From Amaurobius ferox (lineage: Eukaryota > Arthropoda > Arachnida > Araneae > Amaurobiidae), in contig OX578133.1 in the NCBI GenBank assembly GCA_951213105.1, positions 143,078,851 through 143,142,850 of the forward strand: DNA of 64,000 bases, given 5' to 3'. The notes below the pieces were generated by a model, which did not search any database, was not told the origin of the DNA, and saw nothing but the letters and a program-made list of their open reading frames with translations. Both the position numbers and the translations under genes were made by a program. Below are positions 1 through 64,000 of this stretch, piece after piece (position 1 is the first letter of the stretch; each line of letters starts with the position of its first letter).

Positions 1-107
1 GATATGTTTTTCGCTGTAATATTGTGTTTATTAAAATAATAAATATATTTTAACATATGTATGTTTCATTTTTTAAAATCTATATAATTTCACATACTAA
101 TAACACA

Positions 108-111
<4 letters not shown>

Positions 112-182
<71 letters not shown>
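112..182. repeat. (TA)n microsatellite
   Basis: An uninterrupted TA dinucleotide tract lies left of the virus-like gene cluster. A shorter (TA)n run sits at about 288-316. The flanking 1-111 and 183-430 are AT-rich and show no gene I can support. Confidence 0.95.
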
Positions 183-186
<4 letters not shown>

Positions 187-284
187 TTTTAAAGAAACAA
201 CTTTAATCAACTATTAATTATTTTGTTTAAAAATAAACCAGAACAGACAACGATGTTAAGAAATGGTAAAAACGATATTATTAG

Positions 285-321
<37 letters not shown>

Positions 322-432
322 TGGAAATATAGAGCCTTCTTAAAGAAACACTTCCAAGAAAGGAGAATATTATTGAAAAAGGATGTTTTCACTGCAAGTT
401 CTTCAGAAGTTTATTATTAGTATGAGAGAAAG

Positions 433-460
433 TATATAACCTCAGTGCTAGAGATCAGTT
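433..460 (+). promoter_or_regulatory. Candidate promoter of the virus-like cluster (TATA box plus initiator)
   Basis: TATATAA at 433-439 is followed about 24 bases later by ATCAGTT, which matches the arthropod initiator (A of the initiator near 457). It lies just upstream of the 30-aa ORF and of the first inferred leader exon. The spacing is a little short for a TATA-initiator pair, so this is a motif-based inference. Confidence 0.4.
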
Positions 461-472
461 CTAACATACAAC

Positions 473-565
473 ATGGTTGTATTAGAAAAAGTGGTGTTCA
501 TCTCATCAGGAATATCCCTAATTTTCGGAGGGATTTTCATCATTTACTCGGTTGCTATAGAGTAA
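473..565 (+). CDS. Small single-pass membrane peptide, 30 aa
   Basis: ATG at 473 opens a 30-codon frame ending in TAA at 563-565. The start MVVLEKVVF is followed by one hydrophobic segment (ISSGISLIFGGIFIIYSVA), long enough to span a membrane, with an acidic end. It sits about 16 bases after the candidate initiator, so it would be the first ORF on the transcript. A good splice donor (CG/GTAAGTT) follows at 572/573, which would leave the ORF on a leader exon upstream of the PC4 gene. I recognise no family. It could be a real micro-peptide, an upstream regulatory ORF, or chance. Confidence 0.35.
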   Translation: MVVLEKVVFISSGISLIFGGIFIIYSVAIE

Positions 566-577
566 AATATCGGTAAG

Positions 578-1135
578 TTAATTTTTTATTTTTACAATCA
601 GTTCAAAAGTTTAATAGAGAGAGAGAAGAAGATCTTGATCAGATAAAGGTAAGATGAAAGTTGTAGGGTCATAAGGCAGAATAGGAGATGAAGTTCTCGC
701 ACCGGTACCTCAAGTGGTTAGACTCTCGTCTGGTTAGTCAAAGATCTATGGTTCAATTCCGGTTGGATGTATGAAGGTTAAAACTTTAAATTATCTGTTA
801 TTGGATTATGCTGTGAATTTTTTTATTTTTACAATCACTTCAAAAGTTTGAGAGAGAGAGAGAGAGGAAGATCTCGATCAGATAAAGGTAAGATGATAGT
901 TGTGACTATAAAGCAGAATAGGAGATGAAGTTCTCACACCACTACCTCAAGTGGTTAGAGCGTTGTCTGGCTAGTCGGAGATCCCTGGTTCGATTCCCGG
1001 TTGGGAAAGTGAGTCCTTTACATAGCAGTCTAATTGTTCTTTTTATCAAATTGTATGTTTAACAAAGATGTATCAAATCCTATAATATAGATATATGAAG
1101 ATTAAAATTTTAAATTATCTTTTATTGTGAATGGA
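578..1135 (+). repeat. Two tandem copies of a ~240-300-bp unit with tRNA-like SINE core
   Basis: Units start near 578 and 815 with the same block: T-rich, ACAATCA, TTCAAAAGTTT, a GA-repeat, then GATCAGATAAAGGTAAGATGA. Each carries an A-box-like CTCAAGTGGTTAGA and a B-box-like GGTTCGATTCC (intact in the second copy near 988-998, degenerate as GGTTCAATTCC near 750). T-arm pairing has a mismatch and no acceptor stem forms, so these look like tRNA-derived SINE pieces, not tRNA genes. They fill the first inferred intron (573-1175). Confidence 0.6.
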
Positions 1136-1434
1136 AAAATTTATAATGAAAGATTATTTATATTTATATTTGCAGGAATAGGAATAGGACAATATTAAAA
1201 AACTAAAGAAAATCGGTAAGTGGAAATCAGATTGTTAAGATTTGAAATACAATCTCTTCTTTAACTTTAGAAAAAAACCGCTAAATGGTTTTTTTTTTCA
1301 TTATGCCTTGTTTTTTTTTCTTGTGTTTCTATTGTGAGAAATATGTTGGTTTTCATTGTAAACAAACTTACATCTGATTTTCACTTACAGGTAGTTATTT
1401 GTTAATATTGAATGATAAAGAACACGAAAAAAAA

Positions 1435-2161
1435 ATGAATTCATTTACAAGTAAGTATCCTAAAACTAGTAATCATAATGTTTACATGTGAACGTAAAAA
1501 TAATTTTCTGATAGTTTCCAGCTTCTTTTTTAGATTTTGATCATATTATTGGCGAAGAACATGAAAAAACATTGAAGAGAAAAAGAAACGATGGTATCTT
1601 CAAGAAAGAAAAGAACCCGAGAAAGAATTTACCTGAACCATCTGACTGTTATAATGAGACAGATTCTGTTTTATCAAACGGTATAATAACGTATTTTTAT
1701 TTTTTTTTCCGAGATTTAAAAGACAATTCATGTAGAATTAAAAAAATTATTTCATTATTTTTCAAATTATCTACTATTTTTTAGATGTAACTGGAACACA
1801 ACAACCACCAATAAAGGAAATGAAAATAAAGAAAAGGAAACACTCCGTAAAAGAATTCGAAATTACACCTTCAATTTCAAGTCATCCATCTCATGATCCA
1901 GAACCTCAACCTGCATCCAAATATGATGTGGTGTTGAGTCACGATAGCGAAGGTAAAAAATTGATTCCTGATTATTCCGTTTACTTAGGTAACGGTCTCA
2001 GTATTCAAATAAAAGAATTTAGGAAATCGAATTACATATGTCTAACCCGCGAATATGAAAATGTAGTGAAAAATCGGTTTAATATTCCTATAACTGCATT
2101 AGACAATCTTATAAAAGGAATGCAATTTATTATTTCATTTATAAAATCTTGTGATAAATAA
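1435..2161 (+). CDS. PC4/Sub1-like single-stranded DNA-binding protein, three coding exons
   Basis: Coding exons 1435-1450, 1534-1680 and 1785-2161 join through GT-AG introns into one open frame of 540 nt (179 aa). The N-terminal ~110 residues are low complexity and basic, with KRKRN and KIKKRK nuclear-localisation-like runs. Residues ~115-175 resemble the PC4 fold: YLGNGLSIQIKEF, then REYE, then a helix after NIPITALDNLIKG, in the order of PC4 strands and C-terminal helix. PC4-family proteins bind single-stranded DNA and act in transcription, replication or repair. The stop lies 38 bases before the polymerase ATG, so the two are likely co-expressed. The splice model keeps frame across both introns, which supports it. 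Assignment rests on motif similarity, not an alignment score. Confidence 0.65.
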
Positions 2162-2198
2162 CCTTATTATTACTGTTATTTCTCATCTTTTGATTTAT

Positions 2199-5100
2199 AT
2201 GTTTTATTTGAAGGAATACTCATTTCAGAATTATGTTCAAACATTTCGTACCGATTTGGAAAATTATTCTGATCCATTAACTGCGTTAATAGATAATAAA
2301 AATGAAATTTTTAACTTATTAAATAATAGCGTATCTTTAAGAATACGTTTTATTATATGTGAATGTGTTGAATTCATTAAATATGAAAATATAGAAAAAA
2401 ATGAATATATAAAACAAGAATTTTATTTTTCATCATTTTGCGAAAGATTATTATCACAATATCAAATAGATGAAAAAATAGATAACGCTATCAAAAAAAT
2501 AATATCTTCAATTGAAAACTTTTTACGATTAGGTAGTGGGTGGATCATTAATGATATTAAATATATTGAGGTGCATTTAGGGTTATATAGTGAACCAAAC
2601 GGAGGGTGTGGGTTTGTAATACTACCAAAAATATTGAAAGCTAAAAAATGTGTCATCCATGTTAAAAATTCTGATCTAAAGTGTTTTTTATATTCTGTTT
2701 TAGCTGGAATATTTCCTATGATAAATAATAAATCCAACCCTACTTCATTTAAAAAATATTTAAAATATTTAGATTTCAATTTTCTTAATTACCCTGTTAA
2801 AATAACTCAAATACCCGAATTTGAAAGAAAGAATAATCTTAAAATTAACGTCTATGGGTATGAAAATAATCTATTCCCGATATATATTAGTAAAATTAAA
2901 AATAAGAAAGAAATAGATTTGATGTTATATAAAAATCATTATTTTTTTATTTCTAATTTCAACAGATTGTTATGTGTGAAAAATGGATTACATTTTCATT
3001 GTAAAAATTGCCTTTCATCATTTCAAAGAAAAGATACTTTAAACACCCATCAATTATTTTGTTTAGAGAACAAACCCGAACGCATAAGAATGCCAAAAGA
3101 CGGTGAAAACTTTATGAGATTTAAATCATTTCAAAAATTATTGAAAACAAATTTTGTGATTTATGCAGATTTTGAAAGTTTGATCATACCTCTCGAAACA
3201 GTATTCCCTTCACAAAAACAAAGTTATACAGTTAAAACTCAAGTCCATGAACCTATCTGCTATGCATTGTTTATTATAACTGATGATAAAAAAATTGTTT
3301 ATCATAAATATTATAGAGGTGGTGATTGTGTGGAAAATTTTCTTACAACTTTGCAAAAAATAGAGAATACTTTATCTAACTATCTGCAAAGAAATGTTCC
3401 AATGATCGATTCTGATTTTTCAAAAAGTTCGAAATGTTATATTTGCGGTAAACAGTTTAAAACAGGAGATATAATTTCTAGAGACCATAACCATATAACG
3501 GGACGATTTAACGGATTATGTCACTCCTCCCCATGCAATTTAAATTTACAAATATCGCCTTTTATACCTGTTGTTATTCATAATTTAACTGGATATGATT
3601 CTCATTTGATTTTTAAAAAAATTTCAAACAGATTTGCCAAAAATATTCGTGTTATACCAATAAACAATGAAAAATTTACTACCTTCACAATTGACCGATT
3701 AAAATTTTTAGATAGTTATAATTTTTTAAGTTCACCTCTATCAAAGCTGGTTGATACTTTAAATATATCAGATTATAATTTCCCTATTTTTAATGAATTC
3801 TTCCCCTCAAAAAAGAAATATCAGTTATTAAGAAGAAAAGGTGTTTTTCCTTATTCATATTTAAATAGTGAAATAAAATTAAATGGTGTTGAACTCCCCT
3901 CTAAAAAATGTTTTTTCAATGATCTCACAAACGAGCACATAACTGAAGAAGAATATATGTTTGCGAAAAAAATTTGGAAAAAATTTAAATGTAAAACTTT
4001 TGAAGATTATCTTAAATTATATTTATTTTGTGATTGTATACTATTAGCAGAAGTGTTTGAAAGTTTTAGAGATATCACTATGAAAATCTATAATTTAGAA
4101 GCATTGGAATTCATATCAGCAGCCGATTTAACTTGGAGTGCAGGACTTAAAATGACAGATTGCACCCTTGAACTCATTAAAGATGTAGATATGTATCTGT
4201 TACTTGAACATGGAATACGAGGAGGGGTGTGTATGGTTGGTAAAAGATTCAGCGAAGCAAATAATATTTATATTCCAAAAACATATAACCCTGATTTAGA
4301 AGAAAAATACATAATATCTTTAGATGTGACTAACCTTTACGGATATGTTATGTCGAGTTATTTACCAATAGGGGATTTTAAATGGTTGAGTTCTAAGGAA
4401 ATAGAACAATTTAATATATTTAAAGTTACACCCGATTCAGATATCGGATATATATTAGAAGTAGACTTATCCTATCCAGAATCCTTACACGATGAACATG
4501 AATCTTTTCCTTTGGCAGCGGAACACGTTGAAGTTACTTATGATGATTTATCACCATATCAAAAACATTTATTACATCAGTTTAATTTAAAGTTTAATAA
4601 AACAAAAAAGCTTATTCCAAATTTAAACGATAAAAAAAGTTATGTAGTTCATTATTTAAACTTACAATTTTATTTAAAACAGGGAATGATTTTAAAACAA
4701 ATTCATAGAATAGTTTCCTTTCGCCAAACACCATGGTTGAAACCCTATATCGAATTGAATAATAACGAACGCAAGAAGGCGAAAGGAAACTTTTTTAAAA
4801 ATTTTTTCAAATTAATGAATAACGCATTTTTTGGTCGTACGTTATTAAATGTTAGAAAACTAAGAAACGTTTCAATCGGTATTACCGAAAAAGAATGCAA
4901 AAAACACTTACAAAGTTCGTGTTTAGATTATTTTCAACCGATTAACGAACATTGTGTTTTATTTAAAAAAAAACGTAGTACTTTATGTTTAAATAAACCG
5001 ATTTATATTGGATTTACTGTATTGGAATTAAGCAAACTTCACATGCATCGAATTTACTATGAAGTTTTTAAAAAATATTACAATGATAAAGTCACATTAT

Positions 5101-5597
5101 TATATACAGACACTGATAGTCTGTGTTTAGAAATAAAAACTCATGATATTTATGAAGATATGGCAACAGAACTCCCTAATATCTTCGATTTTTCGAATTA
5201 TGAACAAGATCATTTCTTGTATAATACTGGGAACTATATGCGGTTAGGATTTTTAAAAGATGAAACAAGAGGTTTACCTATTAAAGAGTTTTGTGGTTTG
5301 AAACCAAAAATGTATTCATATATTTTTGGAACGGAATGTAAAAAAACAGCAAAAGGAATAAAAGCTAGTGTTTTGAAAACTCTTCAACATGATAATTTTA
5401 TCAAAACATTACGAAATGATGATTTATTACGAAATAAACAATCTCAAATTATTAGTAAAAATCATGAGTTGTGTACTGTTAACCTAAATAAAATTTCGTT
5501 AAGTAGTTTCTATGATAAGAAATATATATTAGATGATAAAATTACATGTTTGTCTTACGGACATTATATGATAAAAAGTATAAAACAGGAAGAATAA
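2199..5597 (+). CDS. Protein-primed family B DNA polymerase (Polinton/adintovirus/bidnavirus-like), intact
   Basis: The 1132-aa ORF starts at the first ATG; the same frame is open from 2151, overlapping the PC4 stop. A C2HC zinc motif (about CKNC to HQLFC) comes first. Then come exonuclease motif I (D324-F-E326), an endonuclease-VII-like zinc insert (CYICG at ~413, DHNHITG, CNLNL), Exo II (N462...YD467) and Exo III (YLFCD612). Polymerase motifs follow: A (D709, DVTNLYG), B (K871, KLMNNAFFG), C (YTDTDS, D971/D973) and KxY (KMY). Every catalytic residue I looked for is present and there is no internal stop, so the gene is recent or still selected. Length fits protein-primed polymerases of Polintons, adintoviruses and bidnaviruses. 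Enzymes of this family replicate linear DNA from a protein primer. No integrase or capsid gene is nearby, so the exact element type is open. Confidence 0.93.
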   Translation: MFYLKEYSFQNYVQTFRTDLENYSDPLTALIDNKNEIFNLLNNSVSLRIRFIICECVEFIKYENIEKNEYIKQEFYFSSFCERLLSQYQIDEKIDNAIKKIISSIENFLRLGSGWIINDIKYIEVHLGLYSEPNGGCGFVILPKILKAKKCVIHVKNSDLKCFLYSVLAGIFPMINNKSNPTSFKKYLKYLDFNFLNYPVKITQIPEFERKNNLKINVYGYENNLFPIYISKIKNKKEIDLMLYKNHYFFISNFNRLLCVKNGLHFHCKNCLSSFQRKDTLNTHQLFCLENKPERIRMPKDGENFMRFKSFQKLLKTNFVIYADFESLIIPLETVFPSQKQSYTVKTQVHEPICYALFIITDDKKIVYHKYYRGGDCVENFLTTLQKIENTLSNYLQRNVPMIDSDFSKSSKCYICGKQFKTGDIISRDHNHITGRFNGLCHSSPCNLNLQISPFIPVVIHNLTGYDSHLIFKKISNRFAKNIRVIPINNEKFTTFTIDRLKFLDSYNFLSSPLSKLVDTLNISDYNFPIFNEFFPSKKKYQLLRRKGVFPYSYLNSEIKLNGVELPSKKCFFNDLTNEHITEEEYMFAKKIWKKFKCKTFEDYLKLYLFCDCILLAEVFESFRDITMKIYNLEALEFISAADLTWSAGLKMTDCTLELIKDVDMYLLLEHGIRGGVCMVGKRFSEANNIYIPKTYNPDLEEKYIISLDVTNLYGYVMSSYLPIGDFKWLSSKEIEQFNIFKVTPDSDIGYILEVDLSYPESLHDEHESFPLAAEHVEVTYDDLSPYQKHLLHQFNLKFNKTKKLIPNLNDKKSYVVHYLNLQFYLKQGMILKQIHRIVSFRQTPWLKPYIELNNNERKKAKGNFFKNFFKLMNNAFFGRTLLNVRKLRNVSIGITEKECKKHLQSSCLDYFQPINEHCVLFKKKRSTLCLNKPIYIGFTVLELSKLHMHRIYYEVFKKYYNDKVTLLYTDTDSLCLEIKTHDIYEDMATELPNIFDFSNYEQDHFLYNTGNYMRLGFLKDETRGLPIKEFCGLKPKMYSYIFGTECKKTAKGIKASVLKTLQHDNFIKTLRNDDLLRNKQSQIISKNHELCTVNLNKISLSSFYDKKYILDDKITCLSYGHYMIKSIKQEE

Positions 5598-6034
5598 TTT
5601 TCAATTAAACTACACGGAATTAAAATACTTGATCTCACACTACATGAGAGAAATACACAAATCATGATTTTTAATTTTAGTGATAATTTTTATAAATAAT
5701 TTTTTTTTATCTTTTTAAAGTATATGTTTTTAACTATATATCTTTTTAAAGTATATCTTTTTAACTATATATCTTATAAACATTTTAATAAGATAGAATA
5801 TGTGACTGTTTCTACTCAGATGAAAGAAGTCAGAATGTGATGAACTCTTCTAGTCAAATGGAATGACTATATTTTGTATGTTATAAATAATGTGTTAACA
5901 AAAAATAAATGGTGTTTTTATTTTATATGGTGTGTAGTGTATATTATTCAAATAATTAAAAGGTTAAAAACTTTCCAATTTGAAATGATGTGGTGATAAC
6001 TTAGACGTCAAAATAGAAACACGAATTCATAATC
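5598..6034 (+). other. 3' region of polymerase gene with poly(A) signal
   Basis: AT-rich non-coding stretch after the polymerase stop. AATAAA at 5904-5909 is followed by a GT-rich tract, a plausible cleavage and polyadenylation site. No other gene is seen. Confidence 0.5.
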
Positions 6035-6094
6035 ATGGCTGGTGTGCCTCCTAACAGTGGGGCTTGGTCGACGAGTTCTTTCGTTCTAAAATAA
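6035..6094 (+). CDS. Tiny ORF (19 aa), uncertain
   Basis: ATG at 6035 opens a 19-codon frame beginning MAGVPPNSGAW and ending at TAA. It is followed by TTTTTTTTCAG at about 6099-6109, an acceptor-like site, but I find no matching donor that would extend the frame. It may be the start of a small exon or chance. Confidence 0.15.
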   Translation: MAGVPPNSGAWSTSSFVLK

Positions 6095-6318
6095 TCATTT
6101 TTTTTTCAGATAACTCGCAGGAAGTTTATGCATACTAACAGGAAATTCCTAATCGTATTTCTTCTGGGATAAGAATATATCTAAAATTGTATCAAGGTTG
6201 TTGAATAGAGCTGGACTGAAACACGAGATTATTTCTGTATTATCAAAAAACACAACTATTTATAAAATGGAAATACATTTCTCTAGAAAACGAGTTATCA
6301 AAATACATTATCGATCTG

Positions 6319-6326
6319 TATATAAG
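6319..6326 (+). promoter_or_regulatory. TATA box of the RING-H2 gene
   Basis: TATATAAG lies 30 bases before the RING ATG, which would give a very short leader. Compact promoters of this kind are common in viruses; this is inferred from spacing alone. Confidence 0.45.
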
Positions 6327-6355
6327 AATTCACTCTTAGTTACCATTTAATCATC

Positions 6356-6610
6356 ATGAGTCGACATGGTCCTACTTGTAGGGGGTGTCGATATAATGGT
6401 GTTAATTGTAGAACGTCTGCTTCAAACTTACATCAGCCAACATTCTGGAACGATAGTATCTGTGCTATTTGTTTGGAAGGCCAGGCAGATTGGACGATAT
6501 TCTGCGGGCATACATTTCACCAAAGTTGTATTAGTGAATGGTTCAGAATAAAATTCAGCTGTCCTGTCTGCAGACGCACACTAATTAATATGAGGAGAGG
6601 GAGGAGATAG
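6356..6610 (+). CDS. Small RING-H2 finger protein, 84 aa
   Basis: The ORF encodes a C-terminal RING-H2 domain with all eight zinc ligands: C36, C39, C50, H52, H55, C58, C69, C72 (C3H2C3). The conserved Trp (ISEW) and CPVCRR are also present. RING-H2 proteins act as E3 ubiquitin ligases or their adaptors. The N-terminus has three more cysteines (C8, C11, C18) that might bind metal; the tail is basic (RRGRR). There is no membrane segment. Small stand-alone RING proteins are typical host modulators of large DNA viruses, and the position beside PolB suggests the same element, though a captured host gene is possible. The frame is intact with its own TATA box. Confidence 0.8.
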   Translation: MSRHGPTCRGCRYNGVNCRTSASNLHQPTFWNDSICAICLEGQADWTIFCGHTFHQSCISEWFRIKFSCPVCRRTLINMRRGRR

Positions 6611-6633
6611 ATATATGATTTAAGATGTATGAC

Positions 6634-6654
6634 GATGTATTCAACGAATACATC
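6634..6654 (+). terminator. Short perfect hairpin after the RING gene
   Basis: GATGTATTC, AAC, GAATACATC forms a 9-bp perfect stem with a 3-base loop, then TAAAAA. It lies 23 bases after the RING stop. It may mark a transcript 3' end; the function is unknown. Confidence 0.4.
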
Positions 6655-6709
6655 TAAAAACACAATCATGAGATGTACATTCAGAACATTAAAGGTTAGG
6701 GGTTATAAA

Positions 6710-6787
6710 TTCTTATACTTTATACCCGTTAACTCTCATACGGTCATATAACACTCATCTGAAGTTAACGGGTATAAAGTATAAGAA
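6710..6787. repeat. Long palindrome, 25-bp perfect arms and 28-base loop
   Basis: Arms 6710-6734 and 6763-6787 are perfect inverted repeats (TTCTTATACTTTATACCCGT continuing TAACT) around a 28-base spacer. It could be the terminal hairpin of the virus-like element or the subterminal repeat of another transposon. The motif TTATACCCGTTA also resembles the start of Helentron-type elements such as Drosophila INE-1. No matching arm is visible left of the cluster. Confidence 0.8.
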
Positions 6788-7259
6788 ATTATTCCAGAAG
6801 TGATCAAACACCACTACTCTGGATCATGCATCGCATGCGGGTAATCAGTAACTTTTGTCTACGAATATGACTTCTGATTTAGTGTGTAATGTTATTCAAT
6901 TATACCAACATGTTTTAGAGCACTAAAGTAGTTCTTATATTTGGAAGCATTGTTCAAATATGTTTAAAGAAAGCTAAAGCAGTTGTTTTATTTGGAAGAC
7001 TGGTAAAATTATATTTTAAAGCACTAAAGAAATTATTTTATTTTTAAGCATGGTAGAATATGTTTTAGAAAAGCAATTTTTAAACTTATGAGTTTGAGAA
7101 CCTCTTTTATATAATGTGCATTATGCCAGAACATCACACAAAAATTTAATGCGTATTTTTACGCACTGGTAAAATTTCGGGGAGTAAACATGTACCTCGA
7201 GGCGTACCTGACGTTTAATTACGCGTTTGGTGAATTCCGAAATTGGATTTGAATAATTT
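6788..7259. other. Non-coding, no feature recognised
   Basis: Contains three loosely similar blocks (GCACTAAAG...TTATTTT...GGAAGCA...) at about 6915-7060 that suggest a degenerate ~60-bp tandem repeat. No gene seen. Confidence 0.4.
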
Positions 7260-7960
7260 TCTGTACTCAAGAACCGGAAGTAGAAATCCTCAGTGAGCCT
7301 TATACCTCCTACTCAGTTCGTTGCTGAATCCATATCAGTCGCCATTTAAGATAGAATATCAATCCTGGGAAATTGAAGTTACAAGGAAAATGTAAAATTG
7401 ATATCTTGAGAACCGAAAAAAGATATCCTTAGTGAAGCTTCTACCATTAGAATTTAATGCTGAATGCATATCATTTAAGTTCTATTTGTAGTCAATTCTG
7501 AGACATAGATATTTGAAGGAAAATGAAAATTTTTGAACTGGAATTGACAAACACCAGAATTGGAAATACTTAGTAATACCATACTCCCTATGGAATTAGA
7601 TGCTGCATTTATATTATAGTCATCATCAAACTTTATTTATCATCAATCCTGATGTATAGATGTATCAAGGAATTGCTTTTACTGGAAGTGAAAACCCTTA
7701 GTGAACCACCCTGCCTCCTTTAGAATTTGATGCTGAATCCATATTAGTTATCATCTGAGCTCTATTTATAGCCAATCTTAAAAATTAGATATTTCAAGTA
7801 AAATGAAAGTTTCTGAAACGGAAATGGAAAAAATAACCGGAATTGGAAATCCAGTTTGAGCTCCTTATTTTCTTTGGAATACGATACTGAACCCATATCA
7901 GTCATCATCTAAGCTCTATTTATAGTAAATTTTGAGAAACAGATGTTTAAAAATTTTTGG
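7260..7960 (+). repeat. Tandem repeat family T1, ~140-bp units
   Basis: Degenerate units begin near 7271, 7411, 7551, 7680 and 7834. Each has a GAACCGGAAGTGGAAATCC-like start, then CTTAGTGA, a TTTGATGCTGAATCCATAT-like block and CTCTATTTATAG. Spacing is 130-155 bp. Further copies lie at 9060-9250, 11130-11990 and, inverted, 56240-56830. No coding potential. Confidence 0.7.
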
Positions 7961-9059
7961 TAAAAACATAGATAACAAATTTGATTGTCCCCCCAATTAA
8001 AAAAAACCCTGAAAAATATGGAATAAAAGACAGCAGATATAAAGGAACATGGTTTCGAGCGACAAGTTTTCCCCGAATACTACATTTTAGAATTTTGTAA
8101 AACATAGTACATACTCAACAAGATAGCATTAAACATAATTCGGTAAAATCAAGACTATTTATCATTAAGCAAGTGTTTCGAATAAAAAGTCAAGAATATT
8201 TTGGATCTATAATGAATGACATATATACGTTTTCTAAAAATTCTGACAACCCACTTAGGCATTTATACTACAAGAATAATGAGTATAAAATATATTACTG
8301 TCAAGGTGGAGTATATGTGACAACCAATAAATGATTGTATTTGAGTAGATGTTTTGAATTGGCACTCAATAACACTGGATATTTTAACTTCTGCTTTGTA
8401 TTACTTATTTTTATTATATAAGCAGTAAAAATATTTAATTACTTATTTTTGTTTATATTGGTGCTTACTTTTCACAACTAATACGTTTTATGTAGGTAAA
8501 TAACCGTAATAAATCAGAAAAAACCAATTAAAATTGCACTCAACTGCATGATTTTCAATAAAATTACAAACAAACATTCAAAATTAAAAAGGTTTTGCGC
8601 CATTTTGCTTCAAGGTATTTATTCTATAGATAAACGTTGCATGTCTTTCTTAACGAAAATGTACTATTCTATGACTGTGTGATATTTTTTGTGTGCGCCA
8701 ATCAACAAGGTGTGTGTCAACAGTCCCTGTGAATGGAGTTGGTTGGAGCATGTAAATATCCGACGAAGAAACGTTCTATATCTTTCTTAACAAAAATTTA
8801 CCTTAAACACTGTCTGAATTTTTTTCATCAGGTGCCTGAAAAGCATAGAACATTTTATTATGTAAATTCCACGAACCAACTCCGGTCCCCCCTACTGGAA
8901 ATTTGACAAATAGTAACCTAAAGTTAACAAGAAACTTATGAAAGAACCAATATTCTACCAAAGAATTATTCTTCATTTGGTAGAATATGGTATGCACACT
9001 TCAATTTCGATGGAACTATTACATATTTTTATGCTCTTTTACTCTTTTATTTCGAACAG
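7961..9059. other. Non-coding AT-rich DNA
   Basis: No gene supported. A ~25-base block with TTTCTTAACGAAAAT recurs near 8645 and 8781, suggesting a short local duplication. Confidence 0.4.
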
Positions 9060-9250
9060 TTCTACAGATTTTCAGCAAAATCGAAAGTGATATCTTTAGG
9101 ACTAGAATTGGAAATCCTTAGTGAAATTCGCAACCCCTCGGAAAGTCGATGTTGGACACATATCAGCCATCCTCTAAGATATATTAATAATCAATACTTA
9201 GAAGTAGAGTTGCAAGAAAAATGTAGTTTTTTATGTCAATAACATCTAAG
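9060..9250 (+). repeat. Single unit of T1 repeat
   Basis: Carries the T1 landmarks: GGAAATCCTTAGTGAAATTC, then ATATCAGCCATC and TCAATACTTAGA. Confidence 0.55.
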
Positions 9251-9562
9251 TAGCTTGGAGGTACTTGTAGCTGCAGAACGTTACCAAAAATATAAGCATT
9301 TCAGGCATCTATGTCTCCAAAACTATGATATATAAAAATGTACATAATTTTTATCGTTATGCCAAAAAGAGGATTCAGATTATGATTATATAAAAATAAT
9401 TTCAATATTTCAATATTTTGAATTATTTTCGAAAAAAAAGTATCTGCTCGAACGAGTTCTTTTTTTCATTTTCTTACTTTAACTCAAACTATCTTCGAAA
9501 CTATAAAATATAGATATAAATAGTAAACGACAAAAATATGTATTAAAAAATCTAGTTTCCGG

Positions 9563-9603
<41 letters not shown>

Positions 9604-9606
<3 letters not shown>

Positions 9607-10484
9607 GATGTTCAGTTATTGCGGCGACAAACTGAGATGGTTGTTAGTATACATCAAGAGGAACAAAAATTGAAATGGAACATGGTGTCGCAAACCACGT
9701 TTAGTCGGTGAAACTCGCGAAACTACGTATGCAGGTTTTGACGTCACGCGAGGAAGACAAAAAGTACAATAATAACTACAAAAATATTTATTTGACAACA
9801 TGTTCACAGCACAGCTTGTGGTTGTCAGTACAATGCTGGAAAGGGAACAATGAGAATGATGTGAACGAAATTATTATAGGTGTTGTTCAAAGTGGTGTCC
9901 CTGGACGTCATTGCACAGTCTATAACTACTTAAAAATGATTCCAGGGCCCCCTCGAAGATACTGGGTGTGCTATTGAAGTCTGCCGCAGAGACGACCATC
10001 CGCTCTGTGAGATCCTCCCGTGTGTCCATAAGCGTCTCATAAACGAGTGATTTAAGGTGATCCCAGAGGAAGAAGTCCAACGGATTGTGATCAGGTGAAC
10101 ATGGAGGCCAAGCAACGGATCCGGCAACTTCCAATCCACCACCCTGGGTATGTATTACCAATAATTACGCATCACGCGAGAAAATTGTGCTGGGGCACCA
10201 TCATGCATGAAGCACATGCCTCATTGCACTGCGGCCGGCACAGTTTGCAGCAATTCCGGAAGGACTTGTTGCAGAAAACTCAACGTTACTTACGTCAGAC
10301 ATCGTGAGTAAACCCACGAACGCATTCAGAGATCAACTGACATCCGCCTTCCCCCTCCTCTGGAGTCAAAGCCTGCATAATTATTTTCGCAATTTTCACC
10401 GACTAAATGTGGTTACACCATGTTCCATTTCAATTTTTGTTCCTCTTGATGTCTGAGTTTGCCGCCTCATTAACTGAACACCCG
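9604..10484 (-). mobile_element. Internally deleted mariner-like (IS630/Tc1 superfamily) element
   Basis: Terminal inverted repeats of about 130 bp start CAGGATGTTCAGTTATTG on the left and, inverted, CCGGGTGTTCAGTTAATG on the right. They share a long inner block (ATCAAGAGGAACAAAAATTG). The right end is flanked by TA; the left TA has drifted (CA after a TA microsatellite at 9566-9601). The interior keeps only the C-terminal part of a transposase on the minus strand, so the element is non-autonomous. Confidence 0.75.
9874..10161 (-). pseudogene. Mariner-like transposase, C-terminal fragment
   Basis: A 95-residue frame carries the DDE_3-type signature WPPCSPDHNPLDFFLWDHL with the last catalytic aspartate, then a KSLVYETLMDT-like segment and a C-terminal HHFEQHL typical of insect IS630/mariner-like transposases. 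The first two catalytic aspartates and the DNA-binding domain are absent because the element is internally deleted. It lies between the inverted repeats at 9604-10484. Confidence 0.8.
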
Positions 10485-11129
10485 GTATATATCTATATTT
10501 TTAAAAAGCTCTTATAGTTCTTGAGTAATCGTTTTGTTAAGTTGAAGAAGATTGAAAATTTTCTGTTTTTCAATTTTGTAATACATATATCTCAAAACTA
10601 AAAGTGAACAATAAGGCAAAAATGTATAGCTCTTTGAAAGACCTACAAGTGTATAAAATAGTATTTTGAATTGTGGGCTTGTAAAATGGCACGAATGTTG
10701 CAACTCAATGCATTTACTCACTCCTTGGTGAAATATTGGTGCACGAGATATTTTGTTTTGTCATAAGAAAATTAGGTAGTTAAATAAACTTGGGGATTCT
10801 AAAGATGTTTAATGATTGATAATGTTTGAACCGAATAGATGGAAATATGCGTATTTATGTGCCGCCAGACAAGTTTATAGATTAATTTTCATCTAAAATC
10901 TCGTCAGATATTTTGTATAAATTTAATTTATACATCACTAAGAAGGGTAGTAAAATAATTTGATATTTTGACGTGACGTCTATTATCAGAGTCTCTAAAT
11001 GAAATCGGGTCAGTTAGCTAGTGACTTATAGCTTGAAAGTACGTAAACAAAGAAAATGTGTCTGAAGAAATTGAATAAACTTCACGCAAAACCATTTCGG
11101 CTCCATCGGACTGGGCCACAGCAGATTTT
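10485..11129. other. Non-coding AT-rich DNA
   Basis: No gene, RNA or element boundary recognised. Confidence 0.4.
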
Positions 11130-11990
11130 TTTTTAAATTTGAGGTGATATCTCTAGAACCGGAAGTGGAAATACTTTTTGAACCCCAACCTACTTTCACC
11201 AGAATTTGATGCTGTGTATACACTATAGCCGATATCTATCGGCTATAGCCGAACACTACAGCCGATTTTGAAAAAAATATATAGAAGTTTTAAAGTCATT
11301 TTTTAACTAGAAGTGGAATATAATTAGATGTGGATATCCTTAGTTAATCCTCTAAAATATAAGACTTTATGCTGAATCCATACTAGTCACCATCTGCTTC
11401 AACCATATCAAATTAATAAAATTAAGACAATTGAAATTTTTTTAATTGGATTTGGGAAAAGAAGTGGAAATCATTAGTAACACTTCTACCTCCCTACTCC
11501 CTTGGAATTCGTTCTAAATTAACATCATTTAGCCTGATGCTGAATTACCATTAGTGTCGATGCTAAATTAACATCAGTCAGCATCGAAGCTGAGCAGCCA
11601 AACCTGGTAAATTGGTGCTTCAAGATAAATTTTTGAACCCTCCTTTGGAAGTGGAAAAAAAACTAGAAGTGAACATTCATATTAAACCACCTTATTGTCT
11701 CTTGAATTTAGTGCTGAATTCATATCAATTATCATTTAAGCTTTATCCAATTATCATTTAAACCTTACCAGGTATCATTTAAGCCTTATCTAATCTATTC
11801 TCGAGAAATAAATATTTTAAATAGAATCAAAATTTTTGAACTGGAAAAGCAAAAAGAACCGGCAGTGGACATCCTAGTGACTTTTCCCCCATACTCTTAC
11901 AGAATTTGATGATGAATCTATATCAGATCAAATATCAATACCTCAAGCTCTATCTATAGCAAATCCTGCAACTGGATGTTTCCAGGAAAC
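11130..11990 (+). repeat. Tandem repeat family T1, second array
   Basis: Repeated GAACCGGAAGTGGAAAT, TTTGATGCTG and CATATCAGTCATCATTTAAGC-like blocks, more diverged than 7260-7960. Contains a short local duplication, CGATATCTATCGGCTATAGC, near 11230. Confidence 0.6.
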
Positions 11991-12262
11991 AGTTTTGGCA
12001 AAAATAATAGAATGGCAAAATTTTTGCCACTAATAAATACAACACAGTTTGAAAAAGAAATTGTATTGAAATCAGGAAGAAATACGGAGAATCTGAAAGT
12101 GAGAGGTGGATTGAAAGATAAGAAAAAGACAAAAATTGTGATTCAATCATATATATACTTTGAATACGAATTGAATTTTCAAAGTTCGTAATAAGGTAGA
12201 CAGTCGATATCGATCCCACGCAAAGAAATCCGAATATATTTTCAATAACACGAAGTATGTTT

Positions 12263-13043
12263 ATTTTCCCTGCAATACATGGTAATGTATAGGAAAATAA
12301 TGGAATTATGCCGAAAACAGCAATTTGAGATTTCGGTGGATCTACCCGTTTTGGTACCTCTCGAACACGAAAGAAACAGTATTTAACGTGACGTCTGTGT
12401 GTCTCTCTGTGCAATGTGTGTATTCACTCTAGCTGAAAAACTAATTGACCTAATTTCATAAAATTTGGTAAGTCCCTGGTGGGTGACCCTGATGCTGATT
12501 AGGTTTTGGTACGATTCGGGATAAAAGAACCTGCCCTTTTTTGCAAAATGCCCGCAAAAGTTGCCTGTATCCACTCTAGCTGAAAGACCAATAGACCAAA
12601 TTAAAAAAAATGATAGATAAGTCCCTTATGGATTGCCCTGGTTCTGATTAGATTTTAGTAGGATTCGGAAAAAAAGGATTTTACTTTTTTGACGAAGTGG
12701 CCCGCAAAAATGGTCAAAATCTAATATAGGACTATGTATACCCAAATATATCAATTAAATACCTGTTTTATATGTAATTTTTGACAATAAAGAACAAGAC
12801 CAGCCCAATTACTCTAGGACTAGCCGTTCTCAAGATATTTTAGTTTTTTCGCATTTTCGCCACGACGTCTTTGAAAATAAGTTCAGTTACCAAATGAAAA
12901 CGAAAATTGAATTAAAAGTGCAAATTCAAAGTAATTTAAAATAATTATGGGTGTTACTTTGTGCAATTAAATTGCACGAATTATTGAAAAAATAAAGAGA
13001 ACGTAAATATGAGTCTGCAGGGAAAGTCATGTGCTGCCCACAG
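12263..13043 (+). mobile_element. R1 family element, short subtype
   Basis: The left end is a near-palindrome (ATTTTCC...TACATGGTAATGTA...GGAAAAT). The right end is GCAGGGAAAGTCATGTGCTG followed by CCCACAG. The interior has TGACGTCTGTGTGTC and two ~125-bp repeats built on CACTCTAGCTGAAAAACTAATTG-like blocks. It closely matches 27972-28714. No protein; non-autonomous element of unknown class. Confidence 0.65.
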
Positions 13044-13049
13044 ATTTTT

Positions 13050-13556
13050 ACTTTCCTTACAGTACATAATATATGTAAAAGGAAATTATTGGAATGGTTA
13101 CAGATATTTAATTCTCTAACTTTGAAGGATCCACACATTTTGAACATACCTAAATGCAAAACCACCATTTTTTCGATGATATCTGATTCTGGAGGCGATA
13201 TCTCTCGGATAAATGAACAGGATGAATACAATATAGTACTATTATTTTAATTAATTAACAGCTCGTTTAATTTAGGAGTGAAGCTATTTGAGTGTAGGGG
13301 TGAATGGACCAAGGAAATACACCATCATTTTCAAACTTTTTTTTTCGAAATTCCGAACACCTTTATAAAAATATATCTAGATGATTTCCATGGCATTTGA
13401 TTTACCTTTGAAATTTGATCGTGAGTTTAATTTGATCTATAAAAGGAATAAGCCTATTTATTTTTAGTGACTTTGAGTTATAACAAGGTTTTGATTTTTG
13501 CTGTTTTTTGAATATCAAAATTTGTTCATTTGTAGGAAATGTATGACGCATCAGAT
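13050..13556 (+). mobile_element. R1 family element, diverged copy
   Basis: Starts ACTTTCCTTACAGTACATAA with the mirrored ATATGTAAAAGGAAA, and ends GTAGGAAATGTATGACGCAT then CAG. It begins only six bases (ATTTTT) after the previous copy ends. Another ACTTTCC start follows at about 13563 but runs into unrelated sequence. Confidence 0.5.
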
Positions 13557-13618
13557 TATTTTTACTTTCCTACAATGGATAGTTAGTTATTAAAGAGAAG
13601 GCACGATAACGGGATTAA

Positions 13619-13864
13619 TTTTTTTTTTTTAATCAAATGGCCAGGCACTTGACTCATCATCATTCGCCGTTTTTTTTGTCAGCGGCCAGAACGTGAACCA
13701 TTTAGCCATCCTAGGACGTTGCCCCAGGCGCACCAGAAGGAGGCGGAACACATTGCGCCCACAACACAAACATCCATGCCTTACGTGGGACTCGAACCCA
13801 CAACGCGGCGGTCGAGCGATTGCTTTGGAAACGCTCGCCTTGACCACTCGACAACCACGTCGAC
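13619..13864 (-). mobile_element. tRNA(Ser)-like SINE with 9-bp target-site duplication
   Basis: On the minus strand the head reads GACGTGGTTGTCGAGTGGTC (A box) and later GTGGGTTCGAGTCCCAC (B box with perfect T-arm). A body follows, then an A-tail (T-run on the plus strand at about 13619-13631). Identical CGGGATTAA copies flank it at 13610-13618 and 13865-13873. The acceptor stem does not pair, so it is a SINE, not a tRNA gene. The duplication shows LINE-type retroposition and fairly recent insertion. Confidence 0.85.
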
Positions 13865-13873
13865 CGGGATTAA

Positions 13874-15339
13874 ATATAAGACTCGAATTTTGATGGATTA
13901 ATTAATTTCAAGCATCCCGGTATACAAATAAACTATTTTCTCAAGGTGGATGGTGCGAATATTAAAGACCTTTTCATTGCCAAACAACTTGGTTGTTTTT
14001 ACTATATCGTTTTAAAGTTTTTGCTCAATTGGCGTATTTCTATACTAATTTATTACAAATTAGTATCCATAAAATTGATAAAAAATATTAACATTTCTAT
14101 TTAAAGATGAAAATTAACATATTTCATCAAATATATCGTGTCATCTATTGCAAAGTACACTATGATTTACATTTTCACTGTCAAGTGAAAAAACAATTTG
14201 GATAATTAATTGGCATGGTATTTAAAAAAAATATTTAATTAGAAAAACACGAATAGCTTTATTTTGTGAATTGCAATATTTTTTTAAATGCATAAGACTG
14301 CAGTTTCAGAATACATTACTGATATATCTGCTTTATCCGATGCATCACAAAATTTACTGTGAATGGAGATTCCTCCCACTGCAGCTTTTACGAAAAATAA
14401 AAAGACGCAATTGATTCTGAAATACATCTTTCTTTCATATATGTTAAAATAAAAAAATGTGCGTCTCAGAATCGCTAAAATATGGCATTTCACATTCTCT
14501 TAAAATTTTCAACATTTTATATCTTTAAAATCTTGTTCTCTCAAGAGTGTTTTAATCATAAAGTTAAAATTAAGGAGGTAAAACTTCATAAAAAAACGCA
14601 AATATCGTTTGAGACAATAATTCTGGTAGCTATGGGATAAAAGTAAGTAGTCTTACATTGTAGGCATTTCTACGGTGAGAGGCCTAAAATATTTATTTAA
14701 ACTGTCAATTTTGTAAAAATAAATTATTTGCGCAATGCAAAGTAGAGCTAAAACAATAAAGAATATTCTACATATTCAAAATTATTTTACCTTTCAATTT
14801 ATTTTTATCTCCATATATTCTGCACTCTATCATACAATTATGAAAATATATTGGTTAATTGTACTCATAATTAGGGAACCCTTAATTTAAAAGTAATCAA
14901 AAATACATATACTAAATACTATGCTTTTCTGGTGTGTTAACTAACAAAAGACGCTACTTGACAAACACTAGCGACACCTAGATATAATTCTCAAAGCATT
15001 ACGGCATTTTCATGCGTTTCACCCATAGGAGTTTTATCTACTTTCTAACTCCATGATTCTAACTGTAGTCTATTAGACCCAATTTTCAACGCTTATAAAC
15101 AGCCGGTATAAAAACCTGGATTTTCAGTTCTTACATAAACTTTCTACTTACTATCAATGACATTATATATATATATATATATATATATAATGTCCATACA
15201 GTTTTCACAGCGGTTTCAAAAGTCATATAATAATTGTCTAACGTAATATTGAGTTTCCAACCCCATTGAAGTTCACTAGTGACTTTGCACATATAACATT
15301 AACGCACAGACAGAACCTGATTGAGCCACAATTTCGTCT
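13874..15339. other. Non-coding AT-rich DNA with a short (TA)n
   Basis: No gene supported. (TA)n at 15164-15189. Confidence 0.4.
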
Positions 15340-15900
15340 GTCTTCCAGCGGCGGAGAAAATGTGGATTTTTTTAAAAGTTCTTCCAGACGCTCCAAAAGT
15401 CATCTTGGTCCCCCAGAATACTGAATATTTGTATACTTATAGTACCACAGTACAAAAGTTAAAGGAGAAGGATTTTCAATTTTCTCTCTCCGGGTGTGAA
15501 GAAAAAATGAGTTTCAAAAACTTTTTTAGAACCCCAGAATATCATGATGTCCCAAAAGGTTGAGTCTATGCACACTTATAGAATCGTCCGTTGGACAAAA
15601 CCTAATGGAGCCGAATTTTATATTTTAGATTGGGGGCGGGGAAAAAGGTGTTTCGAAAAGTTCTTCTGAACCCACCAGGGCACCACCCGGTGTCCTGTCT
15701 TTATTGTCTCAGCTCTGTCTCACTTTATTGTCTCAGCTTTGTGATAGAGACTAACGAAGCCGGATTTTCGATTTCTTTTCCGAAGGTGACAAAATTGAAG
15801 GGAGGGGGGGGGGTAAAAAAATTTCCAGACTCTTCAGAATTCAGTACCCCCGGTGACTTAAAGTATTGAACTTTGCACATTTATATTATAGAGCACGGGG
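15340..15900 (+). repeat. Tandem repeat family T2, ~150-200-bp units
   Basis: Successive blocks read CCAGACnCTCCAnAAGTC, then GACTGAATnTTTGCATACTTATAGTA-like sequence, then GGAGCCGAATTTTATATTTT and a G-rich run (GGGGGCGGGG). At least three units are visible; the same family recurs at 19770-20110 and as an inverted scrap near 21885. Confidence 0.6.
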
Positions 15901-16599
15901 CAGAACATAACTTAGTCAACGTTTGATTAAGGCGACTAATTTCAATGATAAACTCCATAAATTGTTAAGCAAAATAAAACTCATTATGTTTCAATTTTAC
16001 ATTTTAAGAGCGCTAAATTCTCTGCATATGACAGGCTTAAATACTAGTTTTTAATAAACATCATTAATTATTCATATACCATTCATTACGATTAATAAAC
16101 TGAGTATACACTTAGCTATATATCACGTTAGCTATAAAATCGCAAGTATGTATGGGTCCGTATTATATATTTCAGTATTTTTTCTTAGCATCTTATACAT
16201 TTGTTTTGATATTAATAATACATAAACATATTTTCTTGTATATTGATTAAATTGAAACATTTATTTATGAAGCAAAATTTAATTATTCAAAACTATAAAA
16301 TTGAACTACAATGGTAAAATCTATTAGTGAAAACTACGAATTTTTAATGTTTTTGTTTTATTAAACATAGCAATAACAATTTTGACTTTTTAAAACTTAT
16401 TAATCTAACTACTGTAATAATGCTTTCAAAAATCATTCCTAAAATAGTTTTGATTTGTGATTTTTGAAATTTTGATTTTTAAAATTCCTATCGCCAACGA
16501 GCAGAATGACACTCACATGTTTCTAACACTCATAATATACTAATCATGTATAAACTAGACAACAATTAAGAATACTGTAAACCATACCGATTATTAAAG
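15901..16599. other. Non-coding AT-rich DNA
   Basis: No gene or known element recognised. Confidence 0.4.
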
Positions 16600-17560
16600 A
16601 AGGAAGATCAATCGTTGCTTCCCATTTAGCGTCATTTTTATCAATTTGGCGGCATTTTTGTCACTTTGGCAACAAAATTAGCGGGTGAGAAATTTAGTCC
16701 GTAACACTTGGTGAGAAATTCAGCGTGGCGAGAAATTTAGTCCGTAACACTTGGTGAGAAATTCAGCGTGGCGACGTTCCGTTAAATTTCTCACCAAGCG
16801 TTACGGATGGACAAAGAAATGGGTTATTCTTATAGTCTACTCTTATGTTCTTTCCAAAATATTGAATTTTCATTAATTAGTCGTCATTTCACTGATTTAG
16901 TGTCGGTTTCATCAATTTGGCGAACTTCTATAAATTGGGTGGCATTTTCATCAATTTAGCAACTTTTAAAAGTCAGCAAGTTGTAGATATTCCAACGAAA
17001 TCGTCACCAAAATATTGCCAAAAGTTACGGACGGAAAAATAGCTTATTCTTATAGTAGATACTTTTACTCTTTCCAAGATATAAAATTTTCGTCAATTAG
17101 TCGTCATTTTCATTGATTTAGCGTCATTTTTAACAATTTGGCGACATTTTTGATAATTTGACAACAAATAAAAAGCAGCCAAGTTGGCGGAATTCTGCCA
17201 AATTCTTTGACAAAATCTCACCAAGCGTTATGGATGGAAAAATAAGTTACTCTAAGTAAGCAGATGAATGACTATTGTCCAAATACAAAAGTATTACCAA
17301 AAGTATATTTTCTCGTGGATAGAATGAGCTAGATCAACGAGAATGATGTCACTAAATTTATCGCATGATATTACATATGAAAAGTGAATATATTTCACAA
17401 TAGTTAATAATTGTTTTTATTTTATATGATTTTTTGATAAATTTATTTGAACAATGTGCAATATCTCGAGAACGGTTCATGCTTGTATTTTAAAGTTTAT
17501 GTCAATCATTTTTGATAAGAATTTACTGAATTTACTGAATTGCGTAAAAGCTTGAGGAAA
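16600..17560 (-). repeat. Interior of an R1-long element, inverted, ends missing
   Basis: Carries the R1 interior on the opposite strand: repeated ATCAATTTGGCGACATTTTT units, CTCGTGGATAGAATGAGCTAG, TATTACATATGAAAAGTGAA and CAATATCTCGAGAACGGTTC. A local tandem duplication of about 52 bp (GAGAAATTTAGTCCGTAACA) occurs near 16686-16790. Typical R1 ends are absent, so it is truncated. Confidence 0.6.
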
Positions 17561-17758
17561 ATAAACCATGGAGATAGATTTTCCATTTAAATTCATGTTT
17601 CAAACAATTCATGATTTCATATAGTGACTAATTTGCGGAAAAAATTTCCACCAAACTCGGAAATAAAATTTTATTTCACTTTGATGTTTTAAACAATGGA
17701 TTTTCACTCTTTCCTTTTGGATAAACCACCATGTTAGAGAGTAGAACCCCTAGGAAAA

Positions 17759-18070
17759 AGTTCCGTTTTTCATCAATATCTCGTGAACCCCGGGTCTTAG
17801 AAACTTGAACTAAATTTATGGAGTGCTATTTCAAGGCTATTCACAAAATTTCATTAAATTCGGTGTAGCCGTTCTCCCGTGATGATGATACAACCGAAAA
17901 TTTCGTTTTTTACTAATATCTCCAGAACCACTGGTCGTAGAAACTCAATACACGAACTAAATTTTAAGAGGGGCTATTTCCAGGCTACAAACAAAATTTC
18001 ATCAAATTCGGTTCAGCCGTTATCCCGTGATGGTGAGACAGACAGACAGATTTTCAATTTTATATATATA
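17759..18070 (+). repeat. Two tandem ~140-bp units ending in GACAGACAGACAG and TA-rich tail
   Basis: Units near 17760 and 17905 share ATCTC..GAACC, TTAGAAAC/GTAGAAAC, GGGGCTATTTCCAGGCTA and ATTCGGTTCAGCCGTTCTCC-like blocks. The second ends in GACAGACAGACAG then TATATATA, a tail seen on many dispersed arthropod elements. The class is not determined. Confidence 0.5.
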
Positions 18071-19769
18071 AATAACTGTTTATAATTATGTGTGCAAACA
18101 AATATTTAATATATGTGACAATACATTAATAGTGGAAATTAAAACTATACATCAAATCAGTAATTCAATCTGTAATTTATATACATGAATATAATGCACA
18201 AATGCTGCTAATAAGATGATTAATTTATAGATAAAACTTATATAAGTGTAATTCAATGATCAACACATAAAATACCCAAACTTTTGATCTTTTGGACTCT
18301 GTCTATCTCAGCCTAGGACGAATGGGATAAGTAAGAAGAAGAATACAAATAAAATGACAAATTACCCATTCATATTTCTAACATTTGAGATATAAATAAT
18401 GAAATTATCTATTAGCTTCCTTGCCTATATTTTTATTATACGTGTATATATATATATATATAAATTAAAATTTTTTTAATCGAAAACTATGCATAAACTA
18501 CGGTAAGTACAAAAATTTATTTATATATATATAACTAAAGATATCAGAAACTCAAAGGGAACTTCTAAGTACTAGACATGAAACGATTTCTATAAGACAA
18601 AAAGTATTTAATATTTTAATTCTTTTGTAACTGCAAAGCCTATCCCCAGAGATCATATTTTCATTTACTTCCTTAAATTAAACTAAGCATTTATAAATAT
18701 TTTTTCATTCGTTTTAAAAAGATACGCTACATTATCTTTTCTTTTAAAGTTATATTTTCTTTTACAGTAACTATTTTTCCTATACAATATTACATGTAAA
18801 GGGAAAGTGGTGCTATGGAATCAAAAATCCGACTGTCGTATATTGAGGTATATACACGTATTCTGCATCACTGATGAAGAATCTCTGAGTAATTTATCAA
18901 ACATGACTTTGTGTCTGTCTTCAAGGTATCTATCTCTCTAGCAAATTCAGATAATAGAATAAAATTTAGTATGTTTGTTTTTCTTTCATTGAATGCCAGA
19001 TGAATGGCAATCAATGAATATCAGAAGCTAATTGATTTTCTAGGTGAATGCACCGGATAATCCTGTAATGTTTGAATATTTTATTTTAGAAAATCGAAGC
19101 AAAGTTTCAAAAGTTTAATCAAGTATAAAAATGCCCCGAAAATATCTATTTATTATGTGATTTTTATTTACAAGCGAATTCCATCGTATAAAAGACTGTC
19201 AACCGTTCTCGTAATATTAAAAATGTTTGATCTTAAATGGAAAATATTTCTGGAAAAATAATATTAAGTGAATTTATTAAAGTTATTAAGTGTAGTTATA
19301 AGTGGAATTATTAAGTAAAGTTATAAAGTTATTATAGTTATTAATTGAATACTTTGCAAATAATTTTAACCAAAAATAAATAAACACCATTATTTAGTAG
19401 TTATCCGTTTTTGAGCTATTAAAATTTTACTTTTCCATAGAAGAGCGATATTTCTGAAAATAATCAGACAAATAGCATGAAATTTGGCTTTGTTAAAACA
19501 AGCAGATAGATTATCAGATTCAGTAATAAGAAAATTCATATTTGTGGTCCTCCCCCCCTCCCCTCTCAAAACGAAATTTGTTAAGCTTTGTAACAAAAAT
19601 TACATTTTAAACACATGGGATTTTTCTTCTCCCACCTGTGAAATATTCTCTTGGAGTATCTTTTGCTAGAAAATCAGTTATAGATTATTGGGATGGTCGT
19701 TTCTCTAACAAAGTATTTTCTATAAGTTATAGGTAGAAATAAATATATTCTATACAGTAATTGCCTAAC
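18071..19769. other. Non-coding AT-rich DNA
   Basis: Short (TA)n at 18449-18462 and 18522-18531. A short GTTATTAAGT-type repeat lies near 19280-19345. No gene supported. Confidence 0.4.
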
Positions 19770-20110
19770 GTGTTTGGATCCTTCTAGACCCTCCAGAAGC
19801 CTCCTGGTGACCCAGAAGACTGAATCTTTGCATACTTATAGTATAGGTCACAAGACGAACCTAATGAAGTCGAGTTTTATATTTTTCTCTGGGAGGAGGG
19901 GCAAAAATGCGAGGATTTCGAAAAAAGTATCCAGACCCTTCAAAAGTCCTCCCAGCGACTTAGATGTACGAACTTTTGCACGCTTATAGTATCAGCCTTG
20001 AGACAAAAACTAAAAGAACATTTCGACTTCCTCTAGGGGGGCGGAGACATTGAGGGCTTTCAAAATTTCAAGAATCCTCCTTTGACCTAAAAGACTGAAT
20101 CTTAAAATCA
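19770..20110 (+). repeat. Tandem repeat family T2, second array
   Basis: Shares CCAGAAGACTGAATCTTTGC, ATACTTATAGTA, CCTAATGAAGTCGAGTTTTA and GGGAGGAGGGGC blocks with 15340-15900; two full units and part of a third. Confidence 0.6.
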
Positions 20111-20139
20111 AATATTCAGTATTGTTAGGTCTGTAAAGT

Positions 20140-20275
20140 ACCTTGCTGTACCAACCCGAACTTATACCATGGATCCTCGTACTGGCTAGGCGACACTCTC
20201 CCGATTGAGCTAATGTTACGGAATTGGAAGCTCTTATTGGCGAAGTGGACTCTGCATTCTCAGCGCTCTAATGTC
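20140..20275 (-). mobile_element. tRNA-derived SINE copy
   Basis: Reverse strand reads TTAGCTCAATCGGGAGAGTG (A box), then CGCCTAGCCAGTACGAGGAT and a degenerate B box near GTTCGGGTTGG. It matches the copy at 21735-21860. Confidence 0.5.
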
Positions 20276-20479
20276 AGATTTATTTAAAACTTGACAATCT
20301 TACTGACCACTTCCAGCTACTTTTACATCGGGTTATCCTCCTGATATGATTTTTTTTATCCAAGTTAGTATCCTACGTGGTCGTTGGACTTCTAATTTGA
20401 AATCAGCCCCCTATATGCTACTCAACTGAATCCGTACTAGTTGCACTAGGGTCATTTTCAGATCCTCAACATCAGGGCG

Positions 20480-20580
20480 ATGATAGCCCAGTCGTTATGG
20501 GGTGGTTGACAGGGACCTAGGCTGATTTTGGGTTCTAACCTGCTTTGAAGCCTGTGGATTCAATCTCAGGAGTGGACCGG
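20480..20580 (+). repeat. tRNA-like fragment
   Basis: GATAGCCCAGTCGTTATGG resembles an A box, and TGGATTCAATCTCAGG about 75 bases later resembles a B box. Likely a decayed SINE head; weak support. Confidence 0.25.
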
Positions 20581-20584
20581 AGCC

Positions 20585-21340
20585 TTGGTTTGAACTTCTG
20601 GTTGTTGGTTTGGTTTTCTGGGGACTATGCGTCTTATTGGGTTTGTTTGATTTCTGTTGGACCGTTTCTGGTTTGGTACTGTTTTTCTCGTTTTTCTTTT
20701 GGTGGTGTTAGACGTTTCTGCCTCGACTGTTGCTTTGTTAGTCGTTGTTATCTTGTTTGTAAGTTTTTATTTTGCTGGATTACAAATTCCCTATTAGCTT
20801 TTATTTGCTTTTCAGATTTTCTTGCTTCTTTGAGATTTTTGCGTATCGGCATTATATTTACCAAGTGGATTTTAATATTGTTTATTATGAAGTTTTGGTA
20901 TGTATGCATTTAAACACATGTAGTTATTAAAGCAAATGTGTCTTTAAATACATGAAATAGTTTCTGTGAAGTATTTATGCATTTTTCTTATTTGTTTTGT
21001 AATGAATTTAGAATTTAGTGTAATTTGCTTAATCGTCTGCATTTTTGGTTCATTTTAATGTAATTTCGAGTGTGGTTTCGCTGCTCTGGATTTATTCTGG
21101 TTTGTTAATGTTTGGATTTGCTTGGTTCGCGATGGTTTTATTTATAGCTTGTACTTGAAAATGTTATTTTTACACATTGGTAGTAAGGCGTTTTATACTA
21201 TTGCATCAGTATATCATAGCATTTGGAATATTTAAATTCTGTATTTTGTATATAGTATTTTACAGAGGTATTTTATTTTTGCTTATATTCACTAGAATAA
21301 TTTATATGGATGTTTATAATTGATCGTATTGAAGGGTACT
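20585..21340 (+). other. T/G-rich strand-skewed non-coding stretch
   Basis: The plus strand is strikingly rich in T and G (TTGGTTTGGTTTTCTGGGG and the like) compared with neighbours. A 122-codon frame at 20545-20913 is hydrophobic only because of the T content and lacks codon structure, so I do not call it a gene. Confidence 0.4.
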
Positions 21341-21600
21341 CGTTTTCAAGGCCATGGATCAAGTTGCCCTACGCCCATTAAGCGGGCTGCACATTCTGGG
21401 TCGAGAAGAAGAAATGGTTATGGCGAGAGAGACTGCTCGAGGAGGAGCTGAGTTCCATCCTGGAGGACGCCCAAAACTATCCCATGGAGAATGAAGACGA
21501 TAAATCTGTAGGTCCAAAGCTCCTTTCGAGAGGTGGTGGGTCTTGGAAAAAAGGGTACCATCCCTGTGGTTGTCATTCCCATGGGGTTACGATTTAAATT
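21341..21600 (+). other. GC-richer island with short open frames
   Basis: One frame runs from about 21376 to 21594 without a start codon and includes KKKWLWRERLLEEELSSILE, a charged helical stretch; another frame starts at 21353 (MDQVALRPLSG). Composition differs from the AT-rich surroundings, so this may be a piece of a transposon ORF. I do not recognise the protein. Confidence 0.25.
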
Positions 21601-21734
21601 ATATGGGTCTCTCTAAGTCATCCGAATAGTTATCTTACACCTTCGGGAAGGTCATACGTTCTGGGTTACAAGAAAGACCATCGATGTCACCGTACTAACA
21701 AACAGACTTAATTTATTTGGTCGCCATTCTAACG

Positions 21735-21860
21735 AACCTTGCTATCTCAGCCGGGACACGAAATGTGAATCTTCATACAGGCTAGCCGACTCTCTCCCAA
21801 TTTAATTATGGGAGCTGAATTGCAAGGTCTTATCGCCAAAGTGGACTCTGCAGGTTCTTT
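21735..21860 (-). mobile_element. tRNA-derived SINE copy
   Basis: Reverse strand has GGGAGAGAGTCGGCTAGCCT and a B-box-like TTTCGTGTCCCGG, followed by CTGAGATAGCAAGG. Same family as 20140-20275; both end at AGTCCACTTTGGCGA-like sequence. Confidence 0.5.
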
Positions 21861-22868
21861 TCTGTGATCCATACTACAAATGGGAAAAGATTCAGTCTTC
21901 TACGTCACCGGGGGCTTTTGAAAAGTTTGAAAAAACAAAAACGCAATCAGCAATTATTATACAGATTGGGGGAAAGATATATTCGGTTAATCGAGAATTT
22001 GACCAAATGAATGTCTGATATGTTTTCCTGTATTTGAAATAGCACTAATACAGGGACTTTCAGTAGATTGAATAATCCGAACATGCATTTTATACGCAAA
22101 TTTAATAGTCAGAACATGCATTTTTTTCGCAAATTTAATAATCAGAACGTGCATGCAAAAATCCATGCAAATACCCTGGAATGATACTCTAATTAAAATA
22201 TTCGATAACACTCGAATTAAAATCTGCGTTAGCTCCAATTCAGTGTCAACAAGAAACAAAGTTATTATTTCAGCATTAGTTAAGAAAATGCTGACACAGC
22301 TGAAAATTATAAGAGCCTTATTCGTTATTTTTTGTTTTAATCGATTCCTTCTATTTATGTTTCAAAACCAAGAATGTTAAGCTATTTAAAAGACTATTTT
22401 AATGCTTATATTCCCAAATACAAAATCAAACAAATAGAAGAACAATCTGTATATTTTGTCCTTAAGAGTTTTATTTTATTTCGTGCAAGTGGAAATTATT
22501 AAGTTTGGCATATTTTTTCTAATTTAGACTATACATTTGACGCGATTGAGGTAAGATGTCTTCCGGAATATAAATATTTATAACAGTACAAATATATTGT
22601 ATGAGTACACGATTTTCCCTGCCAAGTCTCCATTGTCTATGTTTCATAATAATATATTATCATGTTATATGAAGTTTAATCTCCAAAGTTGAAATATTAA
22701 CAACCTTATTGACATAAAGCGTATTTTCTCCGCAGTTACTTTAGAATCGTAGGAGTAAATTTCAACAATCTTTGAGACACCATTTGTTATTAAAAACTAC
22801 CGCAGAGAACTATATAGCGTTCCCAGTAAAGTTCTTAAACACCCCAATAACATTGTAAAGAAAGCTTC
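21861..22868. other. Non-coding AT-rich DNA
   Basis: A ~36-base block with CAGAACATGCATTTTnTnCGCA repeats three times at 22071-22160. No gene supported. Confidence 0.4.
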
Positions 22869-22882
22869 ACAAGTGTACAATA

Positions 22883-22941
22883 CCGGCCGTCCAACTAGTT
22901 ACTCTAAGTCCTCAGGACGAGTCGGACGGTCTGGGTCTTCA
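22883..22941 (+). mobile_element. Tiny 59-bp inserted element with RNA-like fold, copy 1
   Basis: A 59-bp segment sits between perfect 14-bp direct repeats ACAAGTGTACAATA (22869-22882 and 22942-22955). It can fold as an 8-bp outer helix, GGCCGTCC (22885-22892) with GGACGGTC (22924-22931). This encloses a hairpin made of ACTC/GAGT and GTCC/GGAC with loop TCA. The tail is TGGGTCTTCA. There are no terminal inverted repeats and no A-tail. It shares most of its sequence with 25025-25085. Confidence 0.85.
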
Positions 22942-22974
22942 ACAAGTGTACAATAGAAGTCTGCACAGGTCAAA

Positions 22975-23115
22975 TTAAAAAAATATATATATCGGGCCTG
23001 GCGCCTGGCGCTAAACTACCAAGATTTAACCACACTCCAGCCTAAGTTTTTTCCAAAATAATTTAACAGAGCCCGGCCTGGTGATTTTTTTTAATACAGT
23101 GGAGCCGGTCTAAAC
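22975..23115. repeat. GC-rich patch (GGGCCTGGCGCC, GCCCGGCCTGG)
   Basis: Short GC-rich words stand out from the AT-rich surroundings; a similar patch with GACCGGGCCGGCCCGAA lies at 29570-29720. Possibly ends of degenerate hAT-like non-autonomous elements; not proven. Confidence 0.3.
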
Positions 23116-23230
23116 CTAACACACTGTTGACTCGTATACTGATCAAAATTTGCCATTTATGGAATTAAACACAAATTATATTACATATAGTAATAAATAA
23201 AAGAACAGATATTTGAAAAATCTGTACAGA

Positions 23231-23545
23231 TTACGAATGAGCATTACTATAGTCCAAAATTGGCATGGCATCTACACCCGCACGAAGATATTTGGAAAAG
23301 ACATCGCCTTGACAGTAGCCATAGGACACTCTGTATCGGTCCAACCCTGCGGGATCAGGGAAAGCAGCCACCTCGGGAAAAAAACCTGCATAACCCCAAG
23401 CCCGACCCATCTGGAGAAAACAGCGACCAGTCGCCGGATAGAGTGGACAAAGGGCGCAAGCACGAAAAAAGAACAGCCACCATACCCCTCTGAATCGACA
23501 CTCAACTTCTAACACTTTATTGAACAAAACATTACATTGAATCAA
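23231..23545 (-). CDS. Unassigned coding-like island, possible 3' exon
   Basis: The minus-strand frame of 104 codons ends at TAA (23231). It has balanced amino-acid composition, unlike random frames here, e.g. GLDRYRVSYGYCQGDVFSKY near the end and stop after DYSNAHS. The stretch is GC-richer than its flanks. Acceptor-like sites on the same strand (TTTTCTCCAG, GATCCCGCAG) could define a smaller exon. Other frames on both strands are open too, so the reading frame is uncertain. I recognise no family. Confidence 0.25.
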   Translation of the reverse strand: MIQCNVLFNKVLEVECRFRGVWWLFFFRACALCPLYPATGRCFLQMGRAWGYAGFFPEVAAFPDPAGLDRYRVSYGYCQGDVFSKYLRAGVDAMPILDYSNAHS

Positions 23546-24734
23546 AATTTTACAAATGATTCACAGAGCTGTAGTAAACAATACATTTCAAAGAGAAGCA
23601 GATTGTGTACGTGTTCATCACATGCCCTTAATGCTCCCCATATCAGGTAACTTCTGGACTGTGCGTTCTAATCATTTCCCCCCCCCCCCCCATGCTCTCC
23701 ATCCAAGTAAGACCCACGTCCCCGGTAGTCTTCCTTCTCTGGATCAAGTGGAATGGGAAGCTCGCTCCTAATTGTTCCGCTGCTCCTTGCTTCGGCAAGT
23801 GAAGCTCAGGTTTACCGCAATTTCAAAAATTATAAGTACAAAACAACTTCAAAGCATTTAAAAGTTCAATACCAAAGGAATGCTATTCACCATACAAAAT
23901 TTTAAACCTATTTAGAATTTTCAACAGTAGCGTACTTAATAAGTTTGATCTTTTCAAAAAGGAGAAAGTGGAAACATGTACAATACAGTACTTACGTACA
24001 ACAAAAACAGATTTTAACTTGAACTCAAAATGACATAATTGTTTAAAAACAGACAAACACTTTATACATCCGCATCAGATAATAGCTAAAAACATGTTAT
24101 GTATATAAATCACTTTTCAATTTCCTCACTAAGCAAGGGTGAGATTCGAGATTAAAATTCAGTAATTGCTCAGCTCACATCCTTTCATACAATATTAATA
24201 GTAAAATCAAGAAGTTACAATACTTTGCTTACTAATACAAAAGCCGGTCATCAAAAGGTTTAAATTCAAAAGCGTATACCCATTATATAACTCCCTACAT
24301 ATAACTCACTTTATAAGCATTATTATAAAGTGAATTTTTAATTATCATTTTGGTTGAATAATAAGATATAAAATGAGAAAACGTCTCTTCATTGAGATTA
24401 TGTTTAAAAAATTCACCCTTCATCCATTTAAATTATTCATTAGTAAGCAATGCAATGCCCCTCATGTTAAAGCACATCAGCACCAGATATTCTTGATTGC
24501 AAGGGTAACAAAACAAATATGTCATGCACTGCTAGAACTGTCAGTGTTTTCGAAAACATTTCAATGCGATTAAACGTTCTGTGTGCGTACATATATATTC
24601 TTTTCATTGATTATGACACAGTTAGTTATGAATATTTTTTAAATTTAATAATTTTAACATGAAAGTGTAAGATGTTTAAAATACAAGTATAAATAAATGT
24701 AAAGACAATAATTCGTTTTATCCATATATTAATT
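23546..24734. other. Non-coding DNA with poly(C) tract
   Basis: A run of C at about 23679-23691 interrupts the region. No gene supported. Confidence 0.4.
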
Positions 24735-26451
24735 ATTTTCCTTATATACATAGTATAATGTATAAGGAAAGTATTGTGACGGGGACGAAAATTCGAATTC
24801 GAGTTTTTGACGGGAGAGCACGTTTCAAGCATTCCTAAACACGAATTAGACGTTTTTAAGGTGATGTCTGTGTATGTGTGTGTGAAAGTATGTGTGTGCA
24901 TGTTTCAGTGAGTTTGTGAAGACGATATCTCACGAATGAATGAAGTGATTCGAGCAAAATTTGGTACAAAAAATCACAATCAGTGTATACTGAAAGCCTA
25001 TTGTTTTTACACACAATCGAATGTGTGGCCGTCCGTCCAAATAGTTGCTCAAGTCTTCGGATGAGTCGGACGGTCTGGGTCTTCAACACAATCGAATGTT
25101 CAGAACCCACCTCAATTTTGAAATTCAATTTTGTAAAAATCATCAAAAAATGAAAGCATTCTATAAAGTTACGTAAATAATCATTTCTTATATATTTTTT
25201 CATTAGAAAACGATTAACATGAACTTTAGAAAGCTAGCATGAACCGTTCTCGCGATATTGCACACTTTCCAAATACATTTATCAAAAAATCACATAAAAT
25301 TCATAAAAAGTATTAACTATTGTGAAATCTGTTCACTTTTCATATGTAATATTATGCGATAAATTTATTATCATCATTTTCGTAGATCTATCTCTTTCCA
25401 TTCACGAGACAAGACACTTCGGGTAATAGCATTCTAACTTGACGCCATTATCGTTTATCTACTATAAGAATAACCTATGTCTACATCCACAATGCCTGGC
25501 GAAACATTGACGATGAATTTGGCGGAATATCGCCAACTTGGCGAGTTTTTTTAAATGTTGCCATATTGACGAAAATATCGTTTAATTGATAAAAATGTCA
25601 CCAAATTGATAAAAATGACGTTAAATCAATGAAAATGAAGATGAAAATTCAATATCTTGGAAACAATATAAGAATCTACTATAACAGAAGATACTTTGGG
25701 TCATGCTTTTTTATGTGGACGCTATTAGTCTTTTATCTACTTTAAGAATAACCTATTTTTCCGACCATAATGCTTGACGAAATTTTGGCGACAAATTTTG
25801 CGGAATATCACCAACTTGGCGATTTTTAAATGTCGCCAAATTGATAAAAATATCGTCAAATTGATAAAATTGTCGCCAAATTGATAAAAATGTCGCCAAA
25901 TTGATGAGAATGAAGCCAAATCAATGAAAATGACAACTAATTAATGAAAATTCATTATTTTGGAAACAACATAAGAATAACCTATTTCACCATCTGTAAT
26001 GCTTGGCGGAATTCTGGCGACGAATTTGGCGACATATAGCCAACTTGGCGAAATTTTCAGTATTGCCAAATTGATAAAAATGTCGCCAAATGGGATGCAA
26101 TGTTTTGTCAATTTTTAATGCATACCTTTTATTATATAAGAAATGCTCTTATTAATTTATTATTACATGAATGAATGCTTGATGAATTTATTATTAAAAT
26201 ATTTAAATATATGGACTATATTGATTATTAAGGATGTTATCAATATTGATAATTGTTAATTTAGAGTTGCGTAAAATATAAGTTAATTGCGTACGAAATA
26301 GTTTTACATGTTGTCAGCCGAAAAAGCGCCGAATGTATAATTTAACGTTACAAACAGACACTGTGCCGTAGATTTTTTCATCACTTTTTTTACCGTTAAA
26401 GAAGTAAATTCATTGCATTATATAAGGAAAGTCATGTGCTACCCACATCAG
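24735..26451 (+). mobile_element. R1 family element, long subtype, carrying a tiny insertion
   Basis: Left end is a palindrome (TTTTCCTTATATACATAGTA, TAATGTATAAGGAAAGT); right end is TATATAAGGAAAGTCATGTG then CTACCCACATCAG. The interior has TGTGTGTGAAAG-type GT repeats, TATTACATATG...AAAAGTGAA blocks inverted relative to 16600-17560, and many CGCCAAATTGATAAAAATG units. No ORF of significance. The 61-bp element at 25025-25085 is inserted in it. Confidence 0.7.
25025..25085 (+). mobile_element. Tiny 61-bp inserted element with RNA-like fold, copy 2
   Basis: Flanked by perfect 14-bp repeats ACACAATCGAATGT (25011-25024 and 25086-25099). GGCCGTCC (25027-25034) pairs with GGACGGTC (25068-25075) around a hairpin CTC/GAG plus GTC/GAT with a TTCG tetraloop. 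The tail TGGGTCTTCA equals copy 1. Sister R1 copies at about 26850, 31047 and 34111 have the uninterrupted site (e.g. AATTGAATGTTCAG), showing that this is an insertion. Confidence 0.88.
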
Positions 26452-26599
26452 ATTTTTATTATTAAAAGGTCCGTGGAAAGCGATTATGGGCCTTAGCGCT
26501 AGAGCTTGTCAGAGTTCCCCTTGTAGCTAAGTCAGAGTTCCCCTTGTAGCCCCTTGTAGCAGAGTTCCCCTTGTAGCTTCCGGGTTGTAGCTAATTTTT
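26452..26599 (+). repeat. Short ~22-bp tandem repeat between two R1 copies
   Basis: CAGAGTTCCCCTTGTAGC occurs three times with an extra CCCTTGTAGC, preceded by AAAAGGTCCGTGGAAAGC. It separates two R1 elements. Confidence 0.65.
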
Positions 26600-27965
26600 A
26601 CTTTCCTTATATACATACTATAATATATAAGGAAATTATTGTGACGGGATCAAGAAGAATTCGAATTTTCGACGAGAGAGTACGTTTTTAAGCATCCCTG
26701 AACACGATTCAAACGTTTTTGGGGTGATGTCTCTGCGTGTGTGTCAGTGAGCCTGTGGAGACGATATCTCACAAACGAATCAAGCGATCCAAAAAATATT
26801 TGGTACAAAAATCACAATCAGTAAATACTGGAAGCCTATTGTTTTTACACGCAATTGAATGTTCAGAACTTTCCTAAAGTTCGAAATGAAATTTTATAAA
26901 AATCATCAAGAATTGAAACATTCAATAAAGTTACCAAATTGACAAAAATGACGCCAAATCAATAAAAATGAAGACTAATTGATGAAAATCCAATATCTTG
27001 GGATGAATAAGAATCTACTGTAAGAGAAGACACTTTGGGTACAGTTTGTATTTGGACGCTATTAGTTGTTTATCTGCTGTAGGAATAACCTATTTCTCCA
27101 ACCATAATGCTTGACAAAATTTTAGCTACGGATTTGTCGGAATATCGCCAACTTGGCGAGTTTTTAAATGTTACCAATTTGATAAAAATGCCGCCAAATT
27201 GATAAGAATGACGCTAAATCAATGAAAATGATAACTAATTAATTAAGATTCAATATTTTGGAAAGAATATAAGACCACCTTAAGACTCCGTCTGTAACCC
27301 TAGGTAAAATTCTGACTACGAATTTTGGTGGCATATCGCCAACTTGGTAATTTTTTTAAATTTTGCCATATCGACAAAACTGCTGTCAAATTGATAGAAA
27401 TGTTATCAAATTGATAAAAATGTTATCAAATTGATAAAAATATCCCCAAATTGATAAACATGACGTCTAATAGGATGCAATATTTTGCAAATTTTTAATT
27501 CCGTCATATGATGGGCATTTTACCATTATGATGGGCATTTGATGGGCATTATGATGGGCATTTTACCATTTATTACATAAGAAATGCTGTTTTAAATATT
27601 GCCAACTTGGCGATATTCTGCCCCACATTGACGAAAATATCGTCAAAATTGCAAAAATGACTTCAAGTTAATGAAAATGACAACTAATTGATGAATTTAT
27701 TATTAAAATATTTAAATATATGGACTATATTGCTTATTGAGGATTCTATCAATATTGACAATTGTTAATTCAGAGTTGCTCAAAATATAAGTTAATTGGG
27801 TACGAAATAGTTTTAGATGTTGTCATCCTGATGTACAATTTACCGCGCCAAATGTACAATTTAACGTTACAAACACTGTGCGGTGGATCTTTCCATCACT
27901 TTTTCACCGTGAAGGAAGTAAATTCATTGCATCATATAAGGAAAGCCACGTGACGCCCACATCAG
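26600..27965 (+). mobile_element. R1 family element, long subtype
   Basis: ACTTTCCTTATATACATACT...AAGGAAATT start and ATATAAGGAAAGCCACGTGA...CACATCAG end. Interior rich in CGCCAAATTGATAAAAATG units and a local GATGGGCATTTTACCATT duplication near 27508-27570. Confidence 0.7.
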
Positions 27966-27971
27966 ATTTTT

Positions 27972-28714
27972 ACTTTCCCTGCAATACATGGTAATGTATA
28001 GGGAAAGTATTGGAATCATGTCGAAAATCGCAACTCGAGTTTTCGACGGATCTACACGTTTCAAGACCTCTAGAGTAAGAAAAAACCATTTTTAGCGTGA
28101 CGTCTGTGTGTGTGTGTCTGTCTGTGCAGATTTTGTATCCACTCTAATTAAAAAACTAATGGACCGAATTTCACAAAATTTGGTAGGTAAGTCACTTGTG
28201 GGCGAGTCTGGTGCTGATTAGTTTTGGGTATGATTCGGGATAAAAGAACCCGCATTTGTTTTGCGAAATGACCCGCAAAAGTTTGTATCCACTCTAACTG
28301 AAAAACTAATGGATTGAATTTCACAAAATTCGGTAGATGAGTCACTTGTGGGTCACCCTGGTGCTGATTAGATTTTGGTGCGATTCGGAAAAAAATAAGC
28401 TGCTGTTTTTGCAAAATGGCCCGCAAAAATTGTCACAATCTAAACTAAAGAACTACGCATGCTCAAATATATCCATTCGATGCTTGTTTAATACGTAATT
28501 TTTAACGAAGAAAAGAATGAGACCAACCCCATTACACTTGGACTAGCCGTTCTCGAGATATTTTAGTTTTTCGTATTTTCTCTACGCCACCTTTGAAAAT
28601 AAGTCCGGTTATCGAATGAGAAAGAAAATTAAATTAAAAGTGAAATAAATTTAATTAAAATAAAGAGAATGTGGATATAAGTCTGCAGGGAAAGTCATGT
28701 GCTGCCCACATCAG
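27972..28714 (+). mobile_element. R1 family element, short subtype
   Basis: Starts ACTTTCCCTGCAATACATGG with the mirrored TGTATAGGGAAAGT; ends GCAGGGAAAGTCATGTGCTG then CCCACATCAG. Contains two ~125-bp repeats (CACTCTAA..AAAAACTAATGGA). It begins six bases (ATTTTT) after the preceding copy. Confidence 0.7.
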
Positions 28715-30801
28715 ATTTTTTTAATTGTAACAGTTTGCTCAAATAAATTTTCATTCAATATTTGTTATCGGAAGGAAATCTGTGTAACTGCATTTTAATT
28801 TAAGAATATAATTTAATTAATTTAATTTTAATCATTTTGTTCGGAATCTAATCATTAAAATTAAAATTACAGTAGAAATTGGAAATAAAATATCAGTGTT
28901 CAATTTTAAAGTAACCAGTACTTTAAAGTAACTTTCTTTCACCACCAGTCAAGCAATTAAAGAATTAAAGTACAGAAGCAATTAAACTTTTTTTACGATA
29001 AATTTAAAAATAAAACAAATTACAATACGCACTTGATCAACGATTAAAACCGTATGATCATTTGCTCGAAAATTCAATTTGGAATATTTTTTCCTCCCTA
29101 TTAAATAAATAGATCACCTGATGTTACGAAACATAGCATCTGGTACACAGACGTCATATATATATATTACTGCATTTAGGCCAGAACATATATTTGTAGT
29201 TGTATTACTGTAGTTTCAAACAACTTGAATCTTTTAGTACTAGTCCGGAAAGTCAGACTATTAAAATCAGCAGGTAAAAGTTGGGATGAGTAATGTTTTC
29301 TTTTGACTTCGAAATGCCTTCGAATACATGATGATATAATTGATATAATTCGGATAAATTGATAATATGATGATATAATTCGGAATGTCTTCAGTTTCTT
29401 ATCTGAAATTACTATTTTTCTGTATCCGGTTCTAATTTGCTCATCTGCGTTTCCGTACAGAGCAAACTTTTATTACTTAATATGGAGCAGGGAGACTTTC
29501 ATCCGCTTACTGAGAATTTCGTTTCAATGTAATTTCAAATTTTTCTGTTTCAATTTTAATCAATTTTTGGATTTCTGATTTGTTTTGGCCTGGCCCCACC
29601 CGAATTTAATAATAGCGTGACCCAAGACCGGGCCGGCCCGAATTAGTTTCCTAAGATTCATCCGGGTTGTGGGCCGAGTTGAACCAAGGGGATCGAGCCC
29701 GTGCAAATTTATAGTGCACACATAAGATCTATATTTTTAGTAAAGTGGTGCTAGTTGATCGAATAAAAATGATTGCAGAACCACTAGCAGAGAATTTAAA
29801 AAGTTCGGAATACGAACTCGGCATCAGAACGAAATAGAGATAAAAAAAACAATAGTAAAGTTGTAGAGCATTGTTCAATGAGTAATAATTGACCACAAAA
29901 CTGTTACAAAAGGCATTTGTTTAGGACAATATAGTTGTTGGTGAATGACCTTCCTCTTCGGGATTGTTAAAATAAACATTGCTTACATATATGCGTTTCT
30001 GATGTCGATTCATACTAATTAGATAATACTTTGCAACTTTGTAATTGACATATTTCTTCTATCACGCTTTGCTGCCGTGTCCGTTATTCTAACTTTTAAA
30101 TTATCCGCTAAGGGCGCGGCAGTTACTTTTATTCCTTTGAGCAAGGTCACTTTACCATAAATAGATGCAAAGTGTACACTCATGGAACTTTGATTACAAA
30201 CTAATTGAGGTGGTTAGGAACTTTTCTAAAAACCCTGCATATGAAGAGTAGATATAAATATATACATAGTCTAGTAATATGTTATAGTTATGTTTATTTT
30301 TATGCAGTATTATCGTGTGATAATCGTAATACTATTTTCAAATGGTACTAACACCTTTATGGGCTCCCAGTTTTGCTTGGATTGGTCTTTGCTGAACGTC
30401 GTCTTATGACATTTGTTGATTTAAATCTTTTGAAAACTTTTCAATATAGAAGTTTTTACAGCTGTAAATACGTTTACTGAGTAATTGACATGAAGTTGTA
30501 TCAACTCCAGGATAAAATATTTTTTAAAATAATAGAACTGCGATGTTTTGTGATTTTATTTGTGTGTAGATCATTTGTAATTTGCTTTTATAATAAAGGT
30601 GGCTAAAAAATATTAGTTCTTTTCAACATATCTGCAATTTATTTCATGTATTTGAAAATTAAATTTCATTTATGAAACATATGCTTATATGTTGTATATT
30701 TCAACTTTATATTTACTACTGTTAAATAAAAGGTTAAAGTAAAAACTATAGTGTTTCAAATTACCCCCCCCCCCCCCCCCGCCAATTTCAAAACAATTAT
30801 T
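28715..30801. other. Non-coding DNA
   Basis: GC-rich patch at 29570-29720 and a poly(C) tract at about 30764-30780. No gene supported. Confidence 0.4.
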
Positions 30802-32368
30802 ACTTTTCTTATACACATAGTATAATGTATAAGGAAAGTATAGTGACGGGATTGAAAATTCGAATTTGAGTTTTCGACAGGAGAGCACGTTTCAAACATC
30901 ACTGAACACGAATCGAACATTTCTGAGGTGGCGTGTGTGTGTGTGTGTCAGTGAGTGTGTGGAGATGATATCTCATGAACGAATAAAGCGATTCGAATGA
31001 AATTTGGAACAAAAATTACAATCCATGAATACTGGGAGTCTATTGTTTTTAAACGCATTCGAATGTTCAGAACTACCCAAAATTTACAAGTGAAATTTTG
31101 AAATCATCAAAAAATCAAAACCTTTAATAAATTTCCGCAAATAGACATTTCTTATTAACTACTGTGAAATATGTTACCTTTTCATATGTAATATCATGCA
31201 ATAAATTTGGTGACACCATTCTCGTGGATCTAGTTCGTTCCATTCATGAGAAAAGGTACTTTGGGTAGTACGTTTGAATTTGAATGCCAATAGTCATTTA
31301 TCTGCTAAAAGAATAACTTATTTCTGCGTTCATAACGCTTGGAGAGATTTTGGCGAAGAATTTGGCAGAATATAGCCAACTTGGCTACTTTTTAAATGTT
31401 GTTAAATTACCGAAAATGTCGCCAAATTGATAAAAATGACGCTAAATCAATGAAAATGACGACTAATGGATGAAAATTCAATATCTTGGAAAGAATATAA
31501 GTAACTACTATAAGAATGACCTAGTTTTTCGACCGTAAATTTTGGCAGAATTTTAGTAACGATTTTGTGGGAATATCTACGACTTGCTGACTTTTAAAAG
31601 TTGCTAAATTGATGAAAATGCCACCCAATTGATAGAAGTTCGCCAAATTGATGAAACCGACACTAAATCAATGAAATGACGACTAATTAATGAATGTTCA
31701 ATATCTTGGAAAGAACAGACTATAAGAATAACCCATTTCTCAGTCCGTCCTTAACGTTTGGCGAGAAATTTAGCGGGACTTCGCCAGTTTGGCGACTCTT
31801 TTAAATGTTGCCAGAGTGACAAAAATGTCGACAAATTGATAAAAAATAACGCCAAATGGGAAGAAATGTTTCACAAATTCTAATTTCCGTCATGTGACAG
31901 GTATACCTTCTAGTATGCAAGAAATGCTCTTCTCTCTGTTTGTATGTAACACTTGGTGATGCATTTAGGCAAACTTGGCGAATAATCTGGCAAAATATCG
32001 CCAACCTGGCGATATTTTGATCTAGATTGACTAAAATATCGTCAAAATTGCAAAAGTGACCCTAAATTAATGAAAATGACGCCTAACTGATGAATTAATT
32101 ATTAAAATAATTTAATATATGGACTATATAGCTGATTGAGAATGATATCAATATTGATAATTGTTTATTTAGAGTTGTACGAAATATAATTTAATTGGAT
32201 ACTTTGAAATATTTTTACATGTTGTCTTCCGGAAAATCGCCAAATGATAAACACACAGTACCGTGGATCCACGATAAAAACACAGTACCGTGGATCTTAC
32301 ACATTATTTTTTTACTGTAAGCGTAGTAAATTCATTGCAGTATATAAGGAAAGTCATGTACTGCCAAA
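30802..32368 (+). mobile_element. R1 family element, long subtype
   Basis: ACTTTTCTTATACACATAGT...ATAAGGAAAGT left palindrome; TATATAAGGAAAGTCATGTA right end. Same interior as 24735-26451, without the 61-bp insertion. Confidence 0.7.
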
Positions 32369-32439
32369 ATTTTTTTATTCGTGGTAAACTATGAAAATCC
32401 ATTTAAAAATTAATTCAAGTATAAATGTATAAAATATTC

Positions 32440-32660
32440 AGATACATTGATATACATATATCCATGTACCTATAAGTAACATGATATATTCACTTATCTA
32501 TACATACCATGACATATTGATTTAGCCATACATACCATGATATATTCATTTAACCTGGTATGATGATTATGGTTAAATGACATATGATATATTCATTTAA
32601 CCATACATACAATGATATATTCATTTAACCATACATACAATGATATATCTTTTAACCATA
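32440..32660 (+). repeat. ~28-bp tandem repeat
   Basis: Repeated ATGATATATTCATTTAACCA followed by TACATAC, about seven diverged units. Confidence 0.75.
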
Positions 32661-33053
32661 AAAAATAACATAAGCTCCTTTTATAATAACTGAATTTCTT
32701 GTATATAAGAGCAGTTTTACACGATAAGAGTAAAGAAGAGAACAATTTAATTAATGTTTTATAGTTAAAATCCTTAGATCATTATATGATGTTTAAGAGT
32801 GTGGGGAGGAGGGAAGGTTAACAGTTTTAATTAAGGACGCAGTATCAAAGAATATAATTTTGTTATCTCAGGTATTAAAATTATTATCTTTAAAAATAAA
32901 TTTTGAAATCTTGCTATTGTATTACGTGCTGCAGATATCTTATTATTGTTAATACAATATCTACAGCAAAATGATTTATCATTGTTTACATAACGGAATA
33001 CTTTAAAAACTAAAACTAACATTTTTCTACAATAATTAAACATTTTTATGCAT

Positions 33054-33200
33054 TGCCGCCCAGGTGGTGTAGTGGATAGCGTGTTCAGCTGCTGTCTAGA
33101 GGGCTCGGGTTCGAATCCCGAATAAGGCAGGGAGGCTTGTGTGGCTACTGTAACTGGATTTCGATCTGTTGTTGCCACGTTAATTGAATTTAAAAAAAAA
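33054..33200 (+). mobile_element. tRNA-derived SINE with A-rich tail
   Basis: Head GGTGGTGTAGTGGATAGCG (A box) and CGGGTTCGAATCCCG (perfect T-arm with B box), then AAGGCAGGGAGGCTTGTGTG and a tail of A residues ending about 33200. The acceptor stem is not formed. No clear target-site duplication. Confidence 0.7.
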
Positions 33201-33856
33201 TAAGTTAATTATTTAACTTTCGGATAATCAGACTAGCTCAGAACTTATAAAGGAATTTTTAAATGCTATTAATTCGTCTAGGAACATAAAAAGAAATAGC
33301 TACTTCAAAATCATAATGTCTTCATTTAATTTCAAAGAAAATTTTTGAAATAGAAATTGATTTAGTTCAGATAGACACAGCAATAAAATCTCTAAATTAC
33401 AATACATCGTCAATTACTGTGTAAGAGAGAAGATTTCGACACACTTTTCTAACTTCCAACTGGAGAACAACTCAACGTGTTTATAAATTTAAACTGGTTT
33501 GTTGATCTTAATGAAAAGTAGGTGTATAGTTAAAAGTATTTCCGATTTTATTCCGCTTTAATATACAAAAGTGAACATTCCCAAATACCTTCCAGGATGA
33601 ATGTCTGCTGAAATACGCAATCTAATTTGACGAAACTTTTTCAAGCAATGAGACTGTGTTCAGGGAATGATTTCGATTTAAATTTAACCTTCACATTTCT
33701 TCGGAACAAAGATAATTAAAATACATGTTTGTGTCTGTCTGCTGTAACGGCTTATAAATATTGAATGGCTCAACAGATGTGAATGTTTTCGCTGTTTCTT
33801 GAATCTTAATTAGGAACATGTTTATAAGTTAAATGTCTCAGGTTTTATACCGTGTA
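33201..33856. other. Non-coding AT-rich DNA
   Basis: No gene supported. Confidence 0.4.
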
Positions 33857-34824
33857 AATTTCCTTATGTACGTAATGCTATATATAGGGAAAGGTTTATG
33901 ACGGGGTCGAATATTGTAATTCGAGTTTTTGCTGGAAATGCACGTTTCAAGCATCCCTGAACTCGAATCAAATGCGTTTGAAGTGATGTTTCTCTTTGTG
34001 TGTGTGTGTGCGTGTGTATGTGTGTGCGCGTGCGCTCGATATTTCTCGAACGAATAGAGCAATTCGAGAGAAATTCGATACAAATATTACAATAAGTGAA
34101 TACTGGAACCCTATTGATTATAAATGCAATCGAATGTTCGGAAGACTCCCCTAAATTTTCGAACAAAATGTTGAAAAAATCATTAAAACATCAGAATTTT
34201 CAATAATGTTACGTGAATAATGATTTTTTATGTAATTTTTTATTTGAAAACGACTGCCACAAATTTTAGAACCGTAGCATAAACCGTTCTGGAAATACTG
34301 TGTACATTTTACAAAAAAAAAATGAATAAAAATAAAAAATAAACTTAAAATAATTTTAAAATACAATAACTATTGTAAAATATATTTACTTTTCATATGT
34401 AATAGGCGAACAATTTGTTAACTCTCTTGGATCTAGTTCGTTCCATTCACTAGAAAAAATAATTTGGGTAATAATTTTGTATTTTAACGTCCAACAATTC
34501 CCCAGTAACCATTTACAAAATGGTTACTGGGAATGGTTTTATGAAATACGAAACTCAACATTTTCTATACGTTATATATATATATATATATATATACTTG
34601 TTTTCTATACGTTATATATATATATATATATATATTTGTAATTTTTGCAAGCTGGCTATGTGAAAAAAATATTTTACATATATATATATATATAATTTAA
34701 TATAATTTCAAATATATATACGTGTCATTTTGTGCAGTTAAACTCAATTCAATGGATTATTAAGAAAGTGAAAAAAATATGAATTTGAGTTTGTAGGGAA
34801 AGTCATATGCTACTCCCGTCACAC
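33857..34824 (+). mobile_element. R1 family element, diverged copy
   Basis: Left end TTTCCTTATGTACGTAATGC...AGGGAAAGG and right end GTAGGGAAAGTCATATGCTA. Contains two duplicated blocks CTATACGTTATATATA at about 34560-34635. Confidence 0.6.
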
Positions 34825-36994
34825 TCTTTTCTTAATGTGAAACTGAGAGTATAAACGTGTGAAAGATTAAAAAAAAATTCCTAATATATAAACGTATAGA
34901 GAAATACACTCTACAAATTATAGTCAGTTTCAATAAAAAATTTTGAGAAATAAAATTAGTTCAGACAAACACAGTAATTGTTAATAAAATCTGTAATGTT
35001 TATGAAGTATTATTTTTGTATAATTATACTCCAGAATTTAAAGGAAAATTTTCAATAACAAATTATCTATTTAGTTTTTTCAATGTGCGATAGACTAATT
35101 TAGAACGTAATATGGATTTAAAAAATTTACATCCTGTATAAATGTACAGAAAAATAGTCTAGATAGAACCTTAATAATTTCAGTCAATGTCGGTAAAAAT
35201 ATTTGAAAAATTTTTTAGTTCAGAAAGAAACGCAGTGGCTTGAAGAGACTGGCTGCAGTGTTTGACAAACATCGAAATGGAAATTTTGAAATGCAGTGAT
35301 TCCATCAAAATGTCATACTCCGCAAACATTTGCATATAAGTTTTTAGCATATGATAGAGGCCAATACGTTCACAGAGAACTGATGATATTCATAAATACA
35401 AGTTTTAATGAAAGTTAAATGATGTGAATTTTTGCTCATAATACCCTTCTTTGAACTTCAATTCTATGTTTAACCTCGATAACTTGACTGGTTCGTAATC
35501 CCTGTCAAATTCTACATGAATTACAATTCTATTTGTATAATGCTTTTTAACACGAACTCCTTACACATCAAGTTCCGTTTTACCCCAGCTGATAACATGT
35601 ACTTATACAAATTAGCTTCTCTTAGAAAGATCGAAAACGTTTTTCTTTGAACTTGATGTACAATCATTTTTAAATATGTATCTACGCCAGGTGACGTTAT
35701 GATTTTAAATATTATGCTGCTGAGATTACTTGTGCTAGTGAAATTTCCTAACATGAAATACCGTTTTCATGAACTGATAACATGCACCTATAAAAATTAG
35801 CTTCTCTTAGAAAAAAGAAAACTGCATGTGCGTAAACTTGAATACTTTGACAACATTGTTCTGATAATAAGCAAATACAATGGCTGTTTATGTATTTCTA
35901 AAAAAATACTGTTATGGTATTAGTTGTTAATTTTGATTTCATTTTGTCAAAACGTTTAAGATGATTTTTATGTCTCATAATGAGTACAGTATTTATGAAG
36001 CCAAAATGTACACATTGCTTAACAATATTGTCATTATTGTGCATTTAATGTCGTGCAATGTGTTTTGCAATAATACCCTTCTTTGGTTAGGCGAACTGCT
36101 TTTAACACAAATAGTTTTTCGATCACATGTTCCCTTTAGCGAAGTTCAACTGTATTTCTTTGGGAGTAATAGAAAAGTATTTTAGATAAAATGGTATAAG
36201 TTATTTAGCATTTGAATAAAATTGCCTTTCAAAAAGCAGCATTATAAGTATAGCTTAAATTACTGTGCATACAGTTTATATTCGGTCCTGTATATCATAG
36301 CTTATTTTAAGATCAATTTTTTAACTTCCTGATTGTTTGCATGAACAAAGTTTGTCTCTTTTGGAAACAATAGTTAAGAATCTCAGATAGAAATATGAAC
36401 GAAACTAGTGACTTGATATATGAATAGAATTGTGTGCCTAAAATTGCACTATAACTTTATCTTAATTTATTGAACATACAGTTTAAATTATATTCTGTAT
36501 GTCCTCATTATGACTTTTGTACTATTTAAATATTTAAATACAGATTATATTTATAAAATATGTGTATACTTTGCTCTTTCATAAGGCTAACTAGATAAAT
36601 ATATTTTAAACTAATTCGAAATTATACGCAAAACTATACTTAAACGGACTTGTGATAATATATTTTAAATGAATCAAATATCACTTACCGGGCAAATTTT
36701 TCAACTTTTAAAAAGTAGCACTACAGAAAGCCTCTCCAAAAATGTTCGCCAAAGTGATGCTACAACTTTTAAAGTAAGTTAATCACAACTGTAAGTTCTA
36801 TTTTAATTACGGGGGTAAAAATGCACAAAAAACACGCACTTATCCAGACGTTAGCCTTGCACCTACAGACAGTCCCTTAGATCCTGAGAAGTTATAACAT
36901 GAAAGCAAATAAATGCGTGTATCAGCAGTTGCGGTTCGCAACTTTGAAGCCTCTGAGCACTGTCCCGAATGATTATAGAGGACTAAGAACTCAC
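34825..36994. other. Non-coding DNA with one local duplication
   Basis: A ~60-base block (CTGATAACATG.ACTTATA, TTAGCTTCTCTTAGAAA) occurs near 35590 and 35775. No gene supported. Confidence 0.4.
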
Positions 36995-37099
36995 CACTCT
37001 GGATCCTCTATCCCAGAACAGTGCCATCTGGCGGAAGGCTGCGAGTAAATGATCCACATCTTCTGAAACAGAATTGGTGAGAATCCCGCTCAGTTTCTT
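36995..37099 (-). CDS. Candidate 105-bp internal exon
   Basis: On the minus strand an acceptor (TTCTGCGCTGCAG) precedes a 35-codon open stretch in phase 0, followed by a consensus donor (GTGAGTTC). The peptide contains SEDVDHLLAAFRQMALFW, an amphipathic helix, and ends DRGSRV. Composition is protein-like and GC-richer than the flanks. An overlapping frame is also open, and the pyrimidine tract is weak. No family recognised. Confidence 0.3.
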
Positions 37100-40680
<3,581 letters not shown>

Positions 40681-41460
40681 AGTGACTAGCCGCCTTTGGC
40701 GACCAGCCTGTTCGCAACCCTTGAAAATGCTGATCGTGGCAAATTCCAACCGTGGCAAACTCGTTGGCGCGACCTACCATAAAGGTGTAAGGTAACTGGT
40801 TGGACGGCCAGGATGTGCCACCCAATTTAGACCGGAACCCAGTGGGGGAGGCATCCACAGGGAACGTACCCTCCTTCCCCTACCACCAATCTCTCGGAAA
40901 AACATACGGACCCATATGTTTAACGTGATCGTACTCCGCGTGAACATGGCTGCAGTTTTGGCAGTGGCGGGAATCGAACCCGGGCCTACCGCGTGCAATT
41001 CCCGCGCGCTAACCACTGGGCTACTTCGCCCTCCGCGACAATCTCCATAACTTTATTTTTATTCACCCAATTTAGACCGTACCCTCCTTCCCCTACCACC
41101 AACCTCTCGGAAGGACTCACGAACCCACATGTTTAACGTGATCGTACTCTGCGTGAACGTAGCGTAAGTTTTGGCAGTGGCGGGAATCGAACCCGGACCT
41201 ACTGAGTGAAATTCCCGCGCGCTAACCACTGGGCTGCCGCGCCCTCCGCGACAATCTCCATAACTTTCTATATATTCACCCAATTTAGACGGGAACCCAG
41301 TGGGGGAGGCATCCACAGGGGCCGTATCCTCCTTCCCCTACCACCAACCTCTCGGAAGAACTTACGGACCCACATATTTAACGTGATCGTATTCCACGTA
41401 AACACGGCGGCAGTTTTGGCAGTGGCGGGAATCGAACCCGGGCCTACCGCTAACTTCCCG
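40681..41460 (-). repeat. tRNA-derived SINE array, left block (one full copy plus two partial units)
   Basis: Minus strand: A box GTAGCCCAGTGGTTAGCGCG and B box GGGTTCGATTCCCGCC, then AGTACGATCACGTTAAACAT and GGATGCCTCCCCCACTGGGT. The full copy (40681-41034) extends through CCAACCAGTTACCTTACACC to GGCTGGTCGCCAAAGGCGGC. Partial units end early and join through a TTATGGAGATTGTCGCGGAG linker. B boxes lie near 40974, 41187 and 41431. Confidence 0.8.
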
Positions 41461-42310
41461 CGCGCTAATTTGCAATTTAAAATGACCATATGCTTAATTC
41501 CGTCATCCTCATTCCATTGTTTCATTGTTCCATCATTTAAAATATTCATAAAATTAAAATATCCATTTAAAAAAATCCAAAAGTTAAACTATACATTTAA
41601 AAAATCCATATCGTTCCATCATTTAAAATATAAATATAATAATTTATATGGAGTAAAGGAGCTCTATTCAGAACCGTGACGTCACCTCCACCTTGACGTC
41701 CCTACCCACCACCTTCCCTCCTTCTGCGGGGGAGAAACGCCGGTTAAGAAGCGGCACGCCGAGCGGAACGCTGAGAAATTGAAATTCGGAAACTTTTAAA
41801 ATCCCGATCCTGTGGGCAATACAGAATATTTCCTGACCAGATTGGACTTGTAAGAATGCCAGATGTTTGACCTTTCTAAAAATGTAAATTATGAGTCGAA
41901 ATTATGAGTACTTTTTACTATGCGAGAATTTAAAAACCAAAAATCGTTTTTTTGAGCCAAAAGTGACTTTTGTTTTAAAATCATAAAAAAATATTAGAAT
42001 TTGTCCCTGAGATTTGAAATTGATATATTTTTACTTGAAATTCTCTGCTCTTTCCGATGGTGTGATTTGTTTTTTTCTACAATGTCTGGATCGTGGAGAA
42101 AAAAGAGCAAAAAGGTCAAAAAACGGTCGAAATCGCATAAAACATTAAATAACAAAAAAAATAATTAAAATTTTAAAAATCGGTTTTCACGTGTCCCCTT
42201 CCCACCCCCCAGGGTCTCCGATTGCCAAATTTCATAGCTCTCCGACGCGCGGTCGCGAAACGTATAGTGTATAAGACAGACACACACACAGACATTGCCT
42301 TTTATTATTT
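41461..42310 (+). repeat. ~800-bp repeat D1, copy 1
   Basis: Starts with ATCC/CATTTAAA-rich direct repeats, then GTGACGTCACCTCCACCTTG, GAGAATTTAAAAACCAAAAA and TCTCCGACGCGCGGTCGCGA. It ends GTATAAGACAGACACACACA, then CATTGCCTTTTATTAT. No protein. Copies 2 and 3 follow at 43796 and 44607. Confidence 0.8.
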
Positions 42311-43795
42311 ACTAGCCGCCTTTGGCGACCAGCCTGTTCGCTACCCTTGAAAATTCTGACCGTGGCAAACTCGTTGGCGCGACCTACCAGAAAGGTGTAA
42401 GGTAACTGCTTGGAAGACCAGGAAGTGCCACACAATTTAGACCGGAACCCAATGGGGGAGGCATCCAAAGAGACCGTACCCTCCTTCCCCTACCACAAAC
42501 CTCTCGGAAGGACTTGCAGTCCCACACGTTTAACGTGATCGTACTCCGCGTGAACACGGCTGCAGTTTTGGCAATGGCGGGAATCGAACCCGGGCCTACC
42601 GAGTGAAATTCCCGCGCGCTAACCACTGGGCTACCGTGCCATCCGCGACAATCTCCATAACTTTATTTTTATTCGGCAATTTTGGGAATCGAACCCGGGC
42701 CTACCAAGTGCAAATCCCGCGCACTAACCACTGGGGTACTTCACCCTCCGCGATATTCTTCATAACTTTCTTTTTATTCACCCAATTTAGACCGGAACCA
42801 AGTGGGAGAAGCATCCACAGGGACCGTACCCTTCTTCCCCTACCACCAACCTCTCGGAAGGACTTACAGACCCACATGTTTAACGTGATCGTACTCCGCG
42901 TAAACACGGCGGCAATTTTGGGAATCGAACCCGGGCCTACCGAGTGCAATTTCCGCGCGCTAACCATTGGGCTACTTTGCCCTACGCGACAATCTCCATA
43001 ACTTTCTTTTTATTCATCCAATTTAGACCGTACCCTCCTTCCAATACCACCAACTTCTCGGAAGGACTCACGGACCCACATGTTTAATGTGCTCGTACTC
43101 CGCGTAAACACGGCGGCAATTTTGGGAATCGAACCCGGGCCTGGTAACTGGTTGGACGGCCAGGATGTGCCACCCAATTTAGACCGGAACCCAGTGGGGG
43201 AGGCATCCACAGGGAACGTACCCTCCTTCCCCTACCACCAACCTCTCGGAAAAACATACGGACCCATATGTTTAACGTGATCGTACTCCATGTCAGTGGC
43301 GGAAATCGAACAAGGGCCTACCGCGTGCAATTCCCGCGCGCTAACCACTGGGCTACTTCGCCCTCCGCGACAATCTCCATAACTTTCTTTTTATTCACCC
43401 AATTTAGACCGTACCCTCCTTCCCCTACCACCAACCTCTCGGAAGGACTCACGAACCCACATGTTTAACGTGATCGTACTCTGCGTGAACGTGGCGTAAG
43501 TTTTGGCAGTGGCGGGAATCGAACCCGGGCCTACTGAGTGCAATTCCCGCGCGCTAACCACTGGGCTGCCGCGCCCTCCGCGACAATCTCCATAACTTTC
43601 TACATATTCACCCAATTTAGACGGGAACCCAGTGGGGGAGGCATCCACAGGGGCCGTATCCTCCTTCCCCTACCACCAACCTCTCGGAAGGACTTACGGA
43701 CCCACATATTTAACGTGATCGTATTCCACGTAAACACGGCGGCAGTTTTGGCAGTGGCGGGAATCGAACCCGGGCCTACCGCTAACTTCCCGCGC
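42311..43795 (-). repeat. tRNA-derived SINE tandem array, right block
   Basis: One full-length SINE at the left, then repeated truncated units; seven B boxes near 42580, 42691, 42925, 43128, 43305, 43521 and 43766. Spacing ranges from about 110 to 245 bp. The last two units plus D1 copy 2 repeat the arrangement at 41060-42310, showing a segmental duplication. Confidence 0.8.
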
Positions 43796-44606
43796 GCTAA
43801 TTTGCAATTTAAAATGACCATATGCTTAATTCCATCATCCTCATTCCATTGTTTCATTGTTCCATCATTTAAAATATCCATAAAATTAAAATATCCATTT
43901 AAAATATCCAAAAGTTAAAATATACATTTAAAAAATCCAGATCGTCCCATCATTTAAAATATAAATATAATAATTTATATAGAGCAAAGGCGCTCTATTT
44001 AGAACCGTGACGTCACCTCCACCTTGACGTCCCCACCCACCACCTTCCCTGCTTCAGCGGGGGAGAAACGAACGGAACGCCGAGAAATTTAAAATCATGA
44101 CGTCTTTAAAATTGCGATCCTGAAGGCAATTTTCATTATTTCTGGACCAGATTAGACTTGTAAGAATGCCAGATATTTCAGCTTTCTAAAAATGTAAATT
44201 ATTAGTCGAAATTATGAGTACTTTTTACTATGCGAGAATTTAAAAACCAAAAATCGTTTTTTTGAGCCAAAAGTGACTTTTGTTTTAAAATCTTTAAAAA
44301 ATATTAGAAATCGAAATGGAGATTTGAAATTGATATATTTTTACTCGTAATTGTCTGCTCTTTCCGATGGTGTGAGTTGTTTTTTTCTACGACGTCTGGA
44401 TCGTGGAGAAAAAAGGGCAAAAAAAGGTCGAAATCGCATAAAACATTAAATAAATAAAAAAATAATTAGAATTTTGAAAATCGGTTTTCACGTGTCCCCT
44501 TCCCTCCCCCCCAGGTCTCCGATTGCCAAATTTCGTAGCTCTCCGACGCGCGGTCGCGAAACGTATAGTGTATAAGACAGACACACACACAGACATTGCC
44601 TTTTAT
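43796..44606 (+). repeat. ~800-bp repeat D1, copy 2
   Basis: Same order of blocks as copy 1, closer to copy 3 (shares GAGCAAAGGCGCTCTATT and a shorter GAGAAACGAACGGAACGCC segment). Confidence 0.8.
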
Positions 44607-45408
44607 TATATAGTGCTTAATTTCATCATCCTCATTCCATTGTTTCATTGTTCCATCATTTAAAATATCCATAAAATTAAAATATCCATTTAAAATATCC
44701 AAAAGTTAAAATATACATTTAAAAAATCCAGATCGTCCCATCATTTATAATATAAATATAATAATTTATATAGAGCAAAGGCGCTCTATTCAGAACCGTG
44801 ACGTCACCTCCACCTTGACGTCCCCACCCACCACCTTCCCTGCTTCAGCGGGGGAGAAACGAACGGAACGCCGAGAAATTTAAAATCATGGCGTCTTTAA
44901 AATTGCCATCCTGAAGGCAATTTTCATTATTTCTGGACCACATTAGACTTGTAAGAATGCCAGATATTTCAGCTTTCTAAAAATGTAAATTATTAGTCGA
45001 AATTATGAGTACTTTTCACGATGCGAGAATTTAAAAACCAAAAATTGATTTTTTGAGCCAAAAGTGAGTTTTGTTTTAAAATCTTTAAAAAATATTAGAA
45101 ATCGAAATTCAGATTTGAAATTGATATATTTTTACTCGAAATTCTCTGCTCTTTCCGATAGTGTCATTTGTTTTTTTCTACGATGTCTGGATCGTGGAGA
45201 AAAAAGGGCAAAAAGGGCAAAAACGGTCGAAATCGCATAAAACATTAAATAAATAAAAAAATAATTAAAATTTTAAAAATCGGTTTTCACGTGTCCCCTT
45301 CCCTCCCCCCCCGGGTCTCCGATTGCCAAATTTCGTAGCTCTCCGACGCGCGGTCGCGAAACGTATAGTGTATAAGACAGACACACAGACATTGCCTTTT
45401 ATTATATA
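44607..45408 (+). repeat. ~800-bp repeat D1, copy 3
   Basis: Directly follows copy 2 head to tail and ends GACAGACACACAGACATTGC, then TTTTATTATATAGAT. Confidence 0.8.
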
Positions 45409-45955
45409 GATATAACAAGCTTAAGTATATCAACTAAAATACTAACTACAAATCGAAACATAGAGGCTTATAATAGATATTTCGAACTATGTAACAAACA
45501 AGATTAGACAAAAATGAAATTTGGCTGTCTCTTTGGACAGAATATAATAAGAATTAACAAAATTTTCAACATTGCACACATAAAATACATATTTTTGACT
45601 CAAATTTTCATAGTTAGTGCAATTGACAAAAATATGTCCCCAATATTCTTTTGCCTCAGAAGTACATAGCTGGCACGATTCATTTACATTTATCTTGGTT
45701 TAATGTAAATGAATATGTAAATGATTAACCTTAGATTTTGCAGAAATAAACAGGCGATATTGATCCAAACGAATTTGTATAATAATACTTTTAACATTCA
45801 GGGGAAGTAAGAGAGCAAATAGTCCTTTATAGAAAGAATGATTTTTAAATAAGGGTAAAAGACAGAAAAATATTGGTAAGAAAACATAGAAAATGTTTCT
45901 GCTGTATGTTCCAATCTACCCCTTGCAACTACTCTCCAAAAGCTGCAAACTACTC
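45409..45955. other. Non-coding AT-rich DNA
   Basis: No gene supported. Confidence 0.4.
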
Positions 45956-45963
45956 TTCTACAA

Positions 45964-47117
45964 CAGAATTGGGTAGCCGAAAATACATGTATTTAAAATA
46001 AAGTTTTAAAATACATTTGTATTTTGTGTGTCATATTTTAAATTTCAAAATTAAATTATTTTGTTTATGTATTGAAAATACATGTTAAAAGTATTTTATA
46101 TTTTTAAAATAGTCAAAATAGATTTCTAAGTAGATGAAGAAACATTAAGTGAGATGTCATCATTTCCGGAAAAGGTGGATGCAAATCTTGGAGAGGGATA
46201 AATTAAATTTAAAATTAATTCACCTGATTCTGCAGATGACGATATGATAACAGTTCATGTTTTACAGAAATAATTTTGCCTAATCACATAAGATGTGTTA
46301 GTCAATTTAACTGTCACCACAAACGTTAACAGGTTTATTAAAACATTCTGACTTTCTCGGTTCCGAAGCAGCCTTATTAAAATGTTCAACGTTATGGAGT
46401 TATGGAAGTTGTCAAGAAGGCCAAAATTAGAGGAAATCATTGATGAGGGTTTTGGTACCAAAATGAAATCACCCATTCCCAACACTATATAATTCATTAT
46501 TTGATGTTATATGTCAAATTTTAAAGACTGATGAGAAAGAAGCTTTTATTTCGATCTGTTTTAAAGTCTTGAAATAAAAAAATTATTTAACTCTGTGGAA
46601 GCAGAATATCTTAAAGAATATGGGTGTACCTGTTGTAAAACATATTGCTGTAGGTATTGATTGCTTCCAAGGTAAAAACAGTATATATATTTTTTTTTCG
46701 GGGGGGGGGGGGTAATTGTTACCAACGATTTTTACCATGAAAACTAAATTAAAAGATATTATGACAAATTTACGCCTGAAACACGTGATGGTTTATATAG
46801 TTTTTCAATATATATAGTTATAGTTTTTCAATGCGTTCAAATCTTGTTTTTAAATGTCAATGTTAAAATTTAGCAAATATAAGATTTGTTTATTTCCAAT
46901 AAAATAAGATAGATAAATATTACTTTGCATTGAAATTTCAATTCAATAACGTTTAATTTTTTAAATGCATTTTGTATTTTAAATATACTTTGAAAGTACG
47001 TGTATTTTGTGTTTGTAAATATTTTCTTTGGAAGTCATTTTGTATTTTATGCCCTAAAACCTATGCATTTTGTATTTTGTATCAGAAATACATTTTCAAT
47101 GTGTTTTTCACAACTCT
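45964..47117 (+). mobile_element. Decayed hAT-family element
   Basis: Left end CAGAATTGGGTAGCCGAAAA and right end (inverted) AGAGTTGTGAAAAACACATT are imperfect inverted repeats. Each continues with AAAATACATTTGTATTTTG-type blocks. The 8-bp flanks TTCTACAA (45956-45963) and CTCTACAG (47118-47125) match at 6 of 8. Inside, about 46600-46675 reads NMGVPVVKHIAVGIDCFQGK. That fits the hAT transposase block ending in LQGE, but the frame is broken elsewhere. A G-run lies at 46698-46711. Confidence 0.5.
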
Positions 47118-47125
47118 CTCTACAG

Positions 47126-49764
47126 GAATGGAAGTTTATTGTAATCTGCTTCTCTTTATCACCTGAGTGAAAGGATGAAACGTCGATACAAAGCTTGTGT
47201 CGAAGTCAGGTAAGCTCATATTTCATATTAAGGTTTGTTTGGTTTGTTTGTATATAACACATGAAACTTTTCCGAATGTATTAAGTGTGAAGTAACCACT
47301 TAAAGGGTAAAAAATATAACTAAATAATTTCAATAAAATAAGACTTATATTTCTTTAATTTTATTATTATACTCATAAATATATATTATTTAATTGACTA
47401 CCATTTTGTGAAATTTAGAATCAATCAAAGGGCATATTTTGATTTATGTCGGATTTAATGCCGCGTGCTTAACTTTTGGAAGGCAGTTTGTTTCTCTTAC
47501 AAAGTTTTGTTGCGTATTTTTCATAAAAAATTATTCAATTTTAGTCTTAGATAATGGATAATCTTAGATTGAGGATTCTATTACTTATTATTATTTTATT
47601 CTAACTCTACCTTTCCGTTATTTTATGTCCTAAATTTCTCAACTTCTATTCCAAAAAATCGTACTTTGATGATTGGCTAGATCTATAAAATGGCAGACTA
47701 TAGAATGTGTGTCTGATCGTTCGTCGAAGTATCCTAAGTTTATAGCATTTTGTATTTTTCATCTTTGGTGCAAGTTGAAATTTAGTTTGGTAATGATTCA
47801 AGTTCAGCTTAGCTTAAGTGTTTAGATTAGCATGTATCGTGTAGATATTTTATTGCCAGCATTGTAATTAGTTTGTACATATATTGATTTGTATGTAGAG
47901 TTAGATGTCATCGGTTTTCCAACGAGATCAACTGTTGGCTTTAAGATTGCAATTGCCGGGATTCTTTCACAGAATTGTAGCCGTTAGGTAAATTGATGTT
48001 TGCTGTAGATTGAAGTCAATTTATATTTTCAAAGTCATATCAAGATAGTTTAAGATTCATTTCAAATTGATCTTGTGTAGTGAAGAATAAATTAGAAACT
48101 AAACGTCAGAATCCAAATAAGTTAAAACCTTATAAGTGTACATCTTTTTTTACTTTAATTAATCATTTTACATTTCGTCTGAAGACAGGTTAGGTGGGGT
48201 CTCGGTGCATATACATCATTACATGAGGTACTGTAGTTTCAACTCCAAATGACGTACTCAGTATAATGTGCGAGTGTCATTTAAATACAATAGCACAACC
48301 ATAAAATAGCATAGATAAAATCAGTCAGTTAAACAACCTGAATGCAATTCCAAAGTCCCCAAATTCTTGATTTCTATTGATTGCCCATGAAGAGTTAATG
48401 ACCAACGGCGATTTACTAACAAGAAGTTGAAGAGTCCAGATAAAGAAAACGGTAATCCGAAGTAAATATAGCTAGAAACTGTATCAATAACATAGTAATC
48501 CATGACTCACTCATTACCGCGAGACAATTGTCCTCCTTTAAGAACAATCATGACTTTTGTTTAGTCGACTTTTAAAAGTCATCAAAACGATGTAATATCA
48601 GCAAAAAGAAGAAAATTAATTCTTTGTGGAGGTCTATTTATCTGCAGGCCAAGTATGCTGGGATTTTACTGTTTTCCAATTAGGCCCATATGTAAAGAAG
48701 AAATAGCTTGGGACTTAAAATTTGTTCCTGTAAGATATCGTCCTCGATATTAACATAATCTGTTAGACCACTCGGTGTGAACACACAGAACTTGGCATTT
48801 TCGTATATTTCTTTCAAAACTTAATACATTTATCACTAATACTAAAATAATTCATAACTTTCCATAGCACGGATTGATCTAGTGAATCGAATAACCAACG
48901 AAAATCCACAAAAATTGCTTCCAATTTTCTACACTTCCAGGGCAGTTTTCGTTGAATCAACTTGAATATCCGGGAATGCGAACATTTGAATGGTAGTACT
49001 GCAGTTTATTCGAAAATCAGCCTGGCATTCAGAAATAAAACATTTGTCTTCTAACTAATCAGCAAGTTTTGTTTATTTATGGTTTTCGCTAATTCTTTTG
49101 CAAGATATTACGCCATTATTGCAAAAGTAAAATTTATAACATCTCGAGCCATAGTAAATTATACAATTACTAACACCAACTCAACATAAATCATAAACAA
49201 TAGTGTCAGTCAACTTTGGTTAAAAACACTTTGAAAACACCATAATATGTGTTAAATGTGTATGCATTTTCTTTTACCAATTTTAACGTTTTATATCAAA
49301 ATCGTGCAAAATTCGATTGTGTATCATGGTGTATATCAGTATCTTATAAATTGCTTCATTCGTTTGTAAATGGGAAAACTGTATAGAAAAGGACGGTTTA
49401 TTTTATTTAGCATAAATGTTTTTTTTTTATTAATTTTAAATGCTTAAATTATTTCTAAAAGTTTATATATTTTCCATTTACAACCTCCTTGTAATCAATA
49501 GGCTTCTTAAATTTACCGAGTAAAATAATCTTACCCAATTTAATGTAAAATCATTATCTGTTATATATCATACCGAATACTCAAATCTGTTTCTTCGTGT
49601 TCAGGATGCACAAAGCGTCTGAATCCGTAAAACCCCGAAAATCGGATTTTGGATCCTATTAAAATATTTTCCCTTAATATATTATGTACTGTTAGCAAAG
49701 TAAAAATCTGATGTGACATGACCTTTACAATGAAGTAATAATTTATTTATTGTTTGGAAAACAC
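47126..49764. other. Non-coding AT-rich DNA, longest quiet stretch
   Basis: No repeat array, RNA or gene recognised on either strand; the frames present are short. Confidence 0.4.
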
Positions 49765-49769
49765 AAAAA

Positions 49770-49890
49770 AATAGAATCCTAGTATGTTGAGTAGAATCCT
49801 AGTATAGAAGTAGTAGAGTATAGAATCCTAGTATAGAAGTAGTACAGTATAGAATCCTAGTATAGAAGTAGTATAGTATAGAATCCTAGT
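49770..49890 (+). repeat. ~36-bp tandem repeat
   Basis: AGAATCCTAGTATAGAAGTA with GTAnAGTAT spacer, four to five units. Confidence 0.85.
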
Positions 49891-50314
49891 ATGATTCAAA
49901 CTGTACGAAATTCAATGAGCGTTTAAAATATATTAATTAAAATGTTTACGTCAATTATTATGTCATTTTCTATTTTGTGTTCAAAGATGCTATACATACT
50001 CAGCCACTGCACTGTGACGACAAATGCTCTAAACAAGCCAAACTTTGTTCTAAAACTGTGTTATTATGTATAAGATATACCAGATGTTGCTTTCAGTATA
50101 AAATATGTGCGCATTTTAAAAGCATTCATATTGCTTTTCAAAAAATTTACATTAAAATATTTAATTTAATTGCCATATAAAAAAATAAAAAATATATAAG
50201 TATCTGTTATCGGTTTGTAAAATTATCTGCCCAGACAAGTCTAAAAAATATAGCATACTTGTCCAGTTTGTACTAATTTGCAAAAATAATAATGAAATTT
50301 TTTTAAAACGCTTT

Positions 50315-51002
50315 ACGCTTATAGGTTCCATGGTATACTGCTCATGACTGTTTAAATTTTTACTTACATATTAGAAAGCAGTTGATAAACATTATTAACA
50401 TACGTTCTGGCATCATGACTATAAGCTCTGGTGTCCCCCAGGTTTCAGTTCTTGGACCTCTCTTATTTCTACTGTATATTAATGATACGTTTAATTTGAA
50501 TTTAAATGATCAATTAAACTCTTTTGCTGATAAAACTGTGTTAATATGTTCTGAAAATGATTATAATAATATACTGCGCAATATAAATGATGGCATGAAG
50601 CGTTCATATATGTGGTATTCAACCAATAAATTAAATATTAATGTTTCTAAAACCAATTATATGTTGTTTTCCTTATCAACTCGTAGTATATTCTTAGACA
50701 TTGGATATAAATTGCTAAATGATTCGACACAAAATCCTTGTTTATGTCCAATAATTGATCATGTTAAAGTTTGAAGATATTTGGGTGCATATATTGATTA
50801 TAATCTTAAATGGCGTTCCCATGTGGCTCATGTTGTGTCTAAACTACGTTATATTTTATTTAATCTTTATCATCTTAGGTCAATTGTATCAGTCATTTTG
50901 AAAAGATTTATACACCTCCTCTCAAAATTGATAGTACCGTATGGCAGAAGCTCCTTCAAAGTTGTGCTTAGATGTATTTGTGGTGCGAAGATTATTCATT
51001 GA
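50315..51002 (+). pseudogene. Non-LTR (jockey/CR1-like) reverse transcriptase fragment, inactive
   Basis: Around 50343-50402 the frame matches the region before RT block 3 (LHIRKQLINI, NIRSG). Then comes SSGVPQVSVLGPLLFLLYIN, the canonical SGVPQGSVLGPLLFLLYIND with one change, and FADKTVLI where FADDTVLI is expected. After the in-frame TGA at 50772-50774 the same frame continues RYLGAYIDYNLKWRSHV, the usual post-YADD block. The catalytic aspartate change, the stop and an upstream frame break show a dead LINE remnant. No 5' ORF or tail is found. Confidence 0.85.
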
Positions 51003-51122
51003 ACTGCTACTGGATCTACATTAGTAAAAATGAATGGCGTAGCATAACGATTTGCCAGCATAACTCACCTAGTGGAACCTGTATAAATCTATAAGCAGAA
51101 CTGCAACCATATATAGGGTGTA

Positions 51123-52426
51123 TCAAACAGATTGATATTTATAACTGATTTTATAGATAAATTTATTTAAGTCAAGAAATAAACCTTTACATATTAATTT
51201 ATGTTTAAATTTAGTAGGTATACGGTACTTAGTACCCAGTAACATCAGTGATCTCAGTGCATCATAATTAATAATATTTAGATTTCCCGTTATAACATGC
51301 CCATGGTGTTTATCTACGAAGTCTTTGTATTTTTCTAAGTGACAGTGGCAATATGACTCTTTATCCAATTCATAGTTTTGATTAATATCTATTGATTTGG
51401 CAATTTGATTATAATTGAAAATATAACGTCCTAGCGGTTTATCATATTTATAAGCAATTTTCGGATTTACATGTTTGACTGGAAAGTAATTGGAAACCGA
51501 TTTTAAAAAATTATTTATCTTCAGATTATTTAAGACAGAATTAGTGAAATTCAAGGTACAATATTCGTTTATTTTAGTATTTTGTTTTGATTCGTCATTA
51601 AAGTTTAAGTCTGTGACATATAAATAACCATTAAGATTTTTACTTCTGGTAATGAGCAAATGATAGAATAAATGTTTAAAATGAATGTTATCAAATGCAG
51701 TACTTAGAAAAAGGTTATATACCATATTTAATTGCTGTTTATTAATTGCGAAAATCCAGTTTTTACATTGTTTCCAATCAAAAGTAATTTTAAAATTTGC
51801 ATGTTGCTGAATGATGGCATTTTTTAGTTCAGATAATGAGGGCAATTTTTTATTATATTTACTTGCTCTTTTAGTTCTTTTTGATTTACTTTTATGATTG
51901 TTGAAGGAATTATAAACATTATGGTCTTCATTAGGATAATTAAAGGACTTTTTAACTATATTATGATGATTAAATATTTGATTGAGTCCATATGGAAAAA
52001 TAGATTTGTGTGCACAAATGAAATCATTTTCAAGAAACAATCTGTCATAGTAATTTTTTTGAATACACAGAATACTAATTTCAGTGTTGTCGAATCCATG
52101 TTTAGAAAAATGTTCGTATTCAAATTTTAATTCATTAAGGGTAGTTGCATTATTTGAATTTTTTTTTTTTTGTGATTCCTGTGGACGTTAATTCGGAGGT
52201 GCAGAGGGTTTCTGGTTTGACCTATATGTGACATATTACATTTTTTACATTCAATTTGGTAGATACAATTATATGTTTTACAGAAGACAAGATTATTGCT
52301 ACAATTGATCTGATTACTATTAGCAAACGGACAAGTTTTACATCTATTAGAATTACAAGATTTAAATTTAAGTGTGTTATTTAGTGATGCATGGCTGTAC
52401 GATTGAAAGTTATATGAAGTGAACAA
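51123..52426 (-). pseudogene. GIY-YIG endonuclease gene of Penelope-like type with long C-terminal extension, one frameshift
   Basis: Reading right to left, 52426-52127 encodes a cysteine cluster (CNSNRCKTCPFANS, INC) and a GIY-YIG-like core (CIYQIECKKCNMSHIGQTRN, then LHLRINVHR). This cysteine-plus-GIY layout is typical of Penelope-like retroelement endonucleases. A one-base slip in the A-run near 52160 breaks the frame. The next frame continues (ELKFEYEHFSKHGFDN) into a 305-codon open stretch (52040-51123) starting near IFPYGLNQIF. The YIG tyrosine reads as histidine (HIG). No reverse transcriptase lies upstream on this strand. The function of the ~290-residue basic, Asn/Lys-rich extension is unknown. 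Confidence 0.6.
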
Positions 52427-52721
52427 AAAATTTGAGATAGTGACTAGAATTCCTAATTTTATTGTTTTTTTAGTTTATTGTAGAAGTCAAAAATCCAATT
52501 GGGTGGAATTTCCTGCTTTGAATATTCCAGAATATAAATCAACCATTTTCTCAATGATATCTGTGTATCTGTCAGAGAGTATGCTACTACGATATCTACT
52601 CAATAGTTTGAATTGAATATAATTTAGTACGATTTTTTCAAATGATGGACATAAGTGGTCTATCGATTTACAGATTAGACGAATTAAGTTAAAAAAATGA
52701 AACGAACATATCAGGCAAACA
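52427..52721. other. Non-coding spacer with a scrap shared with 13130-13190
   Basis: AACCATTTTCTCAATGATAT here resembles ACCACCATTTTTTCGATGAT at about 13160, so a piece of an R1-type repeat is likely present. Confidence 0.35.
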
Positions 52722-52775
52722 CAGTGGCCATCTCTGGATATAAATCTTGTTGAGAATAATTTGGATCCACTAAGG

Positions 52776-55393
52776 CAGGGGTCGGGAACCTTTCGGAAAC
52801 GAAGAGCAATTTCAACAAAAAACGCACGAAGAATAAAATTTAGGGAGACGCAATTTTAATTCGATTTATTTTTTAATTATTTTAGTATTTGCAAACACAT
52901 ATTATACTGATGAAACTTTTAAAAAAATGCTCATGTTTATTTACTATAGTTATTGTTTTTGTGCGTGTAATAAATAATACGACATTTTTTTGTAAATTTT
53001 TATTTTATGCATGTAAATGTAAATACAACAAAGCATTGCAAAAATAATACTACAAATATTTATTTCAATATTCAGTTCACATTCAATTCGATTTTTGGAC
53101 TTGGATTTTCTCTGACAATTTAGTTAAATTTGGAGTGTTCATGCATTTTAGAAAGAGTTCCACTTTTAAATTTGCATCCGTTAGTTGGCTTCTATGTTTG
53201 CTTTTAATGTAGTTCATCGTAGAGAAAAATTGTTCACAATTGTATGTGAACCCAAATAAGGTCAAAATCCCTAAAGCTAATCCCCTATCATTTGAATAAT
53301 TAGTTGGAAAGGAGTTCCAGCATTTAAATATAATGTCTTGTGGTGTTTCCTCCATAGTTTCTCATTTTTTCAACTTGTGCTACCATTTTCTGAAGTTTTT
53401 GCACTTAGATACTTTTATACTGAATTTCCAGAATCTCCATTTGTAGATCTGCAATAGATATTCTAGGAAAAGTTTTGACGTCTATTAATTTTAATTCATA
53501 CTTCAGCGGATGTAATATAAATTGCATCATCTCCTGATGTTTTCTAAAATCCTGAAATATAAATGAAACTAAAATAAAATTAATCATTTTAGCGGATATT
53601 TTGCGACCAATTTTTTCTTGATTTAAACTCAACCTATAATTTCTTTGATTTTCAAAATATACAAATCCAACTTTGGTAATGTCTTTTAGAATCACTCTTA
53701 ATTTCTGCTCAAATGTAATGACTTCTTCTAATAATATTGTAACGCTGTATTTTTTTTCCCTTGTAACTTTAGATTCAACTTATTAAAATATTCGGTCATA
53801 TCAACCAAAAAAACAAAAATTCTGAATCCATTCGGGATAGGTAAGAAGTTGTAAATGTTCTGTGTTGTAATTTTTTGAAGTTAAAAAGTTATTACTTCCT
53901 TCAAACACTTGAAAAACCTTTTTAATGTTTTTCCCCTTGATGGCCATCTTACAGGCGTAAATGCAACCAAAGCTGTATACTGACTATATACTCCTTCTAG
54001 CAATGCATCAAAAAGTCTGTGATTCAACGATGAAAATAATCATTGATACAACAACGTCCATCACCTTTTTCAGCTGAGGTAATTACCCTAAAGCTTTTGC
54101 AACTAAAGCTTCTTGATGCAACATACAATGAAATGAAATAATTTCATAAAAAATATGAGTGGAAAATAATTTAACAAACCCCTTGTTTTTTGCAATCATG
54201 GCAGGCGCGCGGTCGCAATGCATAATACTATATTATCAATATTTATATTTATATTCTGTAAACATGTTAGGAGTTTGTCTGAAATATCTTTACCTGTAGT
54301 ATGTTTTTCAAGTGACAAAACACCAAGGAGTTCCTCTTGAATACCGGAAGATGCGATATATCTAACCATAAAACATCATTGGGCTATATCAAAAATATCA
54401 GTTGATTCATCAACAGCAATTGATATAAATTCCAGCAGAATTAATATCCACAATTAGCATATCTGATACTTCCTCAGAAACAGTTAGGATTCGTTTCTTT
54501 ACAGTTCTAGCTGAGAGGGGTAAATCTTTTATTTTCTTACATGTATCATCCTTATATTCATATTTTTAAACAGAACTTGAGAGACATTGCACATGCAATT
54601 TTTTAGAAATTCGCCATCATTAAAAGATTTTCACGCTTTTGCTATTTCCAGGGATAACAAAAAACTTGCTTCATTGGTACTTGACGAAGATTTCTTCAAA
54701 GATGACAAACTTTTTTGCTGAAGTTTCTTTTTTTTTTTAATTCTTTAACAGCTTTTCTTCTATTATCACCATCAGGATACTTTTCACTAAAATCTAAATG
54801 TTTTCCGCGGAAATGTCGTTCTATATTACTTGATTTATTATTTTGAAATCGCAAGTGGCAAATTAAACATCGAGGACTTCCATTTACTTCTATAAAAACA
54901 AATTTCTCTGTCCACATTTTATTGAAGCCCCCGTTTTCTTCAAATAATATTCTTTTTTTTTAACTCATTGTTTTATAAGTGTATCACGAATTTGAAGTAC
55001 TTAAATTCTACTGTGGTGTACTATGAAGTACTTAAATTAAATTGTGCATAACATATTCTGTCACTATATTGGCACACACTCGTATTCAAAGCACAATCTC
55101 AACTGACAATTCTGGTGCGAGTACGGTTCGTATAAAAGCAGCGTACCACGAGTATCTATCTATCTCTCTTGCACTTGCTATACCGATGCGTTGTCTTCTT
55201 GTGTCTTAACGCGCATGCGCTAAGACTGTGATAGTGTCCCGAACATTACACTGCTAGCGACGTCTTCTATACATACCTACATTTTACTTTATAGACGCAT
55301 TATAGTTTTTTTCGGGGGGGGGGGGGGTCGGTTGTGTGGTGGCCCCAGTTGAGTTTTATTAAACATTTAAGAGCGGCGGGTTCCCGACCCCTG
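52776..55393 (-). mobile_element. hAT (Charlie/ZBED-type) DNA transposon, decayed
   Basis: Ends CAGGGGTCGGGAACC (52776-52790) and its inverse GGTTCCCGACCCCTG (55379-55393). Flanked by 8-bp duplications CACTAAGG (52768-52775) and CAATAAGG (55394-55401), one mismatch. The interior carries a broken hAT transposase on the minus strand. A G-run lies near 55315-55327. Confidence 0.88.
53083..54967 (-). pseudogene. hAT transposase, GTF2IRD2/ZBED5-like, disrupted
   Basis: Reading right to left: an N-terminal BED-like zinc finger at 54917-54696 (KFVFIEVNGSPRCLICHLRF, then HFRGKH); a middle remnant at 53695-53405 with DVKTFPRISIADLQMEI; and the C-terminal dimerisation block at 53355-53083 (FNCEQFFSTMN-like CEQFFSTMNYIKSKHRSQLT). 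Several frameshifts and stops separate them, so no full-length protein is made. Total span fits the usual ~600-residue transposase. Confidence 0.82.
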
Positions 55394-55578
55394 CAATAAG
55401 GAGACTAATTGCATCCCGTTACCTACCACGTGTGACCAGGCCGTTACTGAAAACAACCTTACTTCAAAAGGTCGTTTTGTTCAACGTCTTAGAAAGCCTG
55501 AAAACTCTTTTTAGGATTTGTGTGCCTGCAAGAGGTGGCCACATCCCTTATCAATGCTCATATACTACGTTGTTTTAG

Positions 55579-56239
55579 GTTTTCCCTAAGAAATACAAAA
55601 ATCCCTTTTTAGCATATTTTTATAAAAATGCATAAGTCCTGAATATATTTTCTTATCATTGTTCATTTTGCTGTTGTACTTGCATTACTTTAGTACACGC
55701 ACATATCAAGTTTTATTTCATTCCAAATTTGCTTTTGTGAAATATTCACACATATAACGAACGCTTAACGTTTGGACGTGGTACATTTATTACATAAAAT
55801 TCCTCAAATGTCGTATTTCTTTTATTTTTGTCTGTTTTCCAAGGGTGCGTCGATATATTATGTTGCGTAGTAAAGGAAAACATAGAGTTTTCATAATCAT
55901 ATTACCACCTTAGATGCAGCTTTTATATATTAATTCCATAAAGACGTAAGTCAGTGTCAGTGATGGATTTCTATACCATCTAAAGCAAACATTCCGGCTT
56001 TAGTTAATAAGGCATAGCAAACATTAGATATGTTTAACTTGGCACTATCGCTTAATTCAAAATTTGCTTCGGTTTTATTTTGGTTTTTTACCCTTCCATG
56101 AACTATTTCTTGTTCTTACGTGCTTCTATTATAAATTTTCAACTTTGCGAGAAAACTGAATTTTAAGAATCTATTTATTGGTGGCAATCAAATGTGACAT
56201 TTACGATTTTACTAAAAATATGTTTAGAATTATCTTTTT
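55579..56239. other. Non-coding AT-rich DNA
   Basis: No gene supported. Confidence 0.4.
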
Positions 56240-56830
56240 CTCAGGATCTACTATAAATAGAGCTTAGAGGGTTACTGATATAGATTCAGTATAAAATTCG
56301 CGAGAAGGTAGGAGAGCTTACTAAAGATTTACTAAAGGCTCACTAAAGACCCTTTTCGGTTCTTTTTCCTATTCCCAGTTCAAATATTTTCATTTGCCTT
56401 TAAACGTTTATTTTTCAAGATTGGTTATAACTGGAACTCATAAAATAACTGATATAGATTCAAAATCAAATACTAGAGGAGGTAGGGCAGTTCACTGAAA
56501 ATGCGCACTTCTAGCTCCTTTTCCACCTCCGGTTCAATAACTTTCCTTGAACCATATTCTTTAGGATCACCTCTAGATTGAGCTTAGACGATAACAGATA
56601 AAGATTCAGCATCAAATTCCAGCAGACGTAAAAAAGTTCTCTAAGAATTTACACTTCCAGTTTTTTTCCATTTTCAGTTCAAAATTTTTCCTTAAAACAT
56701 CTATTTCTCAAGAGGAGCTAAAGATGTAACAGAGGTTATAATTGATATGGATTTAGAATAAAATTCTAGAGACTGCATGGTATTTTACTAAGATTTTCCC
56801 TTCCGGTTATTACACGCCTCTAAATGGCAA
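56240..56830 (-). repeat. Tandem repeat family T1, inverted array
   Basis: CTATAAATAGAGCTTAGA, ATATAGATTCAGTATAAAAT and CACTTCCGGTT-like blocks are the reverse complement of the units at 7260-7960; about four units. Confidence 0.65.
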
Positions 56831-59234
56831 TAGTCCATTGCTGGTATATTTTTGCGAAATTCAGTTATAGACTCAAATGGTGCTTTGACAGTGCAGTTGT
56901 TTTTTCATCCTTTTTGTTATCAGACTTCATTCGGTTAAGTATAATATCTGATCTGTTGACACAGTAATATCGACTCCTAAGTTCTGCCGCAGAAGCTTTT
57001 TACAATTCACGGATGAAGCTGCCATTCCACTTTCACAACACATCGCATTTATTAATTTCAGTCATGTTCAGACCACTTCTTTGCTTCCTGTGATTTGGGA
57101 GATAGAAAATGTTTAATCTAGATGCCATGGATTTTCCAACTCTAACTTTCCCAGCAATTTTTTCAAAGCTTAAACTGTGTTTCAGAAGTGTTAATATAAG
57201 TTTAGTTTTTCCTCCGTTATGACCTCATAGTGTTAAACTTGCTTCTAAAAATTCGCAAAAGATCCAGTTTCTTTGCAGTTTCCTTCAAAAACACCACCAT
57301 TAATATATAAGTGAACATTTGCTTTATTTGAAACTTTCGATTGTCAGCGTCAAAATCTTTTCAATATTTCCATTCTAATTATGTAATTTGCTTATTTATC
57401 GTTTATGTAATTATAATTGAAGTCGAATATATTGCAAACAATATATTTATAATTAACCGATTTGTATGTGACGCTTTATCAGTTCTACCGCTTAGTTAAC
57501 GAGTTTTTTTTTTGTTTTTAATTTTCAAAAAAAAAAAGGGGGGGGGGAGGATTTGGGAGTCACTGTATTTTCAAGACAAGATAAACATCCACCCCGAAAA
57601 GATTTGATCCCACATTCCACCGGATTCATGAGATATAAACCAAGTGCCGTACCTACCGGGTAGTAGTTCCATTTAAATATACGATGCTGCATGAAGCGCA
57701 TAGAGTTGAGATGAATGTTCTGTACAAAAAAACAGGAAGCCCTGGAAATACATATGGGTTCTCAAATGCAGGGATATATAACAAAAGCCCAATCTGCATC
57801 GACAAACACCATCTTTTATTGTGTGCTTGTGCATTTGAAAATGGTGTATGTCCACAATAGTCAACAGGCTTTCAACTTTCGTTGTAGAGCCTCCTTATCC
57901 ATATGTTGACAGAAATGGGTTCGGTACTCATCTAAGACTGTTTTACGTGGTGCATTTGCTAGGTTTTCACAATTTTCTTAACAAGTAATATAAATTTTCT
58001 CTTAGAAAGACCTTCTGGAAGCGGATCTTTTTAAGCACAAGGGAAACCGAAAACTTACTCCGGTAAAATTGATCAGAAAATATCCTTTTAACCTCTTTAA
58101 TATTTTAAATATTTTAAATCGTAGTACCGCACTCCCACGGCCGATAACATTCTCCATGGAGCAGAATCGTTGCTCATGAAGTGGATTTTATGTCCTCTCC
58201 TGCATAAATTAGCAGATATCTGCAAGAAAATTTAAAATAGCGTTTTCGTATTTTAAAAAAGTATTTCATGCACTTTAAATAGTATTTTCTTATTCTATAG
58301 TATCCAAAATGTTTAAATAAATGGATAACTCTTTAGTTTTCGGTTCCATTAATTTTCTAACAGAATTTAGGAAAATATCAGTGTGTGTGTGTCAGCGAAG
58401 GGTGTAGCTGGAAATGTAACTGCCGTATGGGCATGGGATTTGATACAAAGGTACTTCAGATCCCTAATAGGTGGATCTTGACGTTATTTTTTTTAATTTC
58501 GAATTAGCGTTTAGTTATTTTTTGTTTCAGACCAATTTACAACGATTTTGGGTGATATTCACATAAATTAATTCCTTAGCGACCTAAAACATTATCGCAG
58601 AGTTTTCGCCTTGACACCATCGGAAAGACCGAAAAATTATTTTTCAAACAAACATTGAATGGAATCCATACAATTAATAAATTAATTTTCGTGAATTTAA
58701 AAATAAATTGTTTTCGTGCTCTTTAAATCTCCCCATTTTTTATATTACGATATAAAAAAATTAACGTGATATCCAACATTTAAAAGTTAACAGCAACTCC
58801 TAAATATATCACTCCAGTAAAAATAATTTCATTAACCCATCCGTTGTTTAATTATAAATTTTTCAATAGAGCGATCTCTTAGAATGTTTTAATCAACGGA
58901 GCGTTTTCCTATTTCCGAGCGTACTCTTTCCGGAGCTTTCCGGAGCACTGGGGAATTGAGTTGTCCGTTCGCACATGCCCATAATGCGTGTGTACGTACT
59001 GATGTGTGGTCGAGATTTGGAGATTATATTTGTAGCCTGGCAATGATTTTAGTTCAATCAGAAAATTTGGAAATTGAGTATGGTATTATCTCTATCATTT
59101 GTAACGGGGGAATCATTTTAGTTCAAAACAGATGTTTTAGAAATTGAGTATGACGTAATCTGTATAATTGAATTGTAGGCACTTGCTTTTAGGAAATATA
59201 AAATTTACGTTGTTTGCAGATAATATGACCAATA
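56831..59234. other. Non-coding DNA; possible decayed SINE at 57575-57665
   Basis: Near 57575-57665 the minus strand has CCGGTAGGTACGGCAC and GTGGGATCAAATC, weakly like tRNA boxes, next to an A-run/G-run at 57530-57550. Otherwise no gene supported. Confidence 0.25.
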
Positions 59235-60093
59235 CAGGGTGTCCCAAAAAGATTGAAACGCGCTTTAGTTCTTTACCTATTGGAGATAAGTTGGCAATGT
59301 AAATTGCAAAAATGTTGAAAGTAAGGTAGGAAATAAGACTACGTTAATGAAATAGTCCTCTCATTAATTTTCAAAAATTTACACTTTTTAATTTTTATAC
59401 GACTCCTTTAGACAAATTTGGTCAATAAGAAAATTTTTATTTTTAATTCAACAAGATCATTAAAAAAACCGCATATCTGTATCTTTAAAATCAACTGAAT
59501 TATGATAAAGGAAAAAATCTGACTTATGCCACTTTTCCGTACCATGTGAAAGTCTGTTTCATCAGTGAAAATAGAGATCATAAACGAATTGACGGAAATT
59601 GTTTAGATCAAAAATACGTTTATGTGTCAAATTTTTTTATCACAAATGCATCTAAATAAAGCATTACACAGACATAGATCATATAAAGCAGTGGTACTCA
59701 CTACGAGGTTGGGTATCCTATGTATTATCATCCAGTGTTTTTTTTTGTGTGATTAGTCACAAATTTACATTTCTAATATGATATATGGTCCCCATTCACA
59801 ATGTTCAATTTCCAATTAAATATAACTCACTCAATTTTAAAGATACAGATATGCGGTTTTTTTTTATTGATCTTGTTGCATTAAAAATAAAAATTTTCTG
59901 AGTGACCGAATTTATCTAAGGGGGCCGTATAAAAATTAAAAAAGCCTAACTTTTTGAAAATTAACGGGAGAACTATTTTATTAACATAGTCTTATTTCCT
60001 ACCTTACTTTCAACATTTTTGCAATTAACATTGCTCACTTATCTCCAACGGGTAAAGAATTAAAGCACGTTTCAATCTTTTTGGGACACCCTG
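59235..60093. mobile_element. Long-TIR MITE (foldback), TA target
   Basis: CAGGGTGTCCCAAAAAGATT at the left end and its inverse at the right. Inverted similarity extends about 270 bp inward on each side (through CCGCATATCTGTATCTTTAA), leaving a ~300-bp unpaired centre. TA flanks both ends (59233-59234, 60094-60095). No ORF. Fits a Tc1/mariner-superfamily non-autonomous element. Confidence 0.85.
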
Positions 60094-60179
60094 TATATAC
60101 TAAATTGGTCTAATTGAGCCGAAACTGTTGAAATTAAGATTTCAACAGATATAACAATGTTCAACCTGGTTCCGCCATC

Positions 60180-60700
60180 TCTATGTATATTCTATATTGG
60201 GGAAGAGTAACAATTTCGACCCCATTTCGTTTTCTTTATATTTGCTTTATAGTCAAGTGGAAAATGACAATTTTCGACACCATTCCGTTTTCTCTATATG
60301 TACTTTATATTGAAGTGGAGAATGACAATTTTCGACTCCATTCCGCTTCTCTATGTATATTTTCTATATTGAGGGAAGAGTAACACTTTTCGACCCCATT
60401 CAGCTTTCTCTCTATATATGCTTTGTATTCAAATGGGGGTGGAGAGTAACAATTTCGACCCTATTGCATTTTTTTTTATATATGTGCTTTATATTGTAGG
60501 GAAAAGTAACAATTTTCGACATCATTCCGCTTCTCTATAGTATATGTTCTATATTGGGGAGAGTAAAAATTTCGACCTCATTTCTTTTTCTTTATAGTAT
60601 ATGCACTATATTGGGGGGGGGGGAAGGAACTAATTTCCACCGTATTCTGCTTTCTCTCTACATATATTCTATTCTATAACAATTGTCGACTTCATTCCAC

Positions 60701-60753
<53 letters not shown>

Positions 60754-61140
60754 TATATATATATATATATATATATTCTATATTCTATATTGGGAGGAGA
60801 GTCTCAATTTTCGACCCCATTCCGCTTTCTCTCTCTATATGTTCTCTATTGGAGGGGGAGTAACGATTTCGACCCCATTTCGTTTTCTCTATATGTGCTC
60901 TATATTTGAGTGAAGAGAATTAATTTTCGACCCCATTCCGATCATTTATATATGTTCTGTATTGGAGGAGAGAGTAATAATTGTCGACTCAATTTCGCTT
61001 CCTTTATATATGTTCCATATTAGAGGGAAAGTAGCAATCCTGTACCTCCATTCCTCTTCTCTATATACGTTCTATATTGAGGGAAGAGTGACAGTATTCG
61101 ACCCCAATTCAATACTTTTTGCATATATATACTATGTATT
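60180..61140 (+). repeat. ~60-bp minisatellite with internal (TA)n
   Basis: About fifteen diverged units of TTTCGACCCCATTCCGCTTT, CTCTATATATGTTCTATATT and GGGGGAAGAGTAACAA. A (TA)n of ~70 bp at 60701-60775 expands one unit, and a G-run lies at 60611-60621. Confidence 0.85.
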
Positions 61141-63057
61141 GTAAGAAAATGTAAAATATTCGAAATATTCTTGTACTTCATTGTATTAAAGATATTTGAA
61201 GTAGAACAATAGTTGATAGAATGAAATTAGAACAATGATTGATAGCAAACATTCGCATATACATTCATGCTCCAGACACTGAAATAAACAGATTTAATTT
61301 TGATTAGAATTAATATATGATTTTAATTTTCGCCGACGAACAGATATTATTTGCTATCCAGGGTATACTACTATTTGAAAGAATGACAAAGGTAAAGTAT
61401 CAATATTCTTAAATGTTAGCATACGTAATTTTGAATTATTAACATAGAAATTATTTTTAATGATCTAGACATATAGCTAATGATTTTTCTATAGCACTAT
61501 ATTTCTCTGAGTTATTACATGGCCACTAATTTGTTTCTCTCTGTCTTATTATTTTTATCAACCCTATTTTAAGCTCATTTTTCGGTATTTCAATACTATT
61601 TCTCGTTGTGCTTCTCTTCGTTTTACTATAGGCGGCACCACCGTAACTGTAATTAGGCATTTTTATGGCACATTTCTCATTTGGTGGTCAATTCTTAGTT
61701 TGTTCGCACTGAAGAAGAAAATTACACCGTTTCCGATGTCGTAATTATTTACATTGCAATTTTGTATTTTTTTACTAGTATTTCACAAAATCACCATCTG
61801 TATTTATATCGTTTTTCTAAAATGTAATTGTGCATTCAACTGTGTATTGATCATTCGGTTTGTCTAACGAAACTAGGTCAAAAACTTAATATATGCTAAA
61901 AGTTTTAGAACTTTCGAATGCAAAAATACCAATATATTTAGCAACTTCCGCCTTCTAAATGCCATTGATTCCGTACAAATACTGCTGGACTTTGACAGAC
62001 TCATTTAATTTTTATTATCGAAATTTAAATTCATCTTATGAATAAATAAAAAACGCCACGTGAAAAGGAAACAAATAAAACTTTCTAAATAAATTCAACA
62101 GAGACACATAAAATTCAGCGTATCTGGATGGAAATAAACAGCATAAACATAATGGGAAATTATAAGGTTTCAGAACTGTATGAAACAGTATTTTATTGTT
62201 ATGCAGATGTTTGTGTATTTCCTCGCTGATATTAAATGAAACTAAAAAATATTCGACTATTTTCAAAGGATGCCGGAATTTATTACGACAATATTCAAAT
62301 GTAGAATCATTCAGCGCTGAATTTGATTACTGGTGATAAGAAAGCTCCTAAGAGAAAAGTTGGAAAATTCAATGATAAATATGATAATTTTGTAATAGCT
62401 TAAATAGGGTAATTCCAAATTGATCATCACTGACACGAAATCCGATTTTAAACGTATACATGTTATAATTTTCTTACAACAGAAGAAGGTACTTCATAAA
62501 TGACCACCTTTATCAAGTACCTTCTAGTCGCCTATTGACGGGTGTAATTTCCGTAAATAATGATCCTACGCTTGGGCGTATGCAGGATTTTTTCCAAGGG
62601 GGAAGGGGGGATGCTAAAATTGATTGGATTTTAAATTTGGAGATTACTATCACCCTTTCATTTTTTGAGTTTTGAAATTAAAAAATAGCTTATATTAGTC
62701 TGTAACTCTTTATACTCTAAATCGAACCTATTATTTTACCAACCATAGAAATTGGCATGCAATTATAGATTTAGAGGTCCAAAACAGAAAACTGATAAAA
62801 ATTCGAAACATTTCAATTTCGCGGGAGGGAGGGGGGAGGTAAAAATCGGTCAAAAATAAAACATATATAAACAATACATTAGCATATCAAAGAAAGAGCA
62901 TATGAAACATGGAGATAAATAGCAAATGTTACTATTTAGGCGGCACTGCAGAGGGAAGGGGAGGGGAGTTTGTAAAAACTTAAAATGTTCGTATTTTCTT
63001 AGATTTGGGAGAAGTAATGAACGACACTTCTGACACAGTCCATACCGTTGAAAGTAT
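61141..63057. other. Non-coding DNA with one palindrome
   Basis: An 11-bp inverted repeat AGAAGGTACTT/AAGTACCTTCT lies at 62484-62494 and 62515-62525. Several purine-rich runs (GGGGGAAGGGGGG) lie at 62596-62960. No gene supported. Confidence 0.4.
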
Positions 63058-63357
63058 TGTTGGAAAATAATTTTCCTTCAACTAACTGTAACTTAACCTT
63101 AAGGTGAAGCTGTAACTGTGGACCGTGACGGGAGAAAGGGTGAGTATAAAAGAGGATGAAGTGGATGGTTACGAGAGAGAGGGGACACAGACTGAGACGG
63201 GAAAAGGATGAAAGCATTATGGTTGTGGATATGTGCTACGTATTGTCGCAGGACGTGAATTATAATTTATTATGTAACCTAAGATAGGTATTTAAGTTTG
63301 TTAATAAATATTTATGTTATCAAAGATGGCTCTTCATATCACCCAAGAAACGCTACA
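63058..63357 (+). mobile_element. Copia-type LTR (5' LTR of an element running off the window)
   Basis: Begins TGTTGGAAAATAATT (Drosophila copia LTRs begin TGTTGGAA) and ends CTACA just before the primer-binding site. TATAAAA at 63145-63151 is the promoter and AATAAA at 63303-63308 the poly(A) signal. The partner LTR and target duplication are outside the window. Confidence 0.8.
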
Positions 63358-63359
63358 AA

Positions 63360-63373
63360 GGTTATGGGCCCAG
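63360..63373 (+). promoter_or_regulatory. Copia primer-binding site
   Basis: GGTTATGGGCCCAG, two bases after the LTR, matches the copia site that pairs with an internal part of initiator methionine tRNA. Confidence 0.85.
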
Positions 63374-63425
63374 TCTCTACACTAAATTAAAAGTGCGTAG
63401 TAAGAAAGAGCGCTACTGTGCAAAA

Positions 63426-63665
63426 ATGGCGGAGCAAGCAATTCCTAGATTTGACGGGAAAAACTTCAATAGTTGGAAGTACCGTATTAAAAGTATATTG
63501 GAGGGAAAAGGATTAGGCTTGTGTTATATTGTAATTTTCAATTCCCAATATAACATTGCTATTTTGAAAGTGGAAGTGGATCTAAGAAGATGGTCCCTCA
63601 TACAGCGAGACAATTCATATAACGTTCCCTTAGACACAGCTGGACCGGACGTAGTTCGAGAATGA
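63426..63665 (+). pseudogene. gag: Copia gag, N-terminal fragment
   Basis: ATG at 63426 starts MAEQAIPRFDGKNFNSWKYR, then IKSILEGKGLG, the conserved start of copia/Ty1 Gag (FDG.N...WK.R...LE..GL). After about residue 32 the similarity stops: the sequence becomes a hydrophobic run (CYIVIFNSQYNIAILKV) followed by unrelated residues, and the frame ends after 79 aa. This suggests a deletion or insertion just inside gag, so the copy is probably defective. The rest of the element lies beyond 64000 or has been replaced. Confidence 0.75.
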
Positions 63666-64000
63666 AAAAGGGTGCTTCTCGTATTCACGTCAGCACTTGG
63701 TACTATATCAGACGGAAGGGGTTGAACCTCGTGACCCGAGAGGTCAATTAATTTCCAGATGGACATGGGAAAATGTCCGTGTGAACTTTCTGCACGAAAA
63801 AGACAATACTCAAATATCTGATATTTCAAGGGGGGCTTCGGCCAGTTAGATAGCCGGAAGGCGGAGTTATATATTTACGGAACCAATGAGAGTCTGGGGG
63901 CCTAAGAGAGAGGGGAGAGATGAAGAGAGACTTAAACTTTTAAAATTTGAAAATCGAGAGAGGAGTTGAATTTTTGGAGTGCTGAAAGGTGGTCGCACGA
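63666..64000 (+). other. Unidentified sequence after the gag break
   Basis: GC-richer than average with GA-rich blocks (GAGAGAGGGGAGAGATGAAG). No copia gag or protease motif recognised. Could be another element's insertion, or a non-coding filler of a non-autonomous LTR element. Confidence 0.35.

Follow-up and report, generated by a model that had tools for sequence, protein, structure and literature searches.

Thousands of LINE tail pieces carrying a covarying 3′-terminal RNA module in the spider Amaurobius ferox

The genome of Amaurobius ferox holds thousands of pieces of LINE tails, and two of them lie in the window, by which we mean the whole 64,000-nucleotide stretch of DNA analyzed here. 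The 59 nt in question are a conserved, covarying 3′-terminal RNA module of R1-like LINEs. The explanation that we favor, and consider reasonably probable, is that the window inserts are 5′-truncated copies of such LINEs made by target-primed reverse transcription (TPRT), with the cDNA arrested at the edge of the module.

Copy 1, a 59-bp 3′-terminal LINE module of subtype ii (AACTAGTTACTCTAAGTCC), occupies positions 22883–22941 of the plus strand between a left (22869–22882) and a right (22942–22955) perfect 14-bp target site duplication (ACAAGTGTACAATA). Copy 2, a 61-bp 3′-terminal LINE module (AAATAGTTGCTCAAGTCTTCGGATGAGTC; 25025–25085), lies on the same strand between perfect 14-bp duplications of its own (ACACAATCGAATGT; 25011–25024 and 25086–25099), and TTTTTAC, found directly before the left one, matches the target consensus given below. 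The target of copy 2 is present once and unbroken in three sister repeats, also on the plus strand, at 26849–26862 (ACGCAATTGAATGT), 31053–31066 and 34124–34137. Both copies have the arms GGCCGTCC/GGACGGTC, an inner hairpin and the common end TGGGTCTTCA. The earlier note had described the two related inserts with their duplications, the three empty sites and the shared fold in these terms, and our analysis bears it out; to the description we can add an additional GTCC in the 5′ arm of copy 2. Similar words at 43934 and 44725 belong to an unrelated AT-rich repeat and were set aside. Elsewhere in the window, an open reading frame at positions 2145–5597 (1150 aa) has no Pfam match; judged by eye from its motifs, it resembles the family-B DNA polymerases of Maverick-like elements.

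Across the 3.56-Gb genome (276 contigs), the 18-base end GGACGGTCTGGGTCTTCA had 17,422 exact matches, a count that takes in the tails of longer elements too, and the reversed pattern, which served as a control, had none. Our sample of 96 copies comes from the first 100 matches listed, at one end of contig C1 (0–20.2 Mb), four of which were removed by duplicate and edge filters. Of the 96 copies, 73 were flanked by perfect duplications 10 bp or longer, versus a mean of 1.36 and a maximum of 4 when right flanks were shuffled among copies. Taken together, the abundance of the 18-base end and the frequency of duplications relative to their controls exclude chance. The duplications were 13–16 bp long in 63 of the 73 cases. 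The script detected no duplication of at least 10 bp in the other 23 copies, and this counts against the explanation that we favor.

Base counts at the target were made on 52 copies with duplications among the first 67. The duplication begins with A (50/52), C (51/52), A (43/52) and C (35/52), and is preceded by C at −1 (36/52) and A at −2 (29/52), so that the target is approximately TTAC|ACAC. An endonuclease-like target joined to duplications is a mark of 5′-truncated LINE copies, and the 73 duplication-bearing copies with their TTAC|ACAC site display it. Waldo-type LINEs of the R1 clade insert in ACAY repeats; they resemble the present elements in having ACA-rich targets. Re-insertion into the left duplication, beside an older copy or a SINE, was seen at L003, L021/L022, L009 and L025. 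Other arrangements were also observed. L013, L038 and L039 are palindromic pairs of two truncated copies, and these three together with L023 form palindromes in which a LINE 3′ end points outward at either side, as though each of the two target strands had served as a primer. Several stubs and truncated LINEs (L064, L066, L102, L107, L047 and L095) are inserted at a favored target within a SINE tail, TTACCTT|ACACCTTTCTGGTAG. Viral contigs gave no match to the module word.

Evidence that the module acts as RNA comes from comparison among copies. Folded singly, the two window copies were modestly better than shuffled sequences on the plus strand (z −1.91 and −1.51) and the minus strand folded about equally (z −1.86 and −2.49); because single-copy folds beat shuffles only modestly, the case for structure rests on covariation. 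In a first alignment (A2, 32 copies), 95.1% of cells pair, compared with 19–46% in slid controls, and there were 18 double changes versus 4.8 in shuffles, a level reached by 0 of 500; the number of pairs with a double change was reached in 125 of 500. The search word used for A2 fixes the last 18 bases, so its outer 3′ arm could not vary. A second alignment (A3) was built from 31 divergent copies collected with a looser pattern that leaves the arms largely free, part of the four outermost pairs still being fixed. Here 94.2% of cells pair (slid controls, 21–45%) and double-sided changes occupy 71 cells versus 18.9 in shuffles, again reached by 0 of 500; 8 of 16 pairs show double changes, a pair count reached by 39 of 500 shuffles. 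The covariation score was likewise reached by none of the 500 shuffles in either alignment, and further pair types did not rise above shuffles in A2 or A3. The exchange of both arms can be read directly from module versions such as GGCCGTCC/GGACGGTC, GGCCATCC/GGATGGTC, GGCCACAC/GTGTGGTC and GGCCATAC/GTATGGTC. Rfam returned no RNA family for the 59-mers and no known ribozyme family for the 59-nt module. The hairpin GTCC-loop-GGACGA resembles hammerhead stem II; a hammerhead-like core was rejected since the module lacks the conserved bases of that core and no ribozyme was matched in Rfam.

The module is found at the ends of full LINEs. LINE sequence lies upstream of it in at least 6 of the 96 sampled copies (L015, L047, L057, L095, L097 and L098). 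One LINE, L081, has an ORF2 of 1066 aa in which RVT_1, Exo_endo_phos_2 and RNase_H domains lie in one frame. The nearest solved relative of its endonuclease is TRAS1, and the nearest named relatives of the ORF2 are R1DM-type spider proteins (43–45%), an unnamed protein reaching 61%. Judged by protein sequence, the combination of an APE-type endonuclease, reverse transcriptase and RNase H with R1-type nearest named relatives suggests that the parents may belong to the R1 clade. A genome search with the L081 ORF2 scored 43 of 42,282 candidates, many of them with an open frame of 1174–1178 aa. From the 43 ORF2 matches listed we fetched 16 LINE 3′ ends, and all 16 close on a version of the module; their tails form four groups, namely a tRNA-headed SINE (5), GGCCATCC (2), GGCCACAC (5) and GGCCATAC (4).

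Individual stubs could be matched to individual LINEs. The module of L132 is the same, base for base, as that of L016 and other stubs, and it follows an ORF2 C-terminus (66.7% to L081 over 102 aa) and a 3′ UTR, so that L132 is a LINE with a subtype-i module. In L095, LINE sequence that includes an ORF2 C-terminus is contiguous to a module identical to that of stub L037, and in L098 LINE sequence is contiguous to the module of stub L033. L132 and L095 thus share their 3′ termini with stubs, as 5′ truncation would have it. Among the LINEs examined, none was seen to bear the subtype-ii module of window copy 1, a point against the explanation that we favor. L047 was considered as the 3′ end of the L081 LINE and rejected; it is a truncated LINE of about 400 nt with its own 14-bp duplication, and sits in a SINE tail inside the 3′ UTR of the L081 LINE. 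For the L079 LINE, a full-length duplication is represented only by a candidate with one mismatch in a locally repeated stretch. A LINE group at 79% identity (L126–L129) is clustered at contig ends and on small contigs (C7 at 0.08–2.0 Mb, C13 at 148.5 Mb, C78, C169 and C211), and the four fetched copies have a common right flank beginning TGCTACCCCCC, possibly a sign of site-specific insertion in a repeat or array.

A longer SINE, which by eye looks tRNA-headed, carries a related module at its 3′ end. The window contains an array of damaged copies of it, with the related module at the 3′ end, at 40770–43800 on the minus strand; positions 21486–21674 hold a sequence related to its body and tail at 70% identity, with a degraded module. 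In the LINE group that matches the L081 ORF2 at 98% identity (L115, L116, L117, L118 and L130), all five fetched copies end in the tRNA-headed SINE, at a constant distance from ORF2 (module at about 402–405 of the piece) and with an (AAC)n tail, from which it seems that this LINE adopted a SINE as its own 3′ end. The view taken in the earlier note of independent mobile insertions without an A-tail, placed by TPRT, was right, as were the expectations of compensatory changes in a structured RNA, of duplications clustered in length and of copies not always lying inside one larger repeat, and the longer parent for which the note suggested looking was found. Its proposal of an unusually small retroposon stands in part: the insert is mobile and probably of TPRT type, but it is probably not a self-standing unit, since full LINEs and a SINE end in these 59 nt.

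Among the 73 copies with duplications, 59 nt is the commonest insert length (24 copies), and 44 fall between 58 and 64 nt, with 16 shorter and 13 longer; part of the longer ones are repeated flanks, as in L009, which measures 58 or 85 depending on the script. It is unusual for inserts to pile up in this way at a single structural edge, 59 nt before the end. The 16 shorter inserts fit 5′ truncation, which predicts them, and truncation inside the module does occur, as inserts of 28–57 nt with good duplications attest. A subtype-i word with C required nine bases before CCGG gave 639 matches. Among 100 subtype-i copies listed, 65 start exactly at CCGG and 10 at CGG, 14 have CTTC-CCGG and 11 are diverged; the base before CTTC-CCGG in the 14 is mixed (C 7, T 3, A 2, G 2). 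An apparent difference in 5′ ends between sub-variants (6/8 versus 1/10 long starts, Fisher p 0.013, post hoc) was dropped when 100 listed copies of one sub-variant showed CTTC in 14 and the CCGG start in 65. Only two of the 100 subtype-i copies listed, L131 and L132, reach GCTAACTTTCC, which forms the 3′ arm of a hairpin further upstream, and the hairpin-linker-module junction GCTAACTTTCCTTCCCGGCCGTCC has 102 exact matches genome-wide. For ordinary truncation this is a very low share, and it speaks against the explanation that we favor.

The hairpin itself has 10 bp and lies a few nt upstream of the module in the predicted folds of L132 and L057. It is missing from those of L095 and L119, the other two of the four LINE pieces folded, all four folds score only slightly better than shuffles (z −0.28 to −1.64), and in the longer piece of L132 the outer arms of the module are predicted to pair with other sequence. 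These folds count against the explanation that we favor, as does the position of the commonest end (59), which coincides with the module base and falls a few nt short of the L132 hairpin. A further point against it is that SINE-type module-only copies (L025, L046, L088 and L136) begin at the helix base too, and the SINE sequence upstream is different. Because these copies share the same edge, and given the weak or absent hairpin folds, the hairpin cannot be the whole cause; by these models it may favor the stop in some families, and the module edge itself seems to matter.

A plausible scenario for arrest at the module edge is as follows. The LINE protein would recognize the 3′-terminal module and nick the bottom strand at TGT|GTAA, a position that we infer from the TTAC|ACAC target under a target-primed mechanism. 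At the nick, first-strand synthesis would then be primed on the RNA terminus ...UUCAACA. The module would be copied and the cDNA would usually stop at its 5′ edge or at most 5 nt beyond (59–64 nt), perhaps often against an upstream hairpin, after which second-strand synthesis would seal in a stub of 59–64 bp.

We rank this scenario above one in which the template was already short, and that in turn above an independent mini-SINE. In the second case, nucleases would trim LINE or SINE RNA back to the module, which bound protein or its own great stability would protect, or the RNA would be cleaved at this point, and the resulting 59–64-nt 3′ fragment would pass through full, normal TPRT. The inserts would then end at the helix base whatever lies upstream, as LINE and SINE types alike do. 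The CCGG and CGG starts would fit, the mixed base before CTTC-CCGG is what template ends plus an added base would give, and longer copies should be very few, as they are. Against such a template stand the 28–57-nt inserts with good duplications, which are truncations inside the module, and some copies with C before CTTC that run on as LINE sequence (L131 and L132). We treat a short template as a real but clearly less probable possibility. Its wider form has about the same probability: the module would be the unit of spread, stable 3′ fragments of LINE and SINE RNA, 59–64 nt long, would be the usual template and each LINE family would shed its own stub family. If true, this would rank with the smallest RNAs to have given rise to thousands of genomic copies.

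It is also conceivable that a 59–64-nt RNA is transcribed from source genes of its own and borrows the LINE protein. Subtypes i and ii (42/96 copies) occur without a LINE body among the sampled copies, and there are several closely related variants, each with several copies; nevertheless, a LINE with the subtype-i module exists, other stubs match their own LINE families (L037 with L095, L033 with L098) and no RNA family match was obtained, and we judge such a minimal SINE unlikely. The arms, being inverted repeats near the ends, might suggest a DNA transposon or a MITE that makes 14-bp target duplications. However, there are no terminal inverted repeats, the right arm being set back 10 nt from the 3′ terminus, and the duplications vary in length; the 5′ ends vary while the 3′ end is fixed at TTCA in the sampled copies (the search word fixed TTCA too), LINE and SINE parents have a common 3′ end, and the 5′-truncated and LINE-bodied copies contradict it. 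We give this reading almost no weight.

Related systems have been described. A LINE 3′ stem-loop shared with a SINE is needed for retrotransposition in eel UnaL2 and zebrafish ZfL2 (PMC4176376). These stringent pairs resemble our case in that stem-loop common to LINE and SINE; our elements differ in belonging to an R1-like group and in having a three-helix module of about 50 nt, a TTCA end followed by an ACA-rich target, and very many module-only copies. Arthropod R1 of ancestral type makes 14-bp duplications, comprises truncated and full copies and has 5′ junctions that are precise, with microhomology or with extra bases (PMC2718515), all of which we see here; unlike that R1, our elements are without a tie to 28S rDNA and their truncations pile up at the 59-nt boundary rather than spreading out. 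The tailless retropseudogenes of mammals are likewise short TPRT products that lack an A-tail and terminate at structural features of the RNA (PMC5322556), but they are cut at the 3′ side and primed internally by LINE1, whereas our inserts keep a constant 3′ end and are truncated at the 5′ side. Among the papers that our literature searches listed, none was seen to deal with tail-only LINE stubs.

Insertions of 60 bp would be overlooked by repeat annotation that filters on length. The pile-up at the module edge lets one ask what ends LINE cDNA synthesis, be it template structure, a lost contact between protein and RNA or the length of the template, and the covarying LINE families, the SINE and the stubs within one genome constitute a natural mutagenesis set for an RNA element that would be recognized by an R1-like LINE protein.
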